64,000 nucleotides of DNA, from assembly GCF_023707985.1 (NCBI RefSeq), contig NZ_BRCF01000007.1:1-64000 (forward strand), read 5' to 3'. The position numbers were made by a program, and so were the translations under genes. Position 1 is the first letter of the stretch. Each line of letters starts with the position of its first letter. Source of the DNA: Sporosarcina sp. NCCP-2716. Lineage in GTDB: Bacteria; Bacillota; Bacilli; Bacillales_A; Planococcaceae. A model generated the notes under the pieces. That model saw only the letters and a program-made list of their open reading frames with translations, searched no databases and had not been told where the DNA came from. Positions 1 to 64,000 of this stretch are shown piece by piece.

Positions 1-160
1 CGATTGCTCAATTCTTGCTGGCATCATTTAAGATGTCTATCAGATCTGTTGATCTGTTTTGTGTCTGTTCCGCCGACGGGGTCGGTTTCGCAGACGATAA
101 TTCGTTGACATTTTGCTGTTCAGTTTTCAAGGTTCATGTTGTCGTTCTTCCGAAGCGACT
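1..160 (-). ncRNA. 5' leader of an rRNA operon (16S gene beyond left edge)
   Basis: Read on the minus strand, this stretch follows two tandem promoters and contains CTTGAAAACTGAAC (rc of about 118-132), the boxA-like leader motif usually found just upstream of 16S rRNA in Bacillales. It ends at the window edge with a sequence typical of the last bases before a 16S gene. No 16S sequence is inside the window. The neighbour ygxA lies upstream of an rrn operon in B. subtilis too, which supports the reading. Confidence 0.75.
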
Positions 161-165
161 TGATT

Positions 166-195
166 ATCTTAACATGGCCGATGCGTTCCGGTCAA
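166..195 (-). promoter_or_regulatory. rrn promoter P2
   Basis: On the minus strand TTGACC (190-195) and TAAGAT (166-171) are separated by 18 nt. It lies downstream of a second, similar promoter and just ahead of the boxA-like leader, the usual tandem arrangement of rRNA operons. Confidence 0.7.
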
Positions 196-273
196 GTTAT
201 TTTTGAAAAACTTTTTTCGTTCATTTCTGTTCGTCTGGCAAGCTAGCAAGCTGCCTTCTTAACGACAAGAACT

Positions 274-325
274 ATAATAGCATTGAATCTTCATTTCCGT
301 CAACACCTTTTTAAAAAAAGTTGAA
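274..325 (-). promoter_or_regulatory. rrn promoter P1 with A/T-rich upstream element
   Basis: On the minus strand TTGACG (298-303) and TATTAT (274-279) are separated by 18 nt. Directly upstream of the -35 box runs an A/T tract (about 304-322) resembling an UP element, as expected for a strong stable-RNA promoter. Confidence 0.7.
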
Positions 326-339
326 AACCCTATTGTACC

Positions 340-358
340 GCCCTCTGAACCAGAGGGC
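340..358. terminator. short hairpin after ygxA
   Basis: A perfect 8-bp inverted repeat (GCCCTCTG and CAGAGGGC, 3-nt loop) sits 10 nt beyond the ygxA stop. The following bases on the minus strand are not an immediate U tract, so termination is only possible, not clear. Confidence 0.4.
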
Positions 359-367
359 AGCAGGGGT

Positions 368-1246
368 TCAGTCTTCCTGCTGCTCATCGACACTGTACAT
401 TCGGTGGCAGATAAATTCGTTTTTGGAATCCGACAAGATGACACGCAAAATGTTTTTCTCTATTAGGAATTCGATCAGCATCTCCAGGTCGACTGAATAC
501 ATTTTGAGTTCTTCGTGTTCATGCAGCTCCTGTATGGTCCATCGTTCTTTTGCCGCCATGACCGCCAGTATATGCTGCGCACCGTCGTCCGTCCGGTTAT
601 GGATGAAGAACTCGCTCGCCAGGAACATGAGCTCCAGCCGTTTCTGCAGCGGTTCGTCACTCATGATCAATTCTTCATAGAGTTTATAGATGGACGGGTC
701 GATCTTCTTCACTTGCGACCAGACGGTCACTTCAGGAAGGATGCCTTTTTCGATGACCGACAGTCTCGCCAGATGATGCAGCGATTGGACTGCATGGTGG
801 TACGCGTCCATGTAATGATTCTGATCATAGAATGTTTTCCCTTCCATATAGCGGCGGACAAGCTTGGCGAGTTCGATGCCCATCTTCAGGTCTTTCCCGA
901 AGAAAGGGTACTCCTCGAGTCCCATCTTCAAGTTCTCGACGTATTCGTTGCGGTCGAAGAAGACTTTACCGTAGAACAGCCAGTCGACCACTTTCCGTTT
1001 CGTCCCGAGCAGCAGCCACTTCTTCAGCTGCTGTTCACTGATGATATGCATGGCCGCTTTTTCTTCGCCGTCCGTGTAGTGCTTCGTTTGGATCGGAGTC
1101 GTGTCCGATGACGTGATGATGAGCAGGATCTCATCGAATGTATCGGTCAGCGGATCCCCTTCCCAGCGCTTGCTGACCAGCAGGACGCCGAGTGTATCGG
1201 GAAAACTCGCACGCTCCTGGTAGATCGGTCTCAGTGTTTGTTCCAT
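368..1246 (-). CDS. ygxA: YgxA-type nucleotidyltransferase-like protein
   Basis: A 292-residue protein of the YgxA family, annotated in Bacillales as nucleotidyltransferase-like; its substrate is not known. The start at 1246 is chosen because GGGAGGTAA lies 4-5 nt before that ATG; an ATG 18 nt upstream overlaps this ribosome binding site and is unlikely. The acidic, helical C-terminal half has no recognisable catalytic motif. It is the gene directly upstream of the rrn promoters, the same position as ygxA before rrnD in B. subtilis, so synteny carries much of the assignment. Function beyond the family name is unknown. Confidence 0.7.
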   Translation of the reverse strand: MEQTLRPIYQERASFPDTLGVLLVSKRWEGDPLTDTFDEILLIITSSDTTPIQTKHYTDGEEKAAMHIISEQQLKKWLLLGTKRKVVDWLFYGKVFFDRNEYVENLKMGLEEYPFFGKDLKMGIELAKLVRRYMEGKTFYDQNHYMDAYHHAVQSLHHLARLSVIEKGILPEVTVWSQVKKIDPSIYKLYEELIMSDEPLQKRLELMFLASEFFIHNRTDDGAQHILAVMAAKERWTIQELHEHEELKMYSVDLEMLIEFLIEKNILRVILSDSKNEFICHRMYSVDEQQED

Positions 1247-1316
1247 TGCCTTACCTCCCAGCATCTATCTATTCGCCGGCTTCTGCCGTAAATCCTTCTT
1301 TGAAGTGACTCCTATG

Positions 1317-1345
1317 TTGCTCCTCTTCAAACTATGCTATATTAA
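1317..1345 (+). promoter_or_regulatory. possible ygzB promoter
   Basis: TTGCTC (1317-1322) and TATTAA (1340-1345) with a 17-nt gap lie 27 nt before the ygzB start. The match is modest. Confidence 0.35.
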
Positions 1346-1371
1346 AAGAGCAAGCTAAAGGAGGTCCTGCT

Positions 1372-1728
1372 GTGAAACCTTATAAAAATAAAATCAACCG
1401 CATCCGGTCATTTGCACTGTCACTCATCTTCATCGGAGTGATCGTGATGTATATTGGTCTCTTCTTCAGGAAATATGAAATCATCATGCTGCTGTTCATG
1501 ATCCTCGGGGTATTCGCCATCTTGGCGAGCGTCGTCGTCTACGCCTGGATCGGGACCCTGTCCACCCGCGCCGTCCAGATCGTCTGTCCGAACTGCGGCA
1601 AGCAGACGAAAATGCTCGGACGCGTCGATATGTGCGGCCACTGCCGTGAACCGCTGACTCTCGATCCTTCGCTTGAAGGAAAAGAGTTCGATGAGACCTA
1701 CAACCGGCCAGCCGGTAAAAAAGAGTAG
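1372..1728 (+). CDS. ygzB: YgzB-type membrane protein with C-terminal zinc ribbon
   Basis: A 118-residue protein starting at GTG, 6 nt after AAAGGAGGT. Two hydrophobic segments (about residues 13-31 and 36-58) are followed by a C-terminal ribbon with CPNCG and CGHC pairs (about residues 66-87), a likely zinc site facing the cytoplasm. This layout matches the YgzB/DUF2614 family of Bacillales, whose function is unknown. It sits between ygxA and perR, as in B. subtilis, and shares a bidirectional terminator with perR. Role in metal or peroxide response is a guess from the neighbour only. Confidence 0.7.
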
Positions 1729-1772
1729 AAAAAAGCACCTGCCTCTCACTCGGAGGGGCAGGTGCTTTTTTT
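1729..1772. terminator. bidirectional terminator between ygzB and perR
   Basis: Arms AAAAAAGCACCTGCC and GGCAGGTGCTTTTTTT flank a 13-nt loop. A-tract and T-tract make it functional for both convergent genes. Confidence 0.9.
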
Positions 1773-2221
1773 CAGTTCGCTTTGGACGCTTTCCCCTGCT
1801 CTTGGCAGGAAGGACAGACGCCGTACACTTCAAGACGGTGGGAATTCACTTTGAATCCTGTCACATAGGAAGCAAGCCGTTCCACTTCTTCAAGCCCCGG
1901 GTGATGAAAGTCGACAATACTGCCGCATTCGTCGCAAATGATATGGTAATGATCATGCGTGACGAAGTCGAATCTGCTGGAAGCGTCCCCGAAGGTGAGC
2001 TCCTTGACAAGGCCAGCATTTCGGAAGACGCGCAGGTTGTTATAGACTGTCGCGACACTCATGTTCGGAAAATCGTGTTCAAGTGCTTTATAAATTTCAT
2101 CAGCCGTCGGATGGGTTTCAGAAGAAATGAGGAATTCTAAAATGGCGTGCCGCTGCGGTGTGATCCGCACACCGCTCTCCTTCAATGTGACCAGCGCATT
2201 TTTCAGCATTGCACCAGACAT
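1772..2221 (-). CDS. perR: PerR, peroxide-sensing Fur-family repressor
   Basis: A 149-residue Fur-family repressor that senses H2O2 by metal-catalysed oxidation of His ligands. Started at ATG 2221 (AGAGGTG six nt before), the residue numbers coincide with B. subtilis PerR: regulatory metal ligands H37, D85, H91, H93 and D104, and structural zinc Cys96, Cys99, Cys136, Cys139. Asp at 104 favours PerR over Fur or Zur. An alternative GTG at 2230 is part of the ribosome binding site. The promoter carries a perfect Fur-type dyad just downstream of -10, so autoregulation is likely. Probable targets in this window are bcp and the PfeT-like ATPase (inference). Confidence 0.93.
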
Positions 2222-2253
2222 GTCGAGCACCTCTATTCCGTAAAGATTACTTC

Positions 2254-2270
2254 ATTGTAATGATTACAAT
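2254..2270. promoter_or_regulatory. PerR box (autoregulatory operator)
   Basis: ATTGTAATGATTACAAT is a perfect palindrome centred on G2262. It has the 7-1-7 layout of PerR boxes (TTATAATnATTATAA), with 12 of 14 positions matching. It lies 1 nt downstream of the perR -10 box. Confidence 0.85.
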
Positions 2271-2271
2271 T

Positions 2272-2300
2272 AGTTTACTGAATTCGTGGTGTTCTGTCAA
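2272..2300 (-). promoter_or_regulatory. perR promoter
   Basis: On the minus strand TTGACA (2295-2300), 17 nt, TAAACT (2272-2277): a near-consensus sigma-A promoter with the operator immediately downstream. Confidence 0.85.
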
Positions 2301-2334
2301 CCAATCTGTTCACAGCAGCTGCACTGGCGGTTCT

Positions 2335-3279
2335 TCAGTACCCGCGATCCGGTTCGATGATATTCCTGTAATCACCCGTATCCTTCAGCCACGTGCGGAG
2401 ATTGCCTTTGAAAACTTCAAGGGCCCGCTCGATATACTTCGCAGACAGGGCGGACACGTGCGGCGATACGGTGCTGTTCGGCAATGACCAGAGCGGGCTG
2501 TCCTCAGGCAGCGGTTCCTGCTCGAACACATCGAGGACAGCGTGCCCGATCTCCTTGTTCTGCAGCGCTTCGATGATCACTTCGGATTTTACGAGATCGC
2601 CTCTTCCGAAGTTCATGAATACCGCTGTATCCTTCATCCGCCTGAAATGGTCTCCGTTCAGAATCCAGCGTGTTTCCGGCGTGCTCGGCAGGACGGAGAT
2701 CACATAGTCGGCTTCCCCGAGATGATCGGTGATGCAGTCGAAAGAAATATCTTCGTGCATGCCGTCGTGAGTACTGCCCGATCGGCTGCAGCCGATTGTG
2801 CGGACGCCGAACGCCTGCAGCAGCCGACCGATTTCTCCGCCGATCGAGCCGGGGCCGAGTATCAGGGCCGTGGAGCCTCTCAGCTCGCCGGACTTCACTT
2901 TTTCCCAGACTTTCTGTTTTTGCTGTTCACGCAGCTGGGGCAGTGCCCGTTTCAGCGACAGGATATGGGCAAGTACGGTTTCCGCCATCGGAGTCTTATG
3001 GATGCCGCTGACATTGGTGACGAGGATATCCCGCCGTCCGAGCTCCTGCAGCGGCAGCTGATCGACCCCTGCCGAAGCGACCATCACCCATTTCAGCTGC
3101 TCCAGCTGACCGAGCAATTCCTCATCCAGATCGGACCCATATGTAACGAGGATGTCGACGCCTTTGCCTCCGGCGCCTTCGATCGTACCGGAAAAGTCGA
3201 AGGTTACACGATCGAATTCCGCGGCGAGCTCATCGCGGAACTGTTCTTTGATGGGGAATGTGAACAGGACATTCGTCAT
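2335..3279 (-). CDS. D-2-hydroxyacid dehydrogenase, NAD(P)-dependent
   Basis: A 314-residue cytoplasmic oxidoreductase that would interconvert a D-2-hydroxyacid and a 2-oxoacid. The NAD-binding GPGSIG loop lies near residues 141-146. The catalytic set is visible as Arg in NFGRGD, Glu in FEQEP and His in SPHVS. Length is normal for the family. The ATG shares one base with the bcp stop (TGATG), so the two are translationally coupled with bcp first. The substrate cannot be deduced; the family includes glyoxylate/hydroxypyruvate reductases and phosphoglycerate-type enzymes. Confidence 0.82.
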   Translation of the reverse strand: MTNVLFTFPIKEQFRDELAAEFDRVTFDFSGTIEGAGGKGVDILVTYGSDLDEELLGQLEQLKWVMVASAGVDQLPLQELGRRDILVTNVSGIHKTPMAETVLAHILSLKRALPQLREQQKQKVWEKVKSGELRGSTALILGPGSIGGEIGRLLQAFGVRTIGCSRSGSTHDGMHEDISFDCITDHLGEADYVISVLPSTPETRWILNGDHFRRMKDTAVFMNFGRGDLVKSEVIIEALQNKEIGHAVLDVFEQEPLPEDSPLWSLPNSTVSPHVSALSAKYIERALEVFKGNLRTWLKDTGDYRNIIEPDRGY

Positions 3280-3770
3280 CAGGACTCTCCCCCTTCGTCA
3301 TCCGTCAGCTGCAGCAGCGTCCGGTAGACATCATCACTGTGGCCGTCCACTTTCACTTTGCGCCACTCCTTGACGACTGTACCTGTCGGATCGATGAGGA
3401 ATGTGGAGCGCTCCACTCCCATATACTCCTTGCCGAATGATTTCTTCAGCTTCCAGACGCCGTATTTCTCGGAGACTGCGTGGTCTTCATCGGACAGCAG
3501 GGTGAACGGCAGGCCGTGCTTATCTATGAACTTCGTATGGGACTCTTCGCCGTCAGGGCTCACTCCTAGGATTACGGCATTGACCTTCTGGAAGTCGTCA
3601 TGGCTCTCTTTGAATGACTGTGCTTCAAGCGTACAGCCGGGTGTCGCGTCTTTCGGATAGAAATACAGGATGACGTATTTCCCGCCGGCGAAGTCCGCCA
3701 GGGATACCGTCTCCCCCTTCTCGTTCGGTAATGAAAAATCAGGTGCATGCATGCCTTCCAATGTGGACAT
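3279..3770 (-). CDS. bcp: Bcp/PrxQ peroxiredoxin, one-cysteine form
   Basis: A 163-residue thiol peroxidase that reduces H2O2 and organic hydroperoxides. The peroxidatic Cys46 is in TPGCTLEAQ, where most Bcp proteins read TPGCTxEAC with a resolving Cys five residues on. Here that position is Gln, and Cys46 is the only cysteine in the protein. It must therefore work as a 1-Cys enzyme reduced directly by an external thiol. Start chosen at ATG 3770 after AGGAGG. It lies near perR, as ygaF does in B. subtilis, and is coupled to a downstream dehydrogenase. Confidence 0.9.
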   Translation of the reverse strand: MSTLEGMHAPDFSLPNEKGETVSLADFAGGKYVILYFYPKDATPGCTLEAQSFKESHDDFQKVNAVILGVSPDGEESHTKFIDKHGLPFTLLSDEDHAVSEKYGVWKLKKSFGKEYMGVERSTFLIDPTGTVVKEWRKVKVDGHSDDVYRTLLQLTDDEGGES

Positions 3771-3838
3771 TTGCGATTCCTCCTATCGGTCTCTTCCTAT
3801 TTATATAGTATCGGACTAATCCGTCATTTTCAATTCCT

Positions 3839-3867
3839 TTGGTGTTCGGCTCTTTTTTAGGTAAAAT
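3839..3867 (+). promoter_or_regulatory. hemL promoter
   Basis: TTGGTG (3839-3844), 17 nt, TAAAAT (3862-3867), 32 nt before the hemL start. Confidence 0.65.
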
Positions 3868-3899
3868 GGAAAGGAACCGATTTGAACGGAGGAATAACA

Positions 3900-5189
3900 A
3901 TGGAACGAACCAATTCAGAAGTGATCTACGAAGAAGCATGCAAGCACATCGTCGGAGGCGTCAACAGCCCGTCCCGCGGGTATAAGGCGGTCGGCGGCGG
4001 AGCCCCGACTGTGATGGCGCGCGCGGAAGGCCCCTATTTCTGGGATGTCGACGGCAATAAGTACATCGACTACCTTGGAGCATACGGCCCGATCATCACC
4101 GGCCACGCCCACCCGCATATTACGGCGGCGATTACGAAAGCTGCGGAGAGCGGTGTTCTGTACGGCACGCCGACAGAACACGAAGTGAAATTCGCGAAGA
4201 TGCTGAAGGATGCGATCCCCGGCATCGACAAAGTGCGATTCGTCAACTCAGGCACGGAAGCGGTCATGACGACGATCCGTGTTTCACGCGCTTTCACCGG
4301 ACGTACGAAGATCATGAAGTTCGCGGGATGCTACCATGGCCACTCGGACCTCGTGCTCGTCGCAGCCGGTTCCGGTCCTGCCACACTCGGCACCCCCGAC
4401 TCGGCAGGCGTCCCGAAGACGATTGCAGAAGAAGTCATTACGATCCCGTTCAACGATCCCGAGAGTTTCAAAGCGGCGATGGACCGCTGGGGCGAAGAGA
4501 TCGCCTGTATCCTCGTCGAGCCGATTGTCGGCAATTTCGGGATTGTCGAGCCGCAGGAAGGCTTCCTGCCGCTCGTCCACGAACTGGCGAAAGAAAAAGG
4601 CGCCCTCATCGTCTACGATGAAGTCATTACGGCTTTCCGGTTCCATTACGGATCTGCTGCTGAACTGCTCGGTCTCCAGCCGGACCTGATGGCAATGGGC
4701 AAGATCATCGGAGGCGGACTGCCGATCGGAGCGTATGGCGGACGGAGCGAAATCATGGATAATGTCGCACCGCTCGGACCTGCATATCAGGCCGGCACGA
4801 TGGCGGGGAATCCTGCATCGATGCTGTCAGGGATCGCCTGCCTCGAAGTGCTGCAGACGGAAGGGCTGTACAGTGAACTTGACCGTCTCGGCGCCATGCT
4901 CGAAACCGGCATCCACGAAGCGGCCGAAAAACACGGCGTTCCAATCACCATCAACCGGAAAGGCGGTGCACTGACCGTCTTCTTCACGGATGAAACGATC
5001 GTCAATTACGATCAGGCGGAAGCGACGGACGGCGAACGGTTCGGCAAGTTCTTCAAGCTCATGCTGAAGAACGGTGTCAACCTGGCACCTTCGAAGTACG
5101 AAGCTTGGTTCATCACTTCCGCACATACAGAAAAGGATATCGAGGATACACTCGCAGCCGTCGATGCTGCGTTCGCTGAACTGCTATAA
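3900..5189 (+). CDS. hemL: Glutamate-1-semialdehyde 2,1-aminomutase
   Basis: A 429-residue PLP enzyme that converts glutamate-1-semialdehyde to 5-aminolevulinate for haem synthesis. The pyridoxal lysine is K268 in [10 protein letters not shown], the YDEVITAFR motif carries the PLP-contacting Asp, and SGTEA (about 117-121) binds phosphate. Started at ATG 3900 after GGAGG; an upstream TTG in frame is inside the ribosome binding site region. The position after perR/bcp and away from the main hem operon matches the second copy (gsaB) of B. subtilis, so this may be the paralogue rather than the only hemL. Confidence 0.93.
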
Positions 5190-5199
5190 GCGGGGGCTG

Positions 5200-5228
5200 T
5201 TGACCCGTCCGGGGATTTATTGTAAAGT
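5200..5228 (+). promoter_or_regulatory. promoter of the FUSC-like gene
   Basis: TTGACC (5200-5205), 17 nt, TAAAGT (5223-5228), directly after the hemL stop; the downstream gene is thus transcribed separately as well as by any read-through. Confidence 0.75.
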
Positions 5229-5264
5229 AGCGCAAAAGAGACCGTTAAAGAGAGGAAGACATCC

Positions 5265-6350
5265 ATGAAACTTGGTGCCCGAAGTTTGAAGACGGGTATT
5301 GCCATTGTCTTCGCACTGTTCCTCGCGCAAGTGTTCCACCTGCCGAACCCGGTCTTCGCCGGGATTGCTGCGATCTTCGCCATCCAGCCGACCATCTACA
5401 GATCGTATCTGTCGGTCATCGAGCGGATCCAGGGCAACCTGATCGGCGGAGCAGTTGCTGTCGTCTTCGTCCTCATGTTCGGCAATCATCTGATGATTGT
5501 GGGCCTTGCGGCTGTCATCGTCATCCTGGTCATGCTGCGGCTCGGTCTGGAGAAGTCGATCGGCCTTGCGCTCGTGACGACGATCGCCATCATGGAGATA
5601 AAAGGCGACGGGTTCCTGATGTTCGCCGGACTTCGGATCTTAACGATCACCGTCGGTGTGTTGGCCGCGTTCGTCGTGAATCTGGCGTTCCTCCCGCCGA
5701 AGTATGAGGTGAAGGTATTCCAGTCCATCCACCATGTACAGGAGGAGATCATCCGGTGGATCCGTCTGACGAGCCGGCAGGCATCCGACTTCCTGGCAAC
5801 GAAGAATGTCATCGAGAATTCGCGTGATCAGCTGACGAAGATCGACCAGTTATACTTGCTGTACAAGGAAGAACGGTATTATATGAAGAAAAACCAGTAT
5901 GCGAAAGCGCGCAAGCTGGTTCTTTACCGGCAGATGATCGTCGCCTCGAATGCAAGCCTGCAAGTGCTGCGGAAACTCCATATGCATGAGAGTGAACTGG
6001 CGGCACTGCCGGAGCATTTCAAGATGATGGTCCAGGAACGGCTCGATGCGCTGCTGACATACCACGAGCAGCTGCATCTGAAGTTCGTCGGCAAGCTGAA
6101 AGCCGATCAGCTGAGCACGGGTCTGCATGATGAGTACATCCACCGGCAGGAAGTGATGGACATCTTTCTGAAGGAGATCGCCATTTCGAAGGAAGAAAAC
6201 GAGGAGTTCTCGACGTACTATTTGTTCTACATCCTGTCCTCCATCTTGAACTACGAAGAACAGCTGGAGCACCTCGACAGCCTGGTCGTCACGTACCAGC
6301 GCCGGTACGACAGTGAAGCGAATACGAAGCTGGAAGATGAAATCTATTAA
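5265..6350 (+). CDS. FUSC/aromatic-acid-exporter family membrane protein
   Basis: A 361-residue protein with five to six membrane helices in residues 1-145, followed by a long hydrophilic, helix-rich cytoplasmic domain (about 150-361). This is the layout of the Bacillales ArAE_1 (aromatic acid exporter-like) family related to FUSC proteins. Start at ATG 5265 with AGAGGAAG upstream. B. subtilis carries a membrane gene (ygaE) next to gsaB, so position agrees. Substrate unknown; efflux of small organic acids is the family expectation only. Terminated by a strong hairpin. Confidence 0.7.
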   Translation: MKLGARSLKTGIAIVFALFLAQVFHLPNPVFAGIAAIFAIQPTIYRSYLSVIERIQGNLIGGAVAVVFVLMFGNHLMIVGLAAVIVILVMLRLGLEKSIGLALVTTIAIMEIKGDGFLMFAGLRILTITVGVLAAFVVNLAFLPPKYEVKVFQSIHHVQEEIIRWIRLTSRQASDFLATKNVIENSRDQLTKIDQLYLLYKEERYYMKKNQYAKARKLVLYRQMIVASNASLQVLRKLHMHESELAALPEHFKMMVQERLDALLTYHEQLHLKFVGKLKADQLSTGLHDEYIHRQEVMDIFLKEIAISKEENEEFSTYYLFYILSSILNYEEQLEHLDSLVVTYQRRYDSEANTKLEDEIY

Positions 6351-6385
6351 AAGAGCTGCCCCGTGTACGGGGCAGCTCTTTTTTC
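6346..6385. terminator. bidirectional terminator, FUSC-like gene / oppC
   Basis: Arms AAAAGAGCTGCCCC and GGGGCAGCTCTTTTTT with a short loop, A- and T-flanked, between convergent genes. Confidence 0.9.
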
Positions 6386-6386
6386 T

Positions 6387-7283
6387 TCAGCTTTTCATTT
6401 TCGGATCGAGCGCATCGCGAAGGCCGTCACCCATGAGGTTGAAGCCGAGTACGGTCAGCATGATGGCAAGACCCGGAAAGATCATCGTCCACGGTGCGGA
6501 CTGCAGGTAATCCCGCGAGTCGGCAAGCATCTTGCCCCATTCGGGACTCGGTGCCTGCGCGCCAAGTCCGAGAAAACCGAGCGCGGCTGCTTCAAGGATT
6601 GCAGTTGCTATCGCGAGTGTCCCCTGCACGATGACAGGCGCCATGGAGTTCGGCAGGATATGTGAAAACAGGATCCTGACGTCCTTCATGCCGATCGCTT
6701 TGGCGGACGTGATGTATTCGTCTTCCTTGATACTGAGCACCTTCGAGCGGATGAGACGCCCGAAGTTCGGGACGTTGATCGTCGCGATGGCGATCAGCGC
6801 ATTCTGCAGGCTCGGCCCGAGAACTGCAACGATGGCGATCGCAAGCAGGATTGACGGAAACGCGAGCATGATATCGAAAATCCGGGAGATGATGATATCC
6901 ACCCAGCGGCCATAGTATCCGGCGACGATGCCGAGTATACTGCCGACGACGACGGATCCGATGACGGAGAAGAATCCGACCGCCAGTGAAATCCGTGCGC
7001 CGTGTATGATGCGCGACAGGATGTCACGGCCGAAATCGTCAGTGCCGAACCAGTATTCAGCAGAAGGCGGATGCAGCCGGTCGGCCATGTTTTGATCGTT
7101 GATGCCTTGGGGTGCTATGAACGGAGCAAACACTGCCAGCAGGACGAAGAATACGACAACAACCATACCGACGACAGCGACTTTGCTTTTACGGAAGCTT
7201 CTCCAGGCATCCCGCCATGGACCGGACTCTTTCTCAATCTGCCCTTCAGCGATCCCATCTATTTTCGGTGACAGTTCAGACAT
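6387..7283 (-). CDS. oppC: Oligopeptide/dipeptide ABC importer permease (OppC/DppC type)
   Basis: A 298-residue inner permease with an N-terminal hydrophilic stretch, six predicted helices and the permease signature EAA loop (LEAAALGFLGLGAQ followed by PEWGKML). Start placed at ATG 7283 with GGAAGGAGG upstream; a TTG seven codons earlier overlaps this site. Last gene of the opp operon, 17 nt after oppB. It pairs with OppB to form the channel for peptides delivered by the OppA-like lipoprotein. Opp, Dpp and App systems cannot be told apart from sequence alone. Confidence 0.88.
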   Translation of the reverse strand: MSELSPKIDGIAEGQIEKESGPWRDAWRSFRKSKVAVVGMVVVVFFVLLAVFAPFIAPQGINDQNMADRLHPPSAEYWFGTDDFGRDILSRIIHGARISLAVGFFSVIGSVVVGSILGIVAGYYGRWVDIIISRIFDIMLAFPSILLAIAIVAVLGPSLQNALIAIATINVPNFGRLIRSKVLSIKEDEYITSAKAIGMKDVRILFSHILPNSMAPVIVQGTLAIATAILEAAALGFLGLGAQAPSPEWGKMLADSRDYLQSAPWTMIFPGLAIMLTVLGFNLMGDGLRDALDPKMKS

Positions 7284-7300
7284 GGGGGTCCCCTCCTTCC

Positions 7301-8305
7301 TCAATCATATTTGATCCTCGGATCGATGACGCCGTAGAGCAGATCCACGACGAGATTGATCATCACGAAGAAGAATGCGACAACGAGGATCCCCGATTGG
7401 ATGACCGGATAATCCCTGTAGTTGATGGCGTCGTAGATGTAGCGGCCGATACCGGGCCAGGCGAAGATCGTCTCCGTCAGGATCGCACCGCCAAGGAGCA
7501 TCCCCATCTGCAGTCCGACAATCGTCAATACAGGAATGATTGCGTTTTTCAATGCATGTTTGTACACGACCCAGAACATTTTCTGCCCCTTTGCACGTGC
7601 TGTCCGGATGTAATCGGAACGCATCACTTCCAGCATGCTGGACCGCGTCATCCGTGCGATGATCGCCATCGGGATGGTCGCGAGCGCAAGCCCCGGCAGG
7701 ATCAAGTGCTTGAACACTACCCAGATCTGGTCGAACCTGCCGTTCAGCATGGCATCGATCAGATACAGATGGGTGATGGCGTTCACAGGATCACGGACCT
7801 GTTCACGGCCTGTTGTCGGCAGCCACTGGAGTTCGATTGCGAATGCCCACTGACCAAGAAGTCCGAGCCAGAAGATCGGCATGGAAACACCGACGAGCGC
7901 CAGGATCATTGCCGTATAGTCGAACCATGAGTTTTGGAACCAGGCGGAAATGATACCTGCGTTAATGCCGATGATGACGGCGACGATCATGGCGAATAAG
8001 GCCAGTTCGAGCGTGGCGGCCAAGTAGGGCCAGATTTCGTCTGCAACCGGAAGCCGCGTCCTCATCGACTCGCCGAGATTGCCCGTAAAGATTCCTTTTA
8101 AGTAACTGAAAAATTGGATGAACCACGGCTGGTCGAGCCCGAGTTTCGCATTCAGCGCAGCGACTGCCTCCGGTGTCGCCTGCTGGCCCAGGATCACTTG
8201 GGCCGGATTTCCAGGGATGGCCCGGATCATCATGAATACGACAAACGTCATCCCTAACAGGACGGGAATAAGCTGGAATAACCGTTTCCCTATGTAACTG
8301 AGCAT
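7301..8305 (-). CDS. oppB: Oligopeptide/dipeptide ABC importer permease (OppB/DppB type)
   Basis: A 334-residue permease starting MLSYIGKRLFQLIPVL, the conserved N-terminus of the family, with about six helices and the EAA-type loop GAILTETIFAWPGIG near the C-terminus. Start at ATG 8305; AGAGAGGTG sits six nt upstream, so the in-frame GTG at 8314 is part of the ribosome binding site. It follows oppA after a 93-nt gap that contains a hairpin. Confidence 0.9.
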   Translation of the reverse strand: MLSYIGKRLFQLIPVLLGMTFVVFMMIRAIPGNPAQVILGQQATPEAVAALNAKLGLDQPWFIQFFSYLKGIFTGNLGESMRTRLPVADEIWPYLAATLELALFAMIVAVIIGINAGIISAWFQNSWFDYTAMILALVGVSMPIFWLGLLGQWAFAIELQWLPTTGREQVRDPVNAITHLYLIDAMLNGRFDQIWVVFKHLILPGLALATIPMAIIARMTRSSMLEVMRSDYIRTARAKGQKMFWVVYKHALKNAIIPVLTIVGLQMGMLLGGAILTETIFAWPGIGRYIYDAINYRDYPVIQSGILVVAFFFVMINLVVDLLYGVIDPRIKYD

Positions 8306-8349
8306 TCCGTTCACCTCTCTTGGCTCTTTTGTGCATCTTTGAAAACAGG

Positions 8350-8380
8350 AAAGGGGGATGGGCGGATCGCCTTCCCCCTT
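8350..8380 (-). terminator. intra-operon hairpin between oppA and oppB
   Basis: On the minus strand AAGGGGGA and TCCCCCTTT enclose an inner GGCG/CGCC stem. Only a short interrupted T run follows, so partial termination or 3'-end protection is more likely than a full stop. Such elements commonly keep the binding-protein transcript in excess. Confidence 0.65.
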
Positions 8381-8398
8381 ACTGCTGCATGGACAGAA

Positions 8399-10021
8399 TT
8401 ACTTGAAATCTACATTCGAAAGCAAGTCGGAACCAGTCGGGTGCGGTACGAACCCAGTCAGATCCGCTGCGCCGCCAAGCAATGGCGTTGAGTGAGCAAG
8501 CGGTACCCATGGCGCTTCATCGTGAAGGATCTCTTGTGCTTTTTCATACAGTTCGTTCCGCTTGTCTTCGTCCACTTCCGTCTGAGCTTCCAGGAAGAGT
8601 TTGTGTGTCTCTTCGTTTTTGAAATACGTGTAGTTGTTGCTGCCGATATTGTCTTCGTCAAGGAGGACGTACAGGAAGTTGTCAGCGTCGCCGTTATCCC
8701 CTGTCCAGCCGAGCATGAATGCATCCGCTTCCCCTTTGCTTGCCTTATCCAAGTATGTCGCCCACTCGTACGAGACGATTTTCGCTTTGATGCCGACGTC
8801 AGCCAAGTTCTTCTGGATCACTTCAGCGACTTTCGTTCCGTCCGGCATGTATGGACGCGGAACCGGCATTGCCCACAGTTCCATTTCGAAACCGTCTGGA
8901 AGTCCTGCTTCCTTCAGCAATTCCTTCGCTTTTTCAGGATTGTACTCGTATTCTTCGATATCATCGTTGTAACCGGAGATAGAAGAAGGCATTGGGTTCT
9001 TTGCCATTTCCGCGCGTCCTTCGAAGAACGAATCGATGATTGTCTGCTTATCGATCGCATAGTTCATCGCCTGACGGACTTCCTTCTTATCAAACGGAGG
9101 ACGTGTTACCGTCAAACCGAGGTACCCGACGTTCATGGACGGACGTTCGAACAGCTGCAGGTTCGAGTCGTTCTCGATCTTTTCACCGTCGGACGGGTTG
9201 ATGCCGTCAGCGAGGTCGATTTCTCCAATTGTCAGTGCGTTCAGGCGGGCTGCGTTATCCGGGATTGAACGGAACACGACTTTGTCGAGTTTCGGAAGCC
9301 CTTCCTGCCAATAGTCTTCGTTCTTTTCGATCGTGATGGAATCGTTCGGTTTCCACTCGACAAACTTGAATGGACCCGTACCTACCGGGTTGCGCTCATA
9401 ATCATCGTCACCCTTCGCAAACGCTTCCGGGCTTGAAATTGCGAACATGCTCATCGCAAGGTTTTTCAAGAATGGTGCTTGTGCACGTTTCAGCTTGAAC
9501 ACGACTGTGTTCTCATCTTCAGCAGTCACGGATTCGATGACAGCTTCTTCATCACCATTGAATCCGCCGAACATCGAGCTGTAGTACGGGAACATTTCAG
9601 CATCCCCGCCTGCCCAGCGTGCGAAGTTCGCAACGACTGCGTCTGCGTTGAAGTCAGATCCGTCGTGGAATTTGACGCCTTCCTGCAAGTGGAATGTATA
9701 CGTCAGACCATCATCGGACGTTTCCCACTCTTTCGCAAGGCCCGGATGGATCGTTGTATCCTCCTCGCCGAAGTTGACGAGTGTTTCGAACAGGTTGACC
9801 GTTACTTTGAACGTTTCCCCTTCTGTTACGCGTGACGGATCGAGTGATGTCGAATCTCCGCCGCGGCCGAAGACGAGTGTTTTTTCTTTGCCCCCTGATT
9901 TCCCGCTGTCCCCGCTGTTTGATGCTCCCTCTTTCTTGCCATCATCCCCACAGGCTGCAAGCGCCGTGGAAAGGACTAGCAGCATAATGAGAGCAAGCGA
10001 CCATAACTTCCCTTTTCTCAT
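8399..10021 (-). CDS. oppA: Peptide-binding lipoprotein of ABC importer (OppA/DppE type, SBP family 5)
   Basis: A 540-residue family-5 substrate-binding protein. The N-terminus is a lipoprotein signal with lipobox ALAAC (lipidated Cys24) followed by an acidic/serine linker; the mature domain holds features of family 5 such as the YERNPVGTGPF segment near residue 205. It would sit on the outer face of the membrane and deliver peptides to OppB-OppC. Its ATG overlaps the oppF stop by four bases (ATGA). The 540-aa length suits dipeptide/oligopeptide binders. Confidence 0.9.
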   Translation of the reverse strand: MRKGKLWSLALIMLLVLSTALAACGDDGKKEGASNSGDSGKSGGKEKTLVFGRGGDSTSLDPSRVTEGETFKVTVNLFETLVNFGEEDTTIHPGLAKEWETSDDGLTYTFHLQEGVKFHDGSDFNADAVVANFARWAGGDAEMFPYYSSMFGGFNGDEEAVIESVTAEDENTVVFKLKRAQAPFLKNLAMSMFAISSPEAFAKGDDDYERNPVGTGPFKFVEWKPNDSITIEKNEDYWQEGLPKLDKVVFRSIPDNAARLNALTIGEIDLADGINPSDGEKIENDSNLQLFERPSMNVGYLGLTVTRPPFDKKEVRQAMNYAIDKQTIIDSFFEGRAEMAKNPMPSSISGYNDDIEEYEYNPEKAKELLKEAGLPDGFEMELWAMPVPRPYMPDGTKVAEVIQKNLADVGIKAKIVSYEWATYLDKASKGEADAFMLGWTGDNGDADNFLYVLLDEDNIGSNNYTYFKNEETHKLFLEAQTEVDEDKRNELYEKAQEILHDEAPWVPLAHSTPLLGGAADLTGFVPHPTGSDLLSNVDFK

Positions 10022-11043
10022 ACAGACCCCTCCATCTCTTTTTCTTTCAATGCTATGTCAGTGCCGGCCTGTTCAGTATACAAATGACAGGCGACAGAGT
10101 GACCGTTTTCCTGTTCCAGGAGCGCTGGCGAAACTTTTGTGCAAATATCCATCTTGAACGGACAGCGCGTATGGAACGTGCAGCCTGACGGCGGATTGGC
10201 CGGGCTCGGGATATCCCCTTCTATCATCACCTGTTCCTTCTGATAATCCGGATCAGGGATCGGCACGGCGGACAGCAGCGCTTTCGTGTACGGATGCAGC
10301 GGCTCCGCGTAGAGCTGTTCACTCGGAGCGATCTCAACGATACGGCCGAGATACATGACACCGACCCGGTCGCTTATATGCCGTACAACCCCAAGATCGT
10401 GGGCGATGAAGATATACGTCAGGTCGAACTCCTTCTGCAGATCCTGCATGAGGTTCAGCACCTGCGCCTGGATCGACACGTCGAGTGCTGAAACCGGTTC
10501 GTCCGCGATGATCAGCTTCGGGTTTGTCATGAGCGCCCGGGCGATGCCGACACGCTGTCGCTGCCCGCCGCTGAATTGGTGCGGATAGCGCTTCGCGTGA
10601 TAGGCACTCAGCCCGACGATTTCCAGGAACTTGTTCACCGTCTTCTTCCGTTCCTTCGCATCTGCTATCCCGTGGACGATCAGCGGCTCTTCAAGGATCT
10701 TGCCGATCGTGTGACGCGGGTTCAGAGAAGCGTATGGATCCTGAAAGACCATCTGGATGTCGCGCCGCATTTTGCGCATATCGCCGGCGGACAGATCAGT
10801 GAGCTCTTTGCCGTCGAATTCGACTGTCCCCTCTGTCGGTTCCAGCAGACGCATGAGTACACGTCCGGTCGTCGACTTCCCGCAGCCGCTCTCCCCGACA
10901 ATGCCGAGAGTTTCTCCTTTGTTCACGTAGAAGGACACATCATCGACCGCCTTCACGTAACCGACCGTCCTGCCGAGCAGCCCCTTTTTGACGGGGAAGT
11001 ACTTCTTCAGCCCTTCAACTTTCAACAAAAGCTTTTGGTCCAT
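10018..11043 (-). CDS. oppF: Oligopeptide ABC importer ATPase (OppF/DppF type)
   Basis: A 341-residue ATPase with Walker [10 protein letters not shown] (about 51-59), Q-loop QDPYASLNPR, signature SGGQRQR, Walker B LIIADE and the H-switch. The C-terminal oligopeptide-ABC extension contains the CTFHTRCPF and C-x5-C cysteine cluster typical of OppF/DppF. Start at ATG 11043, overlapping oppD by 29 nt, with GGAAGGAG upstream. Confidence 0.92.
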   Translation of the reverse strand: MDQKLLLKVEGLKKYFPVKKGLLGRTVGYVKAVDDVSFYVNKGETLGIVGESGCGKSTTGRVLMRLLEPTEGTVEFDGKELTDLSAGDMRKMRRDIQMVFQDPYASLNPRHTIGKILEEPLIVHGIADAKERKKTVNKFLEIVGLSAYHAKRYPHQFSGGQRQRVGIARALMTNPKLIIADEPVSALDVSIQAQVLNLMQDLQKEFDLTYIFIAHDLGVVRHISDRVGVMYLGRIVEIAPSEQLYAEPLHPYTKALLSAVPIPDPDYQKEQVMIEGDIPSPANPPSGCTFHTRCPFKMDICTKVSPALLEQENGHSVACHLYTEQAGTDIALKEKEMEGSV

Positions 11044-12037
11044 CTTCCCTCACTCCTTCCTCGCTGTATAAGAAGCATCGTGTCTGGTGGCCTGGTCCCG
11101 TTTGCAGGAGTGCCGGGTCTTCCGCCAGGCATCTGTCGAATGCGAACTCACAGCGCGCCGCAAACTTGCATCCCTGCCGGACAGAGCCCGGTTTCGGCAC
11201 GTTGCCGGGAATGGAGAACAGCCGGTCCTTCTTATAGCGCATATCGGGGACGGACTGGATGAGCCCTTTCGTATACGGATGCTGCGGATTGTCGAAGATC
11301 ATCTTCACCGGCGCTTCCTCGATCACCTGGCCAGCATACATGACGATCACGCGTTCACATGATTCCGCAACGACACCGAGATCGTGGGTGATGAGCATGA
11401 TGGCAGTGTCGAGACGCGTATTCAGCTCTTTCATGAGCTTGAGGATCTGTGCCTGGATCGTAACGTCGAGCGCTGTCGTCGGCTCGTCGGCGATGAGCAG
11501 TTTCGGATCACAGACGAGTGCCATGGCGATCATGACCCGCTGACGCATCCCTCCGGACAGCTGGTGAGGGTATTCGTCGATCAGTTCATTGGCACGCGGC
11601 AGGCCGACCAGTTTCAGCATGTCGACAGCCCGCGCCTTCGCCATCTTCTTCGACCACTTCTTTTCGTGGATCAGGATCGCTTCAGTCATCTGGCTTCCGA
11701 TCGTGAACAGAGGGTTGAGGGAAGTCATCGGTTCCTGGAAGATCATCGCGATATCATTGCCCCGTATGCGGCGCATTTCCTTTTCACTTTTCTTCAGCAA
11801 GTCGTTACCTTGGAATAGTATTTCGCCGCCCGTTATTTTGCCGGGAGGATTGGGCACAAGTCCCATCACGGAAAGTGATGTCACGCTTTTTCCGCAGCCG
11901 GATTCACCGACGATTCCCAGCACTTCGCCTTCCCGTACGTAGAAGTCGACATGATCCACCGCTGGAATTTCCCCTGAGTCGGTAAAAAAGGTGGTCTGCA
12001 AGTCTGTTACTTCCAAGACTTTTTTTCTTTCACTCAT
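11015..12037 (-). CDS. oppD: Oligopeptide ABC importer ATPase (OppD/DppD type)
   Basis: A 340-residue ATPase, first gene of the operon. Walker [10 protein letters not shown] (about 44-52), Q-loop QEPMTSLNP, signature SGGMRQR, Walker B LLIADE, and the cysteine-bearing C-terminal oligopeptide-ABC extension ([10 protein letters not shown]). Start at ATG 12037 after a TAGGATG site. Operon order oppD-oppF-oppA-oppB-oppC differs from the classic oppABCDF order and is closer to app/dpp-like arrangements. Confidence 0.92.
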
Positions 12038-12086
12038 GACATCCTACACCCCAATACTATTTTTCTTAAAATATCTGTTATTCAGT

Positions 12087-12114
12087 ATTATACGTTTTTT
12101 TAGATTCAAATCAA
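12087..12114 (-). promoter_or_regulatory. opp operon promoter
   Basis: On the minus strand TTGATT (12109-12114), 16 nt, perfect TATAAT (12087-12092), inside an A/T-rich stretch 50 nt before oppD. Confidence 0.8.
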
Positions 12115-12133
12115 GGTAATTTTCTAACCAATC

Positions 12134-12176
12134 AAAAAAAGCAGACAACTAGGGGATTTTCCCCTAACTGTCTGCT
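12134..12176 (-). terminator. terminator of the YgaD-type exporter
   Basis: On the minus strand an imperfect 17-bp hairpin (AGCAGACA...TGTCTGCT with inner TAGGGG/CCCCTA) is followed by seven T. Confidence 0.88.
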
Positions 12177-12184
12177 ATTTCTTT

Positions 12185-13930
12185 TTATACCGATTGCACC
12201 CGGAACAAGTCGTGGTAAATTCCTCCGCGCGCCATCAGTTCTGCATGGGTTCCCTGTTCTTTCAGTTCACCGTGATCGATGACGAGTATCTTATCGGCAT
12301 GCGTGATCGTCGACAGCCTGTGTGCGACGATGATCGTTGTCCGATCGCTGGCCAGAACCTTGAGCGAATCCTGGATGAGCGCTTCGCTTTCCAGGTCTAG
12401 GGCGGATGTCGCTTCATCCAGAATGAGCATCGGCGGATTCTTCAGGAAAACCCGCGCGATCGACAGGCGCTGTTTCTGACCGCCCGACAGTTTCACTCCC
12501 CGCTCACCGACTGTCGTCTCATAGCCTTCCGGCAGCTCCATGATGAAGTCGTGTGCGTTGGCGGCTTTCGCTGCAGCAATCAGTTCGGCATCCGTCGCAT
12601 CGGGTTTCCCCATCAGGATGTTGCTCCGTACCGAGTCGCTGAAGAGGATGCTGTCCTGCAGCACCATACCGATCTGGTCGCGCATCGTACGGACCTGGAC
12701 ATCCCGTATATCGGTCCCGTCAATCCGGATGGCGCCCGCCGTGACATCATAGAAACGGGGGATCAGGCTGACGATCGTCGACTTGCCGCCTCCGCTCATC
12801 CCGACGAGCGCCACAGTCTCGCCGGGCTCCACTGTGAAATTCATATCTTTCAGGACAGGGTATCCTTCTTCCTCATAGGTGAAACCGACATGGTCGAACT
12901 CGACTTTCCCCTGGATCTCAGGCATCGGACGCGCGCCTGGTTTGTCTGTCACTTCATACGGTTCTTCCATCAGTTCAAGCACCCGGTCCATTGACGCAAA
13001 CGATTGGGTGAGTGACGTCGACGCATTCACCAGGCGGCGGAGCGGACTGTACAGACGTTCGATGTATGCAATGAACGCCACCATCGTACCGACGGACAGG
13101 TTGTCGTGGATGACCTGGTAGCCGGCATAGGCGATGACGAGCAAGGGAGCGACGTCCGTAATCGTATTGACGATCGCGAACGCCTTCGCATTCCACTTCG
13201 TATGCTCGATCGCCTTGTCCAGGAACTGTTCATTCACTTCGTCGAACCGTTTCTGCTCCACGTCCTCAAGCGAAAAGCTCTTGATGACGCTGACGCCGGC
13301 GACGCGCTCATGCAGATAGCTCTGCACGTTTGCGAGCGCCTGGGACCGTTCACGTGTCAGCGTCCGCAGCTTTCCGAAGAAATGCTTGACACTGTAAGCG
13401 TAGAACGGGAAAGCCAGCAGCGTGACGAGCGTCAGAGGGATGTCCATTGTCAGCATGATGACGACTGCGATGATGATCGTCGCCACGTCGAGCCAGACGT
13501 TCATGAGCCCGATCATGACGAAGTTCTTCGTCTGTTCGACGTCGTTGATAATCCGGGAGATGACTTCGCCTGCCTTTGTTTCAGCGTAGAACCGGAGGCT
13601 CAGCTTCTGCAGATGGCCGTAAAGGTTCTGTCTGATGTCGTACAGGATCTTGTTGCTGACGTACTGCGCATAGTATTGCCGGTAGTACTCGACAGGCGGC
13701 CTGATGAGAAAGAACAGGAGCGCTGTCCCGCCGAGCCAGTAGAACAGTTGTTTCGTCTGCTCGGCAGCTGTCATCGTCGTCGACCCGATGATCGAATCGA
13801 TGACAATCTTAATAAGCAGCGGAATGAATAAGGGAATCGCGAATTTCACAATCCCGATGGCGACTGTCAGTACGATCATCCAGTTATACGGTTTGACGAA
13901 TTTCATGTAACGTTTAATGCTGTCTCCCAT
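12185..13930 (-). CDS. ygaD: Multidrug-type ABC exporter half-transporter (YgaD-like)
   Basis: A 581-residue fused permease-ATPase: six membrane helices in residues 1-320, then a nucleotide-binding domain with Walker A GMSGGGKST, signature LSGGQKQR, Walker B MLILDEATS and H-loop VAHRLST. It would act as a dimer exporting lipid-like or amphipathic compounds; the substrate is unknown. The N-terminal stretch MGDSIKRYMKFVKPY and the neighbour ntdP (ygaC) match B. subtilis ygaD. Start at ATG 13930 after GGAGGGG. Confidence 0.85.
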   Translation of the reverse strand: MGDSIKRYMKFVKPYNWMIVLTVAIGIVKFAIPLFIPLLIKIVIDSIIGSTTMTAAEQTKQLFYWLGGTALLFFLIRPPVEYYRQYYAQYVSNKILYDIRQNLYGHLQKLSLRFYAETKAGEVISRIINDVEQTKNFVMIGLMNVWLDVATIIIAVVIMLTMDIPLTLVTLLAFPFYAYSVKHFFGKLRTLTRERSQALANVQSYLHERVAGVSVIKSFSLEDVEQKRFDEVNEQFLDKAIEHTKWNAKAFAIVNTITDVAPLLVIAYAGYQVIHDNLSVGTMVAFIAYIERLYSPLRRLVNASTSLTQSFASMDRVLELMEEPYEVTDKPGARPMPEIQGKVEFDHVGFTYEEEGYPVLKDMNFTVEPGETVALVGMSGGGKSTIVSLIPRFYDVTAGAIRIDGTDIRDVQVRTMRDQIGMVLQDSILFSDSVRSNILMGKPDATDAELIAAAKAANAHDFIMELPEGYETTVGERGVKLSGGQKQRLSIARVFLKNPPMLILDEATSALDLESEALIQDSLKVLASDRTTIIVAHRLSTITHADKILVIDHGELKEQGTHAELMARGGIYHDLFRVQSV

Positions 13931-13980
13931 GCAACCCCTCCTGCAAAAAAAGCCAGCCGCAACCTGCGCAGCCCGCTTTC

Positions 13981-14529
13981 TCAGTTTTCTTCGTTCATGT
14001 TTTTGTAGAACTCGTAGCGCGAAGTCCAGACGTCGATGAAATCCGGGGCGAACGGGCCTTTGCGCTGTTTCACCCAGCTGAGCAGTGTTTCCAGGTTCCG
14101 GCGGAGGATCTTGTCGATCACTTCCGGATACCCCATCTGCTTTTTGTGTTCAGCGTACTCGTCCTCATCCAGGATGAGATAGCTCATGTCCGGGAAGACT
14201 TTCACATCCAGGTCGTAGTCGATGTACTTGATGGAGTGGTTGTCGAATACGAACGGCGAGCTGATATTGACGTAGTAATAGACGCCGTCTTCACGCAGCA
14301 TACAGATGATATTGAACCAGCGCTCCGCGTGGAAATAGCAGATCGAAGGCTCCCTGGTGATCCATGTCCTGCCGTCCGACTCCGTGACAAGCGTCCGGTC
14401 GTTCGCCCCGATGATAATATTCCGGGTCCCTTTCAGCACGACGGTCTCCTGCCACACTCTGTGGATATGGCCATCGTGCTTGTAACTATGTACTTGTACG
14501 GTCTCTCCTTCTTTTGGAATGTCCATCAT
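13981..14529 (-). CDS. ntdP: Nucleoside tri-/diphosphate phosphatase (YgaC/DUF402 family)
   Basis: A 182-residue DUF402 protein. The staphylococcal homologue hydrolyses nucleoside tri- and diphosphates. Highly conserved blocks are visible: [36 protein letters not shown] and KGPFAPDF; the acidic residues bind the metal in the family. Start placed at ATG 14529 (AAAGGTGG five nt before); the following codon is also ATG. The longer frame to 14712 has no ribosome binding site and crosses the promoter. Confidence 0.87.
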
Positions 14530-14580
14530 TAAAACCACCTTTTCGCAACAGGAAAATTGTTCGTCCATTCTTATCAGACC

Positions 14581-14609
14581 ATTATACCAACCGTTCCTGA
14601 AAATAGAAA
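14581..14609 (-). promoter_or_regulatory. ntdP promoter, extended -10
   Basis: On the minus strand TGGTATAAT (TATAAT at 14581-14586 with a TGn extension); a weak -35 TTTCTA lies 17 nt upstream. Confidence 0.65.
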
Positions 14610-14629
14610 ATGATTGAGACTGCACACGT

Positions 14630-14662
14630 AAAAACCGGCAGGAGAAAAGGTTCTCCTGCCGG
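14630..14662 (-). terminator. sspE terminator
   Basis: A perfect 12-bp stem (CCGGCAGGAGAA/TTCTCCTGCCGG), loop of four, followed on the minus strand by TTTTT. Confidence 0.9.
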
Positions 14663-14680
14663 CCGGAAGTGTCCATCCAA

Positions 14681-14902
14681 TTATTTTGTTTGGTCTCCGT
14701 AACGGTTCGCACGCTGTCCGGAAGCTTGCTGCTTTTTCGCTTCCGCTTTTTGGTTTTGCTGTTTTACTTGCTGTACATCAGTTTCGGACCCGAATTCTTC
14801 GTTAGCGAACGGGTTGTTTTGGTTGTTTTTGTTGTTCTGCTGGTTCTGTTGGTTCTGTTGGTTGCGCTGGTTGCGCTGGTTGCGCTGGTTGTTGTTTGTC
14901 AT
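14681..14902 (-). CDS. sspE: Gamma-type small acid-soluble spore protein
   Basis: A 73-residue, Gln/Asn-rich protein without Cys or Trp. The core [20 protein letters not shown] followed by [11 protein letters not shown] is the gamma-SASP repeat; here it occurs once, whereas B. subtilis SspE has two. The N-terminus is a run of NQR then NQQ triplets built from near-identical codons. Gamma SASPs are amino-acid stores used at germination and are made in the forespore under sigma-G. GGAGGTG precedes ATG 14902. A weak sigma-G-like -10 (TATGCTA on the minus strand) is upstream, but no convincing -35. Confidence 0.85.
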
Positions 14903-14948
14903 GGATTTTTCACCTCCGTAACAACTAGCATAACCAGCATCCGCGAAA

Positions 14949-16016
14949 TTATCCGGTGCCCTTCAACTTTTTAACTGCGTCCCATAACTTGTTCATCGGT
15001 TTGGACTTCGGAAGCTCCATTATTTCCTCGTCCGTGAAAAAGCGGTAGCCTTCCGGGATCGGCGACTCGTCAAGCAGTTCAGCGAAATGTCCCTGCACTT
15101 GCCAGGTGATATGTGAGAACACATGCTTGTACTCGGTGTAAGACGCCTCCTCGACCCGGGCACGGAGGCCGCTTTCCTTTTCGAGTACCGCGGTAAGAGG
15201 ACCGTCCCCCGCATTTTCCGCTTGCGGGAATTCGTAGAAATCTGCGAGCAGGCCGTTAGAAGGCCGTTTCCGGAGCAGCCAGCGCCCGTTCGGTGTGCGG
15301 ATCGCGAACGAATGGACAGTCACGGCCCGGTTCTTCACCTTTTTCGTTTTGACAGGCAGCTGCTCCTGCACGCCTTCTTCGAACGCATCACAGAACTCGC
15401 GGACCGGACAGAGAAGGCATCTCGGCCTCGGCGTGCAAATCGTCGCCCCGAGTTCCATGATCGCCTGGTTGAAGGAGGATGGATCGGACTCATCGATGAT
15501 CTGCATCACTTTCTCCTCGAACACTTTTTTCGATTTCGGCACGGCAATATCGTCGCGCAGTAAGAACAGTCTTGAAAACACGCGCATGACATTGCCGTCC
15601 ACAGCATGTTCCGGGACTCCATAAGCGATGCTCAGCACGGCGCCCGCCGTATACGGACCGATCCCTTTCAAGTTCAGGATTTCTTCCCGCGTCCGCGGAA
15701 TGGCACCGCCGTATTGTTCCACGACTTCCCGGACTCCTGCCTGAAGATTGCGGACCCTCGAATAGTAGCCGAGGCCTTCCCAATGTTTCAGGACCTTTTC
15801 TTCGTCTGCAGCCGCCAGATCTTCCATGGAAGGGAACGACTCGGTGAACCGCTCATAGTACGGGATGACCGTTTCGACGCGGGTCTGCTGGAGCATCACT
15901 TCCGACACCCAGATGAAGTACGGATCGGTCGTGCGGCGCCAGGGCAGGTCGCGCTTTTCACGGGCATACCACGCAAGCAGCCGTTCGTTGAATTCACTTT
16001 TTTGCTCGATCTTCAT
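14949..16016 (-). CDS. mutY: A/G-specific adenine DNA glycosylase MutY
   Basis: A 355-residue base-excision repair enzyme that removes A opposite 8-oxoG. Catalytic Glu39 is in SEVMLQQT, the HhH-GPD hairpin near LKGIGPYTAG precedes Asp140 in HAVDGN, and an Fe-S cluster motif lies at Cys194-Cys209. The cluster spacing reads C-x5-C-x2-C-x5-C, one residue shorter in the first gap than the usual C-x6-C. The C-terminal third (about 230-355) is the Nudix-like 8-oxoG recognition domain. Start ATG 16016 after GAGGAGG. Neighbours yfhP, recX and yfhF are as in B. subtilis. Confidence 0.93.
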   Translation of the reverse strand: MKIEQKSEFNERLLAWYAREKRDLPWRRTTDPYFIWVSEVMLQQTRVETVIPYYERFTESFPSMEDLAAADEEKVLKHWEGLGYYSRVRNLQAGVREVVEQYGGAIPRTREEILNLKGIGPYTAGAVLSIAYGVPEHAVDGNVMRVFSRLFLLRDDIAVPKSKKVFEEKVMQIIDESDPSSFNQAIMELGATICTPRPRCLLCPVREFCDAFEEGVQEQLPVKTKKVKNRAVTVHSFAIRTPNGRWLLRKRPSNGLLADFYEFPQAENAGDGPLTAVLEKESGLRARVEEASYTEYKHVFSHITWQVQGHFAELLDESPIPEGYRFFTDEEIMELPKSKPMNKLWDAVKKLKGTG

Positions 16017-16131
16017 GGGCAGCCTCCTCGGTCGCGTTGCAATTGCTTTTAGGTTATTCGAAATTGGGTATATACTTATAAGAACTGCGGAGGGACCCTG
16101 CGCAGATTAGTCTTCATGAAGGGGTGAGAGA

Positions 16132-17115
16132 GTGGATACAGGCACACATATTGCGATGGGCATCGCCATCAGCGGAATAGCGATGGCCGACCCCGCTGTC
16201 GCCTCCCATTCAGCGACCATGGGACCGGTGTTCGCAGGCATCATGCTCGGATCCCTGGCACCTGATACCGATACTGTCCTGAAATTACGGAACAATGCAG
16301 TCTATATACGGAACCACCGCGGAATCACCCATTCAGTCCCGGCAGTGCTCCTGTGGCCGGTCCTTATTTCCCTGGTGCTTTCCCTGTTCGTCCCGGAAGC
16401 GAATTTCCTGCACTTATGGGCATGGACGTTCCTTGCCGTGTTCATCCACGTGTTCGTCGACATCTTCAATTCGTACGGTACACAGGCGCTCCGGCCGTTC
16501 TCCCAGAAATGGGTCGCCCTCAGCGTCATCAACACCTTCGACCCGATCATCTTCGGGCTTCATGCCGCCGCCATCGCAGCGTGGATGCTCGGTGCGCCGC
16601 CTGTCCGGACGATGATCATCCTGTACAGTATCGTCTTCTTCTATTACTTGCTGAGGTTTGCAGTCCACGGCGCCGTGAAGAGGGCGGTCTGCAATACAAT
16701 CCCTGACGCGGTCGACGTCTATGTCGCGCCGACGATGCGCTTCTTCCAGTGGCGGGTCGCCGCATCGACCGAGACCGATCATTATGTCGGCCGCGCATAC
16801 GGACGTTCCATCAGCATATACGATCGGTTTGACCGCAAGCCGCTGCCCGACTCCCCTTACGTCCGTGCAGCGAAGACAGACCGCAATATCCAGGTATTCA
16901 TGGGATTCTCGCCGATCTACCGGTGGGAGATCACGAAAGTGGATGTCCTGACCGAAGTCCGGCTCATCGATTTGCGGTACCGCAGCAAAACGTATTATCC
17001 GTTCGTCGCAGTTGCCCATATCGATGAAAACATGGAAGTCGTCAATTCCTATACCGGCTGGATCTTCTCGGAGGACAAGCTGCGGAAGAAACTGAATTTC
17101 ATCCAGGATACATGA
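16132..17115 (+). CDS. yfhP: YfhP-type membrane-bound metal-dependent hydrolase
   Basis: A 327-residue protein of the DUF457/YdjM-like metal-dependent hydrolase family. GTG start at 16132 after a GGGGTGAGAG site. The N-terminal part has the family's Asp/His motifs: MDTGTH, LAPDTD and NHRGITHS, which bind metal, between about five membrane helices in residues 1-185. The C-terminal part (about 190-327) is soluble. Divergent from mutY, as in B. subtilis. Substrate unknown. Confidence 0.82.
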   Translation: MDTGTHIAMGIAISGIAMADPAVASHSATMGPVFAGIMLGSLAPDTDTVLKLRNNAVYIRNHRGITHSVPAVLLWPVLISLVLSLFVPEANFLHLWAWTFLAVFIHVFVDIFNSYGTQALRPFSQKWVALSVINTFDPIIFGLHAAAIAAWMLGAPPVRTMIILYSIVFFYYLLRFAVHGAVKRAVCNTIPDAVDVYVAPTMRFFQWRVAASTETDHYVGRAYGRSISIYDRFDRKPLPDSPYVRAAKTDRNIQVFMGFSPIYRWEITKVDVLTEVRLIDLRYRSKTYYPFVAVAHIDENMEVVNSYTGWIFSEDKLRKKLNFIQDT

Positions 17116-17126
17116 TCACCGGCGGC

Positions 17127-17459
17127 TCATTTGCCACTTTTCACGGATGCGAGCATCGCGATCGGCAGCGCTTCCGCTGCCAGCTCGCCGCCGAGCCGGT
17201 ATCCCCAGGCAAAGCGGCCTTTCAAATAGTCCACTTTGAAGAACACACCCTCGTCCCCCTGGATTTTATAGATTTCACCCGGTACGATGGTGGCAGGATC
17301 GACGAGGAATGATTGCGCCATCACCGCTTTCCGCTGGTAGACTGCAAACTCATTGAGGATACCGAGCTGTTCGGCTTTCCTCGCCTTCTCCATCAGGCGT
17401 GCAATCTCCGAACGGAGTTCCTGTTCGGTCATCTGACTGTATTTTTTGTCATTCTCCAT
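17127..17459 (-). CDS. yfhH: YfhH (DUF1811) protein
   Basis: A 110-residue cytoplasmic protein: helical first half rich in Glu/Arg and a beta-rich C-terminal domain containing GEIYKIQGDEGVFFKVDYLKG. This matches YfhH/DUF1811, a Bacillales family with an SH3-like C-terminal domain and unknown function. Start chosen at ATG 17459 with AAAGGAGC ten nt upstream; it overlaps the recX end by 11 nt, so the two are co-translated. It converges on yfhP with only 11 nt between stops and no visible terminator. Confidence 0.78.
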   Translation of the reverse strand: MENDKKYSQMTEQELRSEIARLMEKARKAEQLGILNEFAVYQRKAVMAQSFLVDPATIVPGEIYKIQGDEGVFFKVDYLKGRFAWGYRLGGELAAEALPIAMLASVKSGK

Positions 17460-18261
17460 TTTCTTCAAGCTCCTTTTTTTCAATGAACGCATCGATCCGG
17501 TCGAACGGGATCCCCTTTTGGTAGAGCGCCTGCTTCATGCGCTGTTTCCGTTCATAGCCGCTGTATTTACCACTGATGCGCCGCCATGCTTTTTCACCGG
17601 CTGTTTCTGTGATTGCCGTCCATTCGTCTTCATCCGGCTCGAATTCAATCGAGTTCACCGCTTCTTTGATGATGTCGAAGGAGAACCCTTTCCGCTGCAG
17701 TGCATTCTGTATGCGCTGTTTCAGCTGGACCGGCGCGATAGCTGCATTCTTCCGCGCCGCTTTTTGTGCGAGGCGCTTCGCAGTCGCAAGCTGCTCTTCC
17801 GGGTCGTATTCGTCAAGCACCGCTTCCTGGACGGACGGATCGATCCCTTTTTTCTTCATCTCCTGTCGGATGGCTTCCGGCCCCTTTCCACTTGAATTTT
17901 TCTGTGTGCTGAGAAGTGCTTCCGAGAACGCCGTGTCGTCGAGGAAGTTCAGTTTTTTCAATTTAAGGACGGCTTCCCGGATGACCGCATCCCCGAATTC
18001 GGCTTCGGTAAGTTTCTGTCTTACTTCCTGTTCGCTCCTCATACGATAGCCGAGAAAGTGCAGCGCCCTGTTGAAGGCACGCTGGATCTCTTCTTCGTAG
18101 ATGAGGTCATCTTTCAGGAACTCATCCAGCGGCATCCCTTTCGTCAAGCCGAACTTGACGAGGCTCGATTCATGGACGCTGAAGAAAAAAGCATTATCCA
18201 GATAGATATTGTAACGTTCTTTGTCATTTTTCTGTTGTGTGATCTTTGTGATGATCGGCAC
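17449..18261 (-). CDS. recX: Recombination regulator RecX
   Basis: A 270-residue protein built of three-helix repeats, with the family motif LGYRMRSEQEVRQKL near residue 70. RecX binds RecA and modulates its filament. Length matches the long Firmicutes form. GTG start at 18261 follows GGGGGTG. Gene order recX-yfhH and the divergent yfhF agree with B. subtilis. Confidence 0.9.
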   Translation of the reverse strand: MPIITKITQQKNDKERYNIYLDNAFFFSVHESSLVKFGLTKGMPLDEFLKDDLIYEEEIQRAFNRALHFLGYRMRSEQEVRQKLTEAEFGDAVIREAVLKLKKLNFLDDTAFSEALLSTQKNSSGKGPEAIRQEMKKKGIDPSVQEAVLDEYDPEEQLATAKRLAQKAARKNAAIAPVQLKQRIQNALQRKGFSFDIIKEAVNSIEFEPDEDEWTAITETAGEKAWRRISGKYSGYERKQRMKQALYQKGIPFDRIDAFIEKKELEENGE

Positions 18262-18283
18262 GTCTTCACCCCCGCTGTTTCTA

Positions 18284-18312
18284 AGTATATCCGTTCTTAA
18301 ACAGCCCGTCAG
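18284..18312 (-). promoter_or_regulatory. recX promoter
   Basis: On the minus strand CTGACG (18307-18312), 17 nt, TATACT (18284-18289), 23 nt before the GTG. Confidence 0.65.
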
Positions 18313-18348
18313 CTGAACCGAATCAAAACTTTGGAAGGGGTTGTTTCC

Positions 18349-19260
18349 ATGGAAATCCTCGTCACCGGCGGCACCGGTTTCGTCGGAACCCGCCTGCTCG
18401 GCCTGTTAACAAATGAAGGTCATTCTGTCACCGTCCTGACAAGGGGACAGTCGAAAACAGAGGATGGCGTCCGTTATGTACAATGGCTCCAGCCGCATGC
18501 GCATCCTGAACGTGAACTTGTTCCGCCAGACGCAGTCGTCAACCTTGCCGGCGTGTCGATCAACGACGGCAATTGGTCTGAAGCCCATCAGCAGAAGATC
18601 TACAGCAGCCGGATGGAAGCGACGGACGAACTGCTGCGCATCCTGAAAAAACTCCCCGAGAAACCGGATGTTTTCGTCAATGCGAGCGCTGTCGGCATTT
18701 ATCCGACATCCGAATTCCACGTCTACACCGATGAGTCACCCGAAATCGCCCATGACTTTCTCGGGAAGACCGTCCACGACTGGGAACAGAAGGCATCGGA
18801 AATGAAAGATTTCGGTTCACGGGTCGTCTTCACCCGTTTCGGTACAGTATTCGGAAATGGCGGCGGAGCGCTTCCGCTCATCGCCCTTCCCTACAAACTG
18901 TTCGCCGGCGGTCCGATCGGTTCCGGCCGGCAATGGATCTCCTGGGTGCATGCCGAGGATGCTGCACGCGCCATCCTGTTCGCGATTTCGTCGTCTTCAC
19001 TGGAAGGGCCTGTCAACGTGACCGCGCCTGCTCCGGTCCGGATGTCGGAACTCGGCAGGACGATAGCCTCCCTCCTCCACCGGCCGCACTGGCTGCCGGT
19101 TCCAGGCTTCGCGATGAAAGCGCTGCTCGGCCAGAAGAGCAAGCTTGTCCTCGAAGGCCAGCACGTACTGCCTGAAAAACTGATGGGCAGCGGCTTCACT
19201 TTCCGCTACCCGGCGATCCGTCCCGCGCTTGCGGACGCATTGGACATCCGGGACGTATAG
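18349..19260 (+). CDS. yfhF: YfhF-type NAD-dependent epimerase-like SDR
   Basis: A 303-residue extended SDR protein (TIGR01777 family). The Rossmann motif GGTGFVG is at residues 7-13, and the DUF1731 C-terminal domain ends in ...FRYPAIRPALADAL, a signature of the family. Start chosen at ATG 18349 (AAGGGG upstream), not the in-frame TTG 18 nt earlier. Substrate unknown; a role in division or sugar-nucleotide chemistry has been suggested for relatives only. Confidence 0.85.
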   Translation: MEILVTGGTGFVGTRLLGLLTNEGHSVTVLTRGQSKTEDGVRYVQWLQPHAHPERELVPPDAVVNLAGVSINDGNWSEAHQQKIYSSRMEATDELLRILKKLPEKPDVFVNASAVGIYPTSEFHVYTDESPEIAHDFLGKTVHDWEQKASEMKDFGSRVVFTRFGTVFGNGGGALPLIALPYKLFAGGPIGSGRQWISWVHAEDAARAILFAISSSSLEGPVNVTAPAPVRMSELGRTIASLLHRPHWLPVPGFAMKALLGQKSKLVLEGQHVLPEKLMGSGFTFRYPAIRPALADALDIRDV

Positions 19261-19271
19261 AATCCCATAAT

Positions 19272-19303
19272 GAGCACACGTTAAGGAAAAAAGGAGTGTG
19301 CTC
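19272..19303 (+). promoter_or_regulatory. inverted repeat enclosing the pdaA ribosome binding site
   Basis: GAGCACAC (19272-19279) and GTGTGCTC (19296-19303) form a perfect 8-bp stem. The AAGGAG of pdaA (19291-19296) lies in the loop and abuts the stem. It could reduce translation of pdaA or end the yfhF transcript; no U tract follows. Confidence 0.5.
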
Positions 19304-19307
19304 GATC

Positions 19308-20114
19308 ATGATGGAACAACACGGCCCCGGCATTCTGATGGCAGCCTTCGTCATTATCGTCGGTCTCTCGTTCAACCCATTCTCAGCCCATGCCGATGAA
19401 TTCCATTGGGGGTTCAAGAAAGCGCAAAACGGCGAGCAGCCGAATGCAGGTGGTGTCCTTGAAGGGATGCTTGAAGATCACGGCGCCATCTACAAGGGGA
19501 AGCCTGACAAGAAAGTGGCTTACCTGACGTTCGATAACGGCTATGAAAACGGCCTCACGGAAAGCATTCTGGACACATTGAAGAAAGAGGAAGCGCCCGC
19601 CACGTTCTTTTTGACAGGCCATTATTTGAACAGTGCCGCCCCATATGTCAAACGGATGGTCGATGAAGGCCACGGAATCGGAAACCATTCGTTCGGCCAC
19701 CCGAACATGGCGAAACTGACGCCTGCCCAGATGGAGGAAGAATGGAAGAAGTTCGACAGCCTGCTTGAAAAGACGACGGGTCTGAAACGGACGATCTATG
19801 CCCGCCCGCCGGAAGGGATCTTCAACGAAAATGTGCTCGACGTCGGCAACAAACTCGGCTATCGCCATATTTTCTGGTCGGTTGCGTTTATCGACTGGTA
19901 TGCGGACAAACCGAAAGGCAAGGCGTATGCCTACAATGAGCTGATGAATCAGCTGCACCCGGGTGCGGTGATCCTCATGCATACCGTATCGACGGACAAT
20001 TCCGAAGCACTGCCGGACTTCATCCGTGATGCGAAGAAGCAGGGCTACACATTCGGCACGCTCGACGACTTGGTGATGGAATATGAAAATATCGAGCTCG
20101 GCATGGCCAATTGA
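19308..20114 (+). CDS. pdaA: PdaA, cortex muramic-delta-lactam de-N-acetylase
   Basis: A 268-residue polysaccharide deacetylase needed to make the muramic-delta-lactam of spore cortex. An N-terminal signal peptide (about 1-30, cleavage near AHA-DE) exports it. The NodB domain has the first motif TFDNGYEN (a family variant TFDNG instead of TFDDG), zinc-binding HSFGH (H-x3-H) and the RPPEG motif. Start ATG 19308 (a second ATG follows at once); the GTG at 19296 is inside the ribosome binding site. With sspE it marks a spore-former or a recent descendant. Confidence 0.9.
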   Translation: MMEQHGPGILMAAFVIIVGLSFNPFSAHADEFHWGFKKAQNGEQPNAGGVLEGMLEDHGAIYKGKPDKKVAYLTFDNGYENGLTESILDTLKKEEAPATFFLTGHYLNSAAPYVKRMVDEGHGIGNHSFGHPNMAKLTPAQMEEEWKKFDSLLEKTTGLKRTIYARPPEGIFNENVLDVGNKLGYRHIFWSVAFIDWYADKPKGKAYAYNELMNQLHPGAVILMHTVSTDNSEALPDFIRDAKKQGYTFGTLDDLVMEYENIELGMAN

Positions 20115-20124
20115 CAGCAACACG

Positions 20125-20184
20125 GTGAAACAGGCAGTTCCAGGGAAAGCCGCTTACGGACTTTACAGGAACTGCCTGTTTCAC
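20125..20184. terminator. long inverted repeat between pdaA and MFS gene
   Basis: A perfect 17-bp repeat (GTGAAACAGGCAGTTCC and its complement) encloses 26 nt between two convergent genes. It lacks a T tract on either side, so it is an unusual terminator or an insulating hairpin. Confidence 0.6.
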
Positions 20185-20197
20185 TTCATTATAACAA

Positions 20198-21370
20198 TCA
20201 TACCGTCTGCTGCGGCTGTTTCTTTCCGAGCCACGTCAGCAAGAACAAGATGCCGAGCATCGCACTGAACAAATACAGGTAGCTCGCCTGGAATGTCTCC
20301 AGCACATAACCGCCGAGTATCGGGCCGGTCAGACTGCCGATACTGAAGAAGATGCCGCAGAGCAAGTTGCCGGTCGGCAGCAGGGACTTCGGCGTCAAAT
20401 CGGACATATACGCGACGCCGAGCGAAAACAGCGAACCGCAGAAGACACCGCCTGCGAAGAACGCGGCCATGATGGCGGCGGCCGAGAAACTGAATACCGC
20501 TGCACATGTGAAGGCGATCACACCTCCGCCCATCGCAATGAGCAGCACCGGGCGGCGGCCGATCCTGTCCGACAGGATGCCGAGCGGTACTTGGGAGAGG
20601 ATCCCGCCAAATGCAAACGCCGGGATGATGACGGAGACCATGGTAAGCGGGATACCGTTCCGCAGTGCGTAAACGGGGAACATCGCATTCAGCGAGGACT
20701 CGAGAAATCCGTACGCCATCGGGCCGAGCATAGCTATGCCTGCAACGGCCACCGTCGCTTTCACCCGTTTTACGAAACGCCCTTCCGACGCTGTTCCAGC
20801 CATCACTTCCGGCATGTCATTCCTCAGTGTGAACACAAGACCCCAAGCGATCAGCGTCAGGCATGCGGATACGATGAACGGGAGGCCCTCGAAGATCGTC
20901 ACGAGCGGTACGAACATCGGGCCTACCGCAAACCCGACACCGACGGATAGCCCATAGATCGAAATACTGCGGCCGAGCCGTTCCGGAGGGACTGTGCTCG
21001 TCACCCATGTCTGTGTAGCGAAATGAAGCGCATGGTCGCCGATGCCGATCATAAGCCGGAGGAAGAACCAGAACACGACACTCTTCCAGAGCGGAAACGA
21101 CAGAAGTGAAATAATGACAATCAGCCCGCCGGCGATGATAACGGGCTTATACCCGAACCTGCGCAGCGGTGCTTCCATGAAAGGAGACACGAGAAGTGTC
21201 CCTATGTATAAGCCGGTGGCATTCAACCCATTCAGTGTACCTGAAATGCCATCGTTTTCGAATATCGACGAAATGAGCGGCAGCAGCATCCCTTGTGAAA
21301 ACCCTGATATGGAAACGATGATGACGAGCACCCAAAACCGGTGCCTCTGCCGCTGCTCGGCACTCTTCAT
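20198..21370 (-). CDS. MFS transporter, 12 helices
   Basis: A 390-residue major facilitator with twelve predicted helices and the loop-2-3 signature variant APLRRFGYKP and, between helices 8 and 9, GILSDRIGRRPV. Drug or metabolite efflux is the likely role; substrate not inferable. Start at ATG 21370, 4 nt after AGGAAG; the reading frame extends 39 codons upstream without a site. Confidence 0.82.
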   Translation of the reverse strand: MKSAEQRQRHRFWVLVIIVSISGFSQGMLLPLISSIFENDGISGTLNGLNATGLYIGTLLVSPFMEAPLRRFGYKPVIIAGGLIVIISLLSFPLWKSVVFWFFLRLMIGIGDHALHFATQTWVTSTVPPERLGRSISIYGLSVGVGFAVGPMFVPLVTIFEGLPFIVSACLTLIAWGLVFTLRNDMPEVMAGTASEGRFVKRVKATVAVAGIAMLGPMAYGFLESSLNAMFPVYALRNGIPLTMVSVIIPAFAFGGILSQVPLGILSDRIGRRPVLLIAMGGGVIAFTCAAVFSFSAAAIMAAFFAGGVFCGSLFSLGVAYMSDLTPKSLLPTGNLLCGIFFSIGSLTGPILGGYVLETFQASYLYLFSAMLGILFLLTWLGKKQPQQTV

Positions 21371-21434
21371 TCTTCCTGCACCCCTTTTCCTGCTGAAACC
21401 CTTATAATGATAGCATAACGAGGAGGGAATATTA

Positions 21435-21818
21435 ATGAAATTCGAAATGACAGAACACGGCTTTGAAACGGAAACCGAGTTCGGCACCCTGATGATTTCG
21501 TCGAACGACGAAAAAGGCTTCCGTCCCTACCAGCTCATGGTATCCTCGATTGCTGCGTGCACGGGCGGCGTCATGCGCAAAATCCTGGAGAAGAAACGCA
21601 TGCCTGCCGAGTCGCTGACAATTGAAGTGAAAGAAGTCATCCGTTCCAATGACGATGCGAGCCGTCTGGAAAAGATCCATTACCACATCACGGTGCGTGC
21701 GGAAGGTCTTACCGAGGAGAAACTTCCGAAGATCATGGAACTGACGGACAAGAACTGCTCCATGTATCAGTCCGTCGCAAATTGCATCGACGTGCGGAAG
21801 ACTGTCGAGATCTTATAA
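21435..21818 (+). CDS. OsmC/Ohr-family peroxidase-like protein
   Basis: A 127-residue OsmC-fold protein with the two family cysteines, Cys42 in SIAACTGG and Cys108 in DKNCSMYQS, which reduce organic hydroperoxides in characterised members. The long central helix and the two-cysteine spacing are as expected for the general OsmC group, not specifically Ohr. Good AGGAGGG site before ATG 21435. Confidence 0.85.
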   Translation: MKFEMTEHGFETETEFGTLMISSNDEKGFRPYQLMVSSIAACTGGVMRKILEKKRMPAESLTIEVKEVIRSNDDASRLEKIHYHITVRAEGLTEEKLPKIMELTDKNCSMYQSVANCIDVRKTVEIL

Positions 21819-21843
21819 TAGACGGCCTTTTTCAAGTTGTGAA

Positions 21844-21872
21844 TTGTAACAGCCCCTATTTTCCGGTACACT
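21844..21872 (+). promoter_or_regulatory. promoter of the SE1561-type gene
   Basis: TTGTAA (21844-21849), 17 nt, TACACT (21867-21872), 24 nt before the start. Confidence 0.6.
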
Positions 21873-21896
21873 GTTGACAGGAAAGAGGTGTACGTC

Positions 21897-22061
21897 TTGC
21901 AGAACTCACAATCCCCTCAAGTGGAAGAGCTGAAAACCCGGCTCAATCAGTTTTTGGAAACGCTCGACACCATCGAACCGGAAACGACCGATCTGGAAGA
22001 GATCGACCGTCTTATCCGGCTCGTCGATGACTTGGAAATTCAAATGGGCAAGCTGAAATAA
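21897..22061 (+). CDS. SE1561-family small protein
   Basis: A 54-residue helical, acidic protein starting at TTG, six nt after AAAGAGGTG. The pattern LKTRLNQFLETLDTI followed by DLEEIDRLIRLVDDLE resembles the SE1561 family of Bacilli, which has no known function. It has its own promoter and a strong terminator, so it is a free-standing unit. Confidence 0.72.
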   Translation: MQNSQSPQVEELKTRLNQFLETLDTIEPETTDLEEIDRLIRLVDDLEIQMGKLK

Positions 22062-22071
22062 GGCAGCACTG

Positions 22072-22117
22072 AAAAACCGGCACGCCTCCTGTTCTCCAGG
22101 AGGCGTGCCGGTTTTTT
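22072..22117 (+). terminator. terminator of the SE1561-type gene
   Basis: Perfect stem of about 19 bp (AAAAACCGGCACGCCTCCTG and complement, 5-nt loop) ending in six T. Confidence 0.93.
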
Positions 22118-22157
22118 GTATGCGTTCATTCATTCGATGACTTTTTTTGCTTATCGG

Positions 22158-22185
22158 TTCACTTTTCAGTTGAGTATGGTATAGT
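22158..22185 (+). promoter_or_regulatory. promoter of the PfeT-like ATPase
   Basis: TTCACT (22158-22163), 16 nt, TATAGT (22180-22185) with a TGG extension. It predicts a leader of about 120 nt. Confidence 0.6.
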
Positions 22186-22190
22186 ATAGA

Positions 22191-22205
22191 TAATAGTAAT
22201 TCTAA
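22191..22205. promoter_or_regulatory. candidate PerR box at the pfeT promoter
   Basis: TAATAGT-A-ATTCTAA matches 11 of 14 positions of TTATAATnATTATAA and lies at the expected start site. A second, weaker Fur-type dyad TGAAATT-C-ATTCTCA is just ahead of the ribosome binding site (about 22285-22299). PerR control of PfeT is known in B. subtilis; here it is inferred. Confidence 0.45.
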
Positions 22206-22227
22206 ATAAGTAACTGGTATCGTTTTC

Positions 22228-22253
22228 GTCAGATTCCCCTATGTGAATCTGAC
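22228..22253 (+). promoter_or_regulatory. leader hairpin of the PfeT-like gene
   Basis: GTCAGATTC and GAATCTGAC (perfect 9 bp, 8-nt loop) lie about midway in the leader, followed by a U-rich but interrupted stretch. It may act as attenuator or stabiliser. Confidence 0.45.
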
Positions 22254-22311
22254 TTTGTTGATTTTATATCGTAAGTGAAAGTGAAATTCATTCTCAATTA
22301 GGAGGGATCGT

Positions 22312-24219
22312 ATGGCGACGTCTCATGCAACAGCGGAGGTTACTAAATCCGTGAACTGGAAAGAACATATTGAACTTGTGATGGCTGTCCTTTCAGGCAT
22401 CCTGATCATGGCTGCTTGGCTGAGCGGGAAAAATGGGGCGGACAATACATCCATCGCCCTTTACGTCATCGCTTTCCTGATCGGCGGGTATGCGAAAGCG
22501 AAAGAAGGCATCGAGGAAACGATCGAGAACAAGGAACTGAACGTGGAGATGCTCATGGTGTTCGCGGCCGTCGGTTCTGCGCTGATCGGATATTGGGCGG
22601 AAGGTGCCGTCCTCATCTTCATCTTCGCGGTGAGCGGCGCTCTGGAGACGTACACGCTTAACAAAAGCCATAAGGAGATTTCTTCCCTCATGGAGCTGCA
22701 GCCGGAAGAAGCCCGGCTGCTCCTGAGTGACGGGTCGGAGCAGAGCGTCCCGACCGACTCGCTGACCGTCGGGGCACGGCTCCTTGTGAAAGCAGGCGAA
22801 CGGATCCCGGTGGACGGCATCATACGAAAAGGCGCCACATCGATCGATATGTCCGCCATCAACGGCGAATCCGTTCCTGCCGATAAAAGGATGGACGATG
22901 AACTGTTTGCCGGCACCGTCAACATCAGCGGTGTTATCGAGATGGAAATGACGAAGCCGAGCAGCGAGTCGCTGTTCCAGAAGATCATCACGATGGTGCA
23001 GAACGCACAAAGTGAGAAGTCCCCTTCCCAGCAGTTCATCGAAAGGTTCGAAGGCCGTTACGTCAAAGTTGTCCTCGCAACAGTGGCGATCATGCTGTTC
23101 CTTCCCCACTTCGTGTTCGGATGGGACTGGACGACGACGTTCTACCGGGCCATCGTCCTCCTCGTCGTCGCGTCACCATGTGCGCTCGTGGCGTCGATCA
23201 TGCCGGCTACCCTCGCTGCTGTGTCGAATGGTGCGAAGCGCGGCGTGCTCTTCAAAGGCGGCGTCCACCTGGAGCACTTGAGTTCCCTCAATGCAATCGT
23301 CTTCGATAAGACGGGCACGCTGACGACAGGCCGACCTGTCGTCACAGACTTCCTCGTCCGTGACGGTGCGTCGCAAGACGACGCCCTGTCGCTGCTCGCC
23401 GGAATCGAATCGCGTTCGAATCATCCGCTCGCAGCCGCCATCACCGCATACGCAGCAGAAAAGTCCGTCGAACTGCGTCGTGACTTCGAGATCGAAGAGA
23501 TTCCCGGCAGCGGCCTGCGCGCCCGCCCCGAAGAAGGCGAAGTCATTGCCGGTAGTCCCCGCTTCGTCGGTATCATCGAGGCCCAGGCCTTCCTGGATGG
23601 CAGAGCACTGGCCCTGTCGGAAGAAGGAATGACCGTCGTATTCCTGAAGGACCGGTACGGCATCCTGGCAGCCGCAGCCCTGCAGGACGTTCTCCGCCCG
23701 GAAGCGGCAGCAGCCGTGCGGGAACTGAAGAAGGCGGGACTTCGGACGATCATGCTGACAGGTGATAACGAAAAGACCGCGCACGCGATCGCAGCCGAAG
23801 CGGGTGTCGATGAGTATACGGCAGAATGCCTGCCTGATACAAAAGTGGAGAAAGTGAAGGAACTGATGACGAAATACGGCGCGGTCGGAATGGTCGGTGA
23901 CGGCATTAACGACGCTCCGGCGCTCGCCACAGCAACAAGCGGAATCTCCATGGGGGAAGGGACCGATGTGGCGCTTGAGACAGCGGATGTCGTGCTCATG
24001 AAAAACGATCTGACGAAACTTGCATATGCAATCCGGTTGTCCCGGAAGATGCAGCGCATCGTGAAACAGAATGTGTTCTTTTCCATCTTCATCATCGTCC
24101 TGCTGATCATCTCCAACTTCCTGCAGGTGGTCGACCTTCCGCTCGGCGTCATTGGACACGAAGGCAGCACGATCCTCGTCATCCTGAACGGACTGCGCAT
24201 GTTGAATGCGTCACGATGA
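22312..24219 (+). CDS. pfeT: P1B-4-type metal efflux ATPase, PfeT/ZosA-like
   Basis: A 635-residue P-type ATPase without an N-terminal metal-binding domain. It shows SPC in the transport helix (ASPCALVAS), phosphorylation motif DKTGTL, the SNHPLA histidine of the N domain, GDGINDAPAL, and HEGST in the last helices. SPC plus HEGx(S/T) and the missing metal-binding domain are the P1B-4 features; characterised Bacillus members (PfeT, formerly ZosA) export Fe(II) under PerR control. Cobalt or zinc specificity cannot be excluded. Start ATG 22312 after AGGAGGG. The candidate PerR box supports an iron role. Confidence 0.83.
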   Translation: MATSHATAEVTKSVNWKEHIELVMAVLSGILIMAAWLSGKNGADNTSIALYVIAFLIGGYAKAKEGIEETIENKELNVEMLMVFAAVGSALIGYWAEGAVLIFIFAVSGALETYTLNKSHKEISSLMELQPEEARLLLSDGSEQSVPTDSLTVGARLLVKAGERIPVDGIIRKGATSIDMSAINGESVPADKRMDDELFAGTVNISGVIEMEMTKPSSESLFQKIITMVQNAQSEKSPSQQFIERFEGRYVKVVLATVAIMLFLPHFVFGWDWTTTFYRAIVLLVVASPCALVASIMPATLAAVSNGAKRGVLFKGGVHLEHLSSLNAIVFDKTGTLTTGRPVVTDFLVRDGASQDDALSLLAGIESRSNHPLAAAITAYAAEKSVELRRDFEIEEIPGSGLRARPEEGEVIAGSPRFVGIIEAQAFLDGRALALSEEGMTVVFLKDRYGILAAAALQDVLRPEAAAAVRELKKAGLRTIMLTGDNEKTAHAIAAEAGVDEYTAECLPDTKVEKVKELMTKYGAVGMVGDGINDAPALATATSGISMGEGTDVALETADVVLMKNDLTKLAYAIRLSRKMQRIVKQNVFFSIFIIVLLIISNFLQVVDLPLGVIGHEGSTILVILNGLRMLNASR

Positions 24220-24263
24220 AAAAAGCAATGCATCCGCGTATCAGGCGGATGCATTGCTTTTTT
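24218..24263. terminator. shared terminator overlapping the end of the yihY-type gene
   Basis: AAAAAGCAATGCATCCGC and GCGGATGCATTGCTTTTTT form an 18-bp stem. One arm is the last codons of the convergent gene, so the hairpin serves both transcripts. Confidence 0.9.
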
Positions 24264-25272
24264 GCCGCTGAATAATTTCAGCACGTTCTTTCGTTACGGC
24301 GTTGATCTGCCCGCCGATCATCAGGATGATCGCTGACAAGTAGAGCCAAAGCATGAGTACGATGATTGTCCCGATACTTCCATATGTCGCGGAATAGCTG
24401 CTGAAGTTCGAAACATAGAACGAGAACCCGAGTGTCGTGATGATCCACCCGACCGTTGCGAAGAGCGCTCCCGGAAGCGCCGTTTTGAACGGCAGCTTCA
24501 CATCAGGCACCAGCCAGTAGATCAGTGTGAAGACGACCGCTATGAGTACCGGCGGCAATACGAAACGAAGAGATGCCCAAAGTTTCGCAAATCCTTCTTC
24601 CAGACCGAAGTACGAGAAGATGACGGAACCGATCTGCTGCCCGAAAACAGGAAGAACCAATGCAACTACTACAACGAGGACGAGCATCAGGGTAAAGACG
24701 ATCGACATGCCCCGCTGGATGATGAACGAACGGGAATCCTCCTTGAAGTACGAACGGTTCAATGCTTTTGTCAGGGCGTTCATCCCTTTCGAAGCAGACC
24801 ATAATGTCGCAAGGATCCCGACTGACAGGAGACCGCCGTGCCGGTTGTTAAGCACTTGCGATAAGTTGTCTTCGATCAGCTTGCCGACTTCAGACGGTGC
24901 ATAATCACGGATGAACATCATGATCTCTGCCTGATCGAGGTTCAAGTACGGCAGCAGGGTGAACAGGAAGATGAACATCGGGAACATCGAAAGGAGGAAG
25001 AAATAGGACAGTTCCGCCCCGAGCCCCGATACATCGACCGTCTTGATGCGCAAGATGAGTTCCTTCATGAACCCCTCTTTTTTTGTCACGTCGAATGAGT
25101 GGATGTCCCCGTCCTTTATGTCGGATACGAAACCTCCCACTTTCGTATCCGAGAAGCCGCTCTTTTCGTTACCGGATCGGTGGGATACCTCATTTATGTA
25201 AGGCTTGTCCTGATGGGCCTTCTTGAGAGAAGGCGACCCACCGGACGTTTTTTTATCATCTTGTTTGTTCAA
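24241..25272 (-). CDS. YihY/BrkB-family membrane protein (YfkH-like)
   Basis: A 343-residue integral membrane protein with a hydrophilic, Ser/Lys-rich N-terminus (about 1-75) and six helices. It carries the YihY family pattern (ELSYFFLLSMFPMFIFL, and SASKGMNALTKALNRSY). Once called RNase BN, the family has no established function. TTG start at 25272, nine nt after AAAAGGAG. It follows the YtxH gene by 31 nt and should be co-transcribed. Confidence 0.8.
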   Translation of the reverse strand: MNKQDDKKTSGGSPSLKKAHQDKPYINEVSHRSGNEKSGFSDTKVGGFVSDIKDGDIHSFDVTKKEGFMKELILRIKTVDVSGLGAELSYFFLLSMFPMFIFLFTLLPYLNLDQAEIMMFIRDYAPSEVGKLIEDNLSQVLNNRHGGLLSVGILATLWSASKGMNALTKALNRSYFKEDSRSFIIQRGMSIVFTLMLVLVVVVALVLPVFGQQIGSVIFSYFGLEEGFAKLWASLRFVLPPVLIAVVFTLIYWLVPDVKLPFKTALPGALFATVGWIITTLGFSFYVSNFSSYSATYGSIGTIIVLMLWLYLSAIILMIGGQINAVTKERAEIIQRQKSNASA

Positions 25273-25303
25273 TTCGTGTCACTCCTTTTGTACTGCAGCG
25301 CAC

Positions 25304-25669
25304 TCAGGATGTAGCCGAAGGGGAATCTTTCAGGATTTCTTCATACTCTTCCTTCGAATCCGCGAATGTTTCCTTCGTATCCGTAACGAGCTCCTTCACT
25401 TGCGGCGTGAGCGACTTCAGCTCCTCCACTTGCTCCTTGATGTAGGAGACATCTCCGGAAAGCTGTTCGTAAGCCGCTTGGAACTTGTCCTTCTGCTCCA
25501 TCAGCTTGTCTTTCAGCTCGTCCGGATTCTTCGCGTAATACGACAGCTCATTCGCCGTTTTCTTAGAAGTCGAAACGACCGTGGTGCGTGTCGAGCGGTC
25601 AATCATTGCTGCTGCGATCCCGAGCATTGCACCGATCAATACAAACCTGCCAAGTTTACTGTTTCCCAT
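25304..25669 (-). CDS. YtxH-domain general-stress-type protein
   Basis: A 121-residue protein with one N-terminal membrane segment (about 7-23) followed by a long, charged helical region likely to form a coiled coil. This is the YtxH (gas vesicle-like/general stress) layout. GGAGG before ATG 25669. Promoter is sigma-A-like. Function unknown. Confidence 0.72.
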   Translation of the reverse strand: MGNSKLGRFVLIGAMLGIAAAMIDRSTRTTVVSTSKKTANELSYYAKNPDELKDKLMEQKDKFQAAYEQLSGDVSYIKEQVEELKSLTPQVKELVTDTKETFADSKEEYEEILKDSPSATS

Positions 25670-25707
25670 TCAAACAACCTCCAAATGATTATTGAATTTC
25701 TTACGGT

Positions 25708-25737
25708 ATTATACCCTGGCAAGTTAAAACCAAACAA
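25708..25737 (-). promoter_or_regulatory. promoter of ytxH-yihY pair
   Basis: On the minus strand TTGTTT (25732-25737), 18 nt, perfect TATAAT (25708-25713). Confidence 0.65.
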
Positions 25738-25911
25738 ACCGGTCCTTATTTTTAAAAAAAGGCTTGACGTACGTCTATAAGTTTCGCAATATTAATAATA
25801 ATCAACAAGCTCGCCTGCCTGCTTGGCTGGCCGGTGGATGGAAAGGGAGTGAAGCAGCACTGCGATTCAGCTGAACAAAGAAGCAGGACCAATTATAAGG
25901 GGGAATCGGGG

Positions 25912-27288
25912 ATGGATCAGGTTCAAAACTTTTTAGGGAAAATGAGTGACTTCATCTGGGGGCCGCCATTGCTCGTTCTGCTTGTCGGCACAGGGATCTT
26001 CTTGACTTTCCGTCTTACTTTCATTCAACTCAGGCTGCTGCCGTACTCGCTTAAACAGGTATTCTCAAGGAATCACGATAAAAAGGCGGACGGGGATATC
26101 ACCCAGTTCCAGGCACTGATGACCGCCATGGCGGCCACTGTCGGCGTCGGGAATATTGTAGGGGTTGCCAGTGCCGTCGCAACAGGCGGACCGGGTGCGA
26201 TCTTCTGGATGTGGATCGCCGGGCTGTTCGGCATGGCGACGAAATACGGGGAAGCCATCCTCGCTGTCAAATACCGCGTCAAGGATGCGAACGGTCAAAT
26301 GGCCGGCGGTCCGATGTACTATTTGGAACACGGGCTAAAACAGAAGTGGCTCGGCGTCCTGTTCGCCATATTCGGTGCATTCGCTGCATTCGGGATCGGT
26401 AACGGCACACAATCCAAAGCTGTCGCGGATGCCATGAATAACGCGTTTAACGTACCATTCTGGGTGACAGGTATCGCACTTGTGATCTTCGGCGCCCTCG
26501 TCATCCTCGGCGGCATCAAGTCAATCGGGCGCGTTACGGCGTTCTTCGTCCCGATCATGGCCCTATTCTATTTCATCGCAGGTGCAATCATCATCGTCAT
26601 GAACTTCAACTTGGTGCCTGCAGCATTCGGCCTCATCTTCAGTGATGCATTCTCCGGCCAGGCGCTTGCAGGCGGCGCAATCGGAACGGTCATCCGTTTC
26701 GGAGTAGCCCGCGGGTTGTTCTCGAACGAAGCGGGCCTTGGTTCCGCACCGATTGCAGCGGCTGCAGCCCGTACTGACATGCCGGGTCGTCAGGCGCTGA
26801 TCTCGATGACACAAGTCCTGTTCGATACATTGATCATCTGTTCCATTACAGGCGTCACGATCGTCATGTCCGGCCAGTGGGATAAAGGGATCGACAAAGG
26901 AGCGCTGACGGGCGTAGCATTCGGCGAGTTCCTCGGTAGCGCCGGGCCATACATCGTAACGATCGGCCTGATATTCTTCGCAACATCCACGATTCTCGGC
27001 TGGAGTTATTATGGCGAGAAGTGTTTCCAGTATCTGTTCCCGAATCCGAAAGCCGTTTTCGGATACCGCATCATTTTCGTCCTTTTCATCTTCGTCGGTG
27101 CGACTGCTACACTCGATGTCGTCTGGTCGCTCGCTGATGTCCTGAACGGACTCATGGCGATCCCGAACCTGATCGGGCTGCTTGGCCTGTCGGGTGTGAT
27201 CGTCTATGAAACGAAACGGTTCCAGGCAAAGATCCAGGAAGAGAAGCAGCTGAAGGCAGGTCTGAAGGTTGACACGAAACCGGAATAA
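25912..27288 (+). CDS. Alanine/glycine:cation symporter (AGCS family)
   Basis: A 458-residue sodium:amino-acid symporter with about eleven helices. Family motifs: GNIVGVASAVATGGPGA, the WMWIAGLFGMATKYGE block, and NEAGLGSAPIAAAAA. Substrate likely alanine, glycine or glutamine (AlsT-like). Start set at ATG 25912, preceded by AAGGGGG; the frame extends 26 codons upstream without support. The 240-nt region before it is divergent with ytxH; a possible TTGACG (25765-25770) has no good -10. Confidence 0.88.
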   Translation: MDQVQNFLGKMSDFIWGPPLLVLLVGTGIFLTFRLTFIQLRLLPYSLKQVFSRNHDKKADGDITQFQALMTAMAATVGVGNIVGVASAVATGGPGAIFWMWIAGLFGMATKYGEAILAVKYRVKDANGQMAGGPMYYLEHGLKQKWLGVLFAIFGAFAAFGIGNGTQSKAVADAMNNAFNVPFWVTGIALVIFGALVILGGIKSIGRVTAFFVPIMALFYFIAGAIIIVMNFNLVPAAFGLIFSDAFSGQALAGGAIGTVIRFGVARGLFSNEAGLGSAPIAAAAARTDMPGRQALISMTQVLFDTLIICSITGVTIVMSGQWDKGIDKGALTGVAFGEFLGSAGPYIVTIGLIFFATSTILGWSYYGEKCFQYLFPNPKAVFGYRIIFVLFIFVGATATLDVVWSLADVLNGLMAIPNLIGLLGLSGVIVYETKRFQAKIQEEKQLKAGLKVDTKPE

Positions 27289-27329
27289 TGGAATGATGGG
27301 TTCCATAGAAAGCGAAAGGCGGAAACTCT

Positions 27330-27551
27330 ATGGATTTAACACAGCCCACTCCTGAAAACGTCTCGTACATGATCGAACAGATCAAGGAAAAACTGCGCAT
27401 GGTGAACGTCGATGCCATGAAAGCGGAAAACTTCAGCACGTCACAATACGAAGACCTGCGCTACATTTACGACATGGTGATGAAACGGGAAACGATCACG
27501 CCGAACGAAATGCAGGCGATCGTGACTGAACTCGGTTCTATGCGCAGCTGA
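27330..27551 (+). CDS. yfkK: UPF0435 (DUF1128, YfkK) protein
   Basis: A 73-residue soluble helical protein. The sequence block [20 protein letters not shown] and the ending [10 protein letters not shown] are the hallmark of the UPF0435/DUF1128 family of Bacilli; function unknown. Start ATG 27330 with AAAGGCGG seven nt upstream; 41 nt after the symporter, so possibly co-transcribed. Confidence 0.82.
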
Positions 27552-27564
27552 TTATCTACAAACC

Positions 27565-27620
27565 AAAAAAGGACTGTCCGGACAGCCAGCAGATGCTGGA
27601 AGCCGTGACAGTCCTTTTTT
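27565..27620. terminator. bidirectional terminator between yfkK and motB
   Basis: AAAAAAGGACTGTC and GACAGTCCTTTTTT enclose a secondary small hairpin (CCAGCAGATGCTGG). Confidence 0.9.
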
Positions 27621-27627
27621 CAGCTGT

Positions 27628-28398
27628 TCACTCGTTCGGTGTTTCGTAGGCGGTGCCGTCCTTCAGCACGAGCGGCTGGATCAGCACTTCAACCCGTCTG
27701 TTTTTCGCACGGCCTTCTTCCGTGTCATTCGGTGCGATCGGCCGGAATTCCCCGTACCCTTTCGCGCTGAACACCATCGGATCGATCTTATTGTTCTCGG
27801 CGATGATTGTCAGGAAGTTCACGGCCCGCATGACGCTCAGTTCCCAGTTCGACTTATATTTCCCGTTCCTCATCGGTACGTTATCCGTATGACCGGTGAT
27901 GACGATCTGACGCGGTTTCTCGAAAACGAGCAGTTTTCCGATATCCGTGGCGATCGAACGGTACTGAACATCGATCTCCGAGCGGCCCGGTCCGAACAGC
28001 ACGCTGTCCCGGATAGTGACCAGCAGGCCCTCTTCCGTCATCTTCGTATCGAACTGCCCTTCTAGTTTGTTCTCTGCAATGTAGTCTTCCAGGTTCTCCT
28101 GGATCTCACTCAGCGTACGCTGATCCTCCACGTAGGACGAATTCTCATTCTCCTCGCCTGCATCATCTTGCGGAAACGGTACTGCTGTTGGCGATGAGTT
28201 TTGCATTACACCTGTCCCGCCGTCGAAAATCTCACTGAAAACGGAGGACAGCTGGCTGAGCTTCGCTTCGTCGATGGAGCTCGATGCGAACAGGACGATG
28301 AACAGTGCAAGCAGGAGCGTCAGCAGATCCGAATACGGCAGGAGCCAGGACTCGTCCACATGATGCTCCTCTTTCTTGCGTTTACGCTTCTTTGGCAA
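27628..28398 (-). CDS. motB: Flagellar motor stator protein MotB
   Basis: A 256-residue stator subunit: basic N-terminus, a single membrane helix with the proton-carrying Asp24 in PYSDLLTLLLALF, a plug/linker region, and a C-terminal OmpA-like peptidoglycan-binding domain with TGHTDNVP and the WELSVMRAVNFL block. TTG start at 28398 (GGAGGCGGGGG upstream), inside the last codons of motA (17-nt overlap). The Asp position matches the H+-type MotB of B. subtilis rather than MotS. Confidence 0.92.
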   Translation of the reverse strand: MPKKRKRKKEEHHVDESWLLPYSDLLTLLLALFIVLFASSSIDEAKLSQLSSVFSEIFDGGTGVMQNSSPTAVPFPQDDAGEENENSSYVEDQRTLSEIQENLEDYIAENKLEGQFDTKMTEEGLLVTIRDSVLFGPGRSEIDVQYRSIATDIGKLLVFEKPRQIVITGHTDNVPMRNGKYKSNWELSVMRAVNFLTIIAENNKIDPMVFSAKGYGEFRPIAPNDTEEGRAKNRRVEVLIQPLVLKDGTAYETPNE

Positions 28399-29197
28399 CT
28401 TCCCCCGCCTCCTTGCCTTTCGGGTCTTCGTTTGCTAGTTTGCGGCGCTCCTCCATGGAAAGGTAGGAGGACAGTTTCTGTTCGATGACTCGCGGTGCTT
28501 CCCCTTCGAGTACGGACAGGATACCCTCGATCATCATGTTTTTCTGACGGACTTCTTCAGCTGACTTCCGTTTCAGCTTGTTTGCGAATGGGTGCCACAG
28601 GACATACCCCGTAAAGATCCCGAGCAGGGTTGCGATGAATGCCGCGGAAATCGCGTGGCCGAGCTTTTCGATATCGTTCATGTCGCCGAGCGCGGCGATC
28701 AGTCCGATTACCGCACCGAGCACACCGAGAGTCGGAGCGTAGGTGCCCGCCTGGGAAAAGATCAGGGATCCTGCTGAGTGCCGGTCAGCCATGGCGTCGA
28801 CTTCCTCACCGAGCACGTCACGGATGTATTCCGCATTCTGGCCGTCGATGGCAAGTCCGAGCCCGTTCTTCAGGAATGGATCTTCGATCGAGTCGGTCTG
28901 CGCTTCCAATGAAAGCAGCCCTTCCCTTCTCGCGATATCCGCCCATGAAGAGAACATGCGAATGATATTTGCATCGGACGACAGCTTCTGTTCCTTGAAG
29001 ATGACGCCGAATAATTTAGGCACGCGCTTGATTTCGCTCATCGGAAACGCAATGACGACCGAAGCGATGGTTCCGAAAATAATGATCAGGATCGCTGCAG
29101 GGTTGATCAGGCTGGAAAGCGCTGCACCTTTCAAGAACATCCCTACGCCTAGCGCTGCAACCCCGATGATTAACCCGAACACTGTTGATAAATCCAT
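28382..29197 (-). CDS. motA: Flagellar motor stator protein MotA
   Basis: A 271-residue four-helix stator subunit. Conserved AGTYAPTLGVLGAVIGLIAAL with the essential Pro residues, the cytoplasmic charged loop, and GYVLWHPFANKLKRKS near the end closely resemble B. subtilis MotA (proton type). GGAGG before ATG 29197. The operon has a sigma-D-like promoter, so expression should follow the flagellar regulon; no other flagellar gene is in the window. Confidence 0.94.
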   Translation of the reverse strand: MDLSTVFGLIIGVAALGVGMFLKGAALSSLINPAAILIIIFGTIASVVIAFPMSEIKRVPKLFGVIFKEQKLSSDANIIRMFSSWADIARREGLLSLEAQTDSIEDPFLKNGLGLAIDGQNAEYIRDVLGEEVDAMADRHSAGSLIFSQAGTYAPTLGVLGAVIGLIAALGDMNDIEKLGHAISAAFIATLLGIFTGYVLWHPFANKLKRKSAEEVRQKNMMIEGILSVLEGEAPRVIEQKLSSYLSMEERRKLANEDPKGKEAGEVAKEA

Positions 29198-29230
29198 GCG
29201 AAGACCTCCATGTCTTTCATACTGCTTATT

Positions 29231-29257
29231 ATTTCGTCAAAAGATGACCGTTCTTTA
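29231..29257 (-). promoter_or_regulatory. sigma-D-type promoter of motAB
   Basis: On the minus strand TAAA (29254-29257), exactly 15 nt, GACGAAAT (29231-29238), against TAAA-N15-GCCGATAT; six of eight -10 positions match. Confidence 0.72.
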
Positions 29258-29324
29258 GATAATCGGATGAGAAAACTCGACAATCTTCCGGGAAACCGAT
29301 GGAAGCGATATCAAATCTTTCTTT

Positions 29325-29354
29325 TTGCACTTTTCGGATCACTATTGGTACTAT
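29325..29354 (+). promoter_or_regulatory. promoter of the M29 aminopeptidase
   Basis: TTGCAC (29325-29330), 18 nt, TACTAT (29349-29354) with a TGG extension. Confidence 0.5.
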
Positions 29355-29385
29355 ATATGTAGACAGTGAAAGGGGATTATCGAGA

Positions 29386-30618
29386 GTGAAAACATTTGAA
29401 CAGCAATTGCAGAATTACGCAGACCTCGCCGTGAAAGTCGGTGTCAACATCCAGCCTGACCAAAAATTGTTCATCAGCGCATCGACGGACACTGTGGAAT
29501 TCGTCCGTATCATCGTTGAAAAAGCATACGCAGCAGGTGCACGACAAGTATTCGTCGACTGGAGCGATGATGTCGTCTCCCGCATTCGTTACGAGCAGGC
29601 GCCGGCCGATTCGTTCGCGGAGTTCCCATCCTGGAAAGCCGACGAACGCATTCAGCTCGGTGAACAGGGTGCTGCCTTCATGAGCATCGTGTCACAGAGC
29701 CCGGATCTTTTCAAGAATGTCGATCCAACGCGCATCCGCGATGCCCAAAAAGCGAGCGGACAGGCGCTGGACAAGTTCCGTCAAATGATGCAGGCGGACA
29801 AATTCAGCTGGACCGTCATCGCAGCGCCTTCGAACGACTGGGCTGCCCTCGTCTTCCCGGATCTGCCGGAAGCCGAACAGGTGCCCGCACTCTGGGACGC
29901 AATCTTCAAAGCAGTGCGCGCTGACAAAGAGGACCCGGTGGAAGAGTGGAAGCGCCATGACAGCACGCTGCACGAAAAAGTCGACTATCTGAATGGCAAG
30001 CACTATAAGAAACTGCATTACACAGCACCTGGAACGGATCTCACTATCGAGCTCCCGGAAAAACATACATGGTGCGGAGCCGGCAGCGTCAACGTCGACA
30101 ATGCAGTCTTCATGGCGAACATGCCGACAGAGGAAGTCTTTACGGCACCTTTGAAAACGGGCGTCAACGGATACGTTTCCAGTACGAAACCGCTCAGCTA
30201 TGGCGGGACGATCATCGATGACTTCAAGATCACTTTCAAAGACGGCAAGATCACCGAAGTGACTGCCGGTAAAGGACAGGACATCCTGGAAAATCTGATC
30301 GAAGCAGACGAAGGCGCCAAATACCTCGGCGAAGTTGCCCTCGTTCCGCATGAGTCCCCTATTTCTGCATCCGGCCTGCTTTTCTATAACACGCTGTTCG
30401 ACGAAAACGCCTCCAACCACTTGGCGATCGGCAGTGCCTACGCTTTCAACCTGACAGGCGGCAAGGAGATGGACCGCCAACAGCTGGAGGAGAACGGATT
30501 GAACCAGAGTATCACCCACGTCGACTTCATGGTCGGATCGGGCGAAATGGATATCGACGGCATCCTGGAAGACGGAACGGCAGAACCTGTCTTCCGCAGC
30601 GGAACTTGGGCATTTTGA
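29386..30618 (+). CDS. M29-family (thermophilic/AmpS-type) aminopeptidase
   Basis: A 410-residue leucyl-type metallo-aminopeptidase. Metal ligands of family M29 are visible: Glu in NMPTEEVFTAP, Glu and His in GEVALVPHESP, Tyr/His region FYNTLFDENASNHLA and the His-x-Asp of ITHVDFMVGS. Length equals AmpS/PepS. Start set at GTG 29386 with AAAGGGGA upstream; the 29-codon upstream extension covers the promoter. Confidence 0.9.
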   Translation: MKTFEQQLQNYADLAVKVGVNIQPDQKLFISASTDTVEFVRIIVEKAYAAGARQVFVDWSDDVVSRIRYEQAPADSFAEFPSWKADERIQLGEQGAAFMSIVSQSPDLFKNVDPTRIRDAQKASGQALDKFRQMMQADKFSWTVIAAPSNDWAALVFPDLPEAEQVPALWDAIFKAVRADKEDPVEEWKRHDSTLHEKVDYLNGKHYKKLHYTAPGTDLTIELPEKHTWCGAGSVNVDNAVFMANMPTEEVFTAPLKTGVNGYVSSTKPLSYGGTIIDDFKITFKDGKITEVTAGKGQDILENLIEADEGAKYLGEVALVPHESPISASGLLFYNTLFDENASNHLAIGSAYAFNLTGGKEMDRQQLEENGLNQSITHVDFMVGSGEMDIDGILEDGTAEPVFRSGTWAF

Positions 30619-30648
30619 TTGCGAATCCATAATTAGTTCGGAAACCTC

Positions 30649-30677
30649 TTAAAGTTTTTGTGAAAGTGCGGTATACT
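30649..30677 (+). promoter_or_regulatory. promoter of the small membrane protein gene
   Basis: TTAAAG (30649-30654), 17 nt, TATACT (30672-30677). Confidence 0.65.
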
Positions 30678-30718
30678 GGTAACAGTCACTGACTATTAAC
30701 TTAGAGAGGAGACTCATT

Positions 30719-30868
30719 ATGGGCTTGCTTATCGTTACAGTCATCGGATTCATGATCGTATTCGGCATGGCTGCAATGTTCATGATTCACTACATGAATG
30801 ATTCTCTAGTATCGCACGACTCAGAAACCATTGACCCGAAACCGGACGTACTGACGGAACGGTCTTGA
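30719..30868 (+). CDS. Small single-helix membrane protein, 49 aa
   Basis: Unrecognised 49-residue protein: one hydrophobic helix (about 3-25), then a short polar tail with DPKPD. AGAGGAG lies eight nt before ATG, and promoter and terminator are both clear, so it is very likely expressed. The layout recalls the YtzI-type small membrane proteins of Bacillus (hydrophobic helix, then a DP-containing tail), but identity is not established. Confidence 0.65.
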   Translation: MGLLIVTVIGFMIVFGMAAMFMIHYMNDSLVSHDSETIDPKPDVLTERS

Positions 30869-30890
30869 GAGTCTGTGCACCATAGGAAAT

Positions 30891-30923
30891 GAAAAGGGCA
30901 GCCGATCGGCGCCCTTTTTCTCT
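30891..30923 (+). terminator. terminator of the small membrane protein gene
   Basis: GAAAAGGGC and GCCCTTTTTC with an inner GCC/GGC pair and T run. Confidence 0.8.
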
Positions 30924-30952
30924 CTACATACTTATATCTGGAGGCGTTATCT

Positions 30953-31537
30953 ATGACCAACCTTTCTGCCATAATGGAACATAATGAAAAATTCGTGGAA
31001 AAGCACGAATACGAAAAATATGCCACCACCAAGTTCCCGAACAAACGGATCGTCATCTTGACGTGCATGGATACCCGCCTTATCGAACTTCTTCCGAAGG
31101 CGATGAACTTGAAAAACGGTGACGCGAAAATCGTCAAAAGCGCAGGAGCCCTTGTCGCCCATCCGTTCGGCAGTATTATGCGGAGTCTCCTGATCGCCAT
31201 CTACGAACTCCAGGCGGACGAAGTGTACATCATCGGCCATTATGACTGCGGAATGAGTTCCATCAACACGGACATCATCATCGACAAGATGGTCAGCAGA
31301 GGGATCGACCGGGAACTGTTCAGCACATTGACACATGCAGGCGTCGACCTCGAAGGATGGCTCCACGGCTTCGAAGACGTGACGGAAAGCGTCAGACAGA
31401 GTGCAGACGCAGTACGGAACCATCCTCTTATGGACAAGAAAGTACCTGTCCACGGCCTCGTCATTGATCCGAAGACCGGCAAGTTGGATGTAATAGAAGA
31501 CGGCTATGAAAAATTGGCCGCACAGGGAAATGAATAA
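30953..31537 (+). CDS. Beta-class carbonic anhydrase
   Basis: A 194-residue cytoplasmic zinc enzyme interconverting CO2 and bicarbonate. Zinc ligands Cys38, His96 and Cys99 (CMDTR and GHYDCG) with the Asp40-Arg42 dyad are all present. The compact form resembles B. subtilis YtiB. GGAGGCG before ATG 30953. Confidence 0.9.
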   Translation: MTNLSAIMEHNEKFVEKHEYEKYATTKFPNKRIVILTCMDTRLIELLPKAMNLKNGDAKIVKSAGALVAHPFGSIMRSLLIAIYELQADEVYIIGHYDCGMSSINTDIIIDKMVSRGIDRELFSTLTHAGVDLEGWLHGFEDVTESVRQSADAVRNHPLMDKKVPVHGLVIDPKTGKLDVIEDGYEKLAAQGNE

Positions 31538-31562
31538 TCGGGTTATTTCCCGGGAAATAGAC

Positions 31563-31608
31563 AAAAAACGCATTTTGCGCGCTCCATGAGCCGACAAAAT
31601 GCGTTTTT
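31563..31608. terminator. terminator after carbonic anhydrase
   Basis: AAAAAACGCATTTTG and CAAAATGCGTTTTT enclose 17 nt; usable by both convergent genes. Confidence 0.88.
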
Positions 31609-31666
31609 ACGTATGGAACAATATCCGGAAACGGCTCTTCAGGAACCGCCACACGGTCTTGCCCTT

Positions 31667-32212
31667 TCAATAATCGTCTTCCAGCTGCGCATACATGAAA
31701 TGGTCTTCCCATACCCCATTGATATACAGCAGTTTGCGGTGCAGACCTTCGCGCAGGTAGTCCGCTTTTTCGAGCACCCGGATCGATGCTGTATTCCGCG
31801 GGGAGACGTAAGCTTCCACACGGTGAAGTCCTGCCGTCTCGAACGCAAATGCGGTAATGAGCGCAAGCGCCTCTGTCCCGATTCCCCTGCCGGCGGAGGC
31901 ATGATCGATGGAATAGCCGACAAAACCGCTTGAAAACGGCAGCCGCTTAATGCTGTAGAGGGAGATCTGTCCGACGATCCGGCTCGTTTCACTGTCGAAT
32001 ATCCCGAAATTGTACTCACGGCGATCCCTCATCTGGTAGAGCGATTCCCGGATTTTCTCCCGCTGCATCCCGACTGTGTAGTAGCTCGCATCATGGCGCG
32101 GCTCGAACACGGTCCAGTATTCCTTGTTCCGCACGACCATTTCCGTGAAAACGGCTGCATCCTCCTCTGTCAGGATGCGTAAATAACAATTCTTCCCTTC
32201 AAGCATGATCAC
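31667..32212 (-). CDS. GNAT-family N-acetyltransferase (RimJ/RimL-like)
   Basis: A 181-residue acetyltransferase that would move an acetyl group from acetyl-CoA to an amine, perhaps a protein N-terminus. Acetyl-CoA motif A is GRGIGTEAL and the C-terminal motif B reads ENAT-like PRNTASIRVLEKADYLREG. Start uncertain: GTG 32212 lies eight nt after AGGGGTGG; ATG 32206 is the alternative. The frame continues upstream without a site. Confidence 0.78.
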   Translation of the reverse strand: MIMLEGKNCYLRILTEEDAAVFTEMVVRNKEYWTVFEPRHDASYYTVGMQREKIRESLYQMRDRREYNFGIFDSETSRIVGQISLYSIKRLPFSSGFVGYSIDHASAGRGIGTEALALITAFAFETAGLHRVEAYVSPRNTASIRVLEKADYLREGLHRKLLYINGVWEDHFMYAQLEDDY

Positions 32213-32418
32213 AATGAAGTCCACCCCTCGTACGTGCCTGCTGCCGTCATACGTCCGGCTGACAGCCAATAACCTGCATTTTCGTATAGTATACCATGTT
32301 CTTTCTGCAGACTCCTCACCCGTTTCCTGCTTTCTCGTCAAAAATTGTAAAGAAAACTTCATAATTCCTTTCTCAGGTTCCTGTCCAACCTAGTATACTG
32401 AGTGAAGGAGGATGTTTC

Positions 32419-33153
32419 ATGAAAAAAATGATCTCTTTTCTTTTTTTACTTTTGCTCGCCGGATCACTCGTTGTCGCGAATGTGATCCCGCTGAATGGTC
32501 TGACAACAATCAGTATTGCCCATAAACTTCCGATTCTTCTGCTGCCTGCCGATTATGTGTTCCTTGTCCGCCCCGTGCTGCTAGTCGTGCTCTTCTGCTG
32601 GATTGTCAAGATGCGGCCTTCCTCCCCTGTCTCGCCGAAGCGCACGCTGCTGTTCTCAGCTGCCTGTGCGGCGAATGCGGGGTGGTATCCGCTCTGGCAT
32701 TTCGGCTTCTTCGGAACGGCGTTCGCCGTCAATGCCGCGACTGCCCTTGCACTGTATGTGCTCTACCGTACCTATCCGGCGAAAGAGAATGCATGGTATG
32801 GACGGGTTCCCATTTCCCTGTTCCTCGCCTGGACACTCATCGACCTCGTGCTGAATGCGAATTACCTGCTTGTATTCGACGACTGGAGCCGTCTCGGAAT
32901 CAGCACGGTGCTGTGGACGATCCTCAACTTGACGGTGCTCACAGCGGTCGCCCTGCACTTCAGCTATCATCACCAAGACGGCGTCATCACCGCGGTCTGC
33001 CTATGGGTATTCGCCGGCATCATCGTGAACGTACGGACAGAGGAACTGTTCGTGACGCTTTCCACCTTATTCCTCATGGGGCTGATGAGTTGGGGGTATT
33101 GGTTCTTCTCTGCGCCGAGAGTCCAGCCGATTCCGGAAGAAACTCCGTTCTAG
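32419..33153 (+). CDS. TspO/MBR-related membrane protein
   Basis: A 244-residue protein with seven hydrophobic segments. The opening VVANVIPLNGLTTISIAHKL, the WYPLWHFGF block and the W/N-rich helix FLAWTLIDLVLNANYLL recall the long tryptophan-rich sensory (TspO/MBR) proteins of Bacilli, which bind porphyrins or act in stress signalling in relatives. Similarity is judged by eye and partial. AAGGAGG before ATG 32419. Confidence 0.55.
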   Translation: MKKMISFLFLLLLAGSLVVANVIPLNGLTTISIAHKLPILLLPADYVFLVRPVLLVVLFCWIVKMRPSSPVSPKRTLLFSAACAANAGWYPLWHFGFFGTAFAVNAATALALYVLYRTYPAKENAWYGRVPISLFLAWTLIDLVLNANYLLVFDDWSRLGISTVLWTILNLTVLTAVALHFSYHHQDGVITAVCLWVFAGIIVNVRTEELFVTLSTLFLMGLMSWGYWFFSAPRVQPIPEETPF

Positions 33154-33178
33154 CATGATGCTGGGACGGAGTTTTCTT
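33141..33178 (+). terminator. terminator overlapping the end of the TspO-like gene
   Basis: AACTCCGT (in the last codons) and ACGGAGTT followed by TTCTTATTT. Confidence 0.75.
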
Positions 33179-33264
33179 ATTTCCGGTACTTTCGCGTACT
33201 TTTTCCATCTCCGTTGACCATACTGAGGGGACACTGCCAAGAAGCGAAAGGAGATCCCCTGACC

Positions 33265-33633
33265 ATGACGCCTGCTAAAGCCTTTTCATCCCTCGGTTAC
33301 TTCAGTATATTCTTTGCTCCGCTGCTTGTTCCGCTGATCGTCTGGTTTGCTGTTGAAGACCGGGACGTGAAACGGCATGCAAAACGCGCATTCGTCTCAC
33401 ACCTGATTCCCGCGCTGCTGGTAGCAGCTGCTTCTCTGTTTTCCTTTTTCCGGCTTATATCTATGAAAACCCGAACGGAACAGTTCCTCACCAATCCAGC
33501 GGAAGCCCGTATTCCTGAGACATTCGGCTATATGGGTGCTGCTCCGCTGCTGATCATGCTGCTGTACAGCTTCCTCTTTCTCATGGTCGTCATCTGGAAT
33601 GTTGTCCAAGGGATCAAAGTGTTCCGTATCTGA
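33265..33633 (+). CDS. DUF4870-type small membrane protein
   Basis: A 122-residue protein with three to four helices. The pattern LGYFSIFFAPLLVPLIVW, then DVKRHAKRAFVSHLIP, matches DUF4870 membrane proteins of unknown function. AAAGGAG lies 11 nt before ATG 33265. Confidence 0.68.
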   Translation: MTPAKAFSSLGYFSIFFAPLLVPLIVWFAVEDRDVKRHAKRAFVSHLIPALLVAAASLFSFFRLISMKTRTEQFLTNPAEARIPETFGYMGAAPLLIMLLYSFLFLMVVIWNVVQGIKVFRI

Positions 33634-33681
33634 TTGCGAAACAGCGTGTTCGAAGAGGCGTGCAAAGTTATGGTATAGTAG

Positions 33682-34464
<783 letters not shown>

Positions 34465-34469
34465 TCAAC

Positions 34470-34504
34470 AAAGCCCCGCACTCAACACGAGTGCGGGGCT
34501 TTTG
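34470..34504. terminator. bidirectional terminator between map and the helicase
   Basis: Perfect 14-bp stem AAAGCCCCGCACTC with 5-nt loop and TTTT. Confidence 0.92.
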
Positions 34505-34505
34505 T

Positions 34506-35669
34506 TCAGTTCTTCTTCTTTTTCGGCGGAGTCTTGGCCTGACTGCCCACTGTTTTGGAATTCCCTTCGACCAGCTTCCCGCCGTACCATACTTTCTGGA
34601 CCGGCTTATACCCTTTGGCAAGCTTCCGGTAATCCCGTTCTTCAGGATACGACAGCAGTGTCAGAACCTCTCCGTCGGCTCCAGCCCTTCCCGTCCTTCC
34701 GGAACGGTGGACATACTGTTCCGCCGTGTGCGGGACCGTCACATGGATGACGTGCGTCAGTCCTTCGATATCGAGACCGCGGGCGGCCAGATCTGTCGCG
34801 ATCAAGATCCGGATATCTCCTTTTCTGAACTTATCCAGCGTATCCTGGCGCTCGAACTTCGTCATATCCGAATAGAGGACGGCAATCGGCGCCCCTTCGT
34901 ACTGGAGTTTCATCTCCTTCATGCGCAGCTGGTCGACGTTGTTCATGAAGGCGAGTGCACGCAGCCCCTCCACGTGGGACAGCCCGCGCAGCAGATCTGT
35001 CTTATCCCGGGCCTCCGTCTTGACGAACGAATGCACGACTTCCCCGGTCGAAGGCATTTCAGACGCTGTCACTTTCAGCCGCAGCGGGTCTGTCATGAAA
35101 CGGCTTGCAACGTCTTCGATATCTTCCGTGATAGTGGCAGAGACAACTGCAACCTGACGCGCTTCGTTGGCGGCTTCAATCAGGCCTTTGACCATCACCC
35201 GGCTCTCCCGGGACAATAGCTGATCCCCTTCGTCGAGGATGATGTGCCGGACTTCCGACATCTTCAGCTTCTTATTCTTCACCAGTTCCACGAGCCGGCC
35301 GGGTGTCCCGACGGCGATGGTCGGCTTCTTTTTCAGTTTTTCGATCTGGCGCTGCATGTTTGCGCCGCCGATCAGCTGCGTGACCGATATCGGTGTGCCA
35401 GCGATCCACTCCCGTATGACGTTGACAATCTGCATCGCCAGTTCCTGGGACGGCGCCACGATGAGCGCCTGCGTCTGCTTTTTCGTGCCATCCGTCAATT
35501 CCAGCAGCGGCAGGACGTAGGCAAGCGTCTTTCCGGAGCCTGTCGGAGATTCCGCTACGATGTCCCGGCCGGCAAGCATTTCCGGGATCATCTGATCCTG
35601 GATCGGCATCGGTTCCTCAAATTTCCACTTCTCTTGAATAGTATGGTCGAACTTCTCTAAAAAGGACAT
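34506..35669 (-). CDS. yfmL: DEAD-box-family RNA helicase (YfmL-like) with DEGD motif II
   Basis: A 387-residue two-domain ATP-dependent RNA helicase: Q motif PMPIQDQ, Walker A SPTGSGKT (41-48), motif II ILDEGDQLL where the fourth residue set reads DEGD instead of DEAD, motif III SAT, and motif VI HRSGRTGRAG. A short Lys-rich tail ends the protein. Resembles YfmL, which acts in ribosome assembly and cold adaptation in B. subtilis. Start chosen at ATG 35669, six nt after GTGGGG. Confidence 0.87.
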   Translation of the reverse strand: MSFLEKFDHTIQEKWKFEEPMPIQDQMIPEMLAGRDIVAESPTGSGKTLAYVLPLLELTDGTKKQTQALIVAPSQELAMQIVNVIREWIAGTPISVTQLIGGANMQRQIEKLKKKPTIAVGTPGRLVELVKNKKLKMSEVRHIILDEGDQLLSRESRVMVKGLIEAANEARQVAVVSATITEDIEDVASRFMTDPLRLKVTASEMPSTGEVVHSFVKTEARDKTDLLRGLSHVEGLRALAFMNNVDQLRMKEMKLQYEGAPIAVLYSDMTKFERQDTLDKFRKGDIRILIATDLAARGLDIEGLTHVIHVTVPHTAEQYVHRSGRTGRAGADGEVLTLLSYPEERDYRKLAKGYKPVQKVWYGGKLVEGNSKTVGSQAKTPPKKKKN

Positions 35670-35727
35670 ATCCATCCCCACTTTCGCTCTCTTCCTCTCA
35701 GTTTACCACATGGAGCCGTCCGATTGT

Positions 35728-37194
35728 CTACTTCTTCCGGATGCTCTTCAGCTGACGCCTGGCCTCTGTCCGCTGTTCGAACGCGTAGGCACAGCCGAGG
35801 AGGGATGGCTCGGAGAATGCAGGTCCTGTGAAAGTGATGCCGAACGGTTCTCCTGTCGGTGAAACGTCAGCCGGAACCGTGATCGCCGGATACCCGGCTG
35901 CCGCTTCGAAGCTGCAGCCATGATTCTGTGGGAAGACGAGCATGTCGACACCGTTCTCCTCCAGTGCTGTGCCAAGCGCCACCTGCTCGGCCAAGTGCCG
36001 GTTCCGCAAGAGTGCATCGATATAGGCAGGTTCCGTCAGCGAGCCGCTGCGGCTGCCGATCTCCTCCATCAGCTGCTGTCCGTATGCGAGCGTTTCCGCA
36101 GGATGTTCACGGTTGAAGCGGAGTATATCATCGATCGAACGGATCGGATTCGAAGCGACCGTCTTTCCGAGATAGGCATTCAAGGCCGCCTTGCACTCGT
36201 GCAGCAGCACATCGTAACCGAGATCGTCCTCCTTCGTTCCAAGATCGACTTCAGTCACAGCCGCCCCTGCCTGTTTCAGGACTTGCAGAGCCTTGTCGAA
36301 CAGTTGCATCCGCTCCGCGGACACTTCGTCTTTGAAGATTGCGCGCGCCACGCCGATCCGTATACCTTGCAGTGCGTCCGACGACAGGCACTCATACCAG
36401 TCGACATCATCATATGCAGATGCAGCGGCCGTCACAGGGTCTTCAGGGTCGCTGCCGATCATCAGCCGGAAGACCGCAGCAGCATCTGTGACTGTCCGCG
36501 TCATCGGCCCGGCGGTATCCTGCGTGACGGACAGCGGGATGATCCCGTGTCTGCTGACAGCGCCGACCGTCGGCTTCAGTCCGACGATTCCATTCTGTGC
36601 AGCCGGATGGATGATCGAGCCGGTCGTCTCCGTCCCGATGGCAACGGCCGTCAAGCCGGCAGCGGCCGCCACCGCTGATCCTGAACTGGAACCGCCCACT
36701 TCGAAAGGTCCGTACGCATTGCTCACCTGTCCGCCCCGTGAACTGTAGCCGTTCGGCATCTCCTGCGACAGGAAGTTCGCCCATTCCGTCATGTTCGTCT
36801 TCCCGAGCAGCACAGCGCCCGCCTGCCGCAGTTTCGATACGAAGAAGGCATCCCGGTCTGCGTAATGATCTGCCAGGGCCAGGCTTCCCGCACTCGTGTG
36901 CATGGCGTCTTGCGTATCCATATTGTCCTTCAGTAATATCGGAATACCGTGCAGCGGGGACCTCTTCCCTGTCTGCTGACGCTCGAAGTCCAGAGCCTGT
37001 GCAATCTGCAGCGCATGCGGGTTCACCTCAAGTATGGCGTTCAGTTCCCTGCCTTCGTGGGCGATCCTGTCCAAGTAGAATAGGACAAGCTGTTCGGATG
37101 TCAGCGTTCCATCTTCCATCGCCTGCTGAAGTGTTCCGATATCCGCTTCCAGCACCCATCCGAGCTCCTGTCTCAGTTGATTTTCCGTATCCAT
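35728..37194 (-). CDS. Amidase-signature family hydrolase
   Basis: A 488-residue GatA-like amidase. The catalytic triad elements are visible: Lys in ILLKDN, the cis-Ser and nucleophile Ser in GGSSSGSAVAAAAG and GTETTGSI. No GatB or GatC neighbours and an extra C-terminal region suggest a free-standing amidase, not the tRNA amidotransferase; substrate unknown. Start ATG 37194 after AAAGGGGAG. Confidence 0.85.
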   Translation of the reverse strand: MDTENQLRQELGWVLEADIGTLQQAMEDGTLTSEQLVLFYLDRIAHEGRELNAILEVNPHALQIAQALDFERQQTGKRSPLHGIPILLKDNMDTQDAMHTSAGSLALADHYADRDAFFVSKLRQAGAVLLGKTNMTEWANFLSQEMPNGYSSRGGQVSNAYGPFEVGGSSSGSAVAAAAGLTAVAIGTETTGSIIHPAAQNGIVGLKPTVGAVSRHGIIPLSVTQDTAGPMTRTVTDAAAVFRLMIGSDPEDPVTAAASAYDDVDWYECLSSDALQGIRIGVARAIFKDEVSAERMQLFDKALQVLKQAGAAVTEVDLGTKEDDLGYDVLLHECKAALNAYLGKTVASNPIRSIDDILRFNREHPAETLAYGQQLMEEIGSRSGSLTEPAYIDALLRNRHLAEQVALGTALEENGVDMLVFPQNHGCSFEAAAGYPAITVPADVSPTGEPFGITFTGPAFSEPSLLGCAYAFEQRTEARRQLKSIRKK

Positions 37195-37235
37195 GCACTC
37201 TCCCCTTTTCATGTAAGTTGATTGGATGCTACAAC

Positions 37236-37264
37236 AAAACCGGCTAAGGAGGATCCCTAACCGG
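37236..37264 (-). terminator. terminator of the Fbp-like gene
   Basis: On the minus strand CCGGTTAGGGA and TCCTTAGCCGG (11 pairs with two G-U) then TTTTG. Confidence 0.7.
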
Positions 37265-37273
37265 CTGAACGTC

Positions 37274-37423
37274 TTACACCTGCTTATAATATTCTTTCAT
37301 GAGTAAGTAGAAAGGCAGTTCGTACAGCTGCTTGCCGCCGATTTTGAAGATCCCTCTGGCGACGAGCCGCTGGATCACGTCTTCACGTTTCATGTCCATT
37401 TTTGTTTCTTCGATTTTCATCAT
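37274..37423 (-). CDS. Fur-regulated basic protein (FbpA/FbpB-like), 49 aa
   Basis: A 49-residue basic protein. The core VIQRLVARGIFKIGGKQLYELPFYLLMKEY fits the FbpA-type family (helix, GxFK-x-GxxQLYEL), whose Bacillus members are small proteins made under iron starvation that assist the FsrA small RNA. AAGGAGG lies ten nt before the first of two ATGs. No clear Fur box is upstream; instead an 8-bp inverted repeat (CGGACCCA/TGGGTCCG, 37446-37481) lies there. Confidence 0.68.
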   Translation of the reverse strand: MMKIEETKMDMKREDVIQRLVARGIFKIGGKQLYELPFYLLMKEYYKQV

Positions 37424-37445
37424 GGTGCTTGTTCCTCCTTGTAAT

Positions 37446-37481
37446 CGGACCCATCAGTCTATTCCTTTTCCGGTGGGTCCG
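37446..37481. repeat. inverted repeat upstream of the Fbp-like gene
   Basis: CGGACCCA and TGGGTCCG, 20-nt loop, between the racemase stop and the Fbp-like start. Could end the racemase transcript or form a leader structure. Confidence 0.4.
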
Positions 37482-37555
37482 TAAACATGGAAAGTGTTCA
37501 AATGCATGATGAAATTCAGGGGCCGCCCCGGGCTTGTCCGCAGTTCGGACGGCAT

Positions 37556-38248
37556 TCAGCGCAAGTGTGCACCGCATTCCAGGATGACGGCTTCGGACAG
37601 GACCTGCATCGCGTCGATGTACCGGCTGCCGAGTCCGAGTTCCTTCTTCACAATCGACAGCTCCGTGCACCCGAGGATGATCCGGTCGCAGCCTTCCGCA
37701 TCCATGGCATCACTGACCGCCTGCCAAGTACCGGCATCCGCCGGTTTCCCGGCTTTGACCTGGCCGTAGATGACGTCCATGATCTGCTCCTGGGCAGCCG
37801 CGTCAGGAATGACAGGCGTCAGCCCCTCCCGTCTGCATGCGTCCTGATAGACACCGGCGCGGACAGTGCCCGTCGTAGCCAAGATGCCGACACGTTCCGC
37901 ACCTTGGGCCGCAGCCCGGCGCACAGTCTCATCCACCATATGGATGAGCGGAATGCCGATGGACCCCTGTATGTCTTTGTAGAACGTATGGGCGGTGTTG
38001 CATGGAATGGCCAATACACCGGCACCGAGTGATTCCAGCAGCTGCGCGTCCCTGATAAGCTGCGGAACGGGATCGGATTTCGTCCCGTCGAGTATGAATG
38101 CTGTCCGGTCCGGGATCGTCGTGTCATTCAATATGATTGTGTTAATATGGTCCTGGTCTTGTGCGGCGTCGGTCATGCGGACGATCATGTCACCGAAGTA
38201 CATCGTCGCGAGCGGGCCGACACCGCCGATAATTCCTAGAGTTTTCAT
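37556..38248 (-). CDS. Aspartate/glutamate racemase family protein
   Basis: A 230-residue cofactor-independent racemase. The two catalytic cysteines are in AIPCNTAH and LGCTEL, and the N-terminus IGGVGPLAT is the aspartate-racemase signature. It would supply D-Asp or D-Glu; RacX-like broader specificity is possible. It sits directly downstream of a D-Asp-ligase-like gene and a FemAB gene, though a terminator separates them. Ribosome binding site weak (AAGATGA before ATG 38248). Confidence 0.85.
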   Translation of the reverse strand: MKTLGIIGGVGPLATMYFGDMIVRMTDAAQDQDHINTIILNDTTIPDRTAFILDGTKSDPVPQLIRDAQLLESLGAGVLAIPCNTAHTFYKDIQGSIGIPLIHMVDETVRRAAAQGAERVGILATTGTVRAGVYQDACRREGLTPVIPDAAAQEQIMDVIYGQVKAGKPADAGTWQAVSDAMDAEGCDRIILGCTELSIVKKELGLGSRYIDAMQVLSEAVILECGAHLR

Positions 38249-38360
38249 GGGGTCATCTTACTTTCTGTTCGGATTTTTGATGGGAGAAGTATAGCATACT
38301 AAGTGGAACGAGCGGAAGTGCGGTTTAGTTCCCTGCGTCTTCTTCCCTTCTCCAAAACGG

Positions 38361-38385
38361 AAAAAGAGCTGCCATGGCAGCTCTT
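38361..38385 (-). terminator. terminator after the FemAB-type gene
   Basis: A 22-nt perfect palindrome (AAGAGCTGCCATGGCAGCTC plus TT) followed on the minus strand by further T. Confidence 0.82.
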
Positions 38386-38392
38386 CGATCCG

Positions 38393-39442
38393 TCAGTTGC
38401 GTTTCAGCTTTTTCTTCAGCTGCTGGACTTTCGGGACGACTTTGACGAACAGGTTATAGAGGAACGGCTTGTACACATGATCGATCTCACCGATATATGT
38501 CGTCACGCTCTCTTCCTCGTCGTTGAAGAAACTCTTTTTGAATGCATACAGTCCGTCCTTTTCAGAATCCGTACTGAAGATCCCGCCGAGGTCATAGGAC
38601 ACCGCGCCTTCCTCGAGTCCCCATTTCATCATTTCGAAGTTCATGAGGTGGTTCGGGTTCAGGTTGCGTTTGACATTCGTGCTTCCGGCATAGAGATAAT
38701 ACATCTTGCCTGCGTAGTCGATCGTGACGGCGCCTGCCAGCTTATCGCCTTCGTGCGTCATCAAGTAGACGCGCAGACCGTCGAAGTTATCGCGAAGTTT
38801 CACGAAATAATCATACGAGCGGGTCGTGATGTGATTGCGCTCCGCCATCGTTTTGTAGATATCATAGAAGGCGGTCAGGTAATCATCCGTCCGGGCCCAG
38901 GATGTCTCGACACCTTTCTTCGCGGCGCTTCGGATCAGGTTGCGCGTCTTTTTGCGGAATCCCGCCATCAGCGCATCCTCGTCTTTCCCGTCGAGACTTA
39001 CGATCATGTTCATGCGCGGCTGGATGAGATCATCTTTTCCGGCATCCGTGTTGTGCACCGTATAGCCGGCATCCCTGTACAGCTGGTCGAGCACATCGTC
39101 GTATACTGTCTCGGAATCCATCTTCAGAGCGAACGCCTTATGCTTTTTCGCAAGAGGCTCCGCTTCCCGGATGAGTGCGGCGACTTTCTGTTCGTCGTAC
39201 AGATCACAGACAGGACCGCGCGGCGCGTACAGCAGCGAATAGCCGCCCGGCACTTTCTTGATGAGCAGCGACATCGCTGCGGTGATTTCCCCGTCTTCCT
39301 CCAAATACACTTGCTCGTTGCCCCAGTCATCTTTGACGCGGGACCAGTTCAGGTCCTGCGTCAGCGCCCGGTATGGGGATGACCGGACGAACGCGTTGTA
39401 GCGTGCAACGTCGGCTGCATTGTTCTGATCCAAAATTGGCAC
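38393..39442 (-). CDS. FemAB/FemX-type aminoacyltransferase for cell-wall cross-bridge
   Basis: A 349-residue member of the FemABX/MurMN family with two GNAT-like halves; the conserved KTRNLIRSAAKKG (about 165-177) and YDLGGIFS near residue 290 are family marks. These enzymes add an amino acid from aminoacyl-tRNA to lipid II or its precursor. GTG start at 39442, 24 nt after the ATP-grasp ligase. A second cross-bridge residue (Gly, Ala or Ser) followed by a D-amino acid would suit Planococcaceae A4-alpha walls (inference). Confidence 0.82.
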   Translation of the reverse strand: MPILDQNNAADVARYNAFVRSSPYRALTQDLNWSRVKDDWGNEQVYLEEDGEITAAMSLLIKKVPGGYSLLYAPRGPVCDLYDEQKVAALIREAEPLAKKHKAFALKMDSETVYDDVLDQLYRDAGYTVHNTDAGKDDLIQPRMNMIVSLDGKDEDALMAGFRKKTRNLIRSAAKKGVETSWARTDDYLTAFYDIYKTMAERNHITTRSYDYFVKLRDNFDGLRVYLMTHEGDKLAGAVTIDYAGKMYYLYAGSTNVKRNLNPNHLMNFEMMKWGLEEGAVSYDLGGIFSTDSEKDGLYAFKKSFFNDEEESVTTYIGEIDHVYKPFLYNLFVKVVPKVQQLKKKLKRN

Positions 39443-39466
39443 TGATTTGACACTCCTTAGCGGCAG

Positions 39467-40687
39467 TTAGTCTTTGTGTTTGAAATACTGATCGAACCGT
39501 TTGTAGTAGTTGCGGTAGTAGTTATAGAGCTTGAGCGTCCTGATCAGGCTCTTGTCCTGATCGTAGTACAGCGTGGAAGCGGTCTTCCCTTCGCTGATGA
39601 GACGCTTGACCTGGTTTTTCAGCTTGTCGTCCATCGTGTACTTGACGAGCAGCTTGAGCGGCACGGCATGCCAGAGCACTTCGTTGCGGCCGTATTCCAC
39701 CGAATTGTCGCGGTGGTAGACACGGTCTTCCACCAGATACTTCGCCATGTTGTAGCCGTTCGCTGTGACGAAGAAACTGCTGCGCCCCTGGCGGATGTTA
39801 AGCTCGAAAATCTTGTATTTGCCGTCCCTGCGGTCGTACTTCAGGTCGATGTTGGCATACCCTGTGAAGCCGATCGCTTCGAGGAACGTCTTGTACTGGT
39901 CGTAGAGCGCCTGGTTCTCTTCGCCGACAATGCCGACGTAGTTCCCGATCAGGACCGGCGTATAGTCTTCCAGGATGACATGTCCGAGGCACATCATCCG
40001 GACTTTCCCGTTACGGTCACAATAGGCGTTCAGCACACGCATGACCGTGTCGTCACCCGGAATGTAGTCCTGGATGATCAGCTTGCCGTCATATGACGAA
40101 CCGTAGATCCGTTCGATGGCATCGACGTATTCTTCCTTCGAATGCAGGACGTACGCTTTCTTCTTCCCTTCGAACTGGGCGATGAAATACCGCATGCTGT
40201 CGGACGGTTTCACGACGACCGGGAAATCGAACGGCAGCGGGGCTTCCGGATCCATCCCTTTTTCGAACATGACCGTATCCGGGTAATCCAAGTTGTATTT
40301 CTCCGCCATGTCGTAGAAGTTCTCTTTGAAGATGATATCGTCCATCATCTGTTCGTCGACAAACGGCAGTATGTAGTAAGGTTCCAGCTGACTGCGGCTG
40401 CGCACCGCCAGTTCCACGTAGTTTTCGTTGCTTGCGATGAGCAGCAGCTTGTCCGTCCGCTGCAGCAGGTCGTCTTTCAGTTCCAGCAGACTTTTGACGA
40501 ACGTCTCCGGCTGGTCGAAATCCGCGAAGATGCGTTTGTCGACGATCTTGCTGTGCATGGTCGACAGCAGCTCGCCTTTCGTTGCGACGATGCTGACGAT
40601 GCCGTACTGTTCATGGAACGCACGCGCCATTCCGTAAGCATTATCATCAGACCCGAGGATGACGGGCAGAAAATCCGTTTTTTCCAT
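39467..40687 (-). CDS. ATP-grasp ligase, D-aspartate-ligase (Asl) like
   Basis: A 406-residue ATP-grasp carboxylate-amine ligase. Blocks such as PVILGSDDNAYGMARAF, QDYIPGDDTVMRVLNAY, MMCLGHVILEDYTP and LNIRQGRSSFFVTANGYN closely recall Asl of Enterococcus faecium, which joins the beta-carboxyl of D-Asp to Lys of the UDP-MurNAc-pentapeptide. Here the amino acid could be D-Asp or D-Glu. Start ATG 40687 after GGAGGA; the 23-codon upstream frame is dropped. First gene of an operon with the FemAB gene. Confidence 0.83.
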   Translation of the reverse strand: MEKTDFLPVILGSDDNAYGMARAFHEQYGIVSIVATKGELLSTMHSKIVDKRIFADFDQPETFVKSLLELKDDLLQRTDKLLLIASNENYVELAVRSRSQLEPYYILPFVDEQMMDDIIFKENFYDMAEKYNLDYPDTVMFEKGMDPEAPLPFDFPVVVKPSDSMRYFIAQFEGKKKAYVLHSKEEYVDAIERIYGSSYDGKLIIQDYIPGDDTVMRVLNAYCDRNGKVRMMCLGHVILEDYTPVLIGNYVGIVGEENQALYDQYKTFLEAIGFTGYANIDLKYDRRDGKYKIFELNIRQGRSSFFVTANGYNMAKYLVEDRVYHRDNSVEYGRNEVLWHAVPLKLLVKYTMDDKLKNQVKRLISEGKTASTLYYDQDKSLIRTLKLYNYYRNYYKRFDQYFKHKD

Positions 40688-40811
40688 GAGGCTCCTCCAT
40701 TCCAAGACAGCAAAACAGCGCCAGTGCGCCGGTTTTCCACTGTCCATACCTGTCACAAGTTTAGCCTACCCCCTATCTCAAGTCAAGAAACGCAAGGACG
40801 GCGGCCAACAG

Positions 40812-40839
40812 AAAAACCGCCCCGGATTGCCGGAGCGGC
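40812..40839 (-). terminator. yebC-family gene terminator
   Basis: On the minus strand GCCGCTCCGG, four nt, CCGGGGCGG then TTTTT. Confidence 0.82.
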
Positions 40840-40853
40840 CTCAATTTCAGATG

Positions 40854-41576
40854 TTATTCGTCACCCAGGTCGACGTTGTGGAAGACCTGCTGGACGTCTT
40901 CCAGATCCTCGATCGCGTCGATCATCTTTTCGAACTGTGCGGCAGCTTCCGCATCGAGCTCGACATCGTTCTGCGCGATCATCATGAGCTCCGCAACGGT
41001 GAAGTCGGTGATGCCTTCCGATTTGAACGCTTCCTGTACATCATGGAAAGCGGACGGGTCCGCATAGACAAGCACTTGGCCGTCCTCTTCGGTGATATCG
41101 TTGACGTCGACGTCATGCTCCATCATCAGTTCAAGCACTTCATCAGCCGTTTTGCCTTCGATGCCGAACACAGCCGTATGGTCGAACATGTACGCGACCG
41201 ACCCGCTGACGCCCATGTTGCCGCCGTTTTTACCGAATGCCGCACGGACTTCGGAAGCGGTGCGGTTGACGTTGTTCGTCAGTGCATCGACGATGACCAT
41301 CGAGCCGTTCGGACCGAAACCTTCATAGCGGAGTTCGTCGTAGTTCTCATCGCCTCCGCCTTTCGCCTTCTCGATCGCCCGCTCGATGATCGTTTTAGGG
41401 ACGCTGTATGTCTTCGCGCGCTCCAGTACGATCTTCAGTGCCTGGTTCGACTCCGGATCCGGCTCCCCTTGTTTCGCTGCTACATATATTTCACGGCCGA
41501 ATTTTGCGTAGATCCGGCTTGTGTTTGCATCTTTTGACGCTTTCTTCTCTTTGATGTTGTTCCATTTACGGCCCAT
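40854..41576 (-). CDS. YebC/PmpR-family protein (YeeI-like)
   Basis: A 240-residue YebC/PmpR-family protein. [25 protein letters not shown]-like [14 protein letters not shown] and [13 protein letters not shown] are family signatures. Members were described as transcription regulators; recent work links them to translation of proline stretches. The start is ATG 41576 by comparison with YeeI; another ATG precedes it directly. Promoter with extended -10 (TGATATACT on the minus strand). Confidence 0.9.
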
Positions 41577-41628
41577 CATGACCACTCGCTTTCTGTTTGA
41601 AGAATCGGATATGAAAACCTTACTCCTC

Positions 41629-41636
41629 AGTATATC
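41629..41636 (-). promoter_or_regulatory. -10 region of the yebC-family promoter
   Basis: On the minus strand TGATATACT gives an extended -10; TTCGTA 16 nt upstream is a weak -35. Confidence 0.5.
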
Positions 41637-41746
41637 ACGACTGAATTCATTACGAAAAGAAAAAAACGCTGTCGCACGGCGCTTGCGGGTTGTGCGAAAG
41701 TATGGCAGAGTGGTAGATGAAACCAATAACTTCATCACTGACAATA

Positions 41747-41829
41747 TGTAGGGGTACCGGACAGCCGGTTGAGATGCAGGACATGCAGACCCTTTGAACC
41801 TGATCTGGGTAACGCCAGCGGAGGGAACA
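41747..41829 (+). ncRNA. TPP (THI-box) riboswitch
   Basis: The thi-box core is complete: GGGGTACC, the GTTGAGA bulge region, ACCCTTTGAACCTGATCTGG, and AACGCCAGCGGAGGGAAC. It binds thiamine pyrophosphate. A terminator 25 nt downstream forms the expression platform, so high TPP should stop transcription of the transporter. Confidence 0.96.
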
Positions 41830-41853
41830 TATTCATTTCAAAATGACTATGTG

Positions 41854-41891
41854 ACGCGCGCTTCCGCTAAATTAGGGAGCGCGCGTTTTTT
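41854..41891 (+). terminator. terminator of the TPP riboswitch expression platform
   Basis: CGCGCGCTTCC and GGGAGCGCGCG pair and are followed by six T, between the aptamer and the transporter's first gene. Confidence 0.92.
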
Positions 41892-41925
41892 GTTGCAGTG
41901 GGAAACTCCAGGAGGGGGATTTCAA

Positions 41926-42927
41926 TTGAAACGGATGGCAGGTATTTTGATGGCCGCGCTGCTGCTTGCAGCGTGCGGGAATGACAGCGGCGGCAAGAAG
42001 GACGGCGCAGCGGAAAACAAGGATACGCCGGCGAGGCAGGTCCACTTCGCGCTCGATTGGACGCCGAATACGAACCACACGGGCATCTATGTCGCGAAGG
42101 AAAAAGGCTTCTTCAGCGATGAAGGCCTGGACGTCGAAATCATGATGCCTGGGGAAGCGGGTGCGGATAACCTCGTTGCGTCGGGCAAGGCTGACTTCGG
42201 CATCGGTGCCCAGGAAGCGCTGACAGAAGCCCGTGCGGCGGATATCCCGATCGTCTCGATTGCAGCGATCATCCAGCACAACACATCGGGCTTCGCATCG
42301 CTGAAAGAGAGCGGCATCGAGTCCCCGAAAGACTTCGAAGGTAAGAACTACGGCGGCTGGGGCGCGCCTGTCGAGCAGGCCGTCGTCAAATCGCTGATGG
42401 AGCAGGACGGCGGCGACTTCAGCAAAGTGAATTTCATCAACATGGGGTCGTCGGATTTCTTCACCGCAATCCAGCGGGATGTCGACCTGGCGTGGGTCTA
42501 TTACGGCTGGACCGGCATCGAAGCCGAACAACGGGGCATGAAGCTGAATATCCAGTATTTGAACGATTACTCGGAAGCGCTCGATTACTATACACCGCTT
42601 CTGACGACGAATGAAAAACTGATTGCAGATGAGCCGGAGACGGTCAAAGCGTTCACTGCCGCGGTGGTCAAAGGGTATGAGTATGCGATCGAGCATCCTG
42701 ACGAGGCGGCGGACATCCTCGTGAAAGCTGTGCCTGACCTCGACGCCGATCTCGTGAAGAAGAGCCAGCAGTGGCTGTCGCCGAAATACCAGGATGACGC
42801 ACCGCGTTTTGGCGAACAGAAACTCGAGACGTGGAAGAACTATGCGGAATGGCTGAAGTACAACGATCTGCTCGACGGGGAATTCGTCCCTGAAGAAGCG
42901 TTCACAAACGAATTCTTACCGGAATAA
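41926..42927 (+). CDS. thiY: Thiamine-precursor-binding lipoprotein (ThiY-like, NMT1/THI5 family)
   Basis: A 333-residue periplasm-type binding lipoprotein; lipobox LLAAC with Cys17. The mature part begins with HFALDWTPNTNHTG, a signature of the NMT1/THI5-like family that binds pyrimidine precursors of thiamine (HMP or formyl-aminopyrimidine). TTG start at 41926 with AGGAGG ten nt upstream; an ATG three codons later is possible. First gene after the TPP riboswitch. Confidence 0.88.
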   Translation: MKRMAGILMAALLLAACGNDSGGKKDGAAENKDTPARQVHFALDWTPNTNHTGIYVAKEKGFFSDEGLDVEIMMPGEAGADNLVASGKADFGIGAQEALTEARAADIPIVSIAAIIQHNTSGFASLKESGIESPKDFEGKNYGGWGAPVEQAVVKSLMEQDGGDFSKVNFINMGSSDFFTAIQRDVDLAWVYYGWTGIEAEQRGMKLNIQYLNDYSEALDYYTPLLTTNEKLIADEPETVKAFTAAVVKGYEYAIEHPDEAADILVKAVPDLDADLVKKSQQWLSPKYQDDAPRFGEQKLETWKNYAEWLKYNDLLDGEFVPEEAFTNEFLPE

Positions 42928-42940
42928 GGAGGAAACCATT

Positions 42941-43231
42941 ATGGCAAATGCACTCGTCAGCATCCAGATCATCCCGAAAACACCGAACGGAGAGGACGTC
43001 ATCCCGTATGTCGATGCGGCAATCGAAGTGATCGACCAAGCAGGAGTCCCCTACCGCGTAGCACCGCTAGAAACGACGATGGAAGGCGAACTCAGCGAAC
43101 TGCTGCAGATCATCGAAGCGATGAATACCCGGATGACGGAACTCGGTGCCGTGAGTGTCATCTCGCAAGTGAAAATCTACATGAATCCTGAAGGGGCATC
43201 CATGGACAAACTGACGGAGAAGTACGAGTGA
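42941..43231 (+). CDS. MTH1187-family thiamine-binding protein
   Basis: A 96-residue ferredoxin-fold protein of the MTH1187/DUF77 family (relative of YkoF domains), which binds thiamine or its pyrimidine. Features: SIQIIPKTPNGEDVIPYVD at the start and LETTMEGEL in the middle. Inserted between the binding protein and the permease; it probably buffers the imported ligand in the cytoplasm. Confidence 0.82.
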   Translation: MANALVSIQIIPKTPNGEDVIPYVDAAIEVIDQAGVPYRVAPLETTMEGELSELLQIIEAMNTRMTELGAVSVISQVKIYMNPEGASMDKLTEKYE

Positions 43232-44010
43232 GTTCGCTCTTGAAAAAAGGATGGCGGCCCGCAGCGGTCCTCATCCTTTTGCTCATTCTATGGGAAGGCG
43301 CTGCCCGACTGTTCGACGTCCCTTCCTGGCTGCTGCCGCTGCCGACACAGATTGCGGAGGAAGCGGTGACCGGTTCGGCGCTCTATGCCCCGCATATCCT
43401 ATCGACAGTCATGTTGTCCGCAACCGGCTATTTCGCCGGTATATCCGTCGGAGTCTTTACTGCCGTCTCCCTGTTCCGCGTCCCTTCCCTGCAGCAGGCG
43501 GTCTATCCGCTGATCATCCTGTCGCAGAACATCCCGGTTATCGTGCTGGCGCCGCTGCTCGTCATCTGGTTCGGCTTCGGCATGATGCCGAAAGTGATCG
43601 TCATCACGCTCGTCTGCTTCTTCCCGGTGACCATCGCGGCGCTCGACGGCTTCCGCCAGACCGACCGAGACATGCTCCATTACATGAAGATGATCGGGGC
43701 CAGCCGACGTCAGATCTTCTGGAAGCTGCAATGGCCATATGCGCTCCCTTCCCTCTTTTCGGGGCTGAAGATCGCTGCGACGTACAGCGTCATGGGTGCA
43801 GTGATTTCGGAATGGCTCGGTGCGAGCAAAGGGATCGGCGTCTACATGACAATGTCGTCATCGTCATTCAAGACCGATCGCGTATTCGTCGCAATCGCCC
43901 TCATCATGATTTTAAGTCTGCTCTACTTCGGCATCATCACTGCGGCGGAACGATTTGCGCTCCGCTCGCGGCACAAAGGAGGAAGTCCAGATGGCCCGGC
44001 TCACACTTGA
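43228..44010 (+). CDS. thiX: Thiamine-precursor ABC permease (ThiX-like)
   Basis: A 260-residue SsuC/TauC-type permease with six helices and the EAA loop GASRRQIFWKLQWPYALPSLFSG. GTG start overlaps the previous stop by four bases (GTGA). Works with the ThiY-like protein and ThiZ-like ATPase. Confidence 0.9.
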   Translation: MSSLLKKGWRPAAVLILLLILWEGAARLFDVPSWLLPLPTQIAEEAVTGSALYAPHILSTVMLSATGYFAGISVGVFTAVSLFRVPSLQQAVYPLIILSQNIPVIVLAPLLVIWFGFGMMPKVIVITLVCFFPVTIAALDGFRQTDRDMLHYMKMIGASRRQIFWKLQWPYALPSLFSGLKIAATYSVMGAVISEWLGASKGIGVYMTMSSSSFKTDRVFVAIALIMILSLLYFGIITAAERFALRSRHKGGSPDGPAHT

Positions 44011-44725
44011 CCATATTGCAAAATCGTACGGCAGCAACGAGGTGCTCCGGAACATCACGCTTTCCGTCGGCGATGCGGAGTTCGTCTCGATCCTCGGACC
44101 TTCCGGCAGCGGCAAGAGCACGATCTTCCAGCTGATCGGCGGACTGTATACGCCTGATGCAGGAACGATTTCGCTGGACGGCAGCGTGCTGAACGGCTCC
44201 CGCGGACATATCAGCTACATGCCGCAGAGCCCGGCGTTATTCCCGTGGCGTACGGTGCTGCAGAACGTCCGGCTCAGTGCGGAAGTCGCCGGGATAAAGC
44301 CGGATGAAGAGCAGATGAAGGAACTTATCCGCAGTGCCGGGCTTGCCGGTTATGAGCATGCCTATCCGGATGAGCTCTCAGGCGGCATGAAGCAGCGTGT
44401 GTCGTTCATCCGCAGCCTGAACGCACCGCAGCAGATCATCTGTCTCGACGAACCGTTTTCCGCGCTGGATGAATTCACACGTCTCGAGATGCAGCAGTGG
44501 CTCCTGTCCATCTGGGAGACGAACAGAAAGTCGATCCTGTTCATCACGCATAATATCGACGAAGCGCTGTTCCTGTCCGACCGGATCATCGTGCTGTCGG
44601 ACAAGCCCGCAGCCGTCAAGAAGGAACTGACCGTCCCGTTTGCTCGGCCTCGTACCGAAGACCTTCTGCTGAGCGGACCTTTCCTTCAGCTGAAGCGTGA
44701 GATCTACAGCGAACTGCGGGGCTAG
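43991..44725 (+). CDS. thiZ: Thiamine-precursor ABC ATPase (ThiZ-like)
   Basis: A 244-residue ATPase: Walker A GPSGSGKST (about 37-45), Q-loop MPQSPALFPW, signature LSGGMKQR, Walker B IICLDEPF and the switch histidine FITHNIDEA. Start ATG 43991 with AAAGGAGG nine nt before, overlapping the permease by 20 nt. The operon lacks TenA/ThiD, so imported precursor is processed by enzymes encoded elsewhere. Confidence 0.9.
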   Translation: MARLTLDHIAKSYGSNEVLRNITLSVGDAEFVSILGPSGSGKSTIFQLIGGLYTPDAGTISLDGSVLNGSRGHISYMPQSPALFPWRTVLQNVRLSAEVAGIKPDEEQMKELIRSAGLAGYEHAYPDELSGGMKQRVSFIRSLNAPQQIICLDEPFSALDEFTRLEMQQWLLSIWETNRKSILFITHNIDEALFLSDRIIVLSDKPAAVKKELTVPFARPRTEDLLLSGPFLQLKREIYSELRG

Positions 44726-44747
44726 GACGAGTTCCATGTTCTAACAG

Positions 44748-44774
44748 GTTTAACCTCGATCCATTTCAGGGAAA
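44748..44774 (+). promoter_or_regulatory. sigma-B-type promoter
   Basis: GTTTAA (44748-44753), 15 nt, GGGAAA (44769-44774) fits GTTTAA-N12-15-GGGWAW, 34 nt before a small gene. Confidence 0.65.
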
Positions 44775-44808
44775 GGAAGAGTATTACTAACGTTGAGGAG
44801 CGAGGGCT

Positions 44809-44928
44809 ATGAAACTAGGCAGACTTGTGAAAACCGCTATGAAATGGGGCCCGGTCATCCTGCCGGTCGTCATGAAGTTCATGAATGACAAAAAGCAGCA
44901 GGACCAGCCCATGAAGCGCAGACGCTAA
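44809..44928 (+). CDS. Small cationic protein, 39 aa
   Basis: Unrecognised 39-residue protein, net strongly basic, amphipathic with a hydrophobic middle (GPVILPVVMKFM) and a basic tail ending RRR. GAGGAG lies before ATG 44809. Own sigma-B-like promoter and terminator suggest a stress-induced small membrane-associated protein. Function unknown. Confidence 0.62.
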   Translation: MKLGRLVKTAMKWGPVILPVVMKFMNDKKQQDQPMKRRR

Positions 44929-44973
44929 AAAACTGCTCGCGGGACGCCATACGGCATCCGTGAGCAGTTTTCT
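44927..44973. terminator. terminator between small gene and FtsH paralogue
   Basis: AAAAACTGCTC and GAGCAGTTTTC enclose a secondary stem around CGCCATACGGC; bidirectional. Confidence 0.85.
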
Positions 44974-44976
44974 TAT

Positions 44977-46701
44977 TCATGCGAAGATCTTCTCGTTCAC
45001 AGGACCACAGACGAGCGCGTGCACTTCCTCGCCGTCCAGCGTCTCTTTCTTGTAGAGCTCCGTCACCAGGTTCTCGAACTGTCCGGCGTGTCCGCGGATC
45101 AGTTCCTCTGTCCGCTTGACGGCCGCTTCGAAGATTTCCAGCATCTTCTTTTCTTTTTCCGAGGTACTGAATGTCAGTGTAAAACCGTCCTGCAGCAGAC
45201 CTGTATCGACCATCCGCTCGATGATGTCCTTCGCCTGCTGGACATCCCCGCTGACGCCGATGCTGTGTTCGCCGAGATAGATCCGTTCCGCGACACCGCC
45301 GCCGAGGATCATGCTCACCTGATCCATCAGCTCACTCGCCGTCTGCAAGTGCATCTCTTTCTGGATAGGTGCGACATAGCCGAGCGCCTGCCCCCGAGGG
45401 ATGATCGTCGCTTTCCGGACGGAGTGCGGCTTCGTGATCGCCGAGATGAGTGCGTGGCCCGACTCATGGATTGCAACCCTGCGCTTCGTCAGCGGATCGT
45501 TCAGCGTACGGGACGTGTTGCCGAGAATCGTACGATCGATGGCGAAGTCCATATCGCTTTTATCGATTTCCGACCGGCCTTCCCGGATTGCACGCTTGCT
45601 CGCCGTCGTGAACAGCGCACTGATTTCAGCACCTGAGAAACCGGACGTGCTTTCCGCCAGCATATCGAGTGACGCAGCGACGTTCGGCGCGAGCGCTTTG
45701 CCTTTCGTATGGATATCCATGATCTCGCGGCGTCCTTGCGTATCCGGAAGCGGCACTTGGAACGAATAATCGATCCGGCCGGGACGCAGGAAGGCTTCAT
45801 CCAGCATATCTTTCCGGTTCGTCGCAGCGATGAACAGCACACCTTCGTTATCCGAACCGCCATCCAGCTGGACGAGAAGCTCCGTCAGCGTCTTCTCCGA
45901 CTCTTCCCCGCCGTGCGCTTTCCGCTTGCCGGCAAGCGCGTCGACTTCGTCGATGAAGATGACGGCATTGCCTTGTTTCCGTGCGTTCTGGAACATCGTC
46001 CGGATCCGGGAAGCCCCGACTCCGACGAACAGTTCCGTGAATGCTGCGCCGCTCGACGAATAGAACGAAGCACCGATCTCATGGGCAATCGCCTGGGCGA
46101 GAAGGGTTTTCCCCGTCCCCGGAGGGCCTTCGAGCAAGATCCCTTTCGGCGCCTTTACGCCGAGGACCGCGGCTCTTCGGGGGTCTTTGATAATGTCGAG
46201 TGTCTGGTGGATTTCGTCCTTCATCTCCTGCGAAAGACCGCCGATGTCATTCAGCGTTATATCCGGAAGCGGCGATTCTTTGGAAGCGCTGTGCTTCATG
46301 GCCGAAGCCCCGATTCCGAGCTTACCTTTCCGCTGGAGGATGAAAAACGTCAGCAGCGCCGCAAGCAGCAGCCCTGCAACGATATAGCCGGATGCGCTGC
46401 TGTTCGAATACGTATAGGAAACATTATGCGCAGCGACAAGCTGTTCCGCAAGTTCACTTGCCGGACGCACATTCGTCACATACAGTCCGTTCTCCGTCGT
46501 TAAATAGAGTGCACCGGATGAGGTTTCTTTCAGCGCAGCCGTATCTCCAGCCGCCGCGAGTTTCTGCTCCAGGGAGGCGAATGACACAGGAGTTGCACGA
46601 TGGGCATCACTTGTCAGCCAGAAGAAGACCGATGCCGCGCCAATGACTAGAAGGGACAGGACGATAACTGCTTTTGAAGCAGTCAGTTTCCCAAACTTCA
46701 A
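44977..46701 (-). CDS. FtsH-family membrane AAA+ metalloprotease, short paralogue
   Basis: A 574-residue ATP-dependent zinc protease, shorter than housekeeping FtsH (about 630-670). Two membrane helices (about 9-29 and 105-123) flank a small outer domain; Walker A GPPGTGKT (192-199), Walker B IFIDEVD (248-254), the RPGRID arginine finger, and zinc site HESGH (412-416) are intact. The start at TTG 46701 follows TAAGGAG by nine nt; upstream codons cover the promoter. Location is away from tilS-hpt, so this is an accessory copy. Targets unknown; membrane protein quality control is likely. Confidence 0.85.
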   Translation of the reverse strand: MKFGKLTASKAVIVLSLLVIGAASVFFWLTSDAHRATPVSFASLEQKLAAAGDTAALKETSSGALYLTTENGLYVTNVRPASELAEQLVAAHNVSYTYSNSSASGYIVAGLLLAALLTFFILQRKGKLGIGASAMKHSASKESPLPDITLNDIGGLSQEMKDEIHQTLDIIKDPRRAAVLGVKAPKGILLEGPPGTGKTLLAQAIAHEIGASFYSSSGAAFTELFVGVGASRIRTMFQNARKQGNAVIFIDEVDALAGKRKAHGGEESEKTLTELLVQLDGGSDNEGVLFIAATNRKDMLDEAFLRPGRIDYSFQVPLPDTQGRREIMDIHTKGKALAPNVAASLDMLAESTSGFSGAEISALFTTASKRAIREGRSEIDKSDMDFAIDRTILGNTSRTLNDPLTKRRVAIHESGHALISAITKPHSVRKATIIPRGQALGYVAPIQKEMHLQTASELMDQVSMILGGGVAERIYLGEHSIGVSGDVQQAKDIIERMVDTGLLQDGFTLTFSTSEKEKKMLEIFEAAVKRTEELIRGHAGQFENLVTELYKKETLDGEEVHALVCGPVNEKIFA

Positions 46702-46731
46702 ATTTCCCAGCTCCTTAAATAAGATATTTCC

Positions 46732-46761
46732 ATTATAAGGACTGCTCCTCAGAAAAGACAA
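46732..46761 (-). promoter_or_regulatory. promoter of the FtsH paralogue
   Basis: On the minus strand TTGTCT (46756-46761), 18 nt, perfect TATAAT (46732-46737). Confidence 0.75.
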
Positions 46762-46838
46762 CAAATAATCTTGCATTTTCGTGTCGATCCCGTGAACAAA
46801 ATTCTGACTGAAAAAAGAACGTCCCCGAAACTTTTCCA

Positions 46839-46867
46839 TTGCATTTCCCGGCTGTCAGCAGTACACT
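46839..46867 (+). promoter_or_regulatory. possible promoter of a non-coding RNA
   Basis: TTGCAT (46839-46844), 17 nt, TACACT (46862-46867); TATATA just downstream is an alternative -10. Confidence 0.45.
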
Positions 46868-46873
46868 ATATAC

Positions 46874-47099
46874 ATAAGCTGCATTGTACGTATTCCCATA
46901 AAGTTTTAACCTTTAAGCTGTAAAAGGGAGTTTTATATAGGATGGGGAATGGCAAACCGGCCAGTACTGACCGGGCGGACAGGAACCATCCTGCGAACAC
47001 CCACTTTGAGGAGTGGTGGTTTAAAACTTTCTATGAACTGTAATACGGCAAAGGCGGCCATAACAAAAACGCACTTCCCATATCGGGAGGTGCGTTTTT
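46874..47099 (+). ncRNA. candidate structured stand-alone RNA, unidentified
   Basis: About 225 nt without a credible gene. A long-range stem pairs 46898-46911 (ATAAAGTTTTAACC) with 47018-47034 and 46889-46894 (CGTATT) with 47042-47047. Inside are GGATGG/CCATCC (46940-46945 with 46986-46991), a CCGG-rich hairpin at 46957-46974 and CCAC/GTGG (47001-47015). A strong terminator ends it and no plus-strand gene follows, so it looks like a free RNA (6S-like size) rather than a riboswitch. It is not a class I can name. Confidence 0.5.
47064..47099. terminator. bidirectional terminator, candidate RNA / HAD gene
   Basis: AAAAACGCACTTCCC and GGGAGGTGCGTTTTT with a 5-nt loop. Confidence 0.88.
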
Positions 47100-47115
47100 C
47101 TTTTGTTGCTGCCAG

Positions 47116-47928
47116 TCAGGACAGTCCGTATTGCAATGAGATTTCCGATTCCTCCAGCAGGCCGACCGATATCAGGCCTTTCGCAATCCCGTCATTCGAA
47201 CACGTATCCGTGACGAGATCCGCCTGCGCCTTCAATTCAGGGATGGCGTTGCCCATCGCGATGCCCGTGCCGACGCATTCAATCATCTCGAAGTCGTTCG
47301 GTCCGTCGCCGAATGCGTAGCTGTCTTCCCATGCGATACCTGTATGCTCCATCACTTTCAGGATGCCGACCGCTTTCGACGCGCCTTTCGGCAGCATATC
47401 GACCGCGTTCTCCCCCCAGCGGATGAACACATAGTCCGGATACCGTTCTTCGTACTTCCGGATTTCTTCATCATCTGCATAGAGTTGAATCTGATGGACA
47501 GGTGAATGGGTAAAGACATCCGCCTGTACTTCCGGATACGCCAGTTTCAAGCTGCCGAGGCTCCCTTCGATGAACGGATGGTCCGCTGCGTTGGATGAAA
47601 ACAAATCATGGTTCGAGTACGTGATGCCGTGGCCATGCTCGTTTGCGAATGCACTCACTTCCGTCAGCAGGGCGGGGGCCATCGGGTTCGAGAAAAGCTC
47701 CTTCCCTTCGAATACGACGTGCTGGCCGTTCATCGAAATATAAGAGTCGAATTCAAGGTCTTTTGTCAGCTGACGAAACATGTACGGCGACCGGCCGGTG
47801 CAGATCACCGTGATGATGCCCTTGTCCCGTAATGCTCTCAGCGCTTCTTTCGTCGACGGCAGAATGGTTTTGTCGTCGCTCATGAGCGTGCCGTCCAAGT
47901 CGAAAAATACGATTTTACGATTCGTCAA
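47116..47928 (-). CDS. Cof-type HAD-superfamily phosphatase
   Basis: A 270-residue HAD hydrolase of the Cof/YwpJ-like type with a C2 cap. Motif I FFDLDGTL, motif II CTGRS, and motif IV FGDGPNDFEM give the catalytic and Mg-binding Asp residues. Likely removes phosphate from sugar phosphates or flavin/PLP compounds; exact substrate unknown. TTG start at 47928, seven nt after AAGGAGG. Confidence 0.85.
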   Translation of the reverse strand: MTNRKIVFFDLDGTLMSDDKTILPSTKEALRALRDKGIITVICTGRSPYMFRQLTKDLEFDSYISMNGQHVVFEGKELFSNPMAPALLTEVSAFANEHGHGITYSNHDLFSSNAADHPFIEGSLGSLKLAYPEVQADVFTHSPVHQIQLYADDEEIRKYEERYPDYVFIRWGENAVDMLPKGASKAVGILKVMEHTGIAWEDSYAFGDGPNDFEMIECVGTGIAMGNAIPELKAQADLVTDTCSNDGIAKGLISVGLLEESEISLQYGLS

Positions 47929-48025
47929 TTCAATTCCTCCTTGCCGAAACGATCGGTCCCCGTTTCAACGATACTAGCCCCAGTCTATCCTTCGGTAACG
48001 GTGCCGTACAGCTATCCGCTCGCTG

Positions 48026-48883
48026 TCAGTTGACCTCACGCAGGACATATTTGTCCTTCAGTGCCTGCTGCAGGGAGCTGTGGGTAGGAATCGAAGAGAA
48101 ATCGAGTCCGAGCTGGATGGAAGTCTGTGCAATTTCCGGACGGATGCCTGTGATCGTCGCGTGCACACCGAGCAGGTTGAGCACTTGGATAACTTCGTAG
48201 ATCTGGTTGGCGACCATCGTATCGATGATGGACACACCCGACAGATCGATGAACAAGTTCAAGATGTCCGACTCCGCACACTTCTGCGGCACCACTTCGA
48301 GGATCATCTTCGCACGGTCCGTATCGATATCACCGACGAGCGGCAGGATCCCGACCGTTTCGTTCACTTTGATGATCGGCGAACTCAATTCGACGATCAG
48401 GCTCTGCTGCGCAGTCAGCCGTGTCGTCATCAGGTTGTAATACTGTTCCGTGAACGCACCGAGCAGCTGATCGAACGCAATGTGGATCGTCTCTCCCCAT
48501 AAGAGGACCGCCGAGACAGGCACACTTTCGTTCCCCGGCAGACCCGTGAACTTCTCGACCTGCCGCCAGAACACTTTCCGGACCCGGCTGATTGCGTCCA
48601 CCACCTGAAAGATCGGTGTATTCGAAGCGATCCTGCTCTTCGCGATAAGCTTCGCCCAATCCTGTTTCCGCTCGTTGAAATTTTCCTTATCTCCGAGCAG
48701 GCTGCTCGCCACTGTCCGGTTCGTCACATTGTTCTGCTCGCGCAGCGTCTGTTCAGCAGCCGCTCCCGCATCGTTCGAGTAGATGGAATTCTTTTCGAAA
48801 TCACGCAATGCAAGCCATTCATCGGTGATCGTCGTGATGTGTTCCATTAAATAATCATATAACTCCCTATTCCAGTCCCTCAT
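48026..48883 (-). CDS. RsbR-family stressosome protein (STAS domain)
   Basis: A 285-residue co-antagonist of the sigma-B cascade. The N-terminal half is a globin-like sensor helix bundle; the C-terminal STAS domain has DLSGVSIIDTMVANQI, where RsbRA carries phosphorylated Thr residues (here Ser and Thr in equivalent places), and GIRPEIAQTSIQLG. Start ATG 48883 after TAGGAG. It stands alone, as rsbRB-RD paralogues do, rather than beside rsbST. Supports the reading of sigma-B promoters in this window. Confidence 0.83.
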   Translation of the reverse strand: MRDWNRELYDYLMEHITTITDEWLALRDFEKNSIYSNDAGAAAEQTLREQNNVTNRTVASSLLGDKENFNERKQDWAKLIAKSRIASNTPIFQVVDAISRVRKVFWRQVEKFTGLPGNESVPVSAVLLWGETIHIAFDQLLGAFTEQYYNLMTTRLTAQQSLIVELSSPIIKVNETVGILPLVGDIDTDRAKMILEVVPQKCAESDILNLFIDLSGVSIIDTMVANQIYEVIQVLNLLGVHATITGIRPEIAQTSIQLGLDFSSIPTHSSLQQALKDKYVLREVN

Positions 48884-48961
48884 GTAAATTCCGCTCCTAT
48901 CTCTTGCACTATGTACGTTTTCCACTGCTCTCCATTTTACATGAGAATGCAGAACTTTGCA

Positions 48962-48994
48962 GAGAAAAAACCGGAGACAGTGTCTCCGGTTCTC
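48962..48994 (-). terminator. terminator of the LysM-3D gene
   Basis: ACCGGAGACA/TGTCTCCGGT stem, followed on the minus strand by six T. Confidence 0.85.
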
Positions 48995-49775
48995 AATTCA
49001 GCACTTTCACCCGTACTTTCTTAACGCCCCAAGCGATTGCAGAACCCTGCCCGGGAATGAACACATCGATCTTATTCCCTTTGATGGCGCCGCCGGTATC
49101 TCCGGCAATCGCCTCCCCGTAACCTTCCACCCACACTCTCGAGCCGAGCGGGATGACGGAAGGGTCGACCGCGATGACTTTCTGGTTCGGATTCGCCCTC
49201 AAGTCGATGCCAATTTTCGTCGTTCCGGAGCATCCATTACAATAGGCTGTGTAGGCCGTTGCTGTCATCGTCAGCTCCCTGCCTTCGGGAACCGGAGCTG
49301 GAGCCGCCGGGGCAGCCGAGGCAGTTTTCGCTGTTGCAGCGGGCGGCGGGCCGCTTGCCGGCACTTGCTGTTTCTGCGCAGCCGGCCGGGTTGCGAGCAA
49401 TGTTCTCTTCTTCTCGTTCGTCGCGGATCCAGGCGCTTCCCGCGATACGTTCAGGACATCCCCCGGGTGGATCAAGTCGCTCGTCAGTGCATTCCATGCC
49501 GTCAGTGAAGTCAGCGGGATCTCATGGGCGGCAGCGATGGCGAACAGCGTATCCCCTTTCTTTACGGTATACGTCAGCGGGACCGGATTGTCGGCTAGGA
49601 TCGGGTTGACGGCGATCGTTTCAGCTTCGAGCGCTGGCTGGAATGAGAAAAACTCCCGACCGTCAACCTCTTCTCTTTCCGTGTCCCCTTCGAATGTCGT
49701 CGTCCCTGCAGCAGCCGGCACAGCGAGAATACTGCTTGCCAGTAAGAGGACAAGGACTTGGGCAATTGTCTTCAA
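48993..49775 (-). CDS. Secreted LysM and 3D-domain cell-wall protein (YocH-like)
   Basis: A 260-residue exported protein: signal peptide (about 1-23), one LysM module (about 67-112, YTVKKGDTLFAIAAAHEIP), an Ala/Pro-rich linker, and a C-terminal 3D domain (about 168-260) with the three Asp residues in GIDLRANP, IAVDPSVIP and AGDTGG, a double-psi barrel related to MltA lytic transglycosylases. It would cleave or remodel peptidoglycan. TTG start at 49775 with AAAGGAGG. No WalR-type repeat is seen upstream. Confidence 0.86.
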   Translation of the reverse strand: MKTIAQVLVLLLASSILAVPAAAGTTTFEGDTEREEVDGREFFSFQPALEAETIAVNPILADNPVPLTYTVKKGDTLFAIAAAHEIPLTSLTAWNALTSDLIHPGDVLNVSREAPGSATNEKKRTLLATRPAAQKQQVPASGPPPAATAKTASAAPAAPAPVPEGRELTMTATAYTAYCNGCSGTTKIGIDLRANPNQKVIAVDPSVIPLGSRVWVEGYGEAIAGDTGGAIKGNKIDVFIPGQGSAIAWGVKKVRVKVLN

Positions 49776-49907
49776 TTGCGTTCCTCCTTTACGATTCAGA
49801 ACTTTTCACCGCTGCTGAAGCACCCGGTGATGCAAGTAAGTATTTCCAACCGTCCTCTTTTTAGACATATTTTTTGGCAATCTCGTATCCTGCCAGCAGA
49901 ACGCATG

Positions 49908-49938
49908 AAAAAACAGGACCCCTTTTGTAGGAATCCTG
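49908..49938 (-). terminator. msrA terminator
   Basis: On the minus strand CAGGATTCC and GGGGTCCTG (nine pairs, two G-U) then GTTTTTTC. Confidence 0.75.
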
Positions 49939-49958
49939 CATTCTGCGTCTGCCCGTTT

Positions 49959-50630
49959 TCACCATTTCATGCTGTGCAGCTGGTCGATCAGCACTGTCTG
50001 ATCGGCAGCGGGAATCGGCCACGTCCTTATTTCAGTGGCGGTGTCCTCCCGTGTCCCGAAGCTATTGACGAGCCCATTCAGCCGTGCCGCGTACGCCGAA
50101 TCCGTCAGCAGGCGCTGCTCGGGATACAGCGTGCTCAGTTGTTCCAGCGCTTTCGGATAACGTTTCAAGTAGTATTTCTGGTGTCCCTCTTCCGCCTCCG
50201 TAAATGTGCTGAACGGGGCGATCTCCGTTTCGATAGGCTCGCCCAGGCGCTGTTCCATCCGCTGTCTGACGCGTTCCGCCGTGACCCTCTGTTCTTCGCT
50301 GAAGTACCGGATCAGCGAAATGTACTGGCGCCCTTTGTATTCATCCCGGTTCGGATAATGGTTCTCCCAGAACACGTTCAGCAAGTCCTCATAGGAAATG
50401 ATCTCCGGCCGGAAGGTGATTTCGACTGTTTCCGTATGGTCGCCCATGTTCCTGTAGACCGGCTGCTCAGTCGTCCCTCCGGCGAACCCGACCCGTGTAC
50501 GCAAAACCCCAGGCAGACTGCCGAAACGCGAATCCGGCCCCCAGTAACAGCCCATCCCGAACAGCGCCGTCTCCGCCGGCTGCGCGTGCAGCCCCTCTTC
50601 CAACTCCACAATCGTATGTGCTCGCTCCAT
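49959..50630 (-). CDS. msrA: Peptide-methionine (S)-S-oxide reductase
   Basis: A 223-residue MsrA that repairs oxidised methionine. The catalytic Cys28 is in GMGCYWG (usual form GCFWG), with the Glu of TVEITF and the Asp/Tyr of the substrate pocket following. It is longer than typical MsrA by a C-terminal extension rich in Ala/Leu, without the classical recycling-cysteine tail: no second Cys is seen. AGAGGTG before ATG 50630. Confidence 0.86.
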   Translation of the reverse strand: MERAHTIVELEEGLHAQPAETALFGMGCYWGPDSRFGSLPGVLRTRVGFAGGTTEQPVYRNMGDHTETVEITFRPEIISYEDLLNVFWENHYPNRDEYKGRQYISLIRYFSEEQRVTAERVRQRMEQRLGEPIETEIAPFSTFTEAEEGHQKYYLKRYPKALEQLSTLYPEQRLLTDSAYAARLNGLVNSFGTREDTATEIRTWPIPAADQTVLIDQLHSMKW

Positions 50631-50715
50631 AATCTCACCTCTTGCCTCCCTGTACCCTGTTTCGGGCGGGATTCCACCTGTTGGAGGCGATTAATTCAAC
50701 TTACGGGAGGGCGGG

Positions 50716-50907
50716 GGCTCGTAAAAATGGGATTCCGCTCATAAAAATGGGGAAACGCTCACAAATCCCGATTTCCGCTCATAAAACCAGGAAAGCGCTC
50801 ATAAATCTCGATTTCCGCTCATAAAACCGGGAAAACGCTCATAAATCCCGTTTTCCGCTCATAAAACCGGGAAAGCGCTCATAAAACACAAATAACGCTC
50901 ATAACCC
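50716..50907. repeat. 20-bp-period tandem repeat array
   Basis: CGCTCATAAA recurs exactly every 20 bp at 50736, 50756, 50776, 50796, 50816, 50836, 50856, 50876 and 50896, with a degenerate first copy (GGCTCGTAAA) at 50716. The other ten bases alternate between types like ACCGGGAAAG and TCCCGTTTTC, which are partly complementary, so neighbouring units can pair. Sits between msrA and the yfmM terminator; no gene in either strand. This 332-nt gap holds nothing else. Confidence 0.9.
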
Positions 50908-50921
50908 CTTCCTCCCTACAC

Positions 50922-50949
50922 AAAAAAGAGACGCTGCAGCCGCAGCGTC
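50922..50949 (-). terminator. yfmM terminator
   Basis: GACGCTGC and GCAGCGTC with a short loop, followed on the minus strand by TCTTTTTT. Confidence 0.85.
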
Positions 50950-50962
50950 CCCACTAAAATCA

Positions 50963-52519
50963 TCAAAACATTTTCGTTGTCCACGTTTCCCCGTTCCACA
51001 CATGATTCACAACGCCTTCATAGAAGTCCGGCTCGTGGGAGATGAGCAGCACGCTGCCTTTATACTCCTGCAGCGCCCGTTTCAGCTCCGCCTTTGCATC
51101 GACGTCCAGGTGGTTCGTCGGCTCATCGAGCACGAGCAGATTCGTCTCTTCGTTCACGAGTTTGCACAGGCGCACTTTCGCCCGCTCCCCTCCGCTCAGC
51201 ACCTTCACTTTACTCTCTATGTGCTTCGTCGTCAGCCCGACCCGCGCCAGCGCCGCCCGCACTTCATACTGCGTGTAGCTCGGGAACTCGCTCCAGATCT
51301 CTTCCAGGCACGTCTTATCGCTGTCGGACTTCATCTCCTGCTCGAAGTAGCCGATGTGCAGATGCTCGCCGCGCTCGACTGTACCGGACAGTGCCGGGAT
51401 CTCGCCGAGAAGGCTTTTCAGCAGCGTCGTCTTCCCGATGCCGTTCGCGCCGGACAGCGCGATTTTCTGGCCGCGTTCCATGACAAGGTCAAGCGGGCTC
51501 GACAGCGGTTCGTCATAGCCGATCACGAGCTGCTTCGTCTCGAACAGATACTTGCTCGGTGTGCGTGCAGTCTTGAAGTCGAAATGCGGCTTCGGCTTCT
51601 CCGCATCCAGCTCGATCACGTCCATGCGGTCGAGTTTCTTCTGGCGGGAACGCGCCATCCCGCTCGTCGCCGCATTCGCTTTGTTGCGTGCGACGAAATC
51701 CTTCAGCCCGGCGATCTCCTTCTGCTGCTTCTTGAACGCCGCTTCGACCTGCTGTTTCTTCATCTCATGGACCCTCAGGAATTCATCATAGTCACCGGCA
51801 TACCGCGTGATCTGCTGGTTTTCCATATGGTAGATCAGGTTCACGACGCTGTTCAGGAACGGAATATCGTGCGAGATGAGGATGAATGCACTCGGGTAGT
51901 TCTGCAAATACGTCCGCAGCCATTCGATGTGCTCCACGTCCAAATAGTTCGTCGGCTCGTCCAGCAGCAGGATGTCCGGCTTCTCAAGCAGCAGCTTCCC
52001 GAGCAGCACTTTCGTCCGCTGTCCGCCGCTCAGGTCATTGACGTCCCGGTCAAGTCCGAATTCGTCCAGCCCGAGCCCATTCGCCACTTCCTCCACTTTC
52101 GCGTCAAGAATATAGAAATCGTGCTGCTCGAGGTCATCCTGGATCTGCCCGGTTTCCTCCAGGATCTTCTCCAATTCATCCGGATCGACGTCCGCCATCT
52201 TTGCGAACAGGTTGTTCATTTCACTTTCCATGTCGTACAAATATTGAAACGCCGTCCGCAGCACGTCGCGGATCGTCATACCCTGCTTCAATGCAGCGTG
52301 CTGATCCAGGTACCCGACACGCACCCGTTTCGCCCAGGAAACCGTGCCCGCATCCGGCTCGAGCTTCCGTGTAATGATATTCATGAACGTCGACTTTCCT
52401 TCACCGTTCGCGCCGATCAGGCCGATATGCTCGCCGGCCAGCAGACGGAACGACACGTCTTCAAAGATCGCCCGGTCCCCGAAACCATGACTTAAATCCG
52501 TTACTGTCAATAAACTCAT
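50963..52519 (-). CDS. yfmM: ABC-F ribosome-associated ATPase (YfmM-like)
   Basis: A 518-residue soluble protein with two ATPase domains joined by a charged linker (about 245-320): Walker A GANGEGKST and GANGIGKTT, signatures LSGGQRTK and LSGGERAK, and two DEPTNxLD Walker B motifs. No membrane segments. ABC-F proteins bind the ribosomal E site and relieve stalling or protect from antibiotics. The sequence is very like YfmM of B. subtilis. AAAGGTG before ATG 52519. Confidence 0.92.
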   Translation of the reverse strand: MSLLTVTDLSHGFGDRAIFEDVSFRLLAGEHIGLIGANGEGKSTFMNIITRKLEPDAGTVSWAKRVRVGYLDQHAALKQGMTIRDVLRTAFQYLYDMESEMNNLFAKMADVDPDELEKILEETGQIQDDLEQHDFYILDAKVEEVANGLGLDEFGLDRDVNDLSGGQRTKVLLGKLLLEKPDILLLDEPTNYLDVEHIEWLRTYLQNYPSAFILISHDIPFLNSVVNLIYHMENQQITRYAGDYDEFLRVHEMKKQQVEAAFKKQQKEIAGLKDFVARNKANAATSGMARSRQKKLDRMDVIELDAEKPKPHFDFKTARTPSKYLFETKQLVIGYDEPLSSPLDLVMERGQKIALSGANGIGKTTLLKSLLGEIPALSGTVERGEHLHIGYFEQEMKSDSDKTCLEEIWSEFPSYTQYEVRAALARVGLTTKHIESKVKVLSGGERAKVRLCKLVNEETNLLVLDEPTNHLDVDAKAELKRALQEYKGSVLLISHEPDFYEGVVNHVWNGETWTTKMF

Positions 52520-52626
52520 AGATGTACACCTTTTTCCTCACAAGATTCAGGCGGCGCGCGAATCTCCTGCTCCGCATCTATCCGTTATCATACTAGAAAC
52601 AGAGCGCCCATGCGAGGGGGAACAGC

Positions 52627-52653
52627 AAAAAACGCCCCGGCAGCCGAGACGTT
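52627..52653 (-). terminator. mntH terminator
   Basis: On the minus strand ACGTCTCGG, CTG, CCGGGGCGT (G-U pairs) then six T. Confidence 0.75.
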
Positions 52654-52658
52654 CCTGC

Positions 52659-53999
52659 TCATCCGAGGTCATGCCCCGTGACGATGATATAACCGATCAA
52701 AAAGACGTTCAGTATGATGATGACGACCGTGCTCGCCCAGGCGAGCACTTTGACGGGCAATGAGTTGACGAAGCTGCCCATCTTCCGTTTGTCACTCGTG
52801 AACAGCACGAGCGGCACGACCGCGAACGGCAGCGCCAGACTGAGCACGACCTGGCTCCACAGCAGCAGCTCCCCTGTCCCTTTCGATCCGGCGATCCAGG
52901 TCACAATGAATGCCGGGATGACCGCGAGCAGCCGGGTGATGAGCCGGCGCAGCCACGGCCGGATCTTCAGGTGAATGAACCCTTCCATGACGATCTGTCC
53001 GCTGATCGTGCCGGTGATCGTCGAGTTCTGCCCCGATGCCAACAGCGCAACGGCAAACAGCGTACTTGCGATGCCGACGCCGAGTGTCGGGCTGAGCAGT
53101 TCATACGCCGCTTCGATTTCCGAGACGTCAAGAGAGGTTCCGTAAAACGCCGCGGCGCCGAGGATGAGAATCGCCGAGTTGATGAGGAACGCGACGGTCA
53201 GCGAGAAACCGGAGTCGATGAGTGAGAACTTGATCGCTTCCTTTTTCCCCGCTTCGGTCCGCTTGTAATTCCGTGTCTGGACGATCGATGAATGCAAGTA
53301 CAGATTGTGCGGCATGACGGTCGCCCCTAAGATCCCGAGTGCGATGAACAGCATGCCCGGATCCATCACGATTTCCGCCTGCGGCACGAATCCCGCGAAC
53401 AGATCCGCGAGTTCCGGCTTCGAGGCGATCACTTCAACGACGAACACGACAAAGATCGTCGCCATCAGCACGATGACGATCGACTCGATGATGCGGAACC
53501 CTTTGCTCTGCAAGTAAAGCAGCAGCAGGACATCGAGTGTCGTGATGGCGATGCCCCATAACAGCGGGATGCCGAACAGCAAGTTGAGGGCAATCGCCGA
53601 ACCGATCACTTCCGCGAGATCCGTCGCGATGATGGCCAGTTCGGTGATGAGCCAGAGGAATACTGACATCTTCTTACCGACTGACGCACTTGTCGCCTGC
53701 GCCAGATCCTTACCTGTCACGATGCCGAGCTTCGCGGAAAGCGACTGAAGCAGCACCGCGATCAGATTGGAGATCAGGATGACGCTGAGCAGGATGTAGC
53801 CGAAGCGCGCCCCGCCGGCAATGGACGTCGCCCAGTTGCCCGGATCGACATAGCCGACCGCGACGAGCGAGCCCGGTCCTGCAAAGGCGAACAGCTTCCG
53901 CCAGAACCCTTTCTTATTTTGCACGTCGACCGTGCTGTTGGCCTCTTCAAGGCTGACCCCCGAGCTTTCGCGGAGCCAGCCGTCTTTTTTCTCTCCCAT
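52659..53999 (-). CDS. mntH: Nramp-family Mn(II)/Fe(II) transporter MntH
   Basis: A 446-residue proton-coupled metal importer with eleven helices. Metal-binding motifs are intact: DPGNWATSIAGG in the first helix and MPHNLYLHS in the sixth. The start at ATG 53999 follows GGGGGTGG; a long upstream frame covers the promoter and is rejected. Leader about 65 nt; no MntR box recognised. Confidence 0.93.
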   Translation of the reverse strand: MGEKKDGWLRESSGVSLEEANSTVDVQNKKGFWRKLFAFAGPGSLVAVGYVDPGNWATSIAGGARFGYILLSVILISNLIAVLLQSLSAKLGIVTGKDLAQATSASVGKKMSVFLWLITELAIIATDLAEVIGSAIALNLLFGIPLLWGIAITTLDVLLLLYLQSKGFRIIESIVIVLMATIFVVFVVEVIASKPELADLFAGFVPQAEIVMDPGMLFIALGILGATVMPHNLYLHSSIVQTRNYKRTEAGKKEAIKFSLIDSGFSLTVAFLINSAILILGAAAFYGTSLDVSEIEAAYELLSPTLGVGIASTLFAVALLASGQNSTITGTISGQIVMEGFIHLKIRPWLRRLITRLLAVIPAFIVTWIAGSKGTGELLLWSQVVLSLALPFAVVPLVLFTSDKRKMGSFVNSLPVKVLAWASTVVIIILNVFLIGYIIVTGHDLG

Positions 54000-54072
54000 A
54001 CGCCACCCCCGTTTTTCCCTTGTGCAACTTTTTCCGTCTGCCTGACATTCGATTTTCTTGATGTAACCTAAC

Positions 54073-54097
54073 ATACCACGTTTCCCAGTTCTTAAAC
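54073..54097 (-). promoter_or_regulatory. possible sigma-B promoter of mntH
   Basis: On the minus strand GTTTAA (54092-54097), 13 nt, TGGTAT (54073-54078), one mismatch from GGGTAT. Confidence 0.4.
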
Positions 54098-54176
54098 AGC
54101 GTCCCCGCTCAAGTAATTTCAGCCGATGACCGGTCCGCCCCTTGCGCTTTGGCAGCCGGCCGGCCCTGTTGAACGG

Positions 54177-54216
54177 CAAAAGTCCGGACAGCCGAATTCC
54201 TTTGGCTGTCCGGACT
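54177..54216 (-). terminator. terminator of the PadR-controlled operon
   Basis: AGTCCGGACAGCC and GGCTGTCCGGACT (13 bp) then TTTTG on the minus strand. Confidence 0.88.
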
Positions 54217-54234
54217 CCATCACGTGTTTCATTT

Positions 54235-55254
54235 TCATGAATCCAGATCGATCTGCACAAGCGTGCGCCCATCCGGCTCCATACTGTACAGCTTTACGTC
54301 CGAGTCATTCCGTCCGAATGCCTCGTCGGCCATGAAATACACACGGCCGTCCATCCCGTAGATCGGAGTTCCGGCATATGCATGCAGCCGGGTCAGCTTT
54401 TCGATTTGCTGCGTTCCCCAGTTGTAGGAGAACAGCTCATACTCCAGGAAACCATCCTCATCCGTCCCGGCAATCGCCTGGTAGATGAGTTCGGACCGCT
54501 CCGGGATGAGGACGAAATCGTACAGGTCCGCCGTGTCTTCCGGGATGCTGATGACGAGCTTCCGGTCGGGATCCGAAAGCGGGATTTTGAAGATGCGTCC
54601 GACCGCATCCACTTCCTCCGCCGTTCCCCGTCCGCCCGTTTCCTCATCCATCTGCACATAGACGGCTTCCTCTTCGGCGGATACTTGCAGTGACGACATG
54701 CTCTGCCTGTCCATATCAGTATGCTTTTCGTGCTGTCCGCGTGCCAGGTCGTAACTGTGGACATCGAAGCCATACGGATAGAGCATCGCGCCTGGTGAAT
54801 AATCCGAGAACCGGTCCGCCTGTAAATAGAACAGGCGATCCGCCGCTTTCGGGTCCATCACAAGTTCGGTGATGACCGCATCCGCCGAGAACAGCTTTCC
54901 ACTTTCGCCGGTCAGCCGGTCCAGCCGGAACACCGTGCTCCGGCTCTCCGTCCCGAGCTCCTTGTCAGACACAGCATACAGCACGCTCTCCCCGTCGGCG
55001 GTGATGGCAATATCCAGTATGGAACGATCCGTCGGCAGCTGGACGAGCAGTTCATTCACATCAGACTTCACACTCAGCGACGGCTTGCCGTTCTCCTGGG
55101 TGACGTAGGCGATCGTCCCGTCTGCCGCCACATCGAACTGTCCTGTCAGCCCGTCCTCTTTCTCCGCTGCAGGCACGCGATACAGTACACCAAGGATGAG
55201 ACAGGCGCTCGTCAGGAAGGTGACCGCCGCCATCATCCAGCTTCTTCGATTCAT
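54235..55254 (-). CDS. Membrane-anchored propeller-like protein, copy B
   Basis: Unrecognised 339-residue protein. One N-terminal hydrophobic anchor (about 7-26; a Cys inside is not in a good lipobox) is followed by a beta-rich extracytoplasmic domain with repeated strand patterns such as TIAYVTQENGKPSL, RLFYLQA, AVYVQMD and DLYDFVLIP, suggesting a TolB-like beta-propeller. It is clearly paralogous to the protein at 56021-57049: shared blocks include SLQVS, EYELF.YNWGT and YSP near the middle. ATG overlaps the upstream stop (ATGA). Function unknown. Confidence 0.72.
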   Translation of the reverse strand: MNRRSWMMAAVTFLTSACLILGVLYRVPAAEKEDGLTGQFDVAADGTIAYVTQENGKPSLSVKSDVNELLVQLPTDRSILDIAITADGESVLYAVSDKELGTESRSTVFRLDRLTGESGKLFSADAVITELVMDPKAADRLFYLQADRFSDYSPGAMLYPYGFDVHSYDLARGQHEKHTDMDRQSMSSLQVSAEEEAVYVQMDEETGGRGTAEEVDAVGRIFKIPLSDPDRKLVISIPEDTADLYDFVLIPERSELIYQAIAGTDEDGFLEYELFSYNWGTQQIEKLTRLHAYAGTPIYGMDGRVYFMADEAFGRNDSDVKLYSMEPDGRTLVQIDLDS

Positions 55255-55913
55255 AGCCATCCCTCCCCGACTGCCAGACTAATCCAGAGTATGTACAAAA
55301 CTGCCGGCAGGATGAGCTGGAAAATGCCCAGGCAGATCACAAGCTTCCTGTCCGGCCGCTTCAGCAGGGCCGTCTGTATGGAATAGACGACGCTGAACAG
55401 CACAAACGGCACGGCCAGCAGCCAGATCGCCGTGTTTCCATCTTCGCTGAATAAGTAATAGTCATAGAAGTAACGGAGGGTGCCCGCAATCAGCAGCAGG
55501 CCGACGGATACGTTGACCGCATGCAGCACCCTTCCTTCCCCGGGAAGCCCGCCTTGCGCAGTGCCCGCGATCGCCAGTAAATACAGACTGATGACTGCAA
55601 TTCCTGACAGCAGCCAGCCTGCAGCCGTGAATACAGGAACAGCCCGCATGCCTGTATCGGCTGCGAGCCACATCCCTGTTATGATTGCCGCCCCATTCAG
55701 AAGCACCAGTATTACAGCGAGCAGGGAACGCCATGATTTTACCGCCGGCCCCATCCCGACACAGAGCAGGGCCGCTCCGCATAGACTTGCAAATAAAAGC
55801 CAGCCCATATGCGCCTCCCCGGACCCGAACAGCGCGGTCAGATAGAGGGCATATGCAAACAGAAGCGAGCCGGCCGACAGACTCACGAGCAATCGATTTC
55901 GTTTCCCCGTCAT
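55251..55913 (-). CDS. Polytopic membrane protein, copy B (no HAAS domain)
   Basis: Unrecognised 220-residue protein with six to seven helices. It aligns by eye with the membrane part of the protein at 57046-57930 (YALYLTALF / YGLYLSQLF; SVVYSIQTALLKR / GIVYALQLILLKR), but lacks that protein's N-terminal cytoplasmic domain. ATG 55913 lies seven nt after AAGGTGGGG. Coupled to the next gene by ATGA. Product of an internal duplication in this operon. Confidence 0.7.
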   Translation of the reverse strand: MTGKRNRLLVSLSAGSLLFAYALYLTALFGSGEAHMGWLLFASLCGAALLCVGMGPAVKSWRSLLAVILVLLNGAAIITGMWLAADTGMRAVPVFTAAGWLLSGIAVISLYLLAIAGTAQGGLPGEGRVLHAVNVSVGLLLIAGTLRYFYDYYLFSEDGNTAIWLLAVPFVLFSVVYSIQTALLKRPDRKLVICLGIFQLILPAVLYILWISLAVGEGWL

Positions 55914-55951
55914 GGACAAACCCCACCTTACACCTTACGTACTTTCCATTC

Positions 55952-55980
55952 AGCGTACCATTCCGGCAGCCGGGTGACAA
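55952..55980 (-). promoter_or_regulatory. possible internal promoter before module B
   Basis: On the minus strand TTGTCA (55975-55980), 17 nt, TACGCT (55952-55957) with TGG extension, in the 107-nt gap between the two modules. Confidence 0.4.
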
Positions 55981-56020
55981 TGCTTCGTTTTCGGCAGGAA
56001 CCAGAGTTTCTGAGAGCGGA

Positions 56021-57049
56021 TCAATCTGCAGCGCCTCTGAGCGGCACTTGCTCAGTTTCGCTGCCGTTCAGCTCCATGCGGAACAGCGTATAGTCCGGCT
56101 GGCGCCCTGCGAAGTTATAGTCGACCATATAGTAAAGTTTCTGATCGGCCCCATACACTGGACGGGCTGCATGTTCTTTCTGGAAGGTAAGCCGTTCGGT
56201 CTGCATTGTTCCCCAGTTATAGCCGAACAATTCGTATTCGTAGATTCCGCGGTCATTCGTACCGGCGACAGCCTGGTAAATCAGCGTCGTATGGTCCGGA
56301 ATCAGTGCGAAGTCGTACAGGTCGCCGGTTTCCATTGGCATAAAGATAATTTTCGGCTGATCCGGGCGGTCGAGTGGTATTTGGAAAATACGCTGGTTCG
56401 CTTCATACAACTCTTCAGGGGTTGTAGATTCCAGATCGTTATCCATCTGCACATAGACCGCCTGTTCTATACCCGAAACCTGCAGTGATGCCATACTGTA
56501 CTTCTGCAGTTCAGTCAGCCGGTGATGCTTCTTTTTTGCGATATCGTACGTGAAAATATCAAATTCATGGGGATACTCGGCCGCCACAGGTGAGTAGTTC
56601 GTGTAAACTCCTGCCTGCAAATAGAATAACCGGTTGGGCTCCCCTTCATCCATCGCTAGTTCTGTAATGATTGCGTCTTCTTCGAACAAGACAACATCCG
56701 TACCCTCCATGATATCGACTTCATGCACAATACTGCCGCTTCCATCAGTCATTGTTTTGTCGGTGCTTACATAGAACAGCTTTTTCCCTCCCGGCAGCAT
56801 GACGATATCCGAAATTGACTGATCGGCTGGCAGTTGGGCGGCCTGTGTCTCTTTGTCTGCCTTCACATAGATTGTCGGTTTGCCATCTTCATAGGTCACG
56901 TAACCGACTGCGCCGGAGTCCGCAACATCGTATACACCTGTCAGCCCTTGCTGCTTCTCATCATCCGGTACCTCATAACTGAAACCGAGAGACACACAGA
57001 CGGCGGTTGCCAGCACGATAGCCGCCGCGGATACATAAAGTTTTTTCAT
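56021..57049 (-). CDS. Membrane-anchored propeller-like protein, copy A
   Basis: Unrecognised 342-residue protein: N-terminal anchor or signal (about 4-24), then a beta-rich extracytoplasmic domain with regularly spaced strand repeats (AVGYVTYEDGKPTIY, KKLFYVSTDK, RLFYLQAG, AVYVQMDND, DLYDFALIPDHTTLIYQAVAGT). These recur about every 45-60 residues, as in WD40/TolB-type propellers. Paralogue of 54235-55254. AGAGGAGG before ATG 57049; overlaps the upstream stop by ATGA. Confidence 0.72.
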   Translation of the reverse strand: MKKLYVSAAAIVLATAVCVSLGFSYEVPDDEKQQGLTGVYDVADSGAVGYVTYEDGKPTIYVKADKETQAAQLPADQSISDIVMLPGGKKLFYVSTDKTMTDGSGSIVHEVDIMEGTDVVLFEEDAIITELAMDEGEPNRLFYLQAGVYTNYSPVAAEYPHEFDIFTYDIAKKKHHRLTELQKYSMASLQVSGIEQAVYVQMDNDLESTTPEELYEANQRIFQIPLDRPDQPKIIFMPMETGDLYDFALIPDHTTLIYQAVAGTNDRGIYEYELFGYNWGTMQTERLTFQKEHAARPVYGADQKLYYMVDYNFAGRQPDYTLFRMELNGSETEQVPLRGAAD

Positions 57050-57930
57050 TGCTGGGCGCCTCCTCTGACGGTGAGTATCCATAAGCCGAACAGCAGGAAC
57101 GGCATGGCGAGCTGCAGCGCCGCCATCACGTATGCAGGCCACTGCCGGCCGCGCTTCAGCAGTATCAACTGAAGTGCATAGACGATTCCCCAGACGGCAG
57201 CCGGTATAGCGAGTATCCATAGCCGCAAATAGCCTTCCGATGCGAAGATTAGAAACATATACAGGAAGAATAGCGTGCCGCAGACGAGCACGATCCCCAT
57301 GAACAAGTTGAAATAATGGATTATTTTCGTCTCCGTCCTCACGTTCATTGCCGTTGCCGGAACGTCATAGATCGTCGTACGGAAGATTAGGACGACAGCA
57401 AGCAGAAGGACAGCCGCTATCCAGATACCGAACACCGCAGAATAGGGTGGTATCAGATCCAGCGCGAGCAGCAGACCCGCCCCCATGACGGTGATGTGAA
57501 GGACGAGCAGCGTGTTCATGACCGCCCGGCGGTTCAGCAGAACGACAGGTCGCAATGTCAGGAACAAAAGTGCCGAACTCGTCGCCACGCCGAGCAGCAG
57601 CCACCCATAATGCCAGTCTCCCATGACGAAGAGCTGGCTCAAGTAGAGTCCGTACGTCATCAGCAAGGACATGATGCTGAGTGTCAGCAGCATTTCACGA
57701 CGATACGGATACATGGCATGCTGCAGCTTCCTCCCTACGTACTTGCCGTCTCCGAAATGCGTCATTGCCATTTCAGCTGCTTCCTCCTCGGAATACCCAT
57801 TTTCTTGATAGTCGGATGCCGCACATTCCAGATGGACGACCAATTCTTCGAACAGATCCTCACGCTCTTCGCGGCTGCAGTCCGTCTCATGTACAACCGC
57901 TTTGACGAACCGTTCAAACGCCGTATTCAT
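57046..57930 (-). CDS. HAAS-domain polytopic membrane protein, copy A
   Basis: A 294-residue protein. Residues about 1-75 form a helical cytoplasmic domain (EEREDLFEELVVHLECAASDYQ, EEEAAEMAMTHFG) of the HAAS/DUF1700 'permease prefix' type that accompanies PadR regulators; then seven hydrophobic helices. In known systems this domain links a membrane partner to PadR signalling. ATG 57930 overlaps the padR stop (ATGA). Function of the membrane part unknown. Confidence 0.72.
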   Translation of the reverse strand: MNTAFERFVKAVVHETDCSREEREDLFEELVVHLECAASDYQENGYSEEEAAEMAMTHFGDGKYVGRKLQHAMYPYRREMLLTLSIMSLLMTYGLYLSQLFVMGDWHYGWLLLGVATSSALLFLTLRPVVLLNRRAVMNTLLVLHITVMGAGLLLALDLIPPYSAVFGIWIAAVLLLAVVLIFRTTIYDVPATAMNVRTETKIIHYFNLFMGIVLVCGTLFFLYMFLIFASEGYLRLWILAIPAAVWGIVYALQLILLKRGRQWPAYVMAALQLAMPFLLFGLWILTVRGGAQQ

Positions 57931-58250
57931 AGCAGACCTTCCGAACTTTTGTGGACGAGCGCATTCATCCAGTCCCAATTCTCTTTCTTCTCAGCAAGTG
58001 CCTTGGTCCCTTCGTCCGTCAGCTGATAATATTTCCGTCGGCCGCTTTCCGTCTGCTGCCAGTAAGACGTCACCCATGTCTTTTTCTCCAGTCGCTTCAA
58101 GGCGGCATACAATGTTCCTTCGCTCATCTCATACGTATCTTCGCTAAGTTCCTTCAGCACCTTAACCATCTCATAACCATACATATCGCGGCGGCCGATC
58201 AGAGACAGGATGAGCAAGTCGACGCTGCCTTTCATCATTTCCTGATCCAT
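57927..58250 (-). CDS. PadR-family transcriptional regulator
   Basis: A 107-residue winged-helix repressor of the short PadR subfamily: MMKGSVDLLILSLIGRRDMYGYEM at the start, the wing SGRRKYYQLTDEG, and a short dimerisation helix. ATG 58250 follows GAGGTG by six nt (the in-frame GTG is in that site). First gene of the duplicated operon; its promoter holds a perfect inverted repeat, so autorepression is expected. Inducer unknown. Confidence 0.9.
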   Translation of the reverse strand: MDQEMMKGSVDLLILSLIGRRDMYGYEMVKVLKELSEDTYEMSEGTLYAALKRLEKKTWVTSYWQQTESGRRKYYQLTDEGTKALAEKKENWDWMNALVHKSSEGLL

Positions 58251-58283
58251 TCCAATCACCTCTTCCCAGTTTTCCCTTCACCC

Positions 58284-58302
58284 TCGCAATGCAAGGGTGT
58301 TC
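58284..58302. promoter_or_regulatory. second copy of the PadR-operator sequence
   Basis: TCGCAATGCAAGGGTGTTC repeats the sequence at 58330-58348 (two mismatches in 19), 46 bp apart; it lies in the padR leader and could be a second operator. Confidence 0.5.
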
Positions 58303-58311
58303 TTATCTACT

Positions 58312-58340
58312 ATCTTATTGCAATGTACATCGCATTGCAA
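58312..58340 (-). promoter_or_regulatory. padR operon promoter with operator
   Basis: On the minus strand TTGCAA (58335-58340), 17 nt, TAAGAT (58312-58317). A perfect dyad TTGCAATG-N7-CATTGCAA (58318-58340) covers exactly the -35 box and the spacer. Confidence 0.75.
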
Positions 58341-58352
58341 GGTTGTTCAGAT

Positions 58353-58388
58353 AAAAACGCCTGCTGTCCAAGGGGTGGACAGCAGGCG
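58353..58388 (-). terminator. terminator of the Bce-type permease gene
   Basis: CGCCTGCTGTCC and GGACAGCAGGCG (12 bp) followed on the minus strand by TTTTTAT. Confidence 0.9.
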
Positions 58389-58394
58389 ATCTGC

Positions 58395-60299
58395 TTACAA
58401 TGCGCCACGGACCGTTTTCCTATAGTAGCCGACGGTCAGGAAGGCGAAGATCAGGTAGATCACAATATACAGGCCCATGGCGATCACGGTCGGAATAGTG
58501 ATATCCGACATGAAGAGGAACGACGCGGAACGGATGGCGAAGATCGAGTGAAGAAGACCGATCATCAGCGGCAGCCCGAAGACGAACAGCTGTTTCTTCA
58601 CGATCCCTTTCATGATTTCACTGGTGCCGAAACCGAGCTGGCGGAGCGTTGTGTAACTTGCCTTCTCCTGATCCGCTTCTGTCATCTGTTTGAAATACAG
58701 GATGCTGCCCGTCGAAATGAGGAAGACGAGGCCGAGGAACCCGGCGATGAAGATCATAAGGCCGCTCGACTGGATGGATTGGTGATATTGCGTATAGTAG
58801 TCATTTTTCGCTCCGTCACTCGGAATGCTTCCATACAGTTCCGTCGCGGCTTCCAAGTCATCGGAATTGTCAAGCCGGAAAACGGAAGCCGTCTTCAGCG
58901 GCTCCCCCGCCACCTTTTTCAGCGCTTCGAACCGTTCATCGCTGACGACGAGCGTTTCATGGAAATCGAGTGTATTGAACGCGTTCCCTTCTGCGAACTT
59001 CTCCACTTGGACCGTCTCGTCTACACTGCCAGGCGCCACTGTCAGAGCAGCCGGCACTTCTGCCGTTTTTAGCAGCCAGTACAGCGGTCCGTCGAGCACG
59101 GTCCCTGACTGAGGGCTCACGAGGGATACGGGATGTCCTGCTTCTTTCATCTGCCGCTCACTGACGACGCGGAGCGATACCGTTTCATCGAGGAAGATCG
59201 GGTTAGGCGCCTTGTCGTAGAGTCCATCTATATAAAGCTCTTCGACATCTGTAGTTTCAAAAGAAATGCCTTCCTTCTTGAGTGCTTCCCGAAACTGATC
59301 AGCTGCGGCAGCATCGTCTTCGAACATGTAATCATACGGTTCCATCAGCCGTGTCTCTTTTTCAGCGGAGTAGAAGAGCGAATAGGCAGCGCCTAGCATC
59401 GTCAGTGTCATCGCGGACAGGACGGTGATGATCGTCAGCGAATTCGCATTCGACTTCATGCGGTGCATGAGCGGGGCAAGCGACAGGCTGTCTGTCAGGC
59501 CGAGATGACCTCCTTTTGCGAGCCGGATCCGGTAGAGCAGCCAGCCGATCGTCACCCGGAACAGGAGATACGTGCCGAGGATGACGGAGGCGAGCACAGC
59601 CAGCATGTTGACGAACAGCAGCGCATTCAGCATGCGCCCCGACAGCCAATAGCCGAACGCAATCAGCAGGATTCCGAGTATGGCAAGAATCGCTGAAATA
59701 CCGGGCTTCGGCTTTTTAACAGCTTCCCCCGTCCGTTCGCTGTTGAACAGGGAGATAAGCGTACTGCGCTTGACGGCGAATGCCATCTGCAGCGAGGTGA
59801 GGATGAGCAATAAGAGGAATACGACAGCCGTCTGGACAACCGCAGCCCCCGAAAACGTCATGGTCAGCACACCTTCGACGCCGACCAGCTTCATGAGCAG
59901 CAGCAGGAAGATACGGGAGACGAGAAGCCCTGTGACGATGCCGACAGCCAGTGCCCCGATACCCATGAGCAGATTTTCCATGATCAGCATCCGGCTCACA
60001 GTGAACTTGGAAAGGCCGATCAGCTGATACAGTCCGACTTCCCGGCTTCTGCGCTTCAGGAAGATTGAATTTGCATAGAGGACGAAAACTCCGGAGATGA
60101 ACAGCAGGAGGATGCCCGCGACCTTGAACGTCGCAGCCATATTGAACGACGCCCCTGTCCGTTCCGCCACGCTCCCGTCATGCTGCAGTGACGCGAAGAC
60201 GAAATACAGCACCACACTGACGATCATCGCAAAGAAATACAGATAGTAATGTTTCAGGTTCTTCCGCATACTGCGGACGACCAGGTCAAAGAGCGTCAA
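58395..60299 (-). CDS. BceB-type ABC permease (peptide antibiotic detoxification)
   Basis: A 634-residue permease with ten helices, FtsX-like repeats and one large outer domain between helices 7 and 8 (about 300-500), the hallmark of BceB/VraG transporters that sense and remove peptide antibiotics bound to cell-wall lipids. The start at TTG 60299 gives [19 protein letters not shown], the usual family opening; GGGGG lies eight nt upstream. Overlaps the ATPase gene by 14 nt. Specific antibiotic unknown. Confidence 0.87.
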
Positions 60300-61062
60300 C
60301 GCTGTCACCCCCGAGAATCCCCTGGACTTTCAGGATCTCCTGGAAGAACTGCTGTCTCGTCTGATCCCCTCGATATAGTTCGGAATAGATCTTGCCGTCT
60401 TTCAGGAAGACGACCCGGCTGCAATAGCTCGATGCGACAGGATCATGGGTCACCATCATGATCGTCACGTTCCGCTCACGGTTCACCTGCTCAAGCGTAC
60501 CGAGCAGGGAAGCGGCTGATTTCGAGTCGAGCGCACCCGTCGGCTCATCCGCGAACACGATGGACGGCTCATGGATGAGCGCCCGCGCGGCAGATGTCCG
60601 CTGTTTCTGCCCGCCTGAAATCTCATTCGGATATTTGTCCGCCAGATCAGCGATGCCGAGAATACGGGCAATCGATTTGAATTGATCTTCTGCAACGACC
60701 CGCTTGACCTTGCCGACCGAAATCGGCAGCAGGATGTTCTCTTTAATGGTCAGCGTGTCGAGCAGGTTGTAATCCTGGAAGATGAACCCGAGCTGATCCC
60801 GGCGGAACTGGGACAGCTTCCGGTCATTCATAGTTGATATCGGCGTGCTGCCGATCGTGATGGACCCTTCTGTCGGGCGGTCGATCGTCGCCAGCACATT
60901 CAGGAGTGTCGTCTTGCCTGCCCCTGAAGGACCCATGATTCCGACGAATTCCCCCTCCATCACGCGCAGATCGATCCCTTTCAAGACGTGCTGGATCTGT
61001 TTGCGGGTCCCGAATGACTTGCGGAGGGATTCCGCATGCAGCATTGTTTGTAGTTGTGTCAT
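60286..61062 (-). CDS. BceA-type ABC ATPase
   Basis: A 258-residue ATPase of the MacB/BceA type: Walker [10 protein letters not shown] (about 44-52), signature ISGGQKQR, Walker [13 protein letters not shown], switch VTHDP. Works with the following permease. ATG 61062 after GGGAGG. Transcribed from a promoter in the 102-nt gap behind the kinase gene, where a response-regulator site is visible. Confidence 0.9.
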
Positions 61063-61153
61063 GTTCGTGCCTCCCTGTTTTTCTTATATATTCACTTTAC
61101 GGCAGAAAAACAGAAGGGTCGTTCGATTTGCATGACAAACCCGGACGGCAACC

Positions 61154-61167
61154 TTACAATTTTGTCA
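61154..61167. promoter_or_regulatory. BceR-type operator upstream of the ABC genes
   Basis: On the minus strand TGACAAAATTGTAA fits the TNACA-N4-TGTAA pattern of BceR-like regulators. It overlaps the kinase stop codon and is about 92 nt before the ATPase start, as in characterised bce promoters. Confidence 0.72.
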
Positions 61168-62187
61168 CTTGCGCGTCGCATCGAACTCATTTTCCATAGG
61201 AAACGTCATGATCATCTCGGTGCCGAAGCCGAAATCGGACTGCACGCGCAGCTGGATTCCGAGCTTCTCGGCTGACTGCCTTGCCAAGAACAACCCGAGC
61301 CCGGTCGCGGCGTTATGGATCCGTCCGGCACTTCCTGTGAACCCTTTGTCGAAAATCCGAGGCTGTTCGTGTGCCGGGATTCCGGGTCCTTCGTCTTTGA
61401 TATGGAGACTCAGCCGGCCAGCATCGTCATGTACGGCCGTTATCCAGATCGTTCCGCCTGGCGGGCTGTACTTGACGGCATTCGTCAGCAGCTGCCTGAT
61501 GATGAACCGGCACCACTTTGCGTCGGTGACAGTATTCCCCGGCTCATCTGCGAGATCGATCGCAATGTTGTGTTCCAGGCACCACGGCATCAGATGACGG
61601 ATCTCGTCCGTCGCCAGCCGCTTGATGTCCGCCTCTTCCAGTACGTAATCCGCTTCGAGCGACGGCAGCCGTGATAAGTACAGCTGCTGATCGACCAGCA
61701 GGCTGATCCGCAGCCACGATGCCTCCACTTTGCGCATTGCGTCATCTGTTCGGTTGGCATCGATGACGAGCTTCATGGCCGTCAGGGGCGCTTTCACTTC
61801 GTGCACCCATGCTGCCGTGTCATTCTGTCGGCTTCGGACAGCTGCCTGTAGCCCGGCAGCCTGCTCCATATAAGTCCGGTCAAGCCGGCGGAGCAGATCG
61901 GAAATCACCGTCTGCCCGTTCGACTGGGCAGCCGGCAGCTTCTCCAGCCAGTCTTCCTCCAGTTCCCGGGTCAGTTCCTGCAGGGCCCGCACATATGCAG
62001 TCTCTTTACGGTAACGCCAGCTGAAAAAGAGGAAAAACGCCACAAGCAGCAGCCCGTTCAGATACAGCACGGAAGTCATCGGGAGAGCGAGCCCTGCATC
62101 GAGGAACAGAAGGAGGTCAACAAGCAGCAGGGAACCGGCATACAGACCGATCCAGCCGGCACGGTCACGGATATAGCCGTTCAGCAT
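61165..62187 (-). CDS. BceS-type intramembrane-sensing histidine kinase
   Basis: A 340-residue kinase with two N-terminal helices (about 13-31 and 36-56) joined by only a few outer residues, as expected for kinases that sense through their BceAB partner. Phosphorylated His in WVHEVKAPLTA (about 128), N box NAVKYSPPGG, and G boxes DEGPGIP and GLGLFLA. ATG 62187 overlaps the regulator's end by seven nt. Confidence 0.9.
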   Translation of the reverse strand: MLNGYIRDRAGWIGLYAGSLLLVDLLLFLDAGLALPMTSVLYLNGLLLVAFFLFFSWRYRKETAYVRALQELTRELEEDWLEKLPAAQSNGQTVISDLLRRLDRTYMEQAAGLQAAVRSRQNDTAAWVHEVKAPLTAMKLVIDANRTDDAMRKVEASWLRISLLVDQQLYLSRLPSLEADYVLEEADIKRLATDEIRHLMPWCLEHNIAIDLADEPGNTVTDAKWCRFIIRQLLTNAVKYSPPGGTIWITAVHDDAGRLSLHIKDEGPGIPAHEQPRIFDKGFTGSAGRIHNAATGLGLFLARQSAEKLGIQLRVQSDFGFGTEMIMTFPMENEFDATRK

Positions 62188-62888
62188 GCCGGCCCTTCCT
62201 TGACCGTGACTGCCATGTAGCCCATCCCTTTCTTCGTGAGGATCGCCTCACCAAGCCCCAGTTCCCCGAGTTTCTGGCGCAGCCGGGTGACATTCACGGT
62301 GAGCGTATTGTCATTGACGAACCGCTCGTCGTCCCAGAGCCGCCGGATCAGTTCATCCCTCGGAACGATCGTGTCCGCGGATTCCACCAGGATGGTCAGG
62401 ATGTAGAATTCGTTTTTCGTCAACTCCACTTCCTGACTGTCCCTTCTGATCACACTTTTCTTCATGTCGATAACCGTCCCGTTCCACAGCAGACTGTCTG
62501 CCGCTTCATCGATTTCGCTGTACGCATAGGCCCGCCGCAAGGACGCCTGGATCTTAGCAAGCAGGACATCCATGTGGAATGGTTTCTGGACATAGTCGTC
62601 CCCGCCCATATTCATCGCCATGATCATGTCCATCGGATGGTCGCGCGACGATAGGAAAATAATCGGCACATTCGACACTGCCCGGATTTCCCGGCACCAG
62701 TGGAACCCATCATATGCCGGCAGCTGGATATCCAAGATGACGAGCTGCGGCTGGATCTCAAGGAAATCAGTCATCACGTCCTGGAACGTCTGCGGGTTTT
62801 CCACACGGTAGGACCACTGTTCCAGATGTTCCTTCAGGGAGCCGAATATCGCCTCGTCATCCTCCACGACAAAAATCGTTCCATTCAT
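62181..62888 (-). CDS. BceR-type response regulator (OmpR/PhoB family)
   Basis: A 235-residue regulator: receiver with acidic pair EDD (about 10-12), phospho-Asp in VILDIQLP, Lys in VQKPFH; then a winged-helix DNA-binding domain (about 130-235). Start taken at ATG 62888, nine nt after GGAAGG; ATG 62894, which overlaps the upstream stop, is the alternative. Expected to act at the operator ahead of the ABC genes. Confidence 0.9.
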   Translation of the reverse strand: MNGTIFVVEDDEAIFGSLKEHLEQWSYRVENPQTFQDVMTDFLEIQPQLVILDIQLPAYDGFHWCREIRAVSNVPIIFLSSRDHPMDMIMAMNMGGDDYVQKPFHMDVLLAKIQASLRRAYAYSEIDEAADSLLWNGTVIDMKKSVIRRDSQEVELTKNEFYILTILVESADTIVPRDELIRRLWDDERFVNDNTLTVNVTRLRQKLGELGLGEAILTKKGMGYMAVTVKEGPAC

Positions 62889-62890
62889 AG

Positions 62891-63418
62891 TCATGCCCCT
62901 TCCTGAAGACGGTTCAGCACGTGCAGTGTATCCATGACATGCTGGAGGAAAACCGGCATTTCGTTCATATTTTCTTCGGTCAGCCGTTTCTGGAAAACGG
63001 CATCGATCGTATTCTGCATGTTGTGCGGCCGCTCTCCGAATGTATAGCTGACGGTCTGGCTAAGTTCGATTTCGCCCTCCCAGATCGAGCCGAATACGTG
63101 CTCGATCGCTGGGCACTCATCATCAGGATTGGCGCACGCTTTCGTAAAGCGCAGTGCAAGCGTACAACCAGGCTGTGAATTCGGAAGGTCCATGATTTCT
63201 CCCGCCAGGTCCTTCACCCCGGCGCGCAAGATGAGGGAGGCTTCGATCTCAGGCTTGTCTTTAAGCACAAAGACCAGTACAAATTTACGGGCAAGAACAG
63301 CAAAGTCCATGACGTCCTCCCGATCATGGATTTCGATCATCTCTTCGATCGCCTCGTAGTCATACAACTGGTTTTCCAATGCAACTTTCAAGTTGTCAAA
63401 TATGGTCGGATCATACAT
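62891..63418 (-). CDS. Unrecognised acidic protein upstream of the Bce module
   Basis: A 175-residue soluble, acidic protein without signal or membrane segment; three Cys in GCTLALRFTKACANPDDECP. I do not recognise the family. ACAGGAG lies before ATG 63418; the frame extends 59 codons further but without a site. It ends 2 nt before the response regulator start, so it is in the same transcript and may be co-regulated with the two-component system. Function unknown. Confidence 0.62.
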   Translation of the reverse strand: MYDPTIFDNLKVALENQLYDYEAIEEMIEIHDREDVMDFAVLARKFVLVFVLKDKPEIEASLILRAGVKDLAGEIMDLPNSQPGCTLALRFTKACANPDDECPAIEHVFGSIWEGEIELSQTVSYTFGERPHNMQNTIDAVFQKRLTEENMNEMPVFLQHVMDTLHVLNRLQEGA

Positions 63419-63574
63419 GTTCTCCTGTTCCCCTTCCCCGTCGTCTGTATTGCGGTTTTCACACCACTTTAACTTGAACCTTCTTCCTGTTAGTGTACCA
63501 TTTTTCCCGTCGCGAGAGCTCTGGAATATCGGCATCTCGGCTTCATGGGAGTTTGTCCGTTCACTGTCCAAACA

Positions 63575-63583
63575 TGGTATACT
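63575..63583 (+). promoter_or_regulatory. extended -10 promoter of the coiled-coil gene
   Basis: TGGTATACT; no good -35 at the standard distance (TTGTCC lies 19 nt upstream). Confidence 0.5.
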
Positions 63584-63612
63584 TGAAATATGCACAAAAG
63601 GAGGTGAGACGA

Positions 63613-64000
63613 GTGAGTGAAGTACTGTTACAGCAGATCCTGTCCGAATTGAAAGATGTCAAAACGGGGCAGCAACGGGCGGAAAAACGATTCGACACGA
63701 TCGATGAGCGGCTTAACGCAATGGACGCACGGTTTGATGGCATCGATAAAAGGCTGGATGCTATGGATAAGCGGTTCGACAGTATGCAGGGACAGATCGA
63801 TTCCATGCAGACTCAAATGAACGGTATGCACGGGCAGATTGATTCCATGCAGACTCAGATGAACGGTATGCAGGGGCAGATTGATTCCATGCAGACACAA
63901 ATCACAGACCTGCAAAGCCAGGCGGACCGAATCGAAGCACGCCAAGAGACTATCTTTGAACAGACCGCTTTCCTCAGTGAGTTCAAGGAAAAGACTGTCG
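63613..64000 (+). CDS. Repeat-rich coiled-coil protein (partial, runs off right edge)
   Basis: GTG start with AAAGGAGGTGA seven nt upstream; 129 codons are visible before the window ends. The product is a continuous heptad coiled coil: first ERLNAMDARFDGIDKRLDAM-like units of seven, then nearly three copies of a 14-residue unit (GQIDSMQTQMNGMH). No membrane segment is seen yet. Similar short DUF-type coiled-coil proteins occur in Bacilli and phages. Function unknown; the 3' part is missing. Confidence 0.72.
   Translation, partial: MSEVLLQQILSELKDVKTGQQRAEKRFDTIDERLNAMDARFDGIDKRLDAMDKRFDSMQGQIDSMQTQMNGMHGQIDSMQTQMNGMQGQIDSMQTQITDLQSQADRIEARQETIFEQTAFLSEFKEKTV
63787..63906 (+). repeat. 42-bp tandem repeat inside the coiled-coil gene
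   Basis: About 2.9 near-identical copies of 42 bp encode the 14-residue (two-heptad) unit; synonymous changes are few, which points to recent expansion. Confidence 0.85.

Follow-up and report, generated by a model that had tools for sequence, protein, structure and literature searches.

The window analysed here, a stretch of 64,000 nucleotides from Sporosarcina sp. NCCP-2716, carries five genes in the order padR, MemA, PropA, MemB and PropB. All five lie on the minus strand, and the order and coordinates given for them in a preliminary description of this DNA proved to be exact. The genes and the features that precede them are as follows.

58250-57927, minus strand: padR, 107 aa, a small PadR winged-helix regulator (PF03551, E 5.2e-25) with PadR/LmrR relatives in the PDB
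57930-57046, minus strand: MemA, 294 aa, a HAAS-like (perm_prefix_1) domain at about residues 1-73, then seven predicted transmembrane (TM) helices
57049-56021, minus strand: PropA, 342 aa, a TM anchor (residues 2-24) and a predicted six-bladed TolB-type beta-propeller (residues 35-338)
55913-55251, minus strand: MemB, 220 aa, a paralogue of the TM part of MemA, without the HAAS-like domain
55254-54235, minus strand: PropB, 339 aa, a paralogue of PropA (46% identity) belonging to a B clade that is monophyletic with 100/100 support
58311..58342, minus strand: putative PadR operator and promoter, CCTTGCAATGCGATGTACATTGCAATAAGATA, with -35 TTGCAA, a 17-nt spacer, -10 TAAGAT and the core ATGTACAT
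58281..58297, minus strand: second half-operator CCCTTGCATTGCGAGGG, 46 bp downstream of the first half-site, read from the sequence
58358..58388, minus strand: terminator-like hairpin with a 13-pair stem and a T run, from a consensus scan

Reading of the sequence places ATGA overlaps at the padR/MemA, MemA/PropA and MemB/PropB junctions, just as first described. The fixed stoichiometry that had been deduced from these overlaps goes a step beyond them, and the overlap between MemA and PropA is not a general feature: in many Sporosarcina loci about 15 bp lie between these two genes. PropA and MemB are separated by a gap of 107 bp, in which a consensus scan called neither a terminator nor a promoter, and in the window a single transcript probably covers both pair A (MemA and PropA) and pair B (MemB and PropB). 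The hairpin is placed between padR and an upstream Bce-type operon. The latter, at 58395-62894 of the window, comprises a BceAB-type transporter, a histidine kinase and a response regulator; BceAB-type transporter genes also occur near the operon in loci L006-L011 and in the Aquibacillus locus L029.

Control of the operon by PadR, as originally put forward, is supported by a conserved putative operator that spans the promoter. This 32-nt near-palindrome upstream of padR, with the ATGTACAT core, covers the -35 and -10 hexamers at their 17-nt spacing and, with a matrix score of 39.1, is the best site of the window. It is an inverted site of the ATGT/ACAT type at padR's own promoter, as in PadR autoregulators; such operators are described for PadR proteins (PMC3506622), and LltR, LftR and LstR of Listeria are reported to be autoregulatory (PMC6624303). 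The two operator halves abut in this operon, whereas the LmrR operator is described as having a spacer of 8-10 nt (PMC3506622). A matrix trained on 11 loci outside the genus, with training sites picked by a consensus written after all loci had been seen, outscored every one of 200 dinucleotide shuffles at 19 of the 20 test loci, including the window (as L001). L006 cleared this test narrowly (6.2 versus 4.6) and the sole miss was L009, in which padR is frameshifted. Palindromy alone exceeded 40 shuffles in just 8 of 31 upstream regions. We infer that PadR binds at this site and keeps the transcript as a whole repressed.

In the window and its relatives carrying both pairs (A+B loci), the operator is less symmetrical than elsewhere, which we count against the explanation favoured below. 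The four A+B loci with an intact padR (the window, L006, L007 and L008) carry two half-sites at a distance of 45-47 bp, and none of the remaining 27 upstream regions has such a pair, one or none being present in that form. The confinement of double half-sites to A+B loci suggests that the duplication was accompanied by a rebuilt control region, and the paired half-operators could involve looping or two PadR dimers.

Structures were predicted for MemA and PropA, each as a single chain. In MemA (pLDDT 85.6), hydropathy and the AlphaFold model were used to predict seven TM helices, most of them joined by short loops (77-103, 108-126, 134-157, 163-188, 199-229, 234-259, and 263-273 with 275-293), and the protein would be oriented N-in C-out. 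The domain preceding the helices matches NCBIfam perm_prefix_1 (NF038403) at 38.4 bits against a cut-off of 30, as do 21 of the 28 members of the MemA alignment. Pfam HAAS (PF22564) is sub-threshold in MemA (13.9 versus 27 bits) and is reached at E 0.01 by just 2 of the 28 members; PF22564.3 is carried by 5 of 50 MemA homologues. Using hhalign, the domain scored 97.6% against the N-terminal domain of a PadR-adjacent FtsW-like protein from its own genome (five shuffles, 0.1%) and 0.2%, no match, against the Pfam-recognised HAAS domain of the same genome. The GxP motif of HAAS helix 3 is absent, MemA having FGDGKYVG at this point and the MemA-family alignment no conserved P; the FtsW-like protein is also without it. 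Because of the missing motif, we call the domain HAAS-like, of the perm_prefix_1 branch; the system resembles HAAS-PadR in its construction and is a candidate for membership in the strict sense. MemB is 32% identical to MemA residues 73-288, and since its alignment starts at residue 73 it is without the first ~73 residues. No HAAS match was found in the MemB DNA at E 1e-3, which bears out the earlier statement that copy B has no HAAS domain.

Elsewhere in this genome, outside the window, a PadR gene lies directly upstream of a gene for a protein with an N-terminal HAAS domain (G000:C7:113244-114591; L104, L106; PF22564, 58.2 bits), whose repetitive beta-rich body has, by reading, the look of Toastrack/DUF4097. 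On the minus strand of G000:C13, at about 20.2-22.4 kb (L107), an ECF-sigma-like gene, a PadR gene (PF03551, 36.2 bits) and a gene for a HAAS-like FtsW/RodA-type membrane protein form a cluster that resembles the Listeria sigC-lstR-lmo0421 operon.

The propeller fold proposed at the outset is upheld by the PropA model (pLDDT 86.8), which contains one TM helix and a six-bladed propeller, the blades being counted from the strand list. Its twelve best matches among solved structures are all TolB, the component of the Gram-negative Tol-Pal system whose propeller is also six-bladed. The model aligns to TolB from residue about 164, with 13% identity over the aligned part. In TolB the residues before the propeller form an N-terminal alpha/beta domain; PropA differs in being without this domain and in having a TM anchor in its place, residues 1-34 forming the TM helix and a linker. 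Tol-Pal genes were absent from the scanned neighbours. The propeller of PropA would lie on the outer face of the membrane. Many of these propellers are annotated with Pfam accession PF26549. Three distant relatives without a nearby PadR or membrane partner (L055, L057 and L058) start with what we take to be a lipoprotein signal, and membrane anchoring may be kept by this other means.

The pair recurs in other genomes, as the initial reading of the locus supposed. With one genome scanned per species, 29 loci came to light, and padR, membrane protein and propeller genes stand in a row in 22 of the 29 named loci (two of the 22, L023 and L027, with broken members), in the genera Sporosarcina, Oceanobacillus, Aquibacillus and Evansella. 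At E 1e-12 the propeller profile hit 32 genomes out of 68 in the genus, 24 out of 398 in the class and 3 out of 398 in the phylum. A family search at E 1e-3 gave matches in 77 of 200 genomes: 16 lay below E 1e-90, a further 7 were full-length at 1e-22 to 1e-31, and the other 54 were short and mostly located inside ORFs of ~660 aa. Distant members are often without PadR or a membrane partner (L036, L051-L053, L055-L060 and L103, usually with 1.5 kb inspected on each side), and in L037 and L054 a PadR-like gene lies on the other strand, about 1.1-1.2 kb off. From the membrane protein side, 50 MemA relatives were taken from the 7999 best-sharing candidates scored; by eye count, 24 of them (the window's own included) were in clusters matched to a propeller hit by the equal length of their longest contigs, which points again to linkage.

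To relate the presence of PadR to that of the HAAS-like domain, we surveyed 46 distinct units having at least 1.5 kb upstream. PadR and a TM gene are adjacent in 29 of these, and a complete HAAS-like domain is present in 28 of the 29, the exception being L040, where a split membrane gene retains part of the domain. Another 11 units consist of the TM part and a propeller without an intact PadR (window B, L006-B, L007-B, L009, L010, L011, L097, L100-B, L013, L026 and L090), and none of the 11 has a complete HAAS-like domain. In five units the propeller stands alone (L036, L051, L059, L093 and L103). A relic of the HAAS-like domain is detectable in L013 and L026, and by eye in L090. These three loci are without padR, the operator and most of the domain, and their similar upstream remains suggest that the losses stem from one event. 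In the propeller tree, the L013 and L090 genomes fall outside the B clade (L026 is absent from the tree), the two losses, that of the B clade and that of the S. highlanderae group, being located well apart on different branches. Decayed loci are common (L019/L094, L023, L026, with a frameshifted propeller, L027 and L040), which counts against the explanation we prefer, as do the many distant propellers that stand without a nearby partner. L045, in which padR lies 134 bp before the propeller and the membrane gene is gone, is a counter-example, and L094 (S. ureae), the remaining one of the 46 units, with a truncated padR, the HAAS-like domain and a broken membrane gene, likewise counts against it. 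Overall, the pattern of loss argues for a division of the operon into two halves: a control module of PadR and HAAS that seems able to be detached, and a 7TM-propeller pair that seems to do the work. The joint loss of HAAS and PadR is also indirect support for a signal passing from the one to the other.

This pattern also bears on an unlikely alternative, namely that PadR is itself the sensor and, like LmrR, binds an amphipathic drug directly, the 7TM-propeller being mere output of a resistance or efflux-like kind and HAAS serving to tune PadR. The size of PadR and its kinship to LmrR are in its favour, as is W92, which aligns with a Trp of LmrR and is found in 12 of 12 rows of the PadR alignment. 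The aligned Trp binds drugs in LmrR, and PadR might, given W92, itself bind a ligand, a point against the explanation favoured below. However, the failure of every PadR-less unit to keep a complete HAAS-like domain is what would be expected if HAAS were the partner of PadR, and the related bcPadR1 is described as binding DNA in vitro irrespective of inducer, though by the same account it has no Trp pore of the LmrR type (PMC3506622).

Judged by dN/dS, both the membrane protein and the propeller are under purifying selection where an intact PadR is missing. In PadR-less pairs the ratio is 0.06-0.10 for the propeller and 0.20-0.29 for the membrane protein, values that are rough since dS is 0.9-2.4. 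The comparisons L009-L010 and L010-L011 gave 0.09 and 0.06 for PropB and 0.29 and 0.20 for MemB, and L013-L090 gave 0.10 for the propeller and 0.21 for the membrane protein. It is therefore improbable that the 7TM-propeller serves purely as a sensor that measures the envelope on behalf of other genes, the real outputs: the pair persists under selection without an intact PadR, and the 17-nt operator core has a single match in its own genome at up to one mismatch, although in keeping with such a role the family profile search placed none of the five proteins above cut-off in any recognised family of enzymes or transporters. The preliminary description had spoken of a sensor; this role is possible, but not as the sole one, because two lineages have kept the TM-propeller pair after losing intact PadR and HAAS, and the pair is thus probably an effector as well. 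Of the two roles, that of effector is the better supported.

The view that both halves of the operon are paralogous pairs agrees with the identities (46% for PropB/PropA, 32% for MemB/MemA) and with the propeller tree (57 sequences), in which the B copies form one clade (100/100) that adjoins the A copies of the same subclade, with the joint set again at 100/100. These groupings indicate one duplication, inside one subclade. HAAS is missing in every B copy examined. MemB evolves faster than MemA (dN/dS 0.27 versus 0.09 for window-L006, where dS is near 2, and 0.28 versus 0.21 for L007-L008), while PropB and PropA evolve at about the same rate. In the genomes of L009, L010, L011 and L097 (G157, G956, G943 and G152), B is the sole propeller found. 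Flanking genes are common to the L009-L011 sites and the A+B loci, which makes it probable that the A pair disappeared in situ, although a MemA-like protein recorded on another contig (P0141) for S. gallistercoris, the species of L011, argues against a species-wide loss of A. The idea that copy B serves no function and is decaying as the leftover of a tandem duplication is hard to credit, the speed of MemB and the missing HAAS notwithstanding, given the constraint on PropB (dN/dS 0.06-0.12) and the genomes in which B stands as the only propeller. In the gap that separates pair B from pair A, or from the padR relic, L007 (9791-10399) and L009 (6340-6948) contain a small ORF that reads as kinase-like, and in L006 this gap holds an acetyltransferase-like ORF instead (9116-9673).

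Taking these results together, we consider it probable that the locus is an envelope-stress operon of the HAAS/PadR type that represses itself and works without a kinase, with the 7TM-propeller as effector and HAAS-PadR as its control. In favour of this explanation, two further PadR genes of this genome are likewise followed by genes for HAAS or HAAS-like proteins; on the other side, the GxP motif is missing and the mirror-tree correlation between propeller and TM protein (0.967) barely exceeds that between propeller and PadR (0.930). The layout of the Listeria lltR operon and the data on BC4207 and AS-48, both discussed below, lead us to propose that the 7TM-propeller meets the insult and frees its own operon via HAAS. 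MemA and PropA would form a membrane complex with the propeller outside. A ligand or membrane lesion perceived by the propeller or the 7TM domain would change the HAAS-like domain, which would then release or disarm PadR, inducing the operon, and the same complex would act as an effector protecting the envelope. Pair B would be a duplicated effector that has shed the control domain, so that A reports and acts and B only acts. The full chain, in which the outside TolB-type propeller signals through the 7TM domain to a HAAS-like domain that strips PadR, with the complex itself protective and the uncoupled second copy as amplifier, is offered more tentatively. Together with its compactness, the existence of natural strains that kept the working half after losing the control half makes it directly testable which part senses, which couples and which acts. 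In addition, the operon gives context to a Gram-positive family of TolB-like propellers whose function is blank in most database records.

The preliminary description could not match the operon to a named system. It does match the HAAS-PadR dyad, proposed in 2024 from comparative genomics as an alternative to two-component systems (PMC11237479), as well as the Listeria lltR layout (PMC6624303). In common with the dyad, the PadR gene lies directly upstream of a gene for a membrane protein with an N-terminal HAAS-like domain, and there is no kinase; in contrast, the GxP motif is missing here and the sensor part consists of a 7TM domain and a separate propeller protein. The HAAS partners given in the accessible text of PMC11237479 are FtsX, FtsW/RodA, VanZ, PspC, LiaI-LiaF, Toastrack, pentapeptide and uncharacterised 6/4/2-TM proteins, with no propeller among them, and 'propeller' appears once in the main text, for another system. 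In the open-licence main texts searched, we did not find a propeller partner of PadR/HAAS described. The HAAS-PadR kind is therefore already on record and the propeller partner seems new to it. The operon provides a compact case, with one operator, one regulator, one coupling domain and one propeller partner.

Bacillus cereus BC4206-BC4207 offers a second parallel: a PadR-repressed membrane protein, induction by a membrane-active peptide and a putative ATGT/ACAT-type site at its own promoter (PMC2774856, PMC3506622). As described there, it differs in having two genes only, four TM segments in BC4207 and no propeller. Overexpression of BC4207 is reported to give more resistance to the peptide AS-48 (PMC2774856), and DNA binding by its PadR in vitro is reported to be indifferent to AS-48 (PMC3506622), which by analogy is in keeping with indirect sensing. 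Similar in layout is the lltR-lmo0600-lmo0601 operon of Listeria (Hauf et al. 2019, PMC6624303), described as autorepressed and as encoding a PadR, a multi-spanning DUF1700 membrane protein and a hypothetical exoprotein; on derepression, the membrane protein is reported to hamper growth at low temperature. The accessible text of that paper makes no mention of a duplicated pair. Both operons have the three-part arrangement of PadR, membrane protein and a third gene, the third gene product being a DUF4097 exoprotein in Listeria and a TolB-type propeller here.
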